IMG/VR virus record: IMGVR_UViG_3300028233_000495
Span: 1 to 38,639 of that record
Source of the DNA: a virus
Length of the DNA: 38,639 bases
Strand: one strand, 5' to 3'
In this document: in pieces, positions 1 to 38,639 of the stretch
Position numbering within the stretch: position 1 is the stretch's first letter
Layout of the letters: each line of letters opens with the position of its first letter
Position numbers and translations under genes: made by a program
The notes under the pieces: model-generated
What the model was told of the DNA's origin: nothing
Seen by the model: only the letters and a program-made list of their open reading frames with translations
Databases searched by the model: none

Positions 1-1
1 A

Positions 2-358
2 TGGTGTAGACCGAGTTGGAATAACCCTGTTGATACAGCAATTATACCTGAATTGTTACAACATATGATGGAAAACTGTAATTATAAGAAGCCAAGACCG
101 GTTTATTATATTAAGCAAGTGCTAGAAATGCTAGAAGGTACATTTGCTTTATCAATTATTGATTGTGACACAAACGAAGTATATTTAGCTAGAAATGGCT
201 CCATCTTACATTATAATAGTAAGGGGGACTATTCAACTATGCCTGGTAAAGGTTACAAGCTAGTACCTGAAGGAACTATTCTAAGGTTAAATGCTGAAAC
301 TAAGAGGTTTAATAAGGTAGGAAGCTTTGAAGTTAAGTCACCATTTTTATTCATATGA
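2..358 (+). CDS. Class II glutamine amidotransferase domain protein (5' truncated by window edge)
   Basis: The reading frame is open from the first base, so this is the C-terminal part of a longer gene. The TTG at 53 is not a convincing start. The visible 118 residues match the second half of a class II (Ntn-type) glutamine amidotransferase domain as in GlmS/AsnB relatives: a VDTAIIPELL segment (the usual D-[TS]-x-hydrophobic region) and then LEGTFALSIIDCDTNEVYLA with ARNGS, the family's conserved core strand region. The catalytic N-terminal Cys would lie upstream of the window. The protein ends after this domain, so no synthetase or isomerase domain follows. By family knowledge it would release ammonia from glutamine for a partner enzyme; that partner is not visible. 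Its stop overlaps the glycosyltransferase start by ATGA, so the two are probably translated together, suggesting sugar or surface modification. The domain assignment is fairly secure, the substrate is not. Confidence 0.75.
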   Translation, partial: WCRPSWNNPVDTAIIPELLQHMMENCNYKKPRPVYYIKQVLEMLEGTFALSIIDCDTNEVYLARNGSILHYNSKGDYSTMPGKGYKLVPEGTILRLNAETKRFNKVGSFEVKSPFLFI

Positions 359-1020
359 AGGTATTTTATTTTTCACTAACAAAAGGTAAGAAGAAGAACT
401 GTTTACTCTATAAATCAGGTAGGTATGTAGACGGTGTAGAGATTTACTTTAAAGAACGTAATAGGTTATCTATTGCAAAGGCTTATAACAAGGCAATCGA
501 CTTCTGTAAAAAAGAAGGTGTTGACTATCTTGTGTTATGTCATGATGATGTTATATTAGAGAATGTTACTGAAGCAAAACTATTAGAAAACTTTGATCAG
601 TTTGATATATTTGGTGTAGCAGGTGCAACACAGTGTAAGCTAGAAAAACCAGCACTATGGCATCTAATGGGTGGTGGTTTTGGAAGTGGTAACTTACACG
701 GTGCTGTATCTCATTTAAATGGTAATGCAAAAGGCATGACTGCTTTCGGACCATACCCGCAACAGGTAGTTATGATTGATGGTGTGTTTATGGCTATCAA
801 AAAAGAAGTGTTTGAAAAAGTGCGATTTGATGAAAAGTGCCCTGCTAAATTTCATTTTTACGATATTGACTATAGCATGGCAGCTCATAAAGCTGGGTTT
901 AAAGTAGGTGTTAGTGATATTCTCATAACACATGCATCACCTGGACTTAGAGAGTTTACACCTGAATTTGAAAAGGGTCAAGAGTGGTTTTTAAACAAAT
1001 ATAAAGCAACTGACCAATAA
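355..1020 (+). CDS. Small glycosyltransferase, GT-A type
   Basis: 221-residue protein resembling the short GT-A glycosyltransferases of the StrF-like Glyco_tranf_2_5 type. After an N-terminal strand and a helix rich in Asn/Ala (AKAYNKAIDF), the strand LVLCHDDV (residues about 59-66) carries the acidic metal/nucleotide-sugar binding site with His preceding Asp-Asp. Further on, MIDGVFMAIKKEVF and FHFYDIDYSMAAHKAGFKV match the acceptor-side DG...FYDxDxxxR-like region that closes such domains. There is no signal peptide or membrane segment. The start ATG overlaps the stop of the amidotransferase gene (ATGA), arguing for a two-gene unit. Inference: it glycosylates a host surface, a virion protein or DNA; the sequence does not say which. 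Phage GTs of this class are common in marine T4-like viruses. Confidence 0.8.
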   Translation: MKVFYFSLTKGKKKNCLLYKSGRYVDGVEIYFKERNRLSIAKAYNKAIDFCKKEGVDYLVLCHDDVILENVTEAKLLENFDQFDIFGVAGATQCKLEKPALWHLMGGGFGSGNLHGAVSHLNGNAKGMTAFGPYPQQVVMIDGVFMAIKKEVFEKVRFDEKCPAKFHFYDIDYSMAAHKAGFKVGVSDILITHASPGLREFTPEFEKGQEWFLNKYKATDQ

Positions 1021-1023
1021 ATA
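1016..1023 (+). promoter_or_regulatory. T4-type late promoter box AATAAATA
   Basis: AATAAATA overlaps the stop codon of the glycosyltransferase gene and ends 5 bases before the ATG at 1029. It lies inside the imperfect dyad CCAAT-AAAT-ATTGG (1014-1027). The box and spacing are the same as at many virion genes in this window. Confidence 0.6.
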
Positions 1024-1028
1024 TTGGT

Positions 1029-1355
1029 ATGGTTGATGATGATTTAAGAAGACAAATAAAAGAGCTTGAAAAAAAGACTGGTATAAAGTTACCAGAGTGT
1101 AATAGTCACTGTGGTGTTAATAAGTTTACACCTAGGTGGTTGAGAAAAATACTTAGCGCTCGGTTTAATCTTAGTTGTATTATTCATGATATTCACCATG
1201 GTTCAAAAATTATTAGCTATAGGGAGGCAGACATAATATTTTTGAGTAATATGAAGAAGCAAGCTGGATCTAGTTTATATTGGAATATAAACGCCTATAT
1301 ATATTACACAGCTGTTAGTCTGTATACTGTATACAAACAAAAACGAGACTATTAG
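1029..1355 (+). CDS. Small HD-x2-H protein, possibly phospholipase A2-like/DUF1353-like
   Basis: 108-residue protein. Its core has a Cys followed by His-Asp-Ile-His-His (C50, H53, D54, H56, H57), then a short loop and an acidic helix READIIFLSNM, then hydrophobic stretches near the C terminus (WNINAYIYYTAVSLYTVY) that could touch a membrane. The order Cys-x2-His-Asp-x-x-[HY], a short loop, then [RK]-x-x-A-Asp is the pattern seen in small phage proteins of the DUF1353/bacterial phospholipase A2-like group, where the His-Asp pair is catalytic. That is my inference from pattern only; an identity as an unrelated metal-binding protein is possible. An AATAAATA box 5 bases upstream of the ATG suggests it can be transcribed late, independently of the glycosyltransferase upstream. 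No Shine-Dalgarno sequence is present. Confidence 0.55.
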   Translation: MVDDDLRRQIKELEKKTGIKLPECNSHCGVNKFTPRWLRKILSARFNLSCIIHDIHHGSKIISYREADIIFLSNMKKQAGSSLYWNINAYIYYTAVSLYTVYKQKRDY

Positions 1356-1410
1356 TTCTTTTGTAACATAATTTAGTTGAATATGAGCTGATACATATTA
1401 CACTATATAT
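1356..1410. other. Intergenic gap upstream of the helicase gene
   Basis: A 55-base AT-rich gap, long for this compact genome, between the HD-x2-H gene and the GTG start of the helicase. It contains TATATA immediately before the GTG but no TAAATA late box and no clear -35/-10 pair. It may hold an early or middle promoter that I cannot define. Confidence 0.3.
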
Positions 1411-2718
1411 GTGAGCTTAATTAATCTAGACGAGTATGAAAATATACTAATATATAAGGCCCTTACTGATAGTGGTTATTTAGCAGCTATAGCTGATAGT
1501 GTTAAGCCAGAGTACTTTAAGAGTAAGGCCATTGCGAGCGTCTTTGATATTATTAAGGACTTCTCTGAGAAGAGAAATAAGTTACCTACTATAACCGAAA
1601 TAAAGACTTACCTTGTTACTGATGATCAGAAAAGCTCATTTAAGGAGTTAGTTCAGTCATTTAATAATATAGATAAGAATCTAGATAAAGATGAGTTATA
1701 TGATAACACAGAAAGGTTTCTTAAAGAGAAGGCTGTATATCATACTATGCTAAATGTAGCTGAAGATGTTTCAAAGGGTGAAGTTGATACATCTGATGTA
1801 CTGCAGAAGTTTGAGGAGTCTTGTAATATAAGTCTAGTAACTGATTTAGGTTATAACATGTATGATGAGATTGACTTACTTATTGATGACCTAAATTCAG
1901 AGCAGAGATTTATACCCTCAAAGTGGGAGTGGTTAGATGAACATCTCGGTGGTGGTTTCTTAGAGAATGGTAAGTCTTTGTATGTTTTTGCTGGTGAAAC
2001 AAATATCGGTAAGTCTATATTTCTAGGTAATATCGCTCATAATATTGCTAGTCAAGGTAAAAATGTGTTACTTGTAACGTTAGAGATGGCTGAACTGCTA
2101 TATGCTCAGCGTATTTGTTCGAATGTTACTAAAATACCTATGAAGGAGTTACGTCATAATGGTCCTACTATTAAGCATACGATTAATCAGGAGAAGGGTA
2201 AGATGTTTATTAAAGAGTTTCCACCATCAACTATTACACCTAATCAACTTAAAGGATATATAAAGAAGTTTGAGGATAAAGGAATTAAATTAGATGCTAT
2301 TGTAATTGACTATCTTAACTTATTAAACTCATCTGTAGGTAGTAATTCATATGAACGTATTAAGCATGTAACTGAGCAAGTACGTGCTATGTCATATGTA
2401 TTTGAGTGTCCTATTATATCAGCTACTCAGTTAAATCGATCTGGATTTGATCAAGATAACCCCGAGCTAGCTACTATATCGGAATCTATAGGCCTGGCTG
2501 CAACTGCTGACTGCATTGTGTCTATTTATCAGAATGAGGAGGATCGTGAGATGGAGATTATTAGATTGGGTATGATGAAGAACAGGTACGGTGCTAGAGG
2601 TATGACTCAAGCTATGAGAATCGATTATCCTACACTATCCATTGAGCAGGCTGATGATGTTGACCTTGAAGATGATGATGATGATACACTTAATGCGTTA
2701 GCAGGCCTTGCAAGATAG
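1411..2718 (+). CDS. 41: Replicative DNA helicase, T4 gp41/DnaB family
   Basis: 435 residues, against about 475 for T4 gp41. The N-terminal helical domain (1-150) is followed by a RecA-type motor. Walker A is GETNIGKS at 195-202, Walker B is AIVIDYLNLL with the catalytic-loop Asp at about 300, and the late sensor region is ISATQLNRSGFD, then a segment ending IGLAATADCIVSIY. The C terminus is a run of acidic residues (LEDDDDD) encoded by GAT repeats, then a short tail. By family knowledge it forms a hexamer on the lagging strand, unwinds DNA 5'-3' and couples to the gp61-type primase; both its loader (gp59-like, 3901) and primase (8312) are encoded here. The start is GTG, confirmed by the good N-terminal MSLINLDEYENILIYKAL and no closer ATG. 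No Shine-Dalgarno sequence is visible. Confidence 0.95.
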   Translation: MSLINLDEYENILIYKALTDSGYLAAIADSVKPEYFKSKAIASVFDIIKDFSEKRNKLPTITEIKTYLVTDDQKSSFKELVQSFNNIDKNLDKDELYDNTERFLKEKAVYHTMLNVAEDVSKGEVDTSDVLQKFEESCNISLVTDLGYNMYDEIDLLIDDLNSEQRFIPSKWEWLDEHLGGGFLENGKSLYVFAGETNIGKSIFLGNIAHNIASQGKNVLLVTLEMAELLYAQRICSNVTKIPMKELRHNGPTIKHTINQEKGKMFIKEFPPSTITPNQLKGYIKKFEDKGIKLDAIVIDYLNLLNSSVGSNSYERIKHVTEQVRAMSYVFECPIISATQLNRSGFDQDNPELATISESIGLAATADCIVSIYQNEEDREMEIIRLGMMKNRYGARGMTQAMRIDYPTLSIEQADDVDLEDDDDDTLNALAGLAR

Positions 2719-2727
2719 TAAAGGTGG

Positions 2728-2735
2728 TATAAATA
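2728..2735 (+). promoter_or_regulatory. T4-type late promoter box TATAAATA
   Basis: An exact TATAAATA lies in the 23-base gap between helicase and DHH genes, ending 6 bases before the GTG at 2742. It is the only perfect late box in the replication module and has the same spacing as those before virion genes. An AAGGTGG stretch lies just upstream (2721-2727), which would not be in a transcript begun from this box. Confidence 0.65.
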
Positions 2736-2741
2736 TAATGA

Positions 2742-3611
2742 GTGAATATATTAGTCTTTACAGATAACGATCTTGATGGTGCAGGTTCTGCACTGTTTAT
2801 AAAATGGTTATATAATACTAAGATCGTAGACTTTATTGTTATAGAGACGAGTGAGTTAAGTTTTACTAATGAGATTAATAATAGAAAGCATACACTTGAC
2901 CATTTTGATAAGGTTTTTGTTCTTGATTTAGATCTATCACCTGAGCAAATAGAAGTTGTAGATAGGTCAAATTTTGTTATTGTAGATCATCATATACCAC
3001 ACTCAAAGAAAGTGACGCAATATAAAAATGCTAAAGCTATAATTGAACCGTATACTTCATGTATTAAGCTTCTTAAAGATAAATTTAGTAGTGTTATAAA
3101 GCTAACATCACAACAAGACGAGTTGATAAAATACATAGATGATTATGATAGCTACAAGCTTCAATATAGTGACTCTCTCAAATTAAACGCAATTCATAAA
3201 ACATACAATAAGCCAAAGGTTGATAAGTTTATTGAAGCTTTCTACGGTGGGTTTAGATCATATACCCCACATGAGAAAAACGGTATAAAGCTTTTTATAA
3301 AGAAATTTAGAGACCAGCTTCAAGGTCCGATCTATATGGGTACAATTAAAGACTATAAGGTTGTATCTATATTTGCTGATTATGCAGTTAGTGAAGTAGC
3401 TCATTTTATAATTTCTAGAAAGAAAGCTGATATTGGAATTGTCATAAATTTAGATGCAAAAGTTGTATCGTTTAGACGTTCAAAAGAATGTGAAGCTGAT
3501 GTTAGTGTATTAGCTAAGGCGTTCTGTGCAGGTGGTGGATCACCAGCAATCGCTGGTGGTAAGCTAACGGATGAATTTGCTAATCTAACTAAAAACTTTT
3601 TACCATGTTAA
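2742..3611 (+). CDS. DHH-family phosphoesterase (RecJ/nanoRNase-like)
   Basis: 289 residues with the DHH phosphoesterase motifs in order. Motif I is TDNDLDGAGSA (D8, D10, D12), motif II is VLDLDL (D62, D64), motif III is IVDHH (D82-H84), and motif IV lies in the IDDYDSY segment near residue 130. The C terminus carries GGGSPAIAGGKL, the glycine loop of a DHHA1-like substrate domain with Ser at the usual His position. Members use two metal ions to degrade single-stranded DNA (RecJ) or very short oligonucleotides (NrnA-type); I cannot choose between them. The reference T4 genome has no such gene in this place, so it may substitute for or add to 5' resection or nucleotide salvage. The GTG start follows an in-frame stop directly. 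An out-of-frame ATG at 2738 opens only 9 codons. A TATAAATA box lies 6 bases upstream. Confidence 0.88.
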   Translation: MNILVFTDNDLDGAGSALFIKWLYNTKIVDFIVIETSELSFTNEINNRKHTLDHFDKVFVLDLDLSPEQIEVVDRSNFVIVDHHIPHSKKVTQYKNAKAIIEPYTSCIKLLKDKFSSVIKLTSQQDELIKYIDDYDSYKLQYSDSLKLNAIHKTYNKPKVDKFIEAFYGGFRSYTPHEKNGIKLFIKKFRDQLQGPIYMGTIKDYKVVSIFADYAVSEVAHFIISRKKADIGIVINLDAKVVSFRRSKECEADVSVLAKAFCAGGGSPAIAGGKLTDEFANLTKNFLPC

Positions 3612-3904
3612 ACACATCACAATCAAATAATTCACCAACAAAATCTATAATGGATGCGGAGGCTGAACATTTACTTCTTTGCTTCTGTACATATTGCACG
3701 CTTTTAAAAGGTAAAAAACTATCACTTCAAAACATATTTGTACTTGTATTAAAAGAAGAAAGGTTGAGAAGCATACTAAAAGACCTTTTATCAGTTGATA
3801 ATAACTTTGAACTAGTTAAAATATTCTTAGGGTTTGAGCCTTCTATAGCTCAGTCCAAGTACATTACAAAGTACTTGAACGCTAATAAGAATATTGATCT
3901 ATGA
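3605..3904 (+). CDS. Small unknown protein, at the position of T4 gp33
   Basis: 99-residue, mostly helical protein with two cysteines in a hydrophobic helix (LLLCFCTYCTLL, residues about 23-34) and a lysine-rich second half. I do not recognise the sequence. Position is the only clue. In T4 the late-transcription coactivator gene 33 lies directly before 59, followed by 32, and this gene occupies that slot with a similar length (T4 gp33 is 112 residues). gp33 carries a C-terminal clamp-binding tail with hydrophobics (LDFLL in T4); the tail here ends in NKNIDL, which is only weakly similar. It overlaps the DHH stop by 7 bases and its own stop overlaps the gp59 start by ATGA, so it is translated as part of the loader/SSB unit. 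Confidence 0.7.
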   Translation: MLNTSQSNNSPTKSIMDAEAEHLLLCFCTYCTLLKGKKLSLQNIFVLVLKEERLRSILKDLLSVDNNFELVKIFLGFEPSIAQSKYITKYLNANKNIDL

Positions 3905-4554
3905 TTTCAAAAAAAGAAGAGCAGATATACAACAGTCACTTATATACATCTAGAAGTGTAAAAAATAAACCTACTCGATTTAGGAACAACTTCGATAACC
4001 TAGCTGAAAAGGATATAGTATGCTTAAAGAAACTTTCATCCTTCTTTCACAGGTATAAACATATTAACCTACAGGATTGGTTTATATCACCATATAAAGT
4101 ATATAGTGATAGTGAGTATTTTGACTTACACTTCTTTACGACAAGAAAGGCTCTTAAGTGTTATTCAATGTATATGAAGAAAAAGGAGACACAGGATCCA
4201 GATAGTGACTCTTCAATATCTAAAATAAAGGAGTGCCTTTCTTTTATATATCAGCATTGTAAGGCTAATAACTTAACACTAGAGGAGTATATTAAGAGTA
4301 TGGATAGCAATCTTCCACAAATACTTACACATTTAAAACAGCATAAGATTAACTTTTATACGTTGCATTTACTGGAGGTTGATGCTATAATAAAATCTGT
4401 TGAGACACCTATTCTTAATTTTATTATTAGCGACTTCTGGAACCTATACACAAAGACAAGAACTAAGTTTACAGGCTCTAGTATACTAAAACATAAAGCA
4501 AGAAAAGGGAAGCAAATTATTAAAACTAAACTAGTTGAAAACAAACAAAAATAA
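3901..4554 (+). CDS. 59: Helicase loader, T4 gp59 family
   Basis: 217 residues, the length of T4 gp59. It is all-helical and strongly basic at the C terminus (KHKARKGKQIIKTK). The segment LQDWFISPYKVY followed by YFDLHFFTTRKALKCYSMY (residues about 57-92) is the family's most conserved stretch as I know it from T4-like phages. By family knowledge it binds fork DNA and gp32-coated single strands, displaces SSB and loads the gp41 helicase. Gene order supports this: it sits directly upstream of gp32 and downstream of the helicase. It starts by an ATGA overlap with the preceding gene. No Shine-Dalgarno sequence is visible. Confidence 0.88.
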   Translation: MISKKEEQIYNSHLYTSRSVKNKPTRFRNNFDNLAEKDIVCLKKLSSFFHRYKHINLQDWFISPYKVYSDSEYFDLHFFTTRKALKCYSMYMKKKETQDPDSDSSISKIKECLSFIYQHCKANNLTLEEYIKSMDSNLPQILTHLKQHKINFYTLHLLEVDAIIKSVETPILNFIISDFWNLYTKTRTKFTGSSILKHKARKGKQIIKTKLVENKQK

Positions 4555-4568
4555 ATTAAAATTAAATC

Positions 4569-5420
4569 ATGAGTACATTCAATACATCGATGTTCGAGTC
4601 CATTAAAGGGGCACTTGCAGAAAGCAAAACAAATCAAAATAACTATACCGAAATTATTCAGTGCCGACCGGGTAATACCTATACAGTTAGGTTACTACCT
4701 TATGCTAAGTCACCTAAAGATACTTTCTTCCATTATTATAACCACGGCTGGGTATCGTTTGCTACCGGTCAATATGTTCAAGCACTATCACCACAAACCT
4801 TTGGTGAGCGTGACCCAATTGCAGAAGCTCGTTATAAAGACTCACGAATGGGTACAGATGAAGAGAAAGAGAAGTCACAAGCTATTAGACGTATGGAGAA
4901 GTGGCTTGTTAATGTTTATGTAGTAGATGATCCTACTAACCCAGATAATAATGGTAAGGTAAAGCTTTTACGTTACGGTAAGCAACTACATAAGATCATT
5001 ACTGAGGCAATTGAGGGTGAAGACGCAGAGGAGTTCGGCGCTCGGGTATTTGATCTAGGAGCTGATGGTGTTAACTTTAAGGTGAAGGTTGAGCAGCAAG
5101 GTGATTACCCGACTTACGTATCATCTAGATTTACTACCGCTGGAAAGATTGACTTGTCAGCTGAAGAGCAGGAGAAAGTATACGGTGATGTATATGACCT
5201 TAAAGAGGTATTTCCTATTAAGTCTGCAGACGATCTTAAGCAGATGCTTGACGAACATTATTATTGTAAAGATGGTTCAGAGGAAGAGGCTGCTACGGTA
5301 GCATCAGTTGCTCCTGTAGTACCTACATCTACACCGCAAGTTGAATCAGTACCTACTGTGAACGAAACATCATCAAGTTCAGTAGATGATGAAATTGACG
5401 ACCTACTTAAAGATCTGTAA
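4569..5420 (+). CDS. 32: Single-stranded DNA-binding protein, T4 gp32 family, lacking the zinc cysteines
   Basis: 283 residues (T4 gp32: 301). The DNA-binding core is recognisable from YTVRLLPYAK (about 38-46), FFHYYNHGW (53-61), WLVNVYVVDDPTNPDNNGKV, LLRYGKQLHKII and NFKVKVEQQGDYPTY. The Ser-rich linker and the acidic tail DDEIDDLLKDL reproduce the T4 tail that recruits replisome partners. Oddity: T4 gp32 holds a zinc through His64, Cys77, Cys87 and Cys90. Here the His is kept (H59) but the cysteine positions read LSPQTFGERDPIAEA, with no Cys. The protein has only two cysteines (C32 and one near the C terminus), so it cannot form the T4 zinc site. It covers exposed single strands and its neighbours are its known partners. 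Start ATG follows a 14-base gap. Confidence 0.93.
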   Translation: MSTFNTSMFESIKGALAESKTNQNNYTEIIQCRPGNTYTVRLLPYAKSPKDTFFHYYNHGWVSFATGQYVQALSPQTFGERDPIAEARYKDSRMGTDEEKEKSQAIRRMEKWLVNVYVVDDPTNPDNNGKVKLLRYGKQLHKIITEAIEGEDAEEFGARVFDLGADGVNFKVKVEQQGDYPTYVSSRFTTAGKIDLSAEEQEKVYGDVYDLKEVFPIKSADDLKQMLDEHYYCKDGSEEEAATVASVAPVVPTSTPQVESVPTVNETSSSSVDDEIDDLLKDL

Positions 5421-5423
5421 AAT

Positions 5424-5915
5424 ATGAAACCAGAAGAAAGAAATACCCTTCTGAAGTTTATGGGGCAGGTTTATGGAGAGACTAAACAGCAAGATCAAAT
5501 GCTTGTAGGTCAATCCACAAACCTGCAACCCAAGTCTGATGAAGTAAAAAAACAGTTTGAACAAGTGCTTAGATCAACCTCAACACCAGCTTCACATCAA
5601 CCACAGCAAGCACCACCGTCTTCAGAACCAGTGCAACCATTACCAGTGCAAGCTAATGTTGTAACACCAGAACAAGCTGCAGCTGAATTAGCACAAGCTC
5701 AACAAGAGCAAGTTATTGTTCCGGGGCCTGTACAAACATCTGTCGAGCAGCTTAATGACCCTAATCAAATGGAGTTTGATCTTAGTGAGCCTAGTAAGGT
5801 TGATAAAATTATTGAACTGCTTGAGAATCAAAATAAAATATTAGTTGAAATTAGAGATAGTAGTATAAAATCAAAGTATAATGCCAAGAGAGCTAAAAAT
5901 AAAAAACCGCAGTGA
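5424..5915 (+). CDS. Pro/Gln-rich protein of unknown function between gp32 and gp45
   Basis: 163 residues that I do not recognise. An N-terminal helix (LLKFMGQVYGET) is followed by a long low-complexity linker rich in Pro, Gln, Ser and Ala (about 45-105), a short acidic stretch (NQMEFDLSEPSKV), a predicted helix KIIELLENQNKILVEIRDSS that looks like a short coiled coil, and a basic tail (KYNAKRAKNKKPQ). The design, two small ordered ends joined by a flexible tether, suggests a linker or adaptor. The segment QMEFDL resembles the loose Q-x-x-hydrophobic clamp-binding type, but that is a weak hint. The gene starts 3 bases after gp32 and overlaps the clamp gene by 35 bases, so its expression is tied to both. 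Confidence 0.75.
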   Translation: MKPEERNTLLKFMGQVYGETKQQDQMLVGQSTNLQPKSDEVKKQFEQVLRSTSTPASHQPQQAPPSSEPVQPLPVQANVVTPEQAAAELAQAQQEQVIVPGPVQTSVEQLNDPNQMEFDLSEPSKVDKIIELLENQNKILVEIRDSSIKSKYNAKRAKNKKPQ

Positions 5916-6600
5916 ATTTCTAAGATATTTGGATTCTGTTTCAAGAATAAACGATAGCGCTATTTTTGAAATAACTCCAAGTGGTATGAGCTGTTTGGTT
6001 TCGTCTATTGATAATACACTTGTATTGTTATCTGAGTTTAAGTCGGACTTTGATATAACTACTACTATTAATGTACCAGATATTAAGAAGTTTCAAAGAG
6101 TAATTGATACACTACATGATGATGAGGTGATACTTACTATCAACTCTAATAATCTTGAGTATCGAGGTAGTGACGTTAAGTTTAAATATCACTTATTTGA
6201 AGAAGGCTTTTTAACTAAACCTGGACTTAACGTAGATAAAATTAGAAGCTTTAAGTTTGATGTTAACTTCGAGTTTAATAGAGAAATCGTACAATCGCTT
6301 CTAAAAGGTAGTACGTTTGCCTCTGAGACTAATAAAGTATATTTCTACACAGAAGATGGCTCAGTAAAAGCTGATCTTACAGATAAGTCTAGACATAACA
6401 CAGATAATTATTCTATAACTGTAGGTAGTAGTGATACTGAGCTAAAGTCCACTCCTGTTAACTTTGATAATATTAGATTACTCTCTGCAGTAAGTAGCGA
6501 GTATAAATGTAATATTAATACAGAATATGGTGTTGTTGTTATTGATAATGATACAGACTGTATTAAATTAAAGTATATAATTTCTTCCTTAACGCAATGA
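5881..6600 (+). CDS. 45: Sliding clamp (DNA polymerase processivity factor), T4 gp45 family
   Basis: 239 residues, close to T4 gp45 (228). Two PCNA-like halves are visible. The first is FLRYLDSVSRINDSAIFEI..GMSCLVSSIDNTLVLLSEF, the typical strand where clamps report residue-specific contacts, then FKYHLFEEGF. The second begins FNREIVQSLLKGSTFASETNKVYFY and ends YGVVVIDNDTDCIKLKYIISS. By family knowledge it forms a trimeric ring that tethers the DNA polymerase and, in T4, also activates late promoters through gp33 and gp55, which links it to the many TAAATA boxes in this window. Its ATG lies 35 bases inside the upstream gene and its stop overlaps the next start by ATGA. Clamp-loader genes (44/62) do not follow directly as they do in T4. 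Confidence 0.9.
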   Translation: MPRELKIKNRSEFLRYLDSVSRINDSAIFEITPSGMSCLVSSIDNTLVLLSEFKSDFDITTTINVPDIKKFQRVIDTLHDDEVILTINSNNLEYRGSDVKFKYHLFEEGFLTKPGLNVDKIRSFKFDVNFEFNREIVQSLLKGSTFASETNKVYFYTEDGSVKADLTDKSRHNTDNYSITVGSSDTELKSTPVNFDNIRLLSAVSSEYKCNINTEYGVVVIDNDTDCIKLKYIISSLTQ

Positions 6601-6935
6601 TTAATAGACATACAAAAAACAAACTAAAGACAGCCGGTTATTTTATCAAAAGATTACGTGATAGTAACTTCGAAACAGTAAGAGTGTTTAATAATTATAG
6701 TGCGGCAGATCCGAGAAAGTGGTCAATTTTAGTCGATCCCGGTAACTCGTCTGTGTTTATTACGTGCTTTGAAAATAAGCCATTTAAGGGTGAGTATTTA
6801 TTTGAATTTGATGACGGTAATCAATACTTCAAAAAAGGCTATAGCCTCAAAACAGACTCTATTGAGGTAGTAGTTAGAAAGTTGCTTGATTGTGGTGTAT
6901 CTACCCGAGTAGATATAAATAAAGGTGATGAGTAA
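6597..6935 (+). CDS. Conserved-looking small phage protein, function unknown
   Basis: 112 residues. I recall similar hypothetical proteins in marine T4-like phages (a KRLRDSNFETVRVFNNYS-like start, then ADPRKWSILVDPGNSSVF and FEFDDGNQYF), but know no function. The predicted fold is mixed alpha/beta: an N-terminal basic helix, four or five strands, and a C-terminal helix (IEVVVRKLLDCGV). There is no membrane segment and no nucleic-acid motif I can name. It is not T4 RegA, which occupies the nearby position in T4, by sequence. Start overlaps the clamp stop by ATGA, so it belongs to the replication operon. Confidence 0.8.
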   Translation: MINRHTKNKLKTAGYFIKRLRDSNFETVRVFNNYSAADPRKWSILVDPGNSSVFITCFENKPFKGEYLFEFDDGNQYFKKGYSLKTDSIEVVVRKLLDCGVSTRVDINKGDE

Positions 6936-7230
6936 AGATAGTGATAATAATGATGATGCTTTGCGTAATCTTATAGAAGAGGCGTTAAAAGTAAATATAG
7001 AAGATAAGAAGGAATATAAAGACCATCAAGAACTCGCTGATACGTTATGTGCAGTCATGGCGGAGTTTCTTGATAGCTTTATAGTAGTTGGGTATGATTT
7101 TGAAGGTAAACCTATATCGTTTCAAGGATCGACAAAGCCGCAACAAAATGATGCTTTAGATACTTTAATTTTAAAGTACTTTTATCAAAGAACAGGTTAT
7201 AAAGTAATAGATGGTAAAGACCTCATATAA
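6928..7230 (+). CDS. Small acidic protein of unknown function
   Basis: 100 residues from the ATG at 6928; a GTG one codon upstream is possible but the ATG has AAGG 5 bases before it, one of the few Shine-Dalgarno-like sites in the window. The N terminus is acidic and disordered-looking (SKDSDNNDDALRNLIEEAL); the C-terminal half has a helix (ELADTLCAVMAEFLDSFIVVGYDFEG) and ends in LDTLILKYFYQRTGYKVIDG. I do not recognise it. It overlaps the upstream gene by 8 bases and the downstream gene by 20. Confidence 0.75.
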   Translation: MSKDSDNNDDALRNLIEEALKVNIEDKKEYKDHQELADTLCAVMAEFLDSFIVVGYDFEGKPISFQGSTKPQQNDALDTLILKYFYQRTGYKVIDGKDLI

Positions 7231-7474
7231 AAAAGGTGAAATTTATGGTATTGAGACCGGTGATTTTGTCGGTCAGATGTTTGTTATTATAGAAATAACA
7301 GACGAGTTTGTTGGTTGTCTTAGATTACCAGATATGGAAAATACTAAAGTTCCAAAAGATTCATTTGAACACGGAAGGAACACTGGTATAATTACATTAT
7401 CAGAGAAACTACCACGTAATGTGTATAAGGTCTCTAAAGCTCAATACTATAAAAATGAAGACTCTAATAATTGA
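7211..7474 (+). CDS. Small protein of unknown function
   Basis: 87 residues, all beta by appearance: KGEIYGIETGDFVGQMFVIIEI and FVGCLRLPDMENTKVPKDSF look like an SH3-like barrel or a similar small domain, with alternating hydrophobic strands and turns. I cannot assign a family. It starts within the end of the preceding gene and its last 20 bases overlap the exonuclease start, so it sits in a tightly coupled run of replication genes. No Shine-Dalgarno sequence is seen. Confidence 0.7.
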   Translation: MVKTSYKKGEIYGIETGDFVGQMFVIIEITDEFVGCLRLPDMENTKVPKDSFEHGRNTGIITLSEKLPRNVYKVSKAQYYKNEDSNN

Positions 7475-8315
7475 TGGAAACAATCTTGTGCATAGAACTT
7501 GGTGGACTGCAAAGAACCAAGCTGGTCGAAATGCAGACGTAAATCTAACTAATTTACATATTTACTTTACTCTCAATGCTATATACTCTTATGTAAACAA
7601 GTATAAGCCTGATAAGACTATAACTGTTTGGGATGAGAAGTTAGATTATCAGGTTAATACTCGTAAGACTGAGTTTGCTGGTTATAAAGGTAATAGAACA
7701 AAGGATAGTACTCCTCATGAAAATAATGATACTATCAAAACAATGTTATCTTATTTAGGTGTTCCTTCTATATTTCCTAGAGAGCTTGAAGCAGATGATA
7801 TTGTTGCTTATATATGTAAAAATACTCTAGGTAGTAAAGTAATTGTGTCGGTTGATCAGGACTTTCTACAGTTAGTCAATAAAGAAACATTTCTATTTGA
7901 CCCTATACGTAAGAAAGAATTTACCTATGATAAGTTCGAGGAGATGACAGGTAATACACATGATGACTGGATGACTGCTAAGTGTCTTAAGGGTGATAAG
8001 TCAGATAATGTCCCTGGTATACCAGGGTTTGGTAAAGTTCGTGTACAAAAGTATCTAGCGGGTGAAATAACACTTAATGAGGAACAACAACAAACATTTG
8101 ATACTAACTTCTCACTCTTCTCACTCGATAAGATCGACGAGATGCGTGAAGAAAGTAAATACTATCAGGATCAGTTAGATGTGCCTGTTGTTTCTAATTG
8201 GAGTTCCTTTATTGAAGAATGTAAGCAGCGAGACTTTCATCGGATTCTTAATAAGCAAGAATCATGGCATACCTTGTTTTTGTTAGGTAATAAGCTACAA
8301 TCGATATTAGGATGA
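7455..8315 (+). CDS. rnh: 5'-3' exonuclease / RNase H, FEN family (T4 rnh-like)
   Basis: 286 residues from the ATG at 7455 (T4 RNase H: 305). A start 36 bases upstream is open but would add a sequence unlike the family, while from 7455 the protein begins at once with the metal-site strand KTLIIDGNNLVHR (D7). Other FEN motifs follow: ELEADDIVAY (E110, E112, D114, D115), VSVDQDFLQLV (two more metal ligands), and KGDKSDNVPGIPGFGKVRVQKYL, the helix-hairpin-helix DNA-binding loop with its GDxSDN signature. By family knowledge it removes RNA primers and adjacent DNA from the lagging strand. The immediate downstream partner is the primase, overlapped by ATGA, which puts primer synthesis and removal under joint translation. 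Confidence 0.93.
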   Translation: MKTLIIDGNNLVHRTWWTAKNQAGRNADVNLTNLHIYFTLNAIYSYVNKYKPDKTITVWDEKLDYQVNTRKTEFAGYKGNRTKDSTPHENNDTIKTMLSYLGVPSIFPRELEADDIVAYICKNTLGSKVIVSVDQDFLQLVNKETFLFDPIRKKEFTYDKFEEMTGNTHDDWMTAKCLKGDKSDNVPGIPGFGKVRVQKYLAGEITLNEEQQQTFDTNFSLFSLDKIDEMREESKYYQDQLDVPVVSNWSSFIEECKQRDFHRILNKQESWHTLFLLGNKLQSILG

Positions 8316-9364
8316 AGCTACCTGAAGACTATGTAGTAATAAAATTTTATGAGCTTGGTTATAGACCTATCTATAACAAGTTTAATAATGTATATCAGTG
8401 TGGTTGCCCGTTATGTAGAGAGGGTAAGTCACTTAATAAGAAGCGTAGGTGTTATTATGTACCTAAAAACGATAATATATTTTGTCATAACTGCGGCTGG
8501 TCTGGAAAACCAATGCGTTGGATTAAGGAAGTTGCTAATGTATCTGATACTCAAATAATTAAGGAACTTAAAGACTATACACCAGATGTAGATGATGTTT
8601 TAAAGCAAGACGAAGAGGTAAAATTAGTTAATGTTGAGACTCTACCTAAAGATAGTATTAACTTATCTGATGTATCGCAAGTAAACTTTTATAAAAATAA
8701 TGATAATGTACGTTCCGCACTTGGTTTAATTAAGCATCGTAGATTAGATACGGCAGTAAATAGACCAACTAACTTATATTTTTCACTTGTTGATAATGTC
8801 CATAAAAATAGGTTGGTTATACCTTTCGTTAATGAGAATCATCAGATTGAGTTCTACCAGACAAGAACTGTATTAACACGTGATAATAAGACAAAGCCTA
8901 AGTACTTAGGTAAGGTAAATAGCGAAAAGACGTTGTTCAATATTGATAAGGTAACAGGTGATTATGATACAGTCTATATATTTGAAGGTCCTATTAATGC
9001 CTTTTTCACTAAGAACTCAGTAGCTGTCGCAGGTATTACTGAGAATGGTAGATCATTTACTGCTAGACAACAACAGCAGTTAGATACAACCCTGAGATTC
9101 TATGATACTGTGTGGATACTTGATTCTCAGTGGGTTGATAGAGCATCATTAATAAAGTCTGAGGCGCTGCTTAAACAAGGAGAGAAGGTGTTTATATGGC
9201 CTGAGAAGTTTGGTAAGAAGTTTAAAGACTTTAATGATATTGCAATGGCTTGTAAGGTAGATGAGATAAAGCATGAATTTATCCAAAAAAATACCCTTGA
9301 GGGTCTCAAGGGTATTATAAAGTTATCTGAAATTAAACAGTATCAGTCTACTATACACCTCTGA
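8312..9364 (+). CDS. 61: DNA primase, T4 gp61 family
   Basis: 350 residues (T4 gp61: 342). An N-terminal zinc ribbon has CxCxxC (C30, C32, C35) and CHNC (C58, C61). The toprim core follows: VYIFEGPINAFF with the catalytic Glu at about 225, and VWILDSQW with Asp at about 271. It lays RNA primers on the lagging strand together with the gp41 helicase encoded at 1411. It overlaps the exonuclease stop by ATGA. Oddity: bases 9283-9316, in the last 30 codons, also form a strong terminator for the opposite strand, so this part of the gene serves two functions. The last 14 bases overlap the convergent gene at 9351. Confidence 0.93.
   Translation: MKLPEDYVVIKFYELGYRPIYNKFNNVYQCGCPLCREGKSLNKKRRCYYVPKNDNIFCHNCGWSGKPMRWIKEVANVSDTQIIKELKDYTPDVDDVLKQDEEVKLVNVETLPKDSINLSDVSQVNFYKNNDNVRSALGLIKHRRLDTAVNRPTNLYFSLVDNVHKNRLVIPFVNENHQIEFYQTRTVLTRDNKTKPKYLGKVNSEKTLFNIDKVTGDYDTVYIFEGPINAFFTKNSVAVAGITENGRSFTARQQQQLDTTLRFYDTVWILDSQWVDRASLIKSEALLKQGEKVFIWPEKFGKKFKDFNDIAMACKVDEIKHEFIQKNTLEGLKGIIKLSEIKQYQSTIHL
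9283..9316 (-). terminator. Rho-independent terminator for the - strand, embedded in the primase gene
   Basis: Arms AATACCCTTGA (9290-9300) and TCAAGGGTATT (9306-9316) form a perfect 11-bp stem with the 5-base loop GGGTC. Read on the - strand the hairpin is followed by a run of seven or more T (the A run ending at 9290), the full intrinsic-terminator pattern. On the + strand no T run follows, so primase transcripts should not stop here. It lies 35 bases after the stop of the - strand gene at 9351. Confidence 0.9.
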
Positions 9365-9776
9365 ATTGAGGGTTATCAGTTTGTGCAAGATAACCTCTAA
9401 ATGACTCAGTTAAGGATGCAAGTTCTGTCGCGACACGCGTAATTTTACGTTGCTCAGATTGCTTCATACGATCAAAAATGGTGTCAGCTTCAGCATTTGC
9501 TAGAACACTTTGAATAGAACCTTCTTGTCCGTTAAGCTTATGAAGGAAACCATCCATCTCACTCACCCAACCTTCAAGCTCTTGTTGCATCTTAGCTGCA
9601 AGATCGCTAGTAGCCTGAGCTGCAGCCATGGCTGAACTATCAACGTCACTAACATCAGGAGTTTCAGCACCAAATTCATCTGCACTAACATCATCATCTA
9701 ATGTTGCCTCCATTGCCTCTAAGTCAGGATTTTCACCATCAGCTTCTGATAACACACTAAAGAACCTTTTTTTCAA
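9351..9776 (-). CDS. Small acidic protein of unknown function; start probably at ATG 9786 with a frameshift
   Basis: 141 residues if begun at the TTG at 9776. The first third is very acidic and Ala/Asp-rich (DLEAMEATLDDDVSADEF); the rest is helical with coiled-coil character (SDLAAKMQQELEGWVSEMDGF to LASLTESFRGYL). I do not recognise it; it could be a scaffold or core-type protein, as a guess. The TTG has no late box at the usual distance. An ATG at 9786 does: CATAAATA plus the spacer ATATT, the same spacer as before the gene at 26056. That ATG reads MTKFEKKVL and stops. Removing one base from the seven-A run (9767-9773) would give MTKFEKRFFSVLSEADG and join the frames. So the record has a one-base indel or the phage uses a +1 shift. 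The terminator just downstream makes this a one-gene unit. Confidence 0.7.
   Translation of the reverse strand: MKKRFFSVLSEADGENPDLEAMEATLDDDVSADEFGAETPDVSDVDSSAMAAAQATSDLAAKMQQELEGWVSEMDGFLHKLNGQEGSIQSVLANAEADTIFDRMKQSEQRKITRVATELASLTESFRGYLAQTDNPQFRGV
9767..9773 (-). other. Seven-A slippery run joining two frames
   Basis: The homopolymer at codon 5-7 of the frame begun by ATG 9786. With six A the frame opens into the 141-residue protein. With seven it ends after nine codons. It is either an indel error or a frameshift site. Confidence 0.55.
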
Positions 9777-9791
9777 ACTTTGTCATAATAT

Positions 9792-9799
9792 TATTTATG
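9792..9799 (-). promoter_or_regulatory. T4-type late promoter box CATAAATA
   Basis: CATAAATA on the - strand with a 5-base spacer to ATG 9786. It lies back to back with the box at 9805 for the + strand, forming a divergent late promoter pair in a 35-base gap. Confidence 0.65.
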
Positions 9800-9804
9800 C
9801 TCTG

Positions 9805-9812
9805 CTTAAATA
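9805..9812 (+). promoter_or_regulatory. Probable late promoter box CTTAAATA
   Basis: CTTAAATA on the + strand, 9 bases before the ATG at 9822. It keeps the TAAATA core but differs from TATAAATA in the first two bases. It would serve the three-gene unit 9822-10822. Confidence 0.45.
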
Positions 9813-9821
9813 TTTTATAGC

Positions 9822-10151
9822 ATGAATAACGGTTATTATCCATATGGTACAGGTTTTAATGATAAAAATATCAAATATAGTCAGGGAGCTGTCGATGATC
9901 AATTATCTATGTATAAACACGAAGAGATAAACCAGAAAGCTGGACTAAAGCTACCACATGAATTAGATGGTATTGAAAAAATATTAGGTGATACGTTTGT
10001 ATCTCTAACTACTGTAAGAAATATGGTTAAGCACGCAGAGCAAAACAGTGAAATAAATCACCATGCTTTAGATGTTATTAAGAATAAGATAGATGATATT
10101 AATAAAATAGTGCTTGATATTCCTAATGATCTAGCTAAAATAGGTATATGA
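9822..10151 (+). CDS. Small protein of unknown function
   Basis: 109 residues. The N terminus is rich in Gly, Tyr and Asn (NNGYYPYGTGFNDKN), followed by helices with heptad-like spacing (GIEKILGDTFVSLTTVRNMVKHAEQNS and ALDVIKNKIDDINKIVLDI), suggesting a coiled-coil oligomer. No family recognised. It opens the short + strand unit between two - strand regions. Its stop overlaps the next gene's start by ATGA, so it is coupled to the membrane protein that follows. A small structural or membrane-associated role is a guess. Confidence 0.75.
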   Translation: MNNGYYPYGTGFNDKNIKYSQGAVDDQLSMYKHEEINQKAGLKLPHELDGIEKILGDTFVSLTTVRNMVKHAEQNSEINHHALDVIKNKIDDINKIVLDIPNDLAKIGI

Positions 10152-10558
10152 TTATATTAAAATCGTTATTTATTACTGCCGCACTATCTACTTTATTTGC
10201 GTACGGGTTAAGAAATATCATTGGGTTTTGGGAGATGTTCTCTCTTTCCTACGCTATTCAAATTATTTTGGCGTTTTCACTATCTTCAAAAAAGATATCC
10301 AAGGAACAACAACTAACAGATATGTACCAGGCTGAAGTTGATGAGTTGTTAGATATGAGTTTAGTTAATATTGAATGCCCTTGTGGTAAAAACAAATTCG
10401 AAGCGTCGTTATTTGCTTCAATCGAAAATGTGTTTGATTGTAGTGTTTGTGGTAATAAATTTAAAGCTGATATTACGATTACACCAACTTTACTTACTGA
10501 ACCTGTTAACAGTATTAACAAGACATTTGATGAGTTACTACAACAAAAGGAACGTTGA
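10148..10558 (+). CDS. Membrane protein with C-terminal zinc ribbon, function unknown
   Basis: 136 residues. Two hydrophobic segments at about 3-21 and 31-46 would cross the membrane, followed by a helical linker (KEQQLTDMYQAEVDELLDM) and a compact domain with CPC (C77, C79) and CSVCG (C98, C101) on facing strands, a zinc-ribbon pattern. The last 35 residues (TPTLLTEPVNSINKTFDELL) look extended. I recall similar hypothetical proteins in marine T4-like phages without a known role. The zinc domain would be cytoplasmic if the two segments form a hairpin. It is translationally coupled to the gene upstream (ATGA; AGG 4-5 bases before the ATG). Confidence 0.75.
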   Translation: MIILKSLFITAALSTLFAYGLRNIIGFWEMFSLSYAIQIILAFSLSSKKISKEQQLTDMYQAEVDELLDMSLVNIECPCGKNKFEASLFASIENVFDCSVCGNKFKADITITPTLLTEPVNSINKTFDELLQQKER

Positions 10559-10579
10559 TATAATCATAGTATAATAAAT

Positions 10580-10822
10580 ATGAAAACATTCGAGTTTAAC
10601 TTAAAAGACGGAACTAAAAAGGTAATGCAATTAGAAGAGTTTGTACGTTGGGCGTGCTTGCTTGAAGGTATTGAAAAGGTTAGTGAAAAGCTTGAAGAAG
10701 CAGGTGTTCCTCAGAGTGATGGTTCGTGGGTTAAACCATTAGCTTTTGAGAAATATATTAAAGAACGGTTCCCAGCTATGAAACATGATATAGAGACAGA
10801 GGTTAAGCTCGGTAACCTATAA
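10580..10822 (+). CDS. Small protein of unknown function
   Basis: 80 residues, charged and probably mixed alpha/beta: a short hairpin (KTFEFNLKDGTKKVMQLEEF), then helices (FVRWACLLEGIEKVSEKLEEAGV and YIKERFPAMKHDIETEV). Not recognised. The last 6 bases overlap the end of the convergent - strand gene at 10817, so + and - transcripts meet here with no visible hairpin terminator between them. Upstream, AATAAATA (10573-10580) runs directly into the ATG, too close to be a convincing promoter; TATAAT occurs twice in the gap (from 10559 and 10570). Confidence 0.75.
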   Translation: MKTFEFNLKDGTKKVMQLEEFVRWACLLEGIEKVSEKLEEAGVPQSDGSWVKPLAFEKYIKERFPAMKHDIETEVKLGNL

Positions 10823-11572
10823 ATTAAAACCTAAAGGGTCAATAAACACTGACTGTGGTACGTTAGATATATCATAGGGTATTGTGTTAGTTATATCATA
10901 GGGTAAGCTAACTGGTGGTATTGTACTACCAGTATCGTCAATACCACTACCAGTGCCACCGCCTCCAGTGCCACCACCTCCAGCGATTGTTTCACCAAAC
11001 TCAATATCATAAGGGAATATAACATCCTCTGATAGTTCTGGTGGTTTAAGTATGTTAGAGCCTATAACAACAGGCCATGTTTGTTCGGTATATTTACTTT
11101 GTAGGTTAATTACAGAACCGTAAGACTCATCATGAACACTCAAACTGCTAATTAAAAACTCCTTTATGTTATCGTAATATGATTCTTGTACTAGTATTAG
11201 AGGTTGAACAATTAATGTATAGTTACCATCGTCAAAATTAATTAAAACCTGCGCTGATAACTCATTAATGTGAGTCTCTGTAGGTGCATAAATATGTTTA
11301 TATTTATTTAAAATACTACCACCTAATAAGCCTTCAGTTACCTCTCTAAATATAGACTGCTCAGAAGCAGTTGCTGCTACAGCTTTTGAATAATATTCAC
11401 GTATCTCACTATCACCCCAGTCAATTGTAATGTTAAGAGCTGAGCTTTTCTTTTCTGATATTTTGGACAAGTCAAACTCAACATCCGTCGACCCTTTATA
11501 AGTTATTGGATCGTTATATATTGTTTGGTTAGGCTGAGATGAATCTAACGCTATAGAAATAATATTGCTCAT
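10817..11572 (-). CDS. Virion-associated protein with Gly-rich linker, possibly PKD-like
   Basis: 251 residues from the ATG at 11572, which overlaps the upstream stop by ATGA; a TTG three codons earlier is unlikely. A beta-rich N-terminal domain has ITIDWGDSEIREYY, then HIYAPTETH and LINFDDGNYTLIVQPLIL. The order [I/W]DWGD, HxY, then a Gly-x-Tyr strand is the outline of a PKD-like sandwich, though weaker than in the protein at 33214. After residue 190 comes a Gly/Thr linker (GGGGTGGGGTGSG) and a short repeat PYDITNTIPYDISN. It is the last gene of the tail block, coupled to the 969-residue protein. Function unknown; attachment of a small domain to the fibre tip is a guess. Confidence 0.75.
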   Translation of the reverse strand: MSNIISIALDSSQPNQTIYNDPITYKGSTDVEFDLSKISEKKSSALNITIDWGDSEIREYYSKAVAATASEQSIFREVTEGLLGGSILNKYKHIYAPTETHINELSAQVLINFDDGNYTLIVQPLILVQESYYDNIKEFLISSLSVHDESYGSVINLQSKYTEQTWPVVIGSNILKPPELSEDVIFPYDIEFGETIAGGGGTGGGGTGSGIDDTGSTIPPVSLPYDITNTIPYDISNVPQSVFIDPLGFNL

Positions 11573-14478
11573 AATATGCAAAGTTGATTTTGATTAATGT
11601 CGAAATTTGTAAATGCAGCAATAGGTGAAGTGCAAAGTGTTGTAAACGTAGTACTTGGTGTGAAGGATGTAGTGCGTAATACTACCTCCTTATCATAAAA
11701 ACGTGTAACGTTATTTAGAGTCAAAACACCTGATCTCCACTCAAAAAGAAAATCATGTAAGTGTGTTAGATTATTTTGATCTAGTAGTACATAAGATAGC
11801 TTTACCTTATTGTGCATGCTATTATACGCAAGTTTAGGTGTTTTAATTTTTTCTGGTGTAAAGTTAGCTGAAACAGTACCGAAACTCGTTCTAAAACTTA
11901 CTAGATCAGCCTGTTTTTCATTCTCAGGAAATATCTTAACAGTAGTATTATTTGTTATATCATATTGATATATTTCAGGGTAAATGTACCAATAATTTGG
12001 TGGTAATAAGCTACCGGTTGCAAGATCGGTTTTAAGAGTCTTAAATACTGCAAACAAAATAACACCGTCACTATTGGGTGTATCTACCTTATTAATGAAT
12101 AATCTATTCGAACAAACGCTAAGGTTATCGGCACTATTTACTGAAACTAAAGTATTTGACGTATTTGGTTTTACAAATGAACCGTCCTTATACCCAATCT
12201 TATCTATAAGAAGTGTGTTAGGTGTTTCTAAAATGATACTATCGTTTATAATATCAAAATCAATTAAGTTTATAGATATATCATTTATAATTTCTTCACT
12301 ATACTTTGACAGGGTTGTAGAAAGTGCATTAATAATAGGTTGTGATAATCCTGTTCCTTGATCCTTTACATATAAGTTTCCAGCTTCAAGCAACCTACCT
12401 ACATTAGTACTCGCACTAGATACAGAGTTGTTTTCTTGCAATGCTGTTTTGTTTTCGTCAAAAATTTCATTAAAGAATTGAATATCTGCCGTGTTATCTG
12501 TCGGTTGCTCGTATTTAAATCTATCTGCAAATCTACCACACACATAAAAATCACGTATGTCGTCGTTATACGTCTTACAATTAACAAATGTCTGGTAGTA
12601 GTAGTTATCTGATGATGGATACCTAGGATCATCTGTTTTAACAGGGTCTGGTAATGCAGTACCATCTGACTGAGTAAAGTCACCACCATCCTTAAACGAA
12701 ACAATCTTTTGATCTACTTCTTGTGTTTCATCAAAACCTCCAGAGTCTTCAACACTACATGAGCGTTCACCCTTTAAATCTTCATATGGCAGAAAATTCC
12801 TAAAAAACAAATAGTAAGGAGATTCAGTTTCTAAACTTGTAAATGAATTTGTTGTTGTTTCTAAACCAGATCTAATAGTCTTAAATCTACACTCTGCAGT
12901 GTCATAATTAAAATCAAAACCTTCATTAAACACATCATCGTAAAATGTATGACCATCTAGAAGTACACTTAAAACAGTATCTTGTGATACTCTCTGCCTA
13001 TCTTCTAGTCTTTCAGGTTTAAACAATGCATACTCATTACCGAAACAGTCATACGATATTTTACGTATTACTCCATTATTATACAAATCTGAAAAGTTAA
13101 GATTATACCCAAGACTGTTTAGAGTGTTTAATTCTTGTGTTTCACGCTGCTTTGTCGAATAAGGCTCGAAGGTTAAGTTTTTGTTAGTTATTTTTGGATC
13201 ACCGTATGCTACATTACTACTTACATTACGTATGTTATCTCTAAAATCAAATGTAAATAAGAAAGGATAAGAACTGAGTGAGTTAACACCAACATTACCA
13301 TAGACCTCTGGGTCTGGAAAGATGTAGATATTATCTGTTTCAAGTGCCGTCGTATCAAGCTCAAACGAACTTTTTACAGAATTTAATTTAAATAGTCCAA
13401 TATCATCTGGCTTAAAGAATAAGCCAACATCACGTAACATTACTTGCTCATTACTTGCCACCGCTGCAATGTCACTTGATTGTATGTTTAGTAGGTTATT
13501 AGTTGGGGTATCAGCTTGAAATAGTAAACCTGAAACAGGTGATGTACCTGTTGTATCAATATAGTAAAAGTCACTTGATATGTATTTTGTTATAAACTGT
13601 CTTTTGAGCTTATAAACTTGTGCTAGTGTTAAACCACCCTTTGTATAAACGTCATTAAGTTCATCTAAAAAGCTATCATCGGGCGTACAAACAGAGCTAA
13701 TATCTTGCTGTGATAACTCCGGTGGAGTTATCTTAAAGTTCTTTATAGGTCTAATAAACGAATTACTTTTAAGTACCTTTAAAGCATCTGGATCAAAAAA
13801 GTAATCTGTATCTATCTTAATTGAGTTATCGTTAAAGAGCTGCTTACGTAATGCCTGTTCGTCTTTATCATTAGATAAATCGAAATAATCACCATACACA
13901 TCTATATACTCTTGTAAGCTAATACCAAAATCACGTGTAATAGAAGATAAACTGCTACCATAAGTAAGTAGTACGTCCTCAGAATTAATTACATAATTAT
14001 AAATGTTATCGAAAATAGCACGTTCAATACCTGTTACGCTACCCTTTATTTTGTTTTTAGTAATAACATACTTACCCTCCTCACGTTTACTTTTATAGAA
14101 TGTAGCAACTTCGGTTAGCTTGTTCGCATAAAATGGTATCGCAATATCTAAGTCATGAGCATCATTGTAATTTATTTTTTGTAGGAAACTTTTTTCTGTT
14201 TCAGTTGTAAACGTTAATATTATTTCCTGAATAAATTGTTTATAGTACTCTTTGAATAATTTCTTTTGATCCGACTTACTATCAGTTTGTCTCTTATACC
14301 AAAGCTTTAAATACGATGTATACAACGAGCTATATTTATCGGGAGCATATTCCGTTTGTAGATATTGTATAAAATCTAAAAACGAAAAAGGTGTACCTTG
14401 ATCCCTCACACTTTCTTGATCAGAAAGCTCTGTATTAACAACAGAAAAATTTAGATCTTTAATGTTAAAACTATTCAT
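11569..14478 (-). CDS. Large virion structural protein (969 aa), function unknown
   Basis: No signal peptide or membrane segment. The first 230 residues are helical and charged (FLDFIQYLQTEYAPDKYSSL, SLYTSYLKLWYKRQ, YYKQFIQEIILTF), unlike a fibre and more like an assembly or baseplate-docking domain. The rest is beta-rich, Asn/Asp/Thr-rich, with few cysteines, typical of tail proteins. I cannot name the family. The length recalls T4 gp7 (1032 residues) but I see no sequence evidence for that. Its own late box AATAAATA lies 9 bases before the ATG, so it can be expressed independently of the giant upstream. Its stop is coupled by ATGA to the next gene, suggesting the two products act together. 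Confidence 0.8.
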   Translation of the reverse strand: MNSFNIKDLNFSVVNTELSDQESVRDQGTPFSFLDFIQYLQTEYAPDKYSSLYTSYLKLWYKRQTDSKSDQKKLFKEYYKQFIQEIILTFTTETEKSFLQKINYNDAHDLDIAIPFYANKLTEVATFYKSKREEGKYVITKNKIKGSVTGIERAIFDNIYNYVINSEDVLLTYGSSLSSITRDFGISLQEYIDVYGDYFDLSNDKDEQALRKQLFNDNSIKIDTDYFFDPDALKVLKSNSFIRPIKNFKITPPELSQQDISSVCTPDDSFLDELNDVYTKGGLTLAQVYKLKRQFITKYISSDFYYIDTTGTSPVSGLLFQADTPTNNLLNIQSSDIAAVASNEQVMLRDVGLFFKPDDIGLFKLNSVKSSFELDTTALETDNIYIFPDPEVYGNVGVNSLSSYPFLFTFDFRDNIRNVSSNVAYGDPKITNKNLTFEPYSTKQRETQELNTLNSLGYNLNFSDLYNNGVIRKISYDCFGNEYALFKPERLEDRQRVSQDTVLSVLLDGHTFYDDVFNEGFDFNYDTAECRFKTIRSGLETTTNSFTSLETESPYYLFFRNFLPYEDLKGERSCSVEDSGGFDETQEVDQKIVSFKDGGDFTQSDGTALPDPVKTDDPRYPSSDNYYYQTFVNCKTYNDDIRDFYVCGRFADRFKYEQPTDNTADIQFFNEIFDENKTALQENNSVSSASTNVGRLLEAGNLYVKDQGTGLSQPIINALSTTLSKYSEEIINDISINLIDFDIINDSIILETPNTLLIDKIGYKDGSFVKPNTSNTLVSVNSADNLSVCSNRLFINKVDTPNSDGVILFAVFKTLKTDLATGSLLPPNYWYIYPEIYQYDITNNTTVKIFPENEKQADLVSFRTSFGTVSANFTPEKIKTPKLAYNSMHNKVKLSYVLLDQNNLTHLHDFLFEWRSGVLTLNNVTRFYDKEVVLRTTSFTPSTTFTTLCTSPIAAFTNFDINQNQLCIL

Positions 14479-14487
14479 TGATGTTAT

Positions 14488-14495
14488 TATTTATT
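14488..14495 (-). promoter_or_regulatory. Late promoter box AATAAATA
   Basis: AATAAATA on the - strand overlaps the stop of the VWA protein and ends 9 bases before the ATG at 14478. Confidence 0.6.
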
Positions 14496-17400
14496 GACAG
14501 CTCTGCGTTATCTCGTTTATAATTGATGTAGCATCACCGGAACTATTAACACTACCACCCGTTGATTCAGCTATTTCTCGCCAAATACCATCCCTGTTTA
14601 CACCTGGCCCTATTACAAATATCTTAATACCCTTATTAACTGCTGATGCTATTACTTGATCGACACGAGCTCTGTTATCTGATCTAAATACCCCAGCAGT
14701 ACCTAAATATGTATCTGTAATAAAGATAATATATCTTGCAACATTAGGTCTTAACACCCCGGCGAAATTATCATCGATTATTTTTTGTAGTGAAACATCA
14801 CCAGGTATAGAGCTAATACCGTAACCAAGCCTCACTTCACTAGCTAATCGATTTAACCTATATACAAAAGCATCATCATCTTCACTAAGAGGTGACCATG
14901 TTGTTAGTAAAAAGTAACCATTACGACTTCTTCTTTTATAACCTGTATACTGGAAGTACTTTTGGTCAGCCGGTAAATTAGCCCAGTCTGAATTACTATT
15001 ATATATCTTACTTGCGTTACCAGTAGTTATTTCATCTGATGTGTTTAACGCTAATCTATAATTATCGTTAGATAAAGTGCTTAGAGTGTCAGTAAGATTC
15101 TTGACACCATTCTTGACACTATTGATAATGTTCCTCATACTACCGGTGTAATCAATAGAGAAAACTACATCCATACCATCAATGCAGTTTATAGGTGTTA
15201 TTTCTACTTCATTCGAAGCAAACGATTTATCGTCAAATGAAGTAACAGTGGCAAAGTTTGTAAGGTTACCACGCCTTTCAGGTTTAAACTTATATTTAAC
15301 AGTCGTGGATTCTCCCGGCTGTAAAACTCCCTGCCCTTGAATTAACTTTAGTGGGTCTGATTCAATAATTAAATCATCCGTATTGTAGGTCTTTACGTCG
15401 ATGTTATTATCACTCGTAAGGTTATCAAATAATAAGATATTTTCAGCAGCTACATCTCCGTTATTTGTGATATCGACTTGATAGCTAATCGGAAATCCAA
15501 CATAATACGGTCCTTGTGTTGTTGTTTTCTTTTTAACCTTTAAAGTCTTTTCTAAAAACAAGGCACCTACTGTAGATTCTGCAGCTACTGTACCTCTTCG
15601 TGGGCTAGAAGCTGTAGCTATGTTTGAAACTCGTGTCTGTAAAGCGTCGTTATTTGTAACAGTATATTTATAATAAATACTGGTTGAAGTTCGTGGTGAT
15701 AAAGTAATACCAGTATTAAATACATCAAGTGGATCCTCTATATCAAATAAGCTCGAACAAAGTGTATCAGTAAGTGTAATATCATTAATTGGATCCTCTG
15801 TATTATTGGATAATGTAACTGTATAGGTAATGTTACTACCGACTTTATACGGACCTGGTTTATCTGTTGTTTTAGTGATTTTAAGAGCTTCCGTTAATGG
15901 TGGATCTGGTAATACTGCTAAGCTCAAATTAACTTCATCTTGTGTATCAGTATTACTAATATTAATTAGCTTTGTTTGTAAATTATATGCTTTATTGAGA
16001 ATGCGATTTAAACCACCTACTGTATTCTCTTCATTATGATGTAAAAAGTAGTCTTCTATATTCTCAGCGCGTAAGTCATCAAAATCTATATTATAATTAT
16101 AACTATCTAAAATAATATCACCGTTAACGTAACGACCGGAAAAACGACCTACAATATTATCACGCAATATAAATAAATCTTGCAAAAGTTTGTATAGCTC
16201 AGCGTTTATTGTAGCTACTTGTATATACTCTTTTGGACTTAAAGAGAAATTACCTGTACTATAGTTTTGATAATTAGGTTTTGTTAAAACGCGTGTGTAC
16301 GCAGTTGTTGTAGGTTCGTCAAAGAAGTAAACTCTAGACTTTGTAAAAATAATCTGTTTATCAAAACCATCTGAACCTAGTAGAATATTGAAACCTTTAA
16401 AGTTTTGAGACTGTATTGCGTTTGCTGTGCTACCATTTACATTAGTACTTGTACCTTCTTTATTCCATAAGAAACCAGCACCTAACCATTGAACGTTTTG
16501 ATAATTCCACCTATTTTCAAATTCATTATTTGTAATACTAGCGCGGTTAATTAAGCTACCTTCATTAAAGGAACCAATAGTTTCTTCAGGACGAGTTTTA
16601 AACTTCTTATATATTTGCTTATTTGTACTATAATACCAAAAGTTACTATCAACTTTAGAAAAGGAAATAGTATTAACTACCTCATCATCTGCTAAAATAT
16701 CGCTAATTTCTGTGGTATCGAATTTTTGAGTTTCAATATTTAACCTATATAGGCGTAATCTATTATTTTGTAAACTATTTAAAATATAGAGTGTACCAAA
16801 ATCAGGATCAAAAGCCATAGCCCTAAAGATTTCTTGATCACGTCGATTTGGCCTATATCTAAATATACTAAATGTCGTTTTATAATCAAAATCGACCGTA
16901 AAGACCTTCAAGCAGTAATTGCCACTATCATATACAACAATATCACTACCATTACAAGCTATAGCACCAGGTCTGCTAAGATTTGCTCTTCTATCTATAC
17001 TTCCTTTACCACCTAGTACTTCCTGCAAATATCTTTTATTACTTAACGCTACGTCGTTATTTACAAAACCTTTGATATCATACTTTAAAATAATATTGTG
17101 TTGCTTGTCAGAAATAAACAAACTATCTTTATTTGATGCTATACCGCCTATTTCACCAAAGTTCTGGGTGTTAGATGATAAAGTTTCATAAGCAGAGCTT
17201 GTCTCAACAATACTTAAATTGTCATTATTACCTGTGATTGCTATAAAAAGGCTTGATGACGCGCAGAACATAGTAAACTTTGTAGAGTCTTCGTAATTAA
17301 TCTGCGTTGTAACGTCGAAAATATTTGCTAACTCTTGAAACTCATCACTATCATAAAAACTAATAGCATTATCAACAGACGGGAAGTTTCTATCTAGTGT

Positions 17401-17817
17401 TGTAGTAGTAAGCTCTTGATCATATATTTTCGTAAGACCTGCATAAGTAATTTTGTTTGCAGCTGGTAAGTTATTTGAAGCTATAAACATACGACTATAC
17501 ATATATGTTATATTACGTCTAATATTTTCGAGCTTATATTTAAATGTTTCGTAGTTAAGTGTTTCGTTTAAGCCAAATGTACATTCAGAATTACTTGAAG
17601 GTAGCTGTATACCTTCGTCTTTAATAACTCTATCTTTAAAAATACCTGAAGCAAATAAGCTCGTGCCGTATGAATTGTTAGGTACTAAAGTATCAGAACT
17701 ACTTCCTGATGCTAGCACCACACCATCTTTATACTGGATAAATCCAGTATATGGTTTACCACTAAGGGTGTATAAGTCACCGTGTGTATATATTTGTTTA
17801 TATGATGTATAATCCAT
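14491..17817 (-). CDS. Giant adhesin-like virion protein: NHL-type propeller, two DUF11 repeats, C-terminal von Willebrand A domain
   Basis: 1108 residues. Residues about 210-440 hold NHL-type propeller blades (GGIASNKDSLFISDKQHN..ILKYDI, RPGAIACNGSDIVVYDSGNYCLKVF, AFDPDFGTLYILNS). After a helical region come two DUF11 repeats at about 646 and 757 (PGPYKVGSNITYTVTL and QGPYYVGFPISYQVDI, each ending with an NxAT strand). Residues about 882-1108 form a von Willebrand A domain: DVVFSIDYTGSM has the metal-site pattern D-x-T-x-S (usual D-x-S-x-S), then YIIFITDTY and GIKIFVIGPG, ending ESTGGSVNSSGDATSIINEI as in this fold. By family knowledge such domains bind proteins through a metal ion; here I infer surface binding. 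The start is coupled to the upstream stop (TAATG). No signal peptide, as expected for a virion protein. Confidence 0.85.
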   Translation of the reverse strand: MDYTSYKQIYTHGDLYTLSGKPYTGFIQYKDGVVLASGSSSDTLVPNNSYGTSLFASGIFKDRVIKDEGIQLPSSNSECTFGLNETLNYETFKYKLENIRRNITYMYSRMFIASNNLPAANKITYAGLTKIYDQELTTTTLDRNFPSVDNAISFYDSDEFQELANIFDVTTQINYEDSTKFTMFCASSSLFIAITGNNDNLSIVETSSAYETLSSNTQNFGEIGGIASNKDSLFISDKQHNIILKYDIKGFVNNDVALSNKRYLQEVLGGKGSIDRRANLSRPGAIACNGSDIVVYDSGNYCLKVFTVDFDYKTTFSIFRYRPNRRDQEIFRAMAFDPDFGTLYILNSLQNNRLRLYRLNIETQKFDTTEISDILADDEVVNTISFSKVDSNFWYYSTNKQIYKKFKTRPEETIGSFNEGSLINRASITNNEFENRWNYQNVQWLGAGFLWNKEGTSTNVNGSTANAIQSQNFKGFNILLGSDGFDKQIIFTKSRVYFFDEPTTTAYTRVLTKPNYQNYSTGNFSLSPKEYIQVATINAELYKLLQDLFILRDNIVGRFSGRYVNGDIILDSYNYNIDFDDLRAENIEDYFLHHNEENTVGGLNRILNKAYNLQTKLINISNTDTQDEVNLSLAVLPDPPLTEALKITKTTDKPGPYKVGSNITYTVTLSNNTEDPINDITLTDTLCSSLFDIEDPLDVFNTGITLSPRTSTSIYYKYTVTNNDALQTRVSNIATASSPRRGTVAAESTVGALFLEKTLKVKKKTTTQGPYYVGFPISYQVDITNNGDVAAENILLFDNLTSDNNIDVKTYNTDDLIIESDPLKLIQGQGVLQPGESTTVKYKFKPERRGNLTNFATVTSFDDKSFASNEVEITPINCIDGMDVVFSIDYTGSMRNIINSVKNGVKNLTDTLSTLSNDNYRLALNTSDEITTGNASKIYNSNSDWANLPADQKYFQYTGYKRRSRNGYFLLTTWSPLSEDDDAFVYRLNRLASEVRLGYGISSIPGDVSLQKIIDDNFAGVLRPNVARYIIFITDTYLGTAGVFRSDNRARVDQVIASAVNKGIKIFVIGPGVNRDGIWREIAESTGGSVNSSGDATSIINEITQSCQ

Positions 17818-20800
17818 TACTTTGTAAATAAAATATTATTAATTTCCACTCCAACAGGTAAAATATCAGCTGCGTCGTTCATAATGTTAAGCTTAATTTG
17901 CGATTTAATATCTTCATCTTCTATATTAAAATTATTGACAACAATATCAATTTTCTTTGAGGAGTTATTTCTACCAAACTTATAAAAACGTTCAATAGTT
18001 GCTTTATTGTTTCTCTGTCCCTGTGGTAAAGAGAGAACTAACTCATCAACACTACCGTCTAATAGGCTTAAAGCGTAAATTAACGGTTTATCCGCTGGTC
18101 TATTATAAACGAGCATATTTTTAATTTGTAGGTCATTTATATAATAGTAACCAGGCTGTTTAAGATATGTAGATAAATCAAAGCCATTGTAAAATCCTGC
18201 TGTTCCAACAAAAAGCTCATCATTAAAAATATCATGGAGGTTATATTTACCTGGTGGAAACACTATTTCCTCGTATTGTATACCATCCACATGCAAGGTT
18301 GCAACACCTACAATGCTATCCAAACTAAATGTTAGTGTATGCCAACCTTTATCAATGTCAGATATACTATAATTTATAACTTCAGCGCGGATATCTTCCG
18401 AGTCAAAGTTATTTTTAAGTGTAAGTCTGAAGTCTAAAGATTTACTGTCGTAAATATAATTTAATATGTTGTAATTCGTTAATGGGGTGTGTTTGTATGT
18501 TTCTTGATTAACATCACTTAAAATAGTATTACCGTCAAAAACAATTGAACCATCTGCCGTAGTCTGAAGTAACACTATACGTGTCTCGCTTAACCCGCCC
18601 TCAACGTACTCGTGTATTGTATCTATGTTTAAGATTTTACCACCAGTAAAATCGATAACATCTTCTACTTCTAGACCCTCACCACCGTTAAACTCATCAT
18701 CTAAAGAGTTGAAGTCAATTTCTTTTTGTACAACACCTTGTGTTGTTATGGAAATTAGCTTATTATCAATAGTAACATATATTAGGTTTATACCTGCCTC
18801 GTATTTTATTGTTAAATTAGAGATATTACCTGGTAAGCTGTAAAACAATACAGGCTCTTTTGTAAGGTCATGTTTAATAATATTACTTACCTCGTCACCA
18901 TTACTTGCTCTTGAAGTTATAGTATAAAATAGAACGTCTTCTGTTTCCCATACCATATCGCAACCAGGTAATAAGTATACAATATCTTTATGTACAAAAA
19001 TATTTTCATACCAGAAAACTTGTGTACCGGTATTTACACCCGATGTATCTAATACACCATTATACGCATCAAATGACCGCCACTCTACCTCTTCAATGCT
19101 TAACTTAGTTAAGTCTAGCTTTTGTACAATATTATTCTTAAAAAGAAAATATATATAATCATCCTCCATATAAGAGTTTATATAACCTAAAATGTTAGTT
19201 ACATCAAGCTTTAACTTATTTCCTTTTGCATCTACCCTAAAAATGCTACCATCAACACATGTAACAATAAAGTTACGTAAAGCAGACCGTTTATATACAT
19301 CTTTTATGTTACTAGTAAATGTCGTTGTATTTAGTAACACACCACTTGTATTATAAATATTGAGATCATTGTTATTAACAATATGAATAAAGGGTGTTAC
19401 TGTTAAGTCTTGGAATAATCCAAAACCTTTATTAGTATTATTACCGAGTATCTGAAAACCATACTGCTTATCAGGATCAATAAACATATCAAGTGAAATA
19501 GTAAACGTCTTTGTTTTATTAATTGCCTCGTAAACACTTAACTTACTATAAAAGGTACCATCAAAGGTAATATCAGAGGTATTTTGAGACTTACAGTAAT
19601 TTTCTGTTATATCACCTAAATTATCGTAATTACTAATATTCCTAAGTGGCCTAGATGTTATACATGTATCAAAACTTGATAAAAGTGGGTTAGAGTTATA
19701 AACTATATCTTCTATATCTGTATTACCAACACGCTCATACTTTAACGAGCTATTAGGTGTTATAACTAAGTCGCTAAGTTTATCAAAAAATCCACGACTC
19801 TCAATACTGTTTTTCTGACTCTGCTCTATAATACCACGATCAACATGATCTAAGAATGATGCTTTATACTTAGGTACTTTACTTAACGCCACGTCCTTTT
19901 CTAGTATATCTGGATAGTAATATCTATCTACCCAGACGCTTGGTGAAGTTAAGCTACTACCTGATAACCACGTGCATAGATACCTACCATTTTTATACGT
20001 GTTACGTTTATCTTGTCTTAAATAGACTTTATCTGCTAATATTGGTACTGGTCCACTAAAAGCACCGTTTTTCACAAATGTACTATCGTTTATATTAAGT
20101 TTAGCGTAAGGGTAAATTGACGAAGGTGCTGTAAAGAAAGTAGTCGCACCATTTTGTATATAAATGTCTTTATCATATAATGTATAAAGTAGAGATAGTT
20201 TATCATTACCACCTTCTTCATCTACTCCCGTGTCGAGTGTATTGTACTTTCTATAATTAAACGTTGGAACGTCGTTTCGAGCGTCAAGTAAGTTAGTACC
20301 ACGTTTAATAAAATTATACTCTGATCTATTTGTGTCGAGTGTAATAAAATTAAACTCGATAGTTTTACTATCAACGTTTATATTATTATACTCACTATGA
20401 AATAAGTATTGACCTGGTTGATTAAAAATACTCTTATCTATATTAATATTAAGTGAGTTAATCTGCCCGGTCTTATATGATACAAAATCGTTGTTTTGTG
20501 ATTGATTAATAGATATAGGCTTATAATCTGTGTAAATTGTATTTGTAACAGATGGTCTAACACCAATTGTTGGGTCTACTTGAACCATCTGTATATCCGT
20601 ATCTACCATGTTTAATACAAACAAATCTCCTGTAGTGCTCTTTTTAAATAGGTGTAAACGGCCGCGATCATCAAGACTATAACGAAACATCTCACTAGTC
20701 TCAATATTTGTATCTTCAATAGTGTCGTCAAAAGATCGTATGAAACCTAATCTATTATCAGCTTCGTCCCAGTTAAGAAAAAAATCAAATCTACCATCAT

Positions 20801-21251
20801 TATGTCGTACTCTTGCAAAGTAATTATTTATTAACTCTAACTCATAAAAATAATTATTTTTAAACGCGCCTGTATTTTCGTTTTGTATTCCAACAGGTCG
20901 TTGATTATTAGAAGCCACATCACCTACAAGGTTTGCAGTAGTATAAATGTATACAAACTTAGAATCAGTTAGACTTTCTCTATTAAACTCAAGTCGAGTT
21001 GTTATTGTATTAAACGCCTTCTCAATAACAGCTGTCTCAGTAAATTCAGTTAATAAGCTAGGTTTCGTAATATAATTTAAACTAAAGTTATTATTTTTTT
21101 GATCCTCAATACCATTTAAAGCGGCAATATTGTTAACCATAAACCCTTGTTCCAGGTTGGATGTATATTGCTTTATTACCCGTCGTGGGTCCGGATATAC
21201 TGCACGTGGAAAGAATATATCTCGTGTACTTTTATAGAGCGCTTTATTCAC
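17817..21251 (-). CDS. Giant virion protein with LamG-like and propeller-like regions
   Basis: 1144 residues beginning at GTG. The N terminus (DIFFPRAVYPDPRRVIKQY) is basic and may dock to the tail. The body is beta-rich. Around 567-650 a jelly-roll-like segment (TFTISLDMFIDPDKQYGFQILGN) is followed by repeated short strands with Asp turns (SIFRVDAKGNKLKLDVTNI, YIYFLFKNNIVQKLDLTKL, LIYVTIDNKLISITTQGV) that resemble a propeller. Around 913-1060 comes a LamG/concanavalin-type domain with the typical GWHTLTFSLDSIVGVATLHVDG core. I infer glycan or surface binding. These assignments rest on strand patterns and could be refined by structure prediction. The next giant gene is coupled to its stop. 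Two TAAATA-type boxes lie upstream, 8 and 23 bases from the GTG. Confidence 0.78.
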   Translation of the reverse strand: MNKALYKSTRDIFFPRAVYPDPRRVIKQYTSNLEQGFMVNNIAALNGIEDQKNNNFSLNYITKPSLLTEFTETAVIEKAFNTITTRLEFNRESLTDSKFVYIYTTANLVGDVASNNQRPVGIQNENTGAFKNNYFYELELINNYFARVRHNDGRFDFFLNWDEADNRLGFIRSFDDTIEDTNIETSEMFRYSLDDRGRLHLFKKSTTGDLFVLNMVDTDIQMVQVDPTIGVRPSVTNTIYTDYKPISINQSQNNDFVSYKTGQINSLNINIDKSIFNQPGQYLFHSEYNNINVDSKTIEFNFITLDTNRSEYNFIKRGTNLLDARNDVPTFNYRKYNTLDTGVDEEGGNDKLSLLYTLYDKDIYIQNGATTFFTAPSSIYPYAKLNINDSTFVKNGAFSGPVPILADKVYLRQDKRNTYKNGRYLCTWLSGSSLTSPSVWVDRYYYPDILEKDVALSKVPKYKASFLDHVDRGIIEQSQKNSIESRGFFDKLSDLVITPNSSLKYERVGNTDIEDIVYNSNPLLSSFDTCITSRPLRNISNYDNLGDITENYCKSQNTSDITFDGTFYSKLSVYEAINKTKTFTISLDMFIDPDKQYGFQILGNNTNKGFGLFQDLTVTPFIHIVNNNDLNIYNTSGVLLNTTTFTSNIKDVYKRSALRNFIVTCVDGSIFRVDAKGNKLKLDVTNILGYINSYMEDDYIYFLFKNNIVQKLDLTKLSIEEVEWRSFDAYNGVLDTSGVNTGTQVFWYENIFVHKDIVYLLPGCDMVWETEDVLFYTITSRASNGDEVSNIIKHDLTKEPVLFYSLPGNISNLTIKYEAGINLIYVTIDNKLISITTQGVVQKEIDFNSLDDEFNGGEGLEVEDVIDFTGGKILNIDTIHEYVEGGLSETRIVLLQTTADGSIVFDGNTILSDVNQETYKHTPLTNYNILNYIYDSKSLDFRLTLKNNFDSEDIRAEVINYSISDIDKGWHTLTFSLDSIVGVATLHVDGIQYEEIVFPPGKYNLHDIFNDELFVGTAGFYNGFDLSTYLKQPGYYYINDLQIKNMLVYNRPADKPLIYALSLLDGSVDELVLSLPQGQRNNKATIERFYKFGRNNSSKKIDIVVNNFNIEDEDIKSQIKLNIMNDAADILPVGVEINNILFTK

Positions 21252-21257
21252 TACATA

Positions 21258-21265
21258 TATTTAAT
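21258..21265 (-). promoter_or_regulatory. Probable late promoter box ATTAAATA
   Basis: ATTAAATA on the - strand, 8 bases before the GTG at 21251. A second candidate, CTTAAATA, lies at 21275-21282 on the same strand, 23 bases from the start. The two are separated by AGACGTCT. Confidence 0.5.
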
Positions 21266-21278
21266 AGAGACGTCTATT
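21263..21278. repeat. Short inverted repeat in promoter gap
   Basis: AATAGA (21263-21268) and TCTATT (21273-21278) form a 6-bp dyad around GACG, straddling the two late boxes. It has no T run on the correct side to be a terminator. It could be an operator or chance. Confidence 0.3.
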
Positions 21279-21299
21279 TAAGCAAAAAAATATTATATA

Positions 21300-23612
21300 C
21301 TAAAAGGTACAGCTCAATGATGGTGTTGAATGCCATAAGAAGTAGTCCTGTGTATCACCACTTGACAGGGTGTATACCATACTATAATCCTCTATAGCAG
21401 CTGTTAACGCTGTTAACGCTGTTGTGTGTGTTGCCATACCGTCAAAAGAGCTAGACTCTTCATACCAGAATAATATTCTCGTATCTGGCCCGTAACTTTC
21501 GAGATTTAGTATATTAAACCAATTTGATTCTTTTGGATCTTTTGGAATAATAACCACCTCAGCATTGGTATCGTTTTCAAACTCTGTAGGTATATTAATA
21601 TTATCAATATTATTAGGTTCGTCTAGCAATATATAAAACGGTGTATTCGGGTTAAAGGTCCTAAATAATGCCCAATGCTCGGTAGAAGCTGTATAATTAC
21701 TTGCCTCTGAAACTAAAGATACATTAACACATCCTTTTTGTACGGTATCGATTCGAACAATGCTCTTAGATGATTGCCTTGTAGGCCAATCCACACGTAG
21801 TATAGACTCAATACCATCTGATGTGTTTGTATTAATAGTAGATCTATATGTTGCACTTAGAGCAGTATCAGGCCCTATATCTGTACCGGTAAACAATGAA
21901 TCACCACTTACAATCTCAAAGCCATCTGGATTATCAGCTGATAATGAATCAGAAAGAACTATATTAGATATTGTTGCTCTTTCATTAGGGTTATAAACTT
22001 CAACTTCGTACTCAACCACTGTATCTAAACCATAGACACCGAGCTCTACACCACCTAATGTAGTTAGACCTGTTGATTTCTCAACTCTATTCAATCTAAG
22101 TGACGCTAGACCTTCAATATCACTTATTACGATAGGATCATCTATATACGTTTTACCAATTACAGACTCAACATAAGCATTATTAATAATAGGTGAAGTA
22201 TTTGTGATAGTGTAAGAATATGTTGCTGATGCGCTATCACCAGGTGAAAGAGTAGTAGTATTATTCAATAAATTATCTGTATTTATCTCTATATTGAAAT
22301 TAGGGTCATCTTGCAATGTATCTACTACACGTACATCAGCAATCTCAACATTATTAGGGTTTTCAACAGTAACCTTATACAGCACCGAGTCACTGACTTT
22401 ATATGGACCAGTAGATATTTCCTCTTTATTAATTACAAGATCAACAAAGCCTCCTAGTGTTGTAATAGCTGTATCAGTTACTACTAAGCCTGTATTTGTT
22501 GTAACTGTAGCAGTGTTTTCGATTTGTGTACCATCCTTAGCTGATGTTTGATACTTGTAAGCAACAGTCTTTGTTTCTCCTGCCGAAAGTGTTTGATTAC
22601 CAGAAAATAGATCACCTTCACCCGTTATATTTAACCTCTCTACTGTGGGTATAGTGTCAAATACTACAATATTACTTAACTCAAACTCACCTTGGTTTGT
22701 AATTGTAATAGTGTAATCAATTATATCACCAAGCTCTGGAGCATTTTGTAGTGCGGTTTTGGATATTAGAATCTGGCTTTGGGTTGGTGGGTTACACATT
22801 ACAATATTTTTAACCGGTGCAACTGGTACGATTTCTATATCTGGCTTTATTACAAGCTCGCTACCTGCGTATGGTTGTACTTCAGTCTGAGGTACTAGTG
22901 GTTCCGGGTACCTTACCTGCTTATCTGGATCATTATCTTTTCCTTCAATGTGAAAAGAATGGACCTTAATGTTCAGGTTTGAAGTCTGCTTTGTTAAATG
23001 TTTTACAAAAGAGACACCCGGGGTAAGACGGTCACCCTCACTTAAACTTAAGTCTACATCCTTAGCTAAAACTTGCTGATAATCTGTATCACCTGGACCC
23101 CTATAGTCAATATAGATAGTTCTACCGAAGTTACCTAACCGCGCTCTTAATGTTTTGATACCATCACTAAGTAAGTCGAAAGCTTCTATCTTTTCATGAA
23201 GATCTAAAAACGTAAACCCACTACTTTCACTACCTCTTACCGTTATAGCGTTCTTCTGCAAGCCTGTAACTAAACCATCACGTTCTAGGCCACCCGGCCA
23301 AGCTGTCTTGGCTGCAAAAACTCCCCGTGTATCTAAACCTATACCTAATTTACCACCTTGTAACCCTACTGCCTTTTCGACAGATGTACCATTTACTGGC
23401 GCGCCTGAATACCCTAGATCTATACCAATACCACCGTACTTTATATCAGAGCTACTATCTTGCAGAAAGAAGCATAACCCGTATTCATCCGTTTTACTCC
23501 AATTAATAATTTCATATTTAATAGACCATATAATATCATAGAATGGTGAAAACTCACCATCGCTTATATTAACTGATGCTGCGGAAAGAGGTAGATTGGT
23601 TGGATAATCCAT
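21300..23612 (-). CDS. Lectin-like virion protein with three DUF11 repeats
   Basis: 770 residues. The first 240 resemble an L-type lectin/concanavalin fold: DEYGLCFFLQDSSS, GGIGIDLGYSG, GGKLGIGLDTRGVF and YIDYRGPGDTDYQQVLAKDV follow the order of strands in bacterial lectin-like domains, with LGIGLDTRG in place of the usual VEFDT. Three DUF11 repeats follow at about 281, 391 and 504 (each with a xYxVTVxNxxx strand, a DTL/DSL motif and a PG-x-S/T turn). The second has the STGPYKVSD opening shared with repeats in the genes at 14491 and 32453. The last 150 residues (ILLDEPNNIDNINIP, RILFWYEES) are unassigned. Inferred role: a stalked carbohydrate-binding tail protein. It has its own AATAAATA box 7 bases from the ATG. 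Confidence 0.8.
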   Translation of the reverse strand: MDYPTNLPLSAASVNISDGEFSPFYDIIWSIKYEIINWSKTDEYGLCFFLQDSSSDIKYGGIGIDLGYSGAPVNGTSVEKAVGLQGGKLGIGLDTRGVFAAKTAWPGGLERDGLVTGLQKNAITVRGSESSGFTFLDLHEKIEAFDLLSDGIKTLRARLGNFGRTIYIDYRGPGDTDYQQVLAKDVDLSLSEGDRLTPGVSFVKHLTKQTSNLNIKVHSFHIEGKDNDPDKQVRYPEPLVPQTEVQPYAGSELVIKPDIEIVPVAPVKNIVMCNPPTQSQILISKTALQNAPELGDIIDYTITITNQGEFELSNIVVFDTIPTVERLNITGEGDLFSGNQTLSAGETKTVAYKYQTSAKDGTQIENTATVTTNTGLVVTDTAITTLGGFVDLVINKEEISTGPYKVSDSVLYKVTVENPNNVEIADVRVVDTLQDDPNFNIEINTDNLLNNTTTLSPGDSASATYSYTITNTSPIINNAYVESVIGKTYIDDPIVISDIEGLASLRLNRVEKSTGLTTLGGVELGVYGLDTVVEYEVEVYNPNERATISNIVLSDSLSADNPDGFEIVSGDSLFTGTDIGPDTALSATYRSTINTNTSDGIESILRVDWPTRQSSKSIVRIDTVQKGCVNVSLVSEASNYTASTEHWALFRTFNPNTPFYILLDEPNNIDNINIPTEFENDTNAEVVIIPKDPKESNWFNILNLESYGPDTRILFWYEESSSFDGMATHTTALTALTAAIEDYSMVYTLSSGDTQDYFLWHSTPSLSCTF

Positions 23613-23618
23613 GCCCTA

Positions 23619-23834
23619 TTATTTATTCTCTAATATGAAAACTAAAGTAAAAGTTTCAGTGTTGTTAATTTGTGACTTATGTAGCATCCTATAGCCTAAC
23701 TTCCTTAACTCGTAATTAATAACTTTAAAGTACTCAATATCGACGTTAACGACAATGCTTTCCCTGATTTCATCTTCTAATATAAAATCAGTAAACTCAC
23801 TTAACACATGCTGAGCTCTTACTCTTGATAGCAT
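23619..23834 (-). CDS. Small protein (71 aa) of unknown function
   Basis: A compact alpha/beta sequence (VRAQHVLSEFTDFILEDE, IVVNVDIEYFKVINYELRKLGYRM, ETFTLVFIL) with no recognised family. It lies between two fibre-type genes with an ATTAAATA box 5 bases before its ATG; its stop is 7 bases before the lectin-like gene and overlaps that gene's late box. A small chaperone or connector of the fibres is possible from position only. Codon and base use match its neighbours, so it is probably real. Confidence 0.7.
   Translation of the reverse strand: MLSRVRAQHVLSEFTDFILEDEIRESIVVNVDIEYFKVINYELRKLGYRMLHKSQINNTETFTLVFILENK
23620..23627 (-). promoter_or_regulatory. Late promoter box AATAAATA
   Basis: AATAAATA on the - strand overlapping the stop codon of the 71-residue gene, with the 7-base spacer ATAGGGC to the ATG at 23612. 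Confidence 0.6.
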
Positions 23835-23839
23835 GTAAG

Positions 23840-23847
23840 TATTTAAT
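23840..23847 (-). promoter_or_regulatory. Probable late promoter box ATTAAATA
   Basis: ATTAAATA on the - strand with a 5-base spacer to the ATG at 23834; it lies in the 47-base gap after the long fibre gene. Confidence 0.5.
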
Positions 23848-23881
23848 CAGCTAATTACGGTTTGTGATGTTGTATATGTAA

Positions 23882-26056
23882 TTATTGAATTTTACCTAGT
23901 AGCTCTGGTCGAGCAGCCTCAATACTAACCTGATTAGTAAAATCAGCTGTGGGAATTAACATTAAATATGCACCATATACATTTGCCATGGCATTATAGC
24001 GCATACCCTCAAAAACGATACCACCACTAGTAACATTGATCGTACCTTGCTCACTTGCATTACCACTATAAGACCAACTATTTGATGTTAATAACTGTCT
24101 AGCTCCTGCTCTTATAGATAGTTGGGTTCTATAGGTACTGGTTGTATTTGTGCTAGTATATATAAAGGCATATCGGTATGTGCCATTAGGTAAGCTGACT
24201 ACTTTATTGTCAGATGAAACACTCACACCAGCTACACCATCTACTGCAATATCAACAACAGGATCTATCTCCCACGTACTCGCACTACCACCACCTAGTG
24301 AAGAGTTATCTGCATACTTAATAATAATAGAAGGTGCTACACTACTACTACTACTACTACTACTACCTACAGTAGCAGTGATCTGCTCTGCGCCTATAAT
24401 CTCATACTCTATATCACCTCCCACCACGGTATCAATTTTAAGTTTAAAACTTGATTGGTTTTTATTAATAGGTAAAAACTTAATTAACTCTATAACATCA
24501 CTCCCGGTAACGTTATTTAATTCACTAGTCTGGAAAAATGGTCGTAGTAAGGTTATATCATCTGGTAAAGTGGCGGTTAGAATAGAGGTACCGTTGACGG
24601 TAGTACCCTTACATCTAATATAAAGGCCACGTATCTTACTAGTATTAACACCTGGTCCTTGTAAGTCGTTGACTTGATATGTATATGTCCCGTTTACAGA
24701 TTGGCCAAACTGCGCAGTTTGGGTTATCGCTGTTGCGCCACTTGTACCAGTAATACCTACATACTCTTTATCAGCACTAATACCTGCCCCTACTTCATTC
24801 GACTCGACACGTACGTTGATTTGAATGTCACCATCAGCTTGCATAGCACCAACACCAGCAAACTCAACATTAAACACAAACCCTGTACTTGTTTTATCTA
24901 CTAGAACGGGATACCTCAAGGTATTATCAACATCCACGTTACCATTTGATACAGTCTCAAAAATGACGTTATAATTATTATTATCTAGAGGGGTATTAAA
25001 TGTACATACAAACGTATCATCATTTGTATCACCATCTTGTGTATCGTCAGCAACAGCTGTAAAATCACCTACGGTAGGTATGCTAGCATTAGTTTGACCG
25101 CCTACACGACCAATACTCATCTCACCATACTTCAATAGCGATGAACCACCACCGCCACCACCAGCACTACCAAAGCTACCGGAGTTTGTAAGATCGCGGA
25201 AAATATATTGCCAATCGTACTTGTAACTAACACCACCACCACTATCTCTAACATAGTGGGGCAATCCTGTGATTTGTCTACTATCCCAGTCAATAACAAT
25301 ACCTTCTAGGTGTGAAGTTCCTTCTGGTGTTCCTGTGGTACCTTCAGAGGAATTAAACATTATTACACCGTTCGATTCAGCACCGGTGCTTTCATACCAA
25401 TGACTTTGATGTGGATTACCACCATCCTTTTTAACAGATGATTGCTTTATTTTTTTATTTTCCCAGTCAATATATACGGTACCGTTAACACCGTCTTCTG
25501 CGTCAGACGGTACATTAGCTATGGCTGATGTATACTTAAGCTCTACAAACTTTACATCAGAGTCAAACGAGACCGGTAAAGAGCCGCGGTAAAAAGTATC
25601 TATATCACCACTCTCCATATAGCCCTTCGATACATCTCCATTTGATCTGAAGTTAAACATCTTAATATCGTCAAGCGATACTGTGGCTCTAACTATATCG
25701 TCAACATATGCCTTAATACTCGAAGATGTTGCTAAAGTAGATTCACTTGCCGTTAGCATTGTATTATCATTGATAACATCTTCACTTTCGATAATACCAC
25801 TAGAACTAATATTAACCCATTGCTCTGATGTTGTATCATCGTAATTAACGTTGAGTGATCCAGTTTCAGAGTTAAACCATAAGTCACCTTGATCAGAATT
25901 CAGCGGAGCCGCATCTTGAACTGTTACTTTAGTACCTTGCGAACTTACATTTGATGCAAGCCAAGTACCTTGAGATGCATTATATACCCACGCTTTTTGT
26001 GGTGTGGGTGAGTATACTTGATTATCGACTGGATTATCTGGAAAATTAAGAGGCAT
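23882..26056 (-). CDS. Tail fibre protein with N-terminal GDLWFN module
   Basis: 724 residues. It begins LNFPDNPVDNQVYSPTPQKAWVYN, the FP-x-x-P-x-x-G/N-x-x-W opening seen on marine T4-like fibres, followed by one GDLWFNSETGSLNVNYDD module (about 57-85). The middle has a Gly stretch (GGGGGG) and beta-rich domains; about 565-580 lies a run of eight serines encoded by AGT repeats, a flexible linker, and the last 150 residues are a beta sandwich (WEIDPVVDIAVDGVAGVSV, YRYAFIYTSTNTTSTYRTQLSIRAG) likely to be the tip. I cannot name the receptor. It shares its N-terminal module with the collar fibre just upstream, indicating gene duplication and divergence. A perfect late box lies 5 bases before its ATG. 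Confidence 0.85.
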   Translation of the reverse strand: MPLNFPDNPVDNQVYSPTPQKAWVYNASQGTWLASNVSSQGTKVTVQDAAPLNSDQGDLWFNSETGSLNVNYDDTTSEQWVNISSSGIIESEDVINDNTMLTASESTLATSSSIKAYVDDIVRATVSLDDIKMFNFRSNGDVSKGYMESGDIDTFYRGSLPVSFDSDVKFVELKYTSAIANVPSDAEDGVNGTVYIDWENKKIKQSSVKKDGGNPHQSHWYESTGAESNGVIMFNSSEGTTGTPEGTSHLEGIVIDWDSRQITGLPHYVRDSGGGVSYKYDWQYIFRDLTNSGSFGSAGGGGGGSSLLKYGEMSIGRVGGQTNASIPTVGDFTAVADDTQDGDTNDDTFVCTFNTPLDNNNYNVIFETVSNGNVDVDNTLRYPVLVDKTSTGFVFNVEFAGVGAMQADGDIQINVRVESNEVGAGISADKEYVGITGTSGATAITQTAQFGQSVNGTYTYQVNDLQGPGVNTSKIRGLYIRCKGTTVNGTSILTATLPDDITLLRPFFQTSELNNVTGSDVIELIKFLPINKNQSSFKLKIDTVVGGDIEYEIIGAEQITATVGSSSSSSSSVAPSIIIKYADNSSLGGGSASTWEIDPVVDIAVDGVAGVSVSSDNKVVSLPNGTYRYAFIYTSTNTTSTYRTQLSIRAGARQLLTSNSWSYSGNASEQGTINVTSGGIVFEGMRYNAMANVYGAYLMLIPTADFTNQVSIEAARPELLGKIQ
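24341..24364. repeat. Triplet microsatellite (ACT)8
   Basis: Eight ACT units on the + strand, AGT on the coding (-) strand, encoding eight consecutive serines in the fibre protein. Unit-number change keeps the frame and alters only linker length. Confidence 0.85.
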
Positions 26057-26061
26057 AATAT

Positions 26062-26069
26062 TATTTATA
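26062..26069 (-). promoter_or_regulatory. Late promoter box TATAAATA
   Basis: Exact TATAAATA on the - strand with the 5-base spacer ATATT before the ATG at 26056; no room for a ribosome site between box and gene. Confidence 0.75.
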
Positions 26070-26107
26070 CAATATTTTTGGTTTATCTGCTTAAACTTTT
26101 ATAGTAA

Positions 26108-27046
26108 TTATGAAGTCCGCTTCCACATGTAAACGACAATATAAGGTGGCATATTATTGTGTGGCTGATCACCTCCAGTAGCTTGTGCAGTACCGCCACG
26201 TCTGCTTCCAGCACTACCCCCTTCTGCGTGGTTACCCCCCTGTGCTGAACCAACGCTTCCAGCAGATACACCACCTGTATTTACTGCGTGAGTATGACTT
26301 GGCATTTCATCTTCCGTTAACACATGTGTCTTTGTACCACCAGTTTCCTCGCTACTGTCAAAATCACCATCGGTTGAATCAAATCCTATAGGCATTCTGC
26401 CGCTTCCAAATTCCACCCATTCTCCAAACCCGAGCAAAATCTTTGGTGAAGTGCTGTCTGAAGCATTCATATATATTGAACCAACAGGGTAAGCTGCTTG
26501 TATTGAAATTTCAGTTGTAGTTATTGTCTGACCTGAACCACCGATATCAATCCATGTATTATCGTAAAATACACTTGTAACACCTGTTTCTGTATCAAAC
26601 CATAAGGTACCTATAACCGGACTTTGTGGAGCACTATTAGATACTACTATAGGACCACTACCATCACCGCCTCCCATGTCAATCCAAAACTGATCGTAAA
26701 AAACTGATGTAATACCCGTTGAAGAGTTAAACCAAAGATCACCAGTACTGGAATTAACAGGAGCTACATCAGCAACAGTTACTAAACCGTCATTACTACC
26801 ACCTGATGAATCACTCGATACATCAACCCATTGAGCAGAAGTATTATCATCATAATATACAAATAGTGAGCCTATTTCTGTGTTAAACCATAAGTCACCC
26901 TCATACTTTTCGACTGGTGGAGTTGGTTGTGTGGTAATAGATACACGACCACCTGCACCTGCTATAGATTGCCAGCTTGAACCGCTCCATTGCCATGTTT
27001 CAAAAATATCACCAACGTCTGGATTATCAGGAAAATCTTTTACCAT
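26108..27046 (-). CDS. Short tail fibre with three GDLWFN-type modules and a tail-collar tip
   Basis: 312 residues from the ATG at 27046, which lies 5 bases after a perfect late box and reads MVKDFPDNPDVGDIF; a start 12 codons earlier would lie upstream of the box and is rejected. Three modules follow at about 50-180: GDLWFNTEIGSLFVYYDD, GDLWFNSSTGITSVFYD and GTLWFDTETGVTSVFYD, each ending in W[VI]D[VMI]. The C-terminal 120 residues are a phage tail-collar type domain: AAYPVGSIYMN, FGEWVEFGSGRMPIGF, LTEDEMPSHTHAVNTGG and PPYIVVYMWKR. By family knowledge the HTH-rich loop region forms the trimeric, metal-binding head of short fibres like T4 gp12, which bind the receptor irreversibly. The modules look duplicated in tandem. 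Confidence 0.88.
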   Translation of the reverse strand: MVKDFPDNPDVGDIFETWQWSGSSWQSIAGAGGRVSITTQPTPPVEKYEGDLWFNTEIGSLFVYYDDNTSAQWVDVSSDSSGGSNDGLVTVADVAPVNSSTGDLWFNSSTGITSVFYDQFWIDMGGGDGSGPIVVSNSAPQSPVIGTLWFDTETGVTSVFYDNTWIDIGGSGQTITTTEISIQAAYPVGSIYMNASDSTSPKILLGFGEWVEFGSGRMPIGFDSTDGDFDSSEETGGTKTHVLTEDEMPSHTHAVNTGGVSAGSVGSAQGGNHAEGGSAGSRRGGTAQATGGDQPHNNMPPYIVVYMWKRTS

Positions 27047-27051
27047 ACATA

Positions 27052-27059
27052 TATTTATA
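27052..27059 (-). promoter_or_regulatory. Late promoter box TATAAATA
   Basis: Exact TATAAATA on the - strand, 5 bases (TATGT) before the ATG at 27046. It fixes the start of that gene. Confidence 0.75.
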
Positions 27060-27106
27060 CTATTAGCATAATAAACTAGCAATATAAGGCTATCTTACTA
27101 GATATA

Positions 27107-30100
27107 TTAGGTCCATTCGAACATTACTATACCATCAGATGTGGGTGTTGTATTGTCCTCATCGCCAAGCGCTCCAGCACCTGGTGCAGGCCAAGATCCC
27201 CAGAAACTAGCTGGTCCGACTGACTCTTCATCACCACCGTTCGTATCTACACCGGCTCCACCTTTAATGATAAAGCTGTTTTGATCAACCACTTGATTAC
27301 CACCAACGGTGTAAGTGGTATTAAGAGTTCCTGTGTTTATTGCATTGCTAGCATTGTATGCAACGCCACCTATTGCTCCTTCTGACTTAACTAGTAAAGT
27401 TCCGCTATATGTTATCTGTGACTTTTTACCACTAGTCAAAAAGGATCCAGCCGGAATACCTGCACCTACTGTTAAATCAATTACAGTGCCTATGGGTAAA
27501 TTTAAATAACCTATAATAGTAGCTGCGTTAGAACCGGTATAGATGCCACCTGTACTACCACTACCAGTTACGTAAAACTTTGTATACTGCTTCTTTGTTG
27601 TGAAGGTATACGTACCAGCAGTATCAAACACTTCTATGCCAGGTGGTACAGCTGCAACTTCTTGTACTACGCCTAACTCTACGTCACCTAATAAGGGGTT
27701 AAACTCAGCACCTGATGTTATAGGTTGACCGTCTACTGTTGCTGTAATTGGAAAATTAACAGTAAGTTTTGGGTCAAGGAGTTCATCCTTTACAGCTTTA
27801 ATAATAAATAACGCACCTTCAGCACTAAGAGAGCTTGAAACAGTGTTACCGGAACCTGTTGAAACGTCACTAAATGTACCTAGTTTAGTAGCACTACCGT
27901 AACAAATGGCTGTATCTTGGCTATCAGTACCTATACGACCTTCACTCTCAAGTATATTATTTGCTGTTAGCTGCGTCCAGACACCACCTTGACTAGGATC
28001 AGCCGGTGCAGTACTAGAATCAGAAATAGTGTAAAAAGCGCGTGAGTCTTTATGTGCAAAATATAGATATTTACCATCTGGTACAGTATACTTCTTAGCT
28101 ATATGTGACCTAACATCTTCATCTAAATTAACACCGTCGTACGCGTTATTTTCTTGCCAAGAAAGCTCTACTAACCAGGTACCCGCCGGTATAGGATTAG
28201 TAGTACCCCATGCACCGTTTGCTACACGTGGCGAGGTACCGACATACATTATATCTTGGACATTGGCTATCTCTGACTTAGTAGTTGTAGCGTGTTGCAC
28301 TGCAGTGAGGTTGAAGTATGCAGGAAATCTACCATTAGCATCTTCAGGTGAGTTTGTACAGTAAACAATAATTTTTGTTGGATCACCATCAACGTTATCT
28401 TTATACACGTAACACATGCATTGATCGATAGCGCCACCATAATTTGTACCTGTATTATAACTATGCCTTGCGTATGATGCTTGTAAAGTTATAGGTCCCC
28501 CACTTGGGTCGAACTTACCATCTGAAGCTAATACTTGAAAATCAGCTCCTGGGTTATTACCTACGTCTAAATCGTTCGGGTTATTTAGGTCAACGTACTG
28601 GTAACCAGTGGTTGCAGAGGTAGTACCCATCTCTTCGGCTGTCGCTTGCCTACCTTGCGCTACACTAACGCTTAACTGCGCAAGAGTATCGGAGCTACTT
28701 ACTATACCATTGTTCTTTATAAGTAAGAAATCTACATATGTATCATCCGGTAAGTTACCATTTTCCGATGATTGAATAAAGAATGTTACTTGTGTATCTG
28801 TATAGCTTACTATCTGAATCCAGGAATTGTAAGCTGTGGTAAGCTTGTCACCTCTTAAAATACCGCTAACGTGATCAGGCTTACCTCCCGTCCATGTTGG
28901 TGGTAAATCTACTGTATACTTACCCTCTACACTATACTTTCCAACGGTAAACGAATCTGTTAACGTACCTGATTCTGATACATTGTTACTTGGTCCCTGT
29001 ACTACAACTCTAATATATTTACCTGTAAAACTGGGTGCTGTATAACCAGTAGTACTAGTACCTGCTTTTACCCAACCACCGTTACCAAGTACAACGTCTA
29101 GCTTTGTATCTCGTATATTTTGTACTTGTGCACCATAAACAGAACCACTATTATCTAAAATAATATCACTAACTAGAGTAGCACCCTCTCCTGACGCTGT
29201 ATCCGCGACAAACACATCAACAGATAAAGATGTACTATTTAAGTTGTGTTCAATCTCAATAGTATTGCTATTACCAACGGTAACGTTATTAGTACCTGAA
29301 CTAATCCAACCTGTATCATATGTTTTACCACTTATATTTGTACCTTCAGCAACGCCAGAGAAAGTTGCACCTCCAGCAGGTCCTCGTAGCTCAGCTACAT
29401 TCATAGATGTTATTCCAGTTAAGGCCCTACCGCCATCTCTATTATTAAAGAAGGTATATTTCTCACCAGGTGGTACAATAGTAAATCCTGAACCCAGTAC
29501 ACCTCCCCCAGAATTTGTCGCATGAGCTAACCTGATAAAGGTATTAGCAGAAGGGTTAGTAGTGTTAACATCTCCAAAGACTACTTCTAATACAGCTGCA
29601 TCTTGACTGTTCCTGTATATACTCGCCGTTACACCTAAATAATAGCCAGTATCGTTGATATAAGTTTTACCTACACTATTAAATGTATTTGCTGTTAAAT
29701 CTACCTGACCAAATTCTCTAGGCACGTTTTGCCAAACAGTACCAAAACTCACACCAGAAGTACCTTCACTACCAATGTCATAGACAGTTGAGCCACCTGG
29801 TGAGTCATCAACACCGTAAAGTGCTTTATTAAGATAGTTAGGTAGTTTAAAGTAATCTGCGTTACTTGCAGCGCCGTATGAATCACCTAGAACACCTGAA
29901 AGATCGGGATAATCTGCCTTTAAAACTTCACTACCGTCACATAACAACCAGCCTGTTGGTAGGTTAGTATTTGAGGTAAAGGGCATTATACTACCAACCG
30001 GAACTGGTCCGTTTTGTGTATTATATAAGAAACTAGTAGATGCTTCAGAAAAGGCCCATTTTAAATTTCCTGTACCGTCGGTTTGTAAGTATTGACCAAC

Positions 30101-30643
30101 TTGACCCCTACCATCTGGAAACTTAACCTGTTGAGATACTTTATTACCAAGTTGTAATTGTTGTGGTAACTTAAGATAGTTGCTATTGCAAGTTGAGACT
30201 TGGTTTGTTTTAACACCATTACAATCAACAGCAACACGTAAGTTACCATCTAACACTAACCCGTCACCTAATGCCGTTGGTTCAACATCACCTGCATCAA
30301 CAACAGTTCTAAAATCACCAGCATCGGTACTAGTACTAATTCTATCCCACTCGCCATTACCTTTACTTGCGTATAGCGCCTTTCTATCTATATCGTACGC
30401 TAAGTCACCTGAAGTAGCTTCAGTTATTGTAAGAAAGTCAGATGTACTATAACTACCTAAAAACTTATTACCAGTTATAATACCACCAGCGTCACTACCG
30501 TTACCAATATATAGACGTTCAGTATCTGTTGCGTATCCTAACTCACCTTCAGATAGTATAATTTGCTTTCTATCCGCATCAGTTCCACGTCTAACGAGGA
30601 GCTTGAGTAGAGTATTTTCTAGTATTTCGATTTTTTTTGCCAT
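27107..30643 (-). CDS. Long tail fibre: Mtd_N-type N terminus, internal collar domain, Gly-rich tip
   Basis: 1178 residues. The N terminus LKLLVRRGTDADRKQIIL..EGELGYATDTERLYIGNGSDAGG is the module named after the Bordetella phage major tropism determinant (Mtd_N), a trimeric attachment domain. At about 213-270 lies a tail-collar domain (VPVGSIMPF, PTGWLLCDGSEV, YPDLSGVLGDSYG, YFKLPNYLNKALYG). The middle 700 residues are beta-rich. The tip (about 1030-1178) opens DTAGTYTFTTKKQYTKFYVTGSGS and is glycine-rich, ending PAPGAGALGDED then SDGIVMFEW, like the Gly-rich receptor tips of other phage fibres. By inference it is a major receptor-binding fibre. The late box in front is poor (CATAAAAA, 11 bases upstream), so it may rely on read-through from 31728. 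Confidence 0.87.
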   Translation of the reverse strand: MAKKIEILENTLLKLLVRRGTDADRKQIILSEGELGYATDTERLYIGNGSDAGGIITGNKFLGSYSTSDFLTITEATSGDLAYDIDRKALYASKGNGEWDRISTSTDAGDFRTVVDAGDVEPTALGDGLVLDGNLRVAVDCNGVKTNQVSTCNSNYLKLPQQLQLGNKVSQQVKFPDGRGQVGQYLQTDGTGNLKWAFSEASTSFLYNTQNGPVPVGSIMPFTSNTNLPTGWLLCDGSEVLKADYPDLSGVLGDSYGAASNADYFKLPNYLNKALYGVDDSPGGSTVYDIGSEGTSGVSFGTVWQNVPREFGQVDLTANTFNSVGKTYINDTGYYLGVTASIYRNSQDAAVLEVVFGDVNTTNPSANTFIRLAHATNSGGGVLGSGFTIVPPGEKYTFFNNRDGGRALTGITSMNVAELRGPAGGATFSGVAEGTNISGKTYDTGWISSGTNNVTVGNSNTIEIEHNLNSTSLSVDVFVADTASGEGATLVSDIILDNSGSVYGAQVQNIRDTKLDVVLGNGGWVKAGTSTTGYTAPSFTGKYIRVVVQGPSNNVSESGTLTDSFTVGKYSVEGKYTVDLPPTWTGGKPDHVSGILRGDKLTTAYNSWIQIVSYTDTQVTFFIQSSENGNLPDDTYVDFLLIKNNGIVSSSDTLAQLSVSVAQGRQATAEEMGTTSATTGYQYVDLNNPNDLDVGNNPGADFQVLASDGKFDPSGGPITLQASYARHSYNTGTNYGGAIDQCMCYVYKDNVDGDPTKIIVYCTNSPEDANGRFPAYFNLTAVQHATTTKSEIANVQDIMYVGTSPRVANGAWGTTNPIPAGTWLVELSWQENNAYDGVNLDEDVRSHIAKKYTVPDGKYLYFAHKDSRAFYTISDSSTAPADPSQGGVWTQLTANNILESEGRIGTDSQDTAICYGSATKLGTFSDVSTGSGNTVSSSLSAEGALFIIKAVKDELLDPKLTVNFPITATVDGQPITSGAEFNPLLGDVELGVVQEVAAVPPGIEVFDTAGTYTFTTKKQYTKFYVTGSGSTGGIYTGSNAATIIGYLNLPIGTVIDLTVGAGIPAGSFLTSGKKSQITYSGTLLVKSEGAIGGVAYNASNAINTGTLNTTYTVGGNQVVDQNSFIIKGGAGVDTNGGDEESVGPASFWGSWPAPGAGALGDEDNTTPTSDGIVMFEWT

Positions 30644-30657
30644 GACTTAGTATGTTT

Positions 30658-31728
30658 TTATGGTTTAAATATAGGAATTGCAACAGTTCCGGTTGACCCA
30701 CCAACATCAACCTGAATAAATCCAGCAGATGTTAGGCTAATAGTTTCAGTTCCATTATAAACGTCTATGATAGACTGACTTGTATACGCTGTTTGATTAA
30801 TATCACCGTTAAACACGCTTAGAGGTGATGACGTTGTTGATTCAGCGCAAAGCGGTGGTTGTAAACTTGAAGTACTTGAAAGGGCTCTACCGTACTGGTC
30901 AAACGCTAACTTGTCAAACGCAGATGCATTAACAGTTGAAACTGTAGCTAAACCAACTACACCTAACACTGTATCGAGTTCAAGCGTGCTATCAACAGTC
31001 TTAAAAGTAGTCTCAATCTGAGTACCGTCGTTATTAAAACCAATACCAGTACCAAATATAGTATCATCAATGGTATTAGCTTTAACTACATTTGGTGGTA
31101 GAGATACGAGGTCTAGACTACCATTAACAAAATCAAAGTTATCCGTTGTACGTATTTTAATACTTGTACCACTACCACCAATAAGCCCGTCACCACATAT
31201 GCTATCTTTTACATGTGTTTCATCAATACTATCTGTTTTAATTGATAGCTTGTTACTAACTAATTCAATTGTACTATCATCTACATTAAGAGATAACCCC
31301 GTTGTACTATCAAGCTTTAAACCGCTTGTATTATTAACAACACTACTACTAAATTTTGAAGCACGTATTCCACCGTCTACTAAGTCCAGCCGATTAGAAG
31401 TATTGTATTTAAAAATTGTAGGTGTAACTTCCGTACCAATAAATTTCCAGTCTGCTTCAACAGACGGTTCATTTGATGCCAGTTGATAAAGTTTGTTATT
31501 ATTATAGACAATATCACCACGTACCGCACTACCTATACTTGTTCTATTTTGATCTTTGGGGTAGGCTCTATTACCGATGACTGTACCACCAGTTGTTTGA
31601 CCGTCACCTATCCACAAACGCTTATAATCAGTACTATAACCGAGTTCACCTTGCTGTAGAACAACAAGTTTTCTCTGCTCATCTGGACCTCTTCTAATTT
31701 GAAGCTTTACAATGTCTATATCTGGCAT
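30658..31728 (-). CDS. Tail fibre protein with Mtd_N-type N terminus
   Basis: 356 residues. VKLQIRRGPDEQRKLVVLQQ..GELGYSTDYKRLWIGDGQTTGG matches the same Mtd_N-type attachment module as the longer fibre downstream (RRG, GELGYxTD, [IL][WY]IGxG in the same order). The rest has repeated short units of the form LDxxTGLSLNVDDSTIELVSNKLSIK, a beta-helical fibre shaft pattern, and ends in a short beta domain (ETISLTSAGFIQVDVGGS). Two fibres sharing one attachment module suggest they use the same socket, or arose by duplication. The ATG is only 2 bases from an ATTAAATA box, which makes that box doubtful as this gene's own promoter. Confidence 0.82.
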   Translation of the reverse strand: MPDIDIVKLQIRRGPDEQRKLVVLQQGELGYSTDYKRLWIGDGQTTGGTVIGNRAYPKDQNRTSIGSAVRGDIVYNNNKLYQLASNEPSVEADWKFIGTEVTPTIFKYNTSNRLDLVDGGIRASKFSSSVVNNTSGLKLDSTTGLSLNVDDSTIELVSNKLSIKTDSIDETHVKDSICGDGLIGGSGTSIKIRTTDNFDFVNGSLDLVSLPPNVVKANTIDDTIFGTGIGFNNDGTQIETTFKTVDSTLELDTVLGVVGLATVSTVNASAFDKLAFDQYGRALSSTSSLQPPLCAESTTSSPLSVFNGDINQTAYTSQSIIDVYNGTETISLTSAGFIQVDVGGSTGTVAIPIFKP

Positions 31729-31730
31729 AT

Positions 31731-31738
31731 TATTTAAT
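31731..31738 (-). promoter_or_regulatory. Possible late promoter box ATTAAATA
   Basis: ATTAAATA on the - strand overlaps the upstream stop codon, but ends 2 bases before the ATG at 31728, so a transcript beginning at the T4 distance would start inside the gene. Weak. Confidence 0.3.
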
Positions 31739-32400
31739 TAGTTTGTTCTTTTCCATATATACATACCCATATAAGGTGGGATGTTTGTATGTGACGAGCC
31801 ACCACCGGTTGCATTGGTATTTCGACCGTATGACGAGTAATCTTCTGGCCTTCCAGATTGATTTTGCTCTGTTAGAGCTCCACCACTTTGCTCGTACCGC
31901 ATCACGCCACCGTGTGTATGTGCCGGTATTTGCGATATGTCTAAAGTAACGTCGTATTCACCCTTACCAGTATCACCTTCTTCAATTGTCTCGGTTTCAC
32001 TTTTTTCATCAGTGCCTGTACCCACACCTGCAATAAACTTACCTTCAGCTACTCTTACCCATGTTGTATTGGCGCCGAGAAATCTATCGTCTGGATTAGC
32101 AGCATCTATAGAAATATAAACCGAACCAACAGGATAAACAAGATCGATTATTTCTTGTGACTTACTAAACCCGCCACCACTAATAGTATTACCTGTTATA
32201 GAATTACCGTTAATTGAACCTTCAACATTAAGGTTACCTGTAATTGTAATCCCACCATCTTCCTGACCTAGAGTAATCGCGGATTTATTACCGACACCAT
32301 CATAAATTTGAGCTTGACCAGAAGGTGGTAGCTCACCATTTGCATGAAGTACACCTTGATATGTCTCACTTATATTGCTGTTTGTTAGATTGGTTGGCAT
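31738..32400 (-). CDS. Tail-collar domain protein, short fibre/baseplate-associated
   Basis: 220 residues. The N-terminal third (TYQGVLHANGELPPSGQAQIYDG, then GNKSAITLG) is the type used by marine T4-like phages to begin short baseplate fibres. A short shaft of hexapeptide-like units follows (ITITGNLNVEGSINGNSITG). The tail-collar domain is VYPVGSVYISIDAANPDDRFL, WVRVAEGKFIAGVG, ISQIPAHTHGG and TNIPPYMGMYIWKR. It closely parallels the C terminus of the gene at 26108 (PPYxxxYxWKRT ending in both), so the two are paralogues. By family knowledge it contacts the host or closes the baseplate. Late box AATAAATA lies 10 bases upstream. Confidence 0.87.
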   Translation of the reverse strand: MPTNLTNSNISETYQGVLHANGELPPSGQAQIYDGVGNKSAITLGQEDGGITITGNLNVEGSINGNSITGNTISGGGFSKSQEIIDLVYPVGSVYISIDAANPDDRFLGANTTWVRVAEGKFIAGVGTGTDEKSETETIEEGDTGKGEYDVTLDISQIPAHTHGGVMRYEQSGGALTEQNQSGRPEDYSSYGRNTNATGGGSSHTNIPPYMGMYIWKRTN

Positions 32401-32410
32401 TGTATGATTA

Positions 32411-32418
32411 TATTTATT
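32411..32418 (-). promoter_or_regulatory. Late promoter box AATAAATA
   Basis: AATAAATA on the - strand, 10 bases before the ATG at 32400, in the 52-base gap after the DUF11 protein. Confidence 0.55.
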
Positions 32419-32452
32419 ACAAAGATGTAGTTTTCAATAAAAATAATAGCTA

Positions 32453-33202
32453 TTACAATGTTATTTCCGTATTAACACAAACTGTAGTTAAGGTAGTCAT
32501 TGTAACAGCTGGTATAGCACAAACAGTATTTTCAATTTTATTATTTTGTAAGTCAATTGAAGTAATAATATAATCATATGTGGCAGTAAAAGACTCCCCT
32601 GCAGGTATTGTCGTAAACTCTGTTAATAAGCTAGCCGCTGCACTATTTTGATTTTCTAACTCTGGTAGACTTTCAGTTAGCTTTACTAGAAGATCTGATT
32701 CACCTGGGTTGTTGATAACTGTTTGATAATTAACTATCGAACCTGCATTGATAACACTCGGTAGTGTATAAGTTTGAGATAACTCTAAACCTGGTGGTGT
32801 AACAAGATCATTTACACTCGCTTCATCACAAACTTCTAATAGTGGTGATGAAAGGCAAGCAGTGTTGGTTATTTCACCAACATCAATATCCGTCTCGACC
32901 ACTTTATAGCTATAGAAAATTTCTGTAGTCCACTTTGCATCGATACACGCACCACCGGGGCTCATTAACCCTAATGGGTCTTCGAGTACACTAATAGATG
33001 ATAAGGAGTCTGTGATTACTGCATCTTTTAAGTTTGTTCCACCTGTATTAGTAACAGTAAGCTGATATATTATATCATTACCTACAGTATACGGTCCTGT
33101 AGTTAGTACTTCTTTACGTAAATCAATCGCAGCAGGAATTGTTGGAGCTGTACAGATTATCGGTCTATTGATTGGTTTAGGTATGGGTAAAGGCTGTTCC
33201 AT
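32453..33202 (-). CDS. Small virion protein made of two DUF11 repeats
   Basis: 249 residues. A short Pro-rich leader with a Cys (PLPIPKPINRPIICTAP) precedes the first DUF11 repeat (about 26-125: TTGPYTVGNDIIYQLTVTN, VITDSLSSI, then a C-containing turn and ITNTAC). The second is at about 138-249 (LPSVINAGSIVNYQTVINN, LTESLPELE, PAGESFTATYDYII, IENTVC). DUF11 is an Ig-like beta sandwich found in bacterial and phage surface proteins, where it acts as a spacer or adhesion unit. Repeated cysteines at equivalent places suggest disulfides or metal sites in the extracellular particle. A late box (ACTAAATA) overlaps the upstream stop codon, 8 bases from the ATG. Confidence 0.82.
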   Translation of the reverse strand: MEQPLPIPKPINRPIICTAPTIPAAIDLRKEVLTTGPYTVGNDIIYQLTVTNTGGTNLKDAVITDSLSSISVLEDPLGLMSPGGACIDAKWTTEIFYSYKVVETDIDVGEITNTACLSSPLLEVCDEASVNDLVTPPGLELSQTYTLPSVINAGSIVNYQTVINNPGESDLLVKLTESLPELENQNSAAASLLTEFTTIPAGESFTATYDYIITSIDLQNNKIENTVCAIPAVTMTTLTTVCVNTEITL

Positions 33203-33210
33203 ATGTAAAT

Positions 33211-33218
33211 TATTTAGT
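33211..33218 (-). promoter_or_regulatory. Late promoter box ACTAAATA
   Basis: ACTAAATA on the - strand; its TAA is the stop codon of the upstream PKD gene. Spacer to the ATG at 33202 is 8 bases. Confidence 0.55.
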
Positions 33219-35625
33219 CCTCTTCGTCACAATCAAACAATTCTAACCCATCATAAAGTGCATTTGCAAAAATATTTGACATAACACCATTCTTCTTAAC
33301 CCAATCTGTATGTGTATATCTAGTATTAATAGTAGTGTTATTATCTTTAAAATTAATAATAGAACCTTCTATATTCTGTTCGCGGTTTTGAGGTTTGTAG
33401 TAAAACTCGTAAACATCAAATAATGTACCGTCTGCGTCTAATATTAACGGCCAGCCCCACGATTCATTATAATCACTCAGCTGGTAGTATACAGTCGACG
33501 TAGAGAAAAAATCACCGTCAACATAACTACCACTTACACAAATTTCGAAATATTCCCCCTCAACTAACATTGTTGTCAAGTCTTCAGTAGCAAGTGGTGT
33601 ACATGACGCTAAATCAAAACACGTTAGCCCATCGTTTGATAAGGGATTTATACTAAAGTTTGATACAGTCGGGGCATCACTAGCACAAAGTGGTAGCATT
33701 GTATTGAGAGATGTCCATTTACCACTAAATTTTTCAAAAGCAACTATTTCATACCCCGCAAAAACAACCCCATCTTTAGGTATTGGTTTACATCTATCAA
33801 CACCGTAATTATCTGTGTTTAAGTAACCGAAGGAGTTAAAGTCGTCTTTATTTTGGTTTATATTACCGAACAACCGAGTTTGACTAATAGACAACAAATC
33901 TAACAACCGTTTAATCTTTGGTGGTAATGAATATTTGTTAATTTTTGGTAGATTGTAAGATTGTAATATTGACGCGAGTTGATCTATATTAGCATAATCT
34001 ATAACTGCATTATTATCAAAGAAGTTTTGTATTTTTTCATAGGTACTCTTACCAAGTGAATCTTGTGCAGAATCTATATCACCGAAAATACTTCCAATAA
34101 AGTCGTTCATTAACATTCTTGTATCTGCAAACAACGGCTGTATTGCGACATCCTTGAAAATATCCTTAAAATCGATATCTTCACCTTGCTTTGCGACAAC
34201 GTAATAATCTTTCGGGTATATATCAAACTTATTACTCTTACCTGTTACTACTTTACCTACAAGTTCCGGCGGTAGTTTAAGCTCACCGAAGTTTTCCGGT
34301 ATAGTAATTTCTGCCTCAAGCCAGACATCTTTTAATACTTCGGTTGTATTAATTTTAACATTACCCTTTAAGAATCCTCCAGCATATGCGTTATAAAAGC
34401 TAGGTAACAATGTAGATGACATACTAGCAAAACTAGAATCAAAAATTGCATCTTCATACACTGTTACCCCGTCAGTAAGTCTCATCGTTGTAGGTATATA
34501 ATCATCACCTTCAGTTATTAAGTGGTAGATCTCACTTTCAATATCTAATACAGAAAGCGGCTCACGTTCTGTAAGTAGTGGTTGTTCCGGGCGTATGTTT
34601 AATATTAGAAGAGGTAATGACCTTACAGAGAACCTTTCACTATCCTTTACTTGTACTACAAAAGATATTTCCGTACATCCAAACTTTGTAGAATTAATAT
34701 TAAATGTATCTATCGGTACATTATCACCGTCAATACCGTTTGTAGTTATAGATAAGCTATCGTAATCAAAATTATCACATATTTTTGCTGAAACACCATA
34801 TGTAGTTGTGTTAGTGAAGTCATAAACATCACCCTGTTCAAAACCAAAATATAAATTATAAAATCCTGGCATATCACTCTTGAAGAACACTTCATTTGTT
34901 GATGATACACCTGCAAAAATCGAGGTCTCATTTACCTTTTCGGATGTTGGTATAATCACATCACCGCTAGCGGTTGCATATATATTATCATATGACTCTA
35001 CCCTAACTGCGCTTATAGCTATACTATCTGTACCGTTATTAATACGTTGAATAAAATTATGAGAAGGTAGTAGGTGACCATATGTCTCTTGTGACCGACC
35101 AGACTCAAAAAAGCCATACTCACGTTCGAAACTTTTTGAATCAGCATAAGTTAGCACTGGAACCGGTCTATTGTTACGTTCAAATGTACGTGCAGAATTA
35201 AATTGAGTTATACTAATTGGGGTTTTAAACTCCCCAACAAGATACTCTAGGGAACATGTATTTTTATCAACATCTAATACAATTTTATCTTCTACGAAAT
35301 CATAGATATTTACTGTTACTGAGAAAGTATTAAAATACCCATTACCTTCATTATCATACAAATAGCTTCTTACTTTATACTGTCCAGGTGTTTTATATAC
35401 ATGCTTCCCGGTAATAGCTTCCATAGTAGTACCGTCACCGAAATCCCAAACAATACGTTTATTAGATAGGTTATCAGGCCAATCTTCCCCCACTGTAGGT
35501 TTAAACAAGAGTGGTGAATTATCGAGAGCATAACTAGACAGTGTTTGTACACCTGTTGCACCGTTAACAGTGTAGTAAAAGGTATACTCGAAATCTAAGT
35601 TTTCTGTATCTGCTCCAGCGGCCAT
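33214..35625 (-). CDS. Large baseplate/tail protein with N-terminal PKD domain
   Basis: 803 residues. Residues about 50-110 are a textbook PKD domain: RIVWDFGDGTTM, KHVYKTPGQYKVRSYLYD and the closing strand FNTFSVTVNIYDF. The next 350 residues are beta-rich and contain motifs of the type SISTTNGIDGDN and ILNIRPEQPLL. Residues about 470-600 are helical (PLFADTRMLMNDFIGSIFGDID, IDQLASILQSYNLPKINKY), perhaps for docking, and the C terminus (about 600-803) is beta-rich with five or six cysteines and ends acidic (LFDCDEED). In the gene order of T4 the gene after gp6 is 7, but I see no gp7 similarity. By position and size it is probably a baseplate or tail-tip component with a binding domain. Start confirmed by a TATAAATA box 6 bases before the ATG. 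Confidence 0.82.
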   Translation of the reverse strand: MAAGADTENLDFEYTFYYTVNGATGVQTLSSYALDNSPLLFKPTVGEDWPDNLSNKRIVWDFGDGTTMEAITGKHVYKTPGQYKVRSYLYDNEGNGYFNTFSVTVNIYDFVEDKIVLDVDKNTCSLEYLVGEFKTPISITQFNSARTFERNNRPVPVLTYADSKSFEREYGFFESGRSQETYGHLLPSHNFIQRINNGTDSIAISAVRVESYDNIYATASGDVIIPTSEKVNETSIFAGVSSTNEVFFKSDMPGFYNLYFGFEQGDVYDFTNTTTYGVSAKICDNFDYDSLSITTNGIDGDNVPIDTFNINSTKFGCTEISFVVQVKDSERFSVRSLPLLILNIRPEQPLLTEREPLSVLDIESEIYHLITEGDDYIPTTMRLTDGVTVYEDAIFDSSFASMSSTLLPSFYNAYAGGFLKGNVKINTTEVLKDVWLEAEITIPENFGELKLPPELVGKVVTGKSNKFDIYPKDYYVVAKQGEDIDFKDIFKDVAIQPLFADTRMLMNDFIGSIFGDIDSAQDSLGKSTYEKIQNFFDNNAVIDYANIDQLASILQSYNLPKINKYSLPPKIKRLLDLLSISQTRLFGNINQNKDDFNSFGYLNTDNYGVDRCKPIPKDGVVFAGYEIVAFEKFSGKWTSLNTMLPLCASDAPTVSNFSINPLSNDGLTCFDLASCTPLATEDLTTMLVEGEYFEICVSGSYVDGDFFSTSTVYYQLSDYNESWGWPLILDADGTLFDVYEFYYKPQNREQNIEGSIINFKDNNTTINTRYTHTDWVKKNGVMSNIFANALYDGLELFDCDEED

Positions 35626-35631
35626 ATGTAT

Positions 35632-35639
35632 TATTTATA
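35632..35639 (-). promoter_or_regulatory. Late promoter box TATAAATA
   Basis: Exact TATAAATA on the - strand in the 15-base gap after gp6, 6 bases (ATACAT) before the ATG at 35625. Confidence 0.75.
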
Positions 35640-35640
35640 A

Positions 35641-37467
35641 CTAAACTCTACGTATAGTTATTTTATTTGTTATATCTGAAACTTGATAAAAGTATGCGTA
35701 TTCAAAATTCTTTAGTTTATAGTCTCGTGCCAATACAACACTATCTATATCCTTATAATCTGGATTCCATATAATAAATGAAAGGTTAGGTGTAACGTTA
35801 TTACCGTTAACTGTCTCTAGACCTTCTATACCATCTATATTAAGAATATCCTTAGATATTTGTGATATATCAACAAGACTACCTAAATCGAGGGAATCGA
35901 AAGCTACTTTAAAAATATTAAATATTTTTGATTTAATTGACGCATCGCTAACCGCGATATTTCTATCAACTGTTACACGTATACCCGATTCACGTAATAT
36001 ACTATCTACAGAAGAGCTATCTGTAATTTCACCGACACCAAAACTAAATGCTTTAAATATCGGATCAGATATAACAACATTATGAGTTATATCTTTTTTC
36101 TGATTACAATAATCGATGATTAATCTCTTCTGACCCTCATTTAGGTAGTTTGGAAGAGTCTCATTTATTATTGGCTGATTAGTACGTACAGTATAAACGT
36201 ATATGTTGTTAAAGTTTGTAGACGTTGAGAAGTTTACTTGTGCAAGTAATGTCCTTGTATCATCAATACCACGTTTTACACCTATGTTATTATAGTAGAA
36301 TAAAACCTGTGATGTATAATCTTCATTAGAAAGCACTTTAACATTACGCGTTACATTACCGAAGTGTCTATTGATGTGTGATTCATAGTCTGATTTATTA
36401 ACTAACCTATCTTGCGTTTCAAATATTTTTGGAGCTGTTTGTTTTATCTGCTCTACTGTTTCAGCAGATTTAATAGGTGTTGATGCAAACTCATTAGTTA
36501 CTAGTAGATTAGGTAGTGTAGAGGATGTAATAGAATTAAGATCACTATATAAATCTGTATATATATCTTGCCAGTTACTAGACGTATACAATACAGGGCT
36601 CTGATTATCAGCACTATTAGCACCAACAACACCTGCATCGTTGTCTGAGACAATATAGAATAATACTACCTTATCACCTTCGTTTAATGATCTACCGTTA
36701 TTACTGTCACCAAATTTAAACTCATAATTACCACTATGATTTAAGCGCTTTTCGTATTTTTTACTCGCTGGATCTTCTAAAAATAAAGATGTAGCTTCTT
36801 GCCACTCAGACCAGTTACCGGTCACACTGTCTTGTACATAAACACTAAATGTATTATCAGCAATAAACTTACTTTCCTTTACCTGCTTCGCTGATTCGGT
36901 TAGTTGTGGTGATGTGTACGAATCAATAAGAGTGATAGTTTCATAACTTTCTCCAACAGCAGTAAACGTAGCCTCTTTTAGGGTACCCTGATGTAGTAGG
37001 TTGTTGCTTAGCTCTAAGGTTTCGACAGTATTATCAGATACCTTTTCAAATTCTATATCCTTAAGTGCGTAATAGCTATTACCACTCACATTAATAAATG
37101 AAAATTTAGGTAAAACATACGCACCAGCGATTATGTTTTGAGCTGTGATATCTACTGTTAAAATTGAAGTTTGATCTCCTAGAGGTTTGTAACCTATACT
37201 TGAGACCAACTTACTCATATTTTCGTAAATAGTAGCAGTTGTAAATGTGCTTTCGTTTGATGTAGTGTTTAAATAAAACAGCAACACATGATACATATAA
37301 GCAACAACATCAATAAAAGCATTAAAGTTTGAACCTTCAAAGTTTTGATCTGTGAACTCCTCGTTTTCGTTAAGCCTTTCAATAATTAACTCTTTGAGAG
37401 AGTTTGCATCAAAGCTTAAGTAAGCGTTCTTCGGTAATTTAAAGTCTGTAAAATTTTCTAGGCTCAT
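35641..37467 (-). CDS. 6: Baseplate wedge protein, T4 gp6/J-like family
   Basis: 608 residues (T4 gp6: 660). The N terminus has the family's typical opening with a short motif before a long helix (FTDFKLPKNAYLSFDANSLKELIIERLNEN and FNAFIDVVAYMYHVLLFYLN), then a beta domain (ILTVDITAQNIIAG), a central region (RLNHSGNYEFKFGDSNNGRSLNEGDKVVLFYIVS) of the baseplate J-like kind and a C-terminal part with DYESHINRHFGNVTRNVKVLSNEDY. By family knowledge gp6 forms the ring linking baseplate wedges around the hub, together with gp25 and gp53. The start overlaps the gp25 stop by ATGA, the gene order expected for a T4-like baseplate. Confidence 0.92.
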   Translation of the reverse strand: MSLENFTDFKLPKNAYLSFDANSLKELIIERLNENEEFTDQNFEGSNFNAFIDVVAYMYHVLLFYLNTTSNESTFTTATIYENMSKLVSSIGYKPLGDQTSILTVDITAQNIIAGAYVLPKFSFINVSGNSYYALKDIEFEKVSDNTVETLELSNNLLHQGTLKEATFTAVGESYETITLIDSYTSPQLTESAKQVKESKFIADNTFSVYVQDSVTGNWSEWQEATSLFLEDPASKKYEKRLNHSGNYEFKFGDSNNGRSLNEGDKVVLFYIVSDNDAGVVGANSADNQSPVLYTSSNWQDIYTDLYSDLNSITSSTLPNLLVTNEFASTPIKSAETVEQIKQTAPKIFETQDRLVNKSDYESHINRHFGNVTRNVKVLSNEDYTSQVLFYYNNIGVKRGIDDTRTLLAQVNFSTSTNFNNIYVYTVRTNQPIINETLPNYLNEGQKRLIIDYCNQKKDITHNVVISDPIFKAFSFGVGEITDSSSVDSILRESGIRVTVDRNIAVSDASIKSKIFNIFKVAFDSLDLGSLVDISQISKDILNIDGIEGLETVNGNNVTPNLSFIIWNPDYKDIDSVVLARDYKLKNFEYAYFYQVSDITNKITIRRV

Positions 37468-37946
37468 ACTACTACATATCCATCTCTATTTAATGTTGCT
37501 TTCAAGTTTAAATTGTAAATATCTAAAGAAGGTATAGAAAATACTATATTAATATAATATTCCCCTTCATCTGGCGCACCCGTAACACTAACCCCGTTTA
37601 ATTCAAGCCTAGGCTCGTATACACCAAGATTATTATATATATCTGTAGCTATAAAATAAGAAGTTGTTGTAGTTACAGGCTCAAATAGGTAACTTCTAAG
37701 ATCTAACCCAAATCTAGGGTTAAGAAGCTTTTCACCTGGGGTAGTTGTCATTATATTTTTTATTGAATTAAAAACTGCTTCTGCGTCTTGTAATTCGGCT
37801 AAATCCTTAGGTTCTGAAACTGCATAAAGTTCTCTTCCTAAATAACGTGAAAACTCTAGATCGAGCCTTATATCCTTATAAAGGTATCCTTTCTCTAGAG
37901 CACGTTCATCAGCTTTAGATTGTTTTAATACATCTAATTCAATCAC
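37464..37946 (-). CDS. 25: Baseplate wedge protein, T4 gp25/GPW family
   Basis: 160 residues (T4 gp25: 132), lysozyme-like in name only in the older literature. The conserved GPW/gp25 core is present: VFNSIKNIMTTTPGEKLLNPRFG (with the PGE-x-[RKL]-x-x-P-x-FG signature), LRSYLFEP, IATDIYNNLGVYEPRLE with the EPR motif, and the final strands YYINIVFSIPS. It makes the inner baseplate and starts sheath polymerisation. The start is GTG, 5 bases after ATTAAATA; no better ATG is available. It is the first gene of the long - strand block and its stop overlaps gp6. Confidence 0.93.
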   Translation of the reverse strand: MIELDVLKQSKADERALEKGYLYKDIRLDLEFSRYLGRELYAVSEPKDLAELQDAEAVFNSIKNIMTTTPGEKLLNPRFGLDLRSYLFEPVTTTTSYFIATDIYNNLGVYEPRLELNGVSVTGAPDEGEYYINIVFSIPSLDIYNLNLKATLNRDGYVVV

Positions 37947-37951
37947 AACTA

Positions 37952-37959
37952 TATTTAAT
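37952..37959 (-). promoter_or_regulatory. Probable late promoter box ATTAAATA
   Basis: ATTAAATA on the - strand with the 5-base spacer TAGTT to the GTG start of gp25. It would drive the whole tail block from its head. Confidence 0.55.
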
Positions 37960-37980
37960 ACAACCTATCACCTTTCAACA

Positions 37981-38013
37981 GTTTTTATATGTAACATTCT
38001 TTTTTATAAAAAC
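37981..38013. repeat. 9-bp inverted repeat in divergent intergenic region
   Basis: GTTTTTATA (37981-37989) and TATAAAAAC (38005-38013) are perfect inverted copies, 15 bases apart, between gp25 (-) and the gene at 38058 (+). This is the only intergenic stretch over 100 bases in the window (37947-38057). It could be an operator, a bidirectional terminator-like element or chance in AT-rich DNA. Confidence 0.4.
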
Positions 38014-38044
38014 AAAACTTTCCATATAAATCTCACCAAATAAG

Positions 38045-38052
38045 CATAAATA
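38045..38052 (+). promoter_or_regulatory. T4-type late promoter box CATAAATA
   Basis: CATAAATA on the + strand, 5 bases (ATGTT) before the ATG at 38058. Together with the box at 37952 (-) it makes this gap a divergent late promoter region. Confidence 0.7.
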
Positions 38053-38057
38053 ATGTT

Positions 38058-38639
38058 ATGGCTAAGCAAAAGAAATTTATGCCCCTTCTCGAGTCTTATA
38101 TGAAGAGATTTGAACGTGGTGGTTTTTTAGTAGGTGATATTTTTGAGTTTGATGATAACTTTAAGAGTCATGATGAATATAAGGCGTTAGGCCAGAACAT
38201 TAAAGATATGATCGATGAGATGATTGAGTCAGGTCTTCTTATTCGTGTTGTAGGTATCAAAGATGAGTCTCCACAACGTTATCCTGCTAATAGTGATGGT
38301 GGTTCTCTATCGCCTGTACTTAATATCGCACTTGATAATACTGGTGGTAGAGTTACGCATCATTGCTCAATACCTTGTTGCTTAGGTCAACCAGGTGAGT
38401 CTGCTTACCCAGGATTAGATCCAATTCCTGATAGCCTGTATCGTAAGGATAAGGTCAATATTAAGCCAGAAGAAGTAACTGAAGACGAAGAGAACTTGTC
38501 AAACAAGACTGATACTGGTAACGGTGAGCTTAGTCAAACAGAGCTTAAACTACCTACTGATAACACAGAAATTCCTTCGGCAGCAGTAACTCCATCAATG
38601 GAAGTTAATGCATACACGAAGGATTACCTGAGTGGTTTA
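38058..38639 (+). CDS. Probable virion structural protein of marine T4-like phages (3' truncated by window edge)
   Basis: 194 codons are visible and open to the window end. The first 60 residues are helical and charged (KQKKFMPLLESYMKRFERGGFLVGDIFEF, then KALGQNIKDMIDEMIESGLLIRVVGI); then GGSLSPVLNIALDNTGGRV and a Cys-rich turn HHCSIPCCLGQPGE followed by PIPDSLYRKDKVNIKP. I have the impression that similar proteins occur next to baseplate genes in marine T4-like phages, but cannot name the function. After residue 140 the sequence turns acidic and low in complexity (EEVTEDEENLSNK). A CATAAATA box 5 bases before the ATG marks it as a late gene. It is read away from the gp25/gp6 block. Confidence 0.75.
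   Translation, partial: MAKQKKFMPLLESYMKRFERGGFLVGDIFEFDDNFKSHDEYKALGQNIKDMIDEMIESGLLIRVVGIKDESPQRYPANSDGGSLSPVLNIALDNTGGRVTHHCSIPCCLGQPGESAYPGLDPIPDSLYRKDKVNIKPEEVTEDEENLSNKTDTGNGELSQTELKLPTDNTEIPSAAVTPSMEVNAYTKDYLSGL

Follow-up and report, generated by a model that had tools for sequence, protein, structure and literature searches.

A tail-region protein of a T4-like phage ends in a VWA domain of a subfamily that probably serves as a swappable host-attachment tip

Herein, we analysed a window of 38,639 nt (positions 1 to 38,639 of IMG/VR virus record IMGVR_UViG_3300028233_000495), in which a 1108-aa tail-region protein, P0001, ends in a von Willebrand A (VWA) domain. Its conserved residues assign this domain to a separate VWA subfamily, here called the DYTGSM type of Bacteroidota and their phages, which probably provides a swappable host-attachment tip. 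We favour the reading that P0001 is a virion protein and that its VWA tip recognises a ligand on the cell surface, most likely a protein of a Bacteroidota host, and give it a probability of roughly 0.55. To our knowledge, the receptor-binding modules of abundant marine and freshwater Bacteroidota phages are poorly known. If the reading is true, the subfamily would be a searchable marker with which to find attachment proteins in uncultivated phages, and phages would have a further way of recognising hosts, namely integrin-like protein binding that possibly depends on metal.

P0001 and its place in a T4-like tail operon

The open frame of P0001 starts with ATG and occupies exactly 14491-17817, the same position and length as in an earlier sequence-only reading that left the minus strand unstated. 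It lies between large genes of the gp25-gp6 operon and has the following features, in order of the protein.

14491-17817, minus strand: multidomain tail-region protein P0001
16543-17277, minus strand: NHL-like repeat region, residues 181-425
15955-16311, minus strand: predicted helical linker, residues ~503-621, from the secondary structure of a low-confidence model only
15595-15888, minus strand: Ig-like domain 1 (DUF7507/DUF11), residues 644-741
15223-15531, minus strand: Ig-like domain 2 (DUF11), residues 763-865
14494-15192, minus strand: VWA domain, residues 876-1108, C-terminal
15136-15156, minus strand: MIDAS motif 1, I888-D889-Y-T891-G-S893-M894

The Ig-like pair was recovered by hmmscan of the full-length protein (DUF7507, PF24346, E 1.9e-14; DUF11, PF01345, E 1.1e-12), bearing out the two DUF11 repeats read from the letters. 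The NHL-type propeller proposed in the same reading fared less evenly. Residues 181-425 matched the NHL domains of TRIM3, TRIM2 and Thin in phmmer (E 3e-8 to 2e-4), with one blade-like stretch set against several target blades; single copies were weak, and NHL gave no Pfam match in P0001. NHL-type repeats are supported by these sequence matches, but a complete, closed propeller is unproven. When residues 1-643 were modelled with AF2 without relatives, the pLDDT was 33, and the strand triplets in this low-confidence model were counted neither for nor against a propeller. Searches found no relatives of the N-terminal part, and P0001 as a single query in viral contigs recovered near-identical copies from the same virus only. 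Within P0001, these copies, which include IMG/VR 3300024415_000528 and 3300028396_000009, were one base apart from the window, by a synonymous third-position change in codon 944 (GAC to GAT).

The left quarter of the window encodes, on the plus strand, a gp41-like helicase, gp32-like and gp45-like proteins, a 5'-3' exonuclease and a primase. The minus strand carries gp25, gp6, a PKD protein, a DUF11 protein, two Gp10_C proteins and Mtd_N/collar fibres, followed by large proteins of no known family, with P0001 as the third gene from the end. The genes that matter for its setting are as follows.

11569-14478, minus strand: 969-aa neighbour of no known family
17817-21251, minus strand: 1144-aa neighbour of no known family
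21300-23612, minus strand: 770-aa neighbour with DUF11 repeats and a Cys-bracketed C-terminal domain, a layout as in P0001
27107-30643, minus strand: 1178-aa protein with Mtd_N and phage collar domains, tail fibre type
35641-37467, minus strand: gp6-like baseplate wedge (phrog_219, E 4e-41; cyanophage gp6 matches)
37464-37946, minus strand: gp25-like baseplate wedge (PF04965, E 1.3e-12)

The same virus is also represented by a longer contig of 55.6 kb, 99.97% identical where compared, which further encodes a tail sheath and a gp44-type clamp loader. Judged by this gene content, the virus is a contractile-tailed T4-like phage, with the P0001 gene inside its tail/baseplate block (gp25, gp6 and Gp10_C), which agrees with the T4-like tail region recognised earlier. 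The phage is far from cultured ones: the nearest matches of its gp6 and gp41, in cyanophages and Campylobacter phages, reach ~28-30% identity. Among cultured phages, no credible relative of the region, of P0001, of P0002 or of P0003 came up at the DNA or protein level, and in viral contigs P0002 and P0003, each used alone as a query, recovered the same virus only.

Several other elements of the window were recorded. The ~145-aa Cys-bracketed C-terminal domain of the 770-aa neighbour had no Pfam, PHROG or PDB match. Near gp6 lie two Ig-like virion candidates on the minus strand, an 803-aa PKD protein (33214-35625) and a 249-aa double DUF11/DUF7507 protein (32453-33202). A family 2-type glycosyltransferase on the plus strand (355-1020) has a 33% relative in VWA-carrying phage contigs (L143-L146), and many late genes on the minus strand have TAAATA-like motifs just 5' of their start codons, resembling T4 late promoters. 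Shine-Dalgarno sites were found for 1 of 33 genes; this measure was dropped as host evidence because the controls did not clearly separate hosts (cyanophage, 8 of 49 with 4.1 expected; Flavobacterium phage 11b, 4 of 63 with 2.0 expected).

Fold and metal site of the VWA domain

VWA was not listed by hmmscan of full-length P0001. When its last 233 residues were compared alone with PF00092, the match reached 30.8 bits (E 4.3e-7), and the curated cut-off of this family is 23.8 bits. The AF2 model of the domain, based on an alignment of 21 sequences, had a mean pLDDT of 88.8 and a pTM of 0.89. Integrin beta-I domains were the top matches of this model in Foldseek (E 2e-8) and aligned to it in VIA-align with a Z of 18.6 and an rmsd of 3.0 over 191 residues; anthrax-toxin-receptor VWA domains also ranked high. 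The model indicates that the C-terminal ~233 residues are a true VWA domain with an alternating alpha/beta, Rossmann-like fold, as had been proposed from the letters, and this predicted fold and the C-terminal position fit an adhesive tip. The domain shares the fold and the MIDAS pattern D-x-[S/T]-x-S ... D with integrin beta-I, integrin alpha-I and anthrax toxin receptor VWA domains, but at 12-17% identity and with a different loop 2, a likeness of fold and motif that does not point to a shared ligand.

The metal-site pattern D-x-T-x-S named in the earlier reading is present as D889-x-T891-x-S893, and the motif had 0 matches in 100 shuffles. D889, T891 (T/S), S893 and D1035 are conserved in 53 of 53 viral relatives. 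What did not hold is the acid of loop 2. The Glu of P-E-P-x-D, which takes the place of the usual loop-2 Thr in this subfamily and is kept in 51 of 53 viral, 12 of 12 lipoprotein and 3 of 3 eCIS relatives, is replaced in P0001 by Ile1004 with an additional one-residue deletion, giving S-I-P-G-D. The P-E-P-x-D loop is also absent from one viral clade (L147 type), indicating a common rather than universal feature. A nearby Ser or D1007 could stand in for the Glu, and the aligned residues describe a metal site that is only partly canonical. Because Ile1004 replaces the loop-2 Glu and the P0001 domain forms the longest branch of the subfamily tree, metal binding is possibly weakened; given the altered loop and the very long branch, the domain may have shifted its specificity or metal dependence.

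A VWA subfamily in phages, lipoprotein-like proteins and eCIS fibres

The subfamily signature is C-x2-G-M-D...D-Y-T-G-S-M...G-x-G-x3-P-E-P-x-D...T-D...C. In the alignments, P0001 has C-x2-G-M-D, D-Y-T-G-S-M, G-x-G, T-D and the C-terminal Cys, and its domain is 25-42% identical to the other 20 aligned members. A degenerate DNA pattern for D-Y-T-G-S-M matched 58 viral stretches, about half of which encode clear VWA relatives (tblastn E 1e-37 to 1e-7), and the alignment of 21 members led to at least 97 uncultivated-virus stretches with the subfamily; 80 loci were retained from these. The first pattern is biased towards D-Y-T-G-S-M itself; a second, covering a different stretch, also found D-Y-S-S-S-M and D-F-T-S-S-M variants with D-x-[S/T]-x-S intact. 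Nearly all members have Cys at both domain ends, and G-M-D, G-x-G and T-D are also conserved. PF00092 was matched by 19 of the 21 members and VWA_4 by 17.

A search of 50,697 cultured-phage records with three different subfamily members returned nothing convincing, and neither the VWA of P0001, that of two divergent relatives nor the most common carrier protein had a credible relative among cultured phages. The VWA domain, earlier called unusual in a T4-like tail protein, is so among cultured phages only and recurs in the uncultivated viruses. This recurrent phage family appears unreported in cultured phages and in the literature that we found, and it appears to be the new part here, VWA on eCIS fibres being already published (PMC12923769). 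The best viral structural match to the P0001 domain, from a library of predicted viral structures, was a "VWFA domain-containing protein" of Virus NIOZ-UU157 (A0A7S9SU38; TM 0.89, 29% identity), which differs in its length of 986 aa and whose function and partner domains are not described in anything we found. Two further candidates were set aside: phrog_7371, with marginal matches to four relatives only, and the VWFA protein of the crAss-like phage cr106_1, a weak structural match that adjoins nucleotide-metabolism genes, not tail genes.

The proteins that carry the viral domain range from 261 to 2240 aa. The most common is a ~740-aa protein with an "NCVIWQGPDI" start; others are ~1770-2200-aa proteins and short forms of ~260-350 aa. 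The domain lies near the N-terminus in 500-670-aa "MAVP" carriers and mid-protein or towards the C-terminus in 1196-1774-aa carriers. The distal position noted earlier therefore holds for P0001, where the domain is C-terminal, but not for some relatives, where it is near the N-terminus or mid-protein. One locus (L127, 8792-15511) encodes a 2240-aa collagen-like (GTSGTSG) viral protein with the domain in its first third. Receptor-binding modules move between proteins, and the VWA tree needs 16 changes of carrier type against a minimum possible of 9, indicating that the domain has been swapped between carriers.

In one phage (L089), the carrier matches phrog_14478, "virion structural protein", over residues 4-1531 (E 8e-248), with the VWA domain appended beyond this part. 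Cultured records with a phrog_14478-type protein are Flavobacterium, Cellulophaga, Tenacibaculum or Maribacter phages in 86 of 87 cases, many of them annotated "(virion) structural protein"; among the carriers, this annotation applies to the class-B family only. One class-A carrier has a gp34-like proximal tail fibre and head proteins as neighbours.

Outside phages, a scan of 84,980 species genomes gave 14 solid subfamily hits, all in Bacteroidota, and two marginal hits from other phyla. Thirteen of the solid hits are ~220-300-aa proteins, most with a lipoprotein-like N-terminus as judged by eye, and the remaining hit is a short piece similar to a phage carrier. In 13 of 13 loci, the lipoprotein-like gene is directly downstream of the same OmpA-family outer-membrane protein. 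This two-gene locus (L149-L161) encodes an OmpA-family protein with prealbumin-like repeats and then the VWA protein. The latter has P0001's type of VWA, including the two bracketing Cys, but is cellular, ~290 aa long and VWA only, and is not a known phage receptor. Profile searches found the subfamily rare in Bacteroidota genomes (2 of 296; 4 of 197 and 1 of 99 in two families).

In four Bacteroidota genomes, the domain is at the end of a ~1080-aa protein whose gene immediately follows an eCIS block of sheath, tube, CIS_tube, spike, gp25 and Baseplate_J genes. The one such protein scanned with Pfam has two cadherin-like Ig domains before the VWA. These fibres resemble P0001 in belonging to a contractile tail machine, in an Ig/cadherin-like stalk and in a C-terminal VWA of the same subfamily; they differ in an N-terminal part that shows no relation to that of P0001, and P0001 comes from a phage and has lost the loop-2 Glu. 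In the tree, the eCIS copies nest within the phage clade and the lipoprotein-like copies form a separate clade. The last fibre-like genes of the eCIS loci L170, L171, L175, L176 and L177 are paralogues, one ending in VWA; at the one locus scanned, the paralogue downstream of the VWA protein has a PKD domain instead. For eCIS of the eBAP4 class, a catalogue from 2026 names VWA, PKD, Big and cadherin as fibre domains (PMC12923769); the four loci resemble this class in their VWA fibres and may belong to it. An earlier eCIS survey counted VWA among putative toxin domains (PMC8213781).

Proposed role of P0001 and alternatives

P0001 would be a baseplate- or tail-fibre-associated virion protein of the contractile-tailed T4-like phage, a placement drawn from its gene neighbourhood. 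Its N-terminal part, with NHL-like repeats and helices, probably docks to the baseplate, the two Ig-like DUF11 domains may form a stalk, and the C-terminal VWA would point outward as an exposed tip. Such a tip would bind its surface ligand, presumably a protein and perhaps in a metal-dependent manner, through the integrin-type MIDAS face, and the ligand would most likely sit on a Bacteroidota host. Taken together, the movement of the subfamily between virion proteins, the Ig-like stalks, and the occurrence of the domain at eCIS fibre tips and in surface lipoproteins suggest a swappable adhesion module for Bacteroidota surfaces, and we infer that P0001 itself acts as one. The earlier idea that the phage may bind a host protein gains indirect support from the eCIS fibre tips and from the pairing of the lipoprotein with an outer-membrane protein. 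Several observations count against the reading: Ile1004 and the long branch, an N-terminal part for which no relatives were found, best gp6 and gp41 matches in cyanophages and Campylobacter phages, and carriers in which the VWA is not C-terminal.

The domain might instead be an internal assembly clamp, its MIDAS face holding another tail protein without any host contact. VWA domains often mediate protein-protein assembly, the many large neighbours of no known function are possible partners, and the mid-protein or near-N-terminal position in some phages would suit such a role. However, the same subfamily hops among unrelated carriers on the tree, and a phage-specific structural contact leaves the stand-alone lipoprotein-like cellular VWA unexplained, so we regard a clamp as unlikely.

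A tip that adheres weakly and in a general way to polysaccharide, particles or extracellular matrix, keeping the phage close to hosts but not acting as the receptor-binding determinant, would suit the Ig-like stalks, the other potentially adhesive proteins of the operon (PKD, DUF11, collar) and the diverged MIDAS loop of P0001. Conservation of the remaining MIDAS residues in the 53 relatives and the restriction of cellular relatives to Bacteroidota suggest a specific partner instead, making general adhesion rather unlikely as well.

A narrower form of the receptor-binding reading is that the phage VWA docks on the OmpA-type partner of the host VWA lipoprotein, that is, receptor recognition by host-protein mimicry, with Bacteroidota phages using a dedicated swappable integrin-like VWA common to lipoproteins and eCIS fibres. 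We hold both parts of this proposal to be speculative and improbable as they stand; if true, the OmpA-type protein and the VWA lipoprotein would be the candidate receptor pair.

Finally, P0001 could be a non-virion protein that serves in the cytoplasm as a VWA adaptor for an AAA ATPase or a metal chelatase. Most VWA proteins known in phages are of this kind, and CobT and MoxR-partner types have been described (PMC8651126, PMC7911831), but for P0001 this is very improbable: the CobT/TerY/MoxR-partner proteins share with P0001 a VWA in a phage genome and otherwise belong to replication or metabolic genes with no tail or Ig fusion (PMC8651126, PMC7911831), no AAA partner gene was seen among the tail-operon proteins examined, and the P0001 VWA is fused to Ig-like domains in a tail location, with relatives that match PF00092 and VWA_4 and occur in fusions with virion and eCIS fibre-type proteins.
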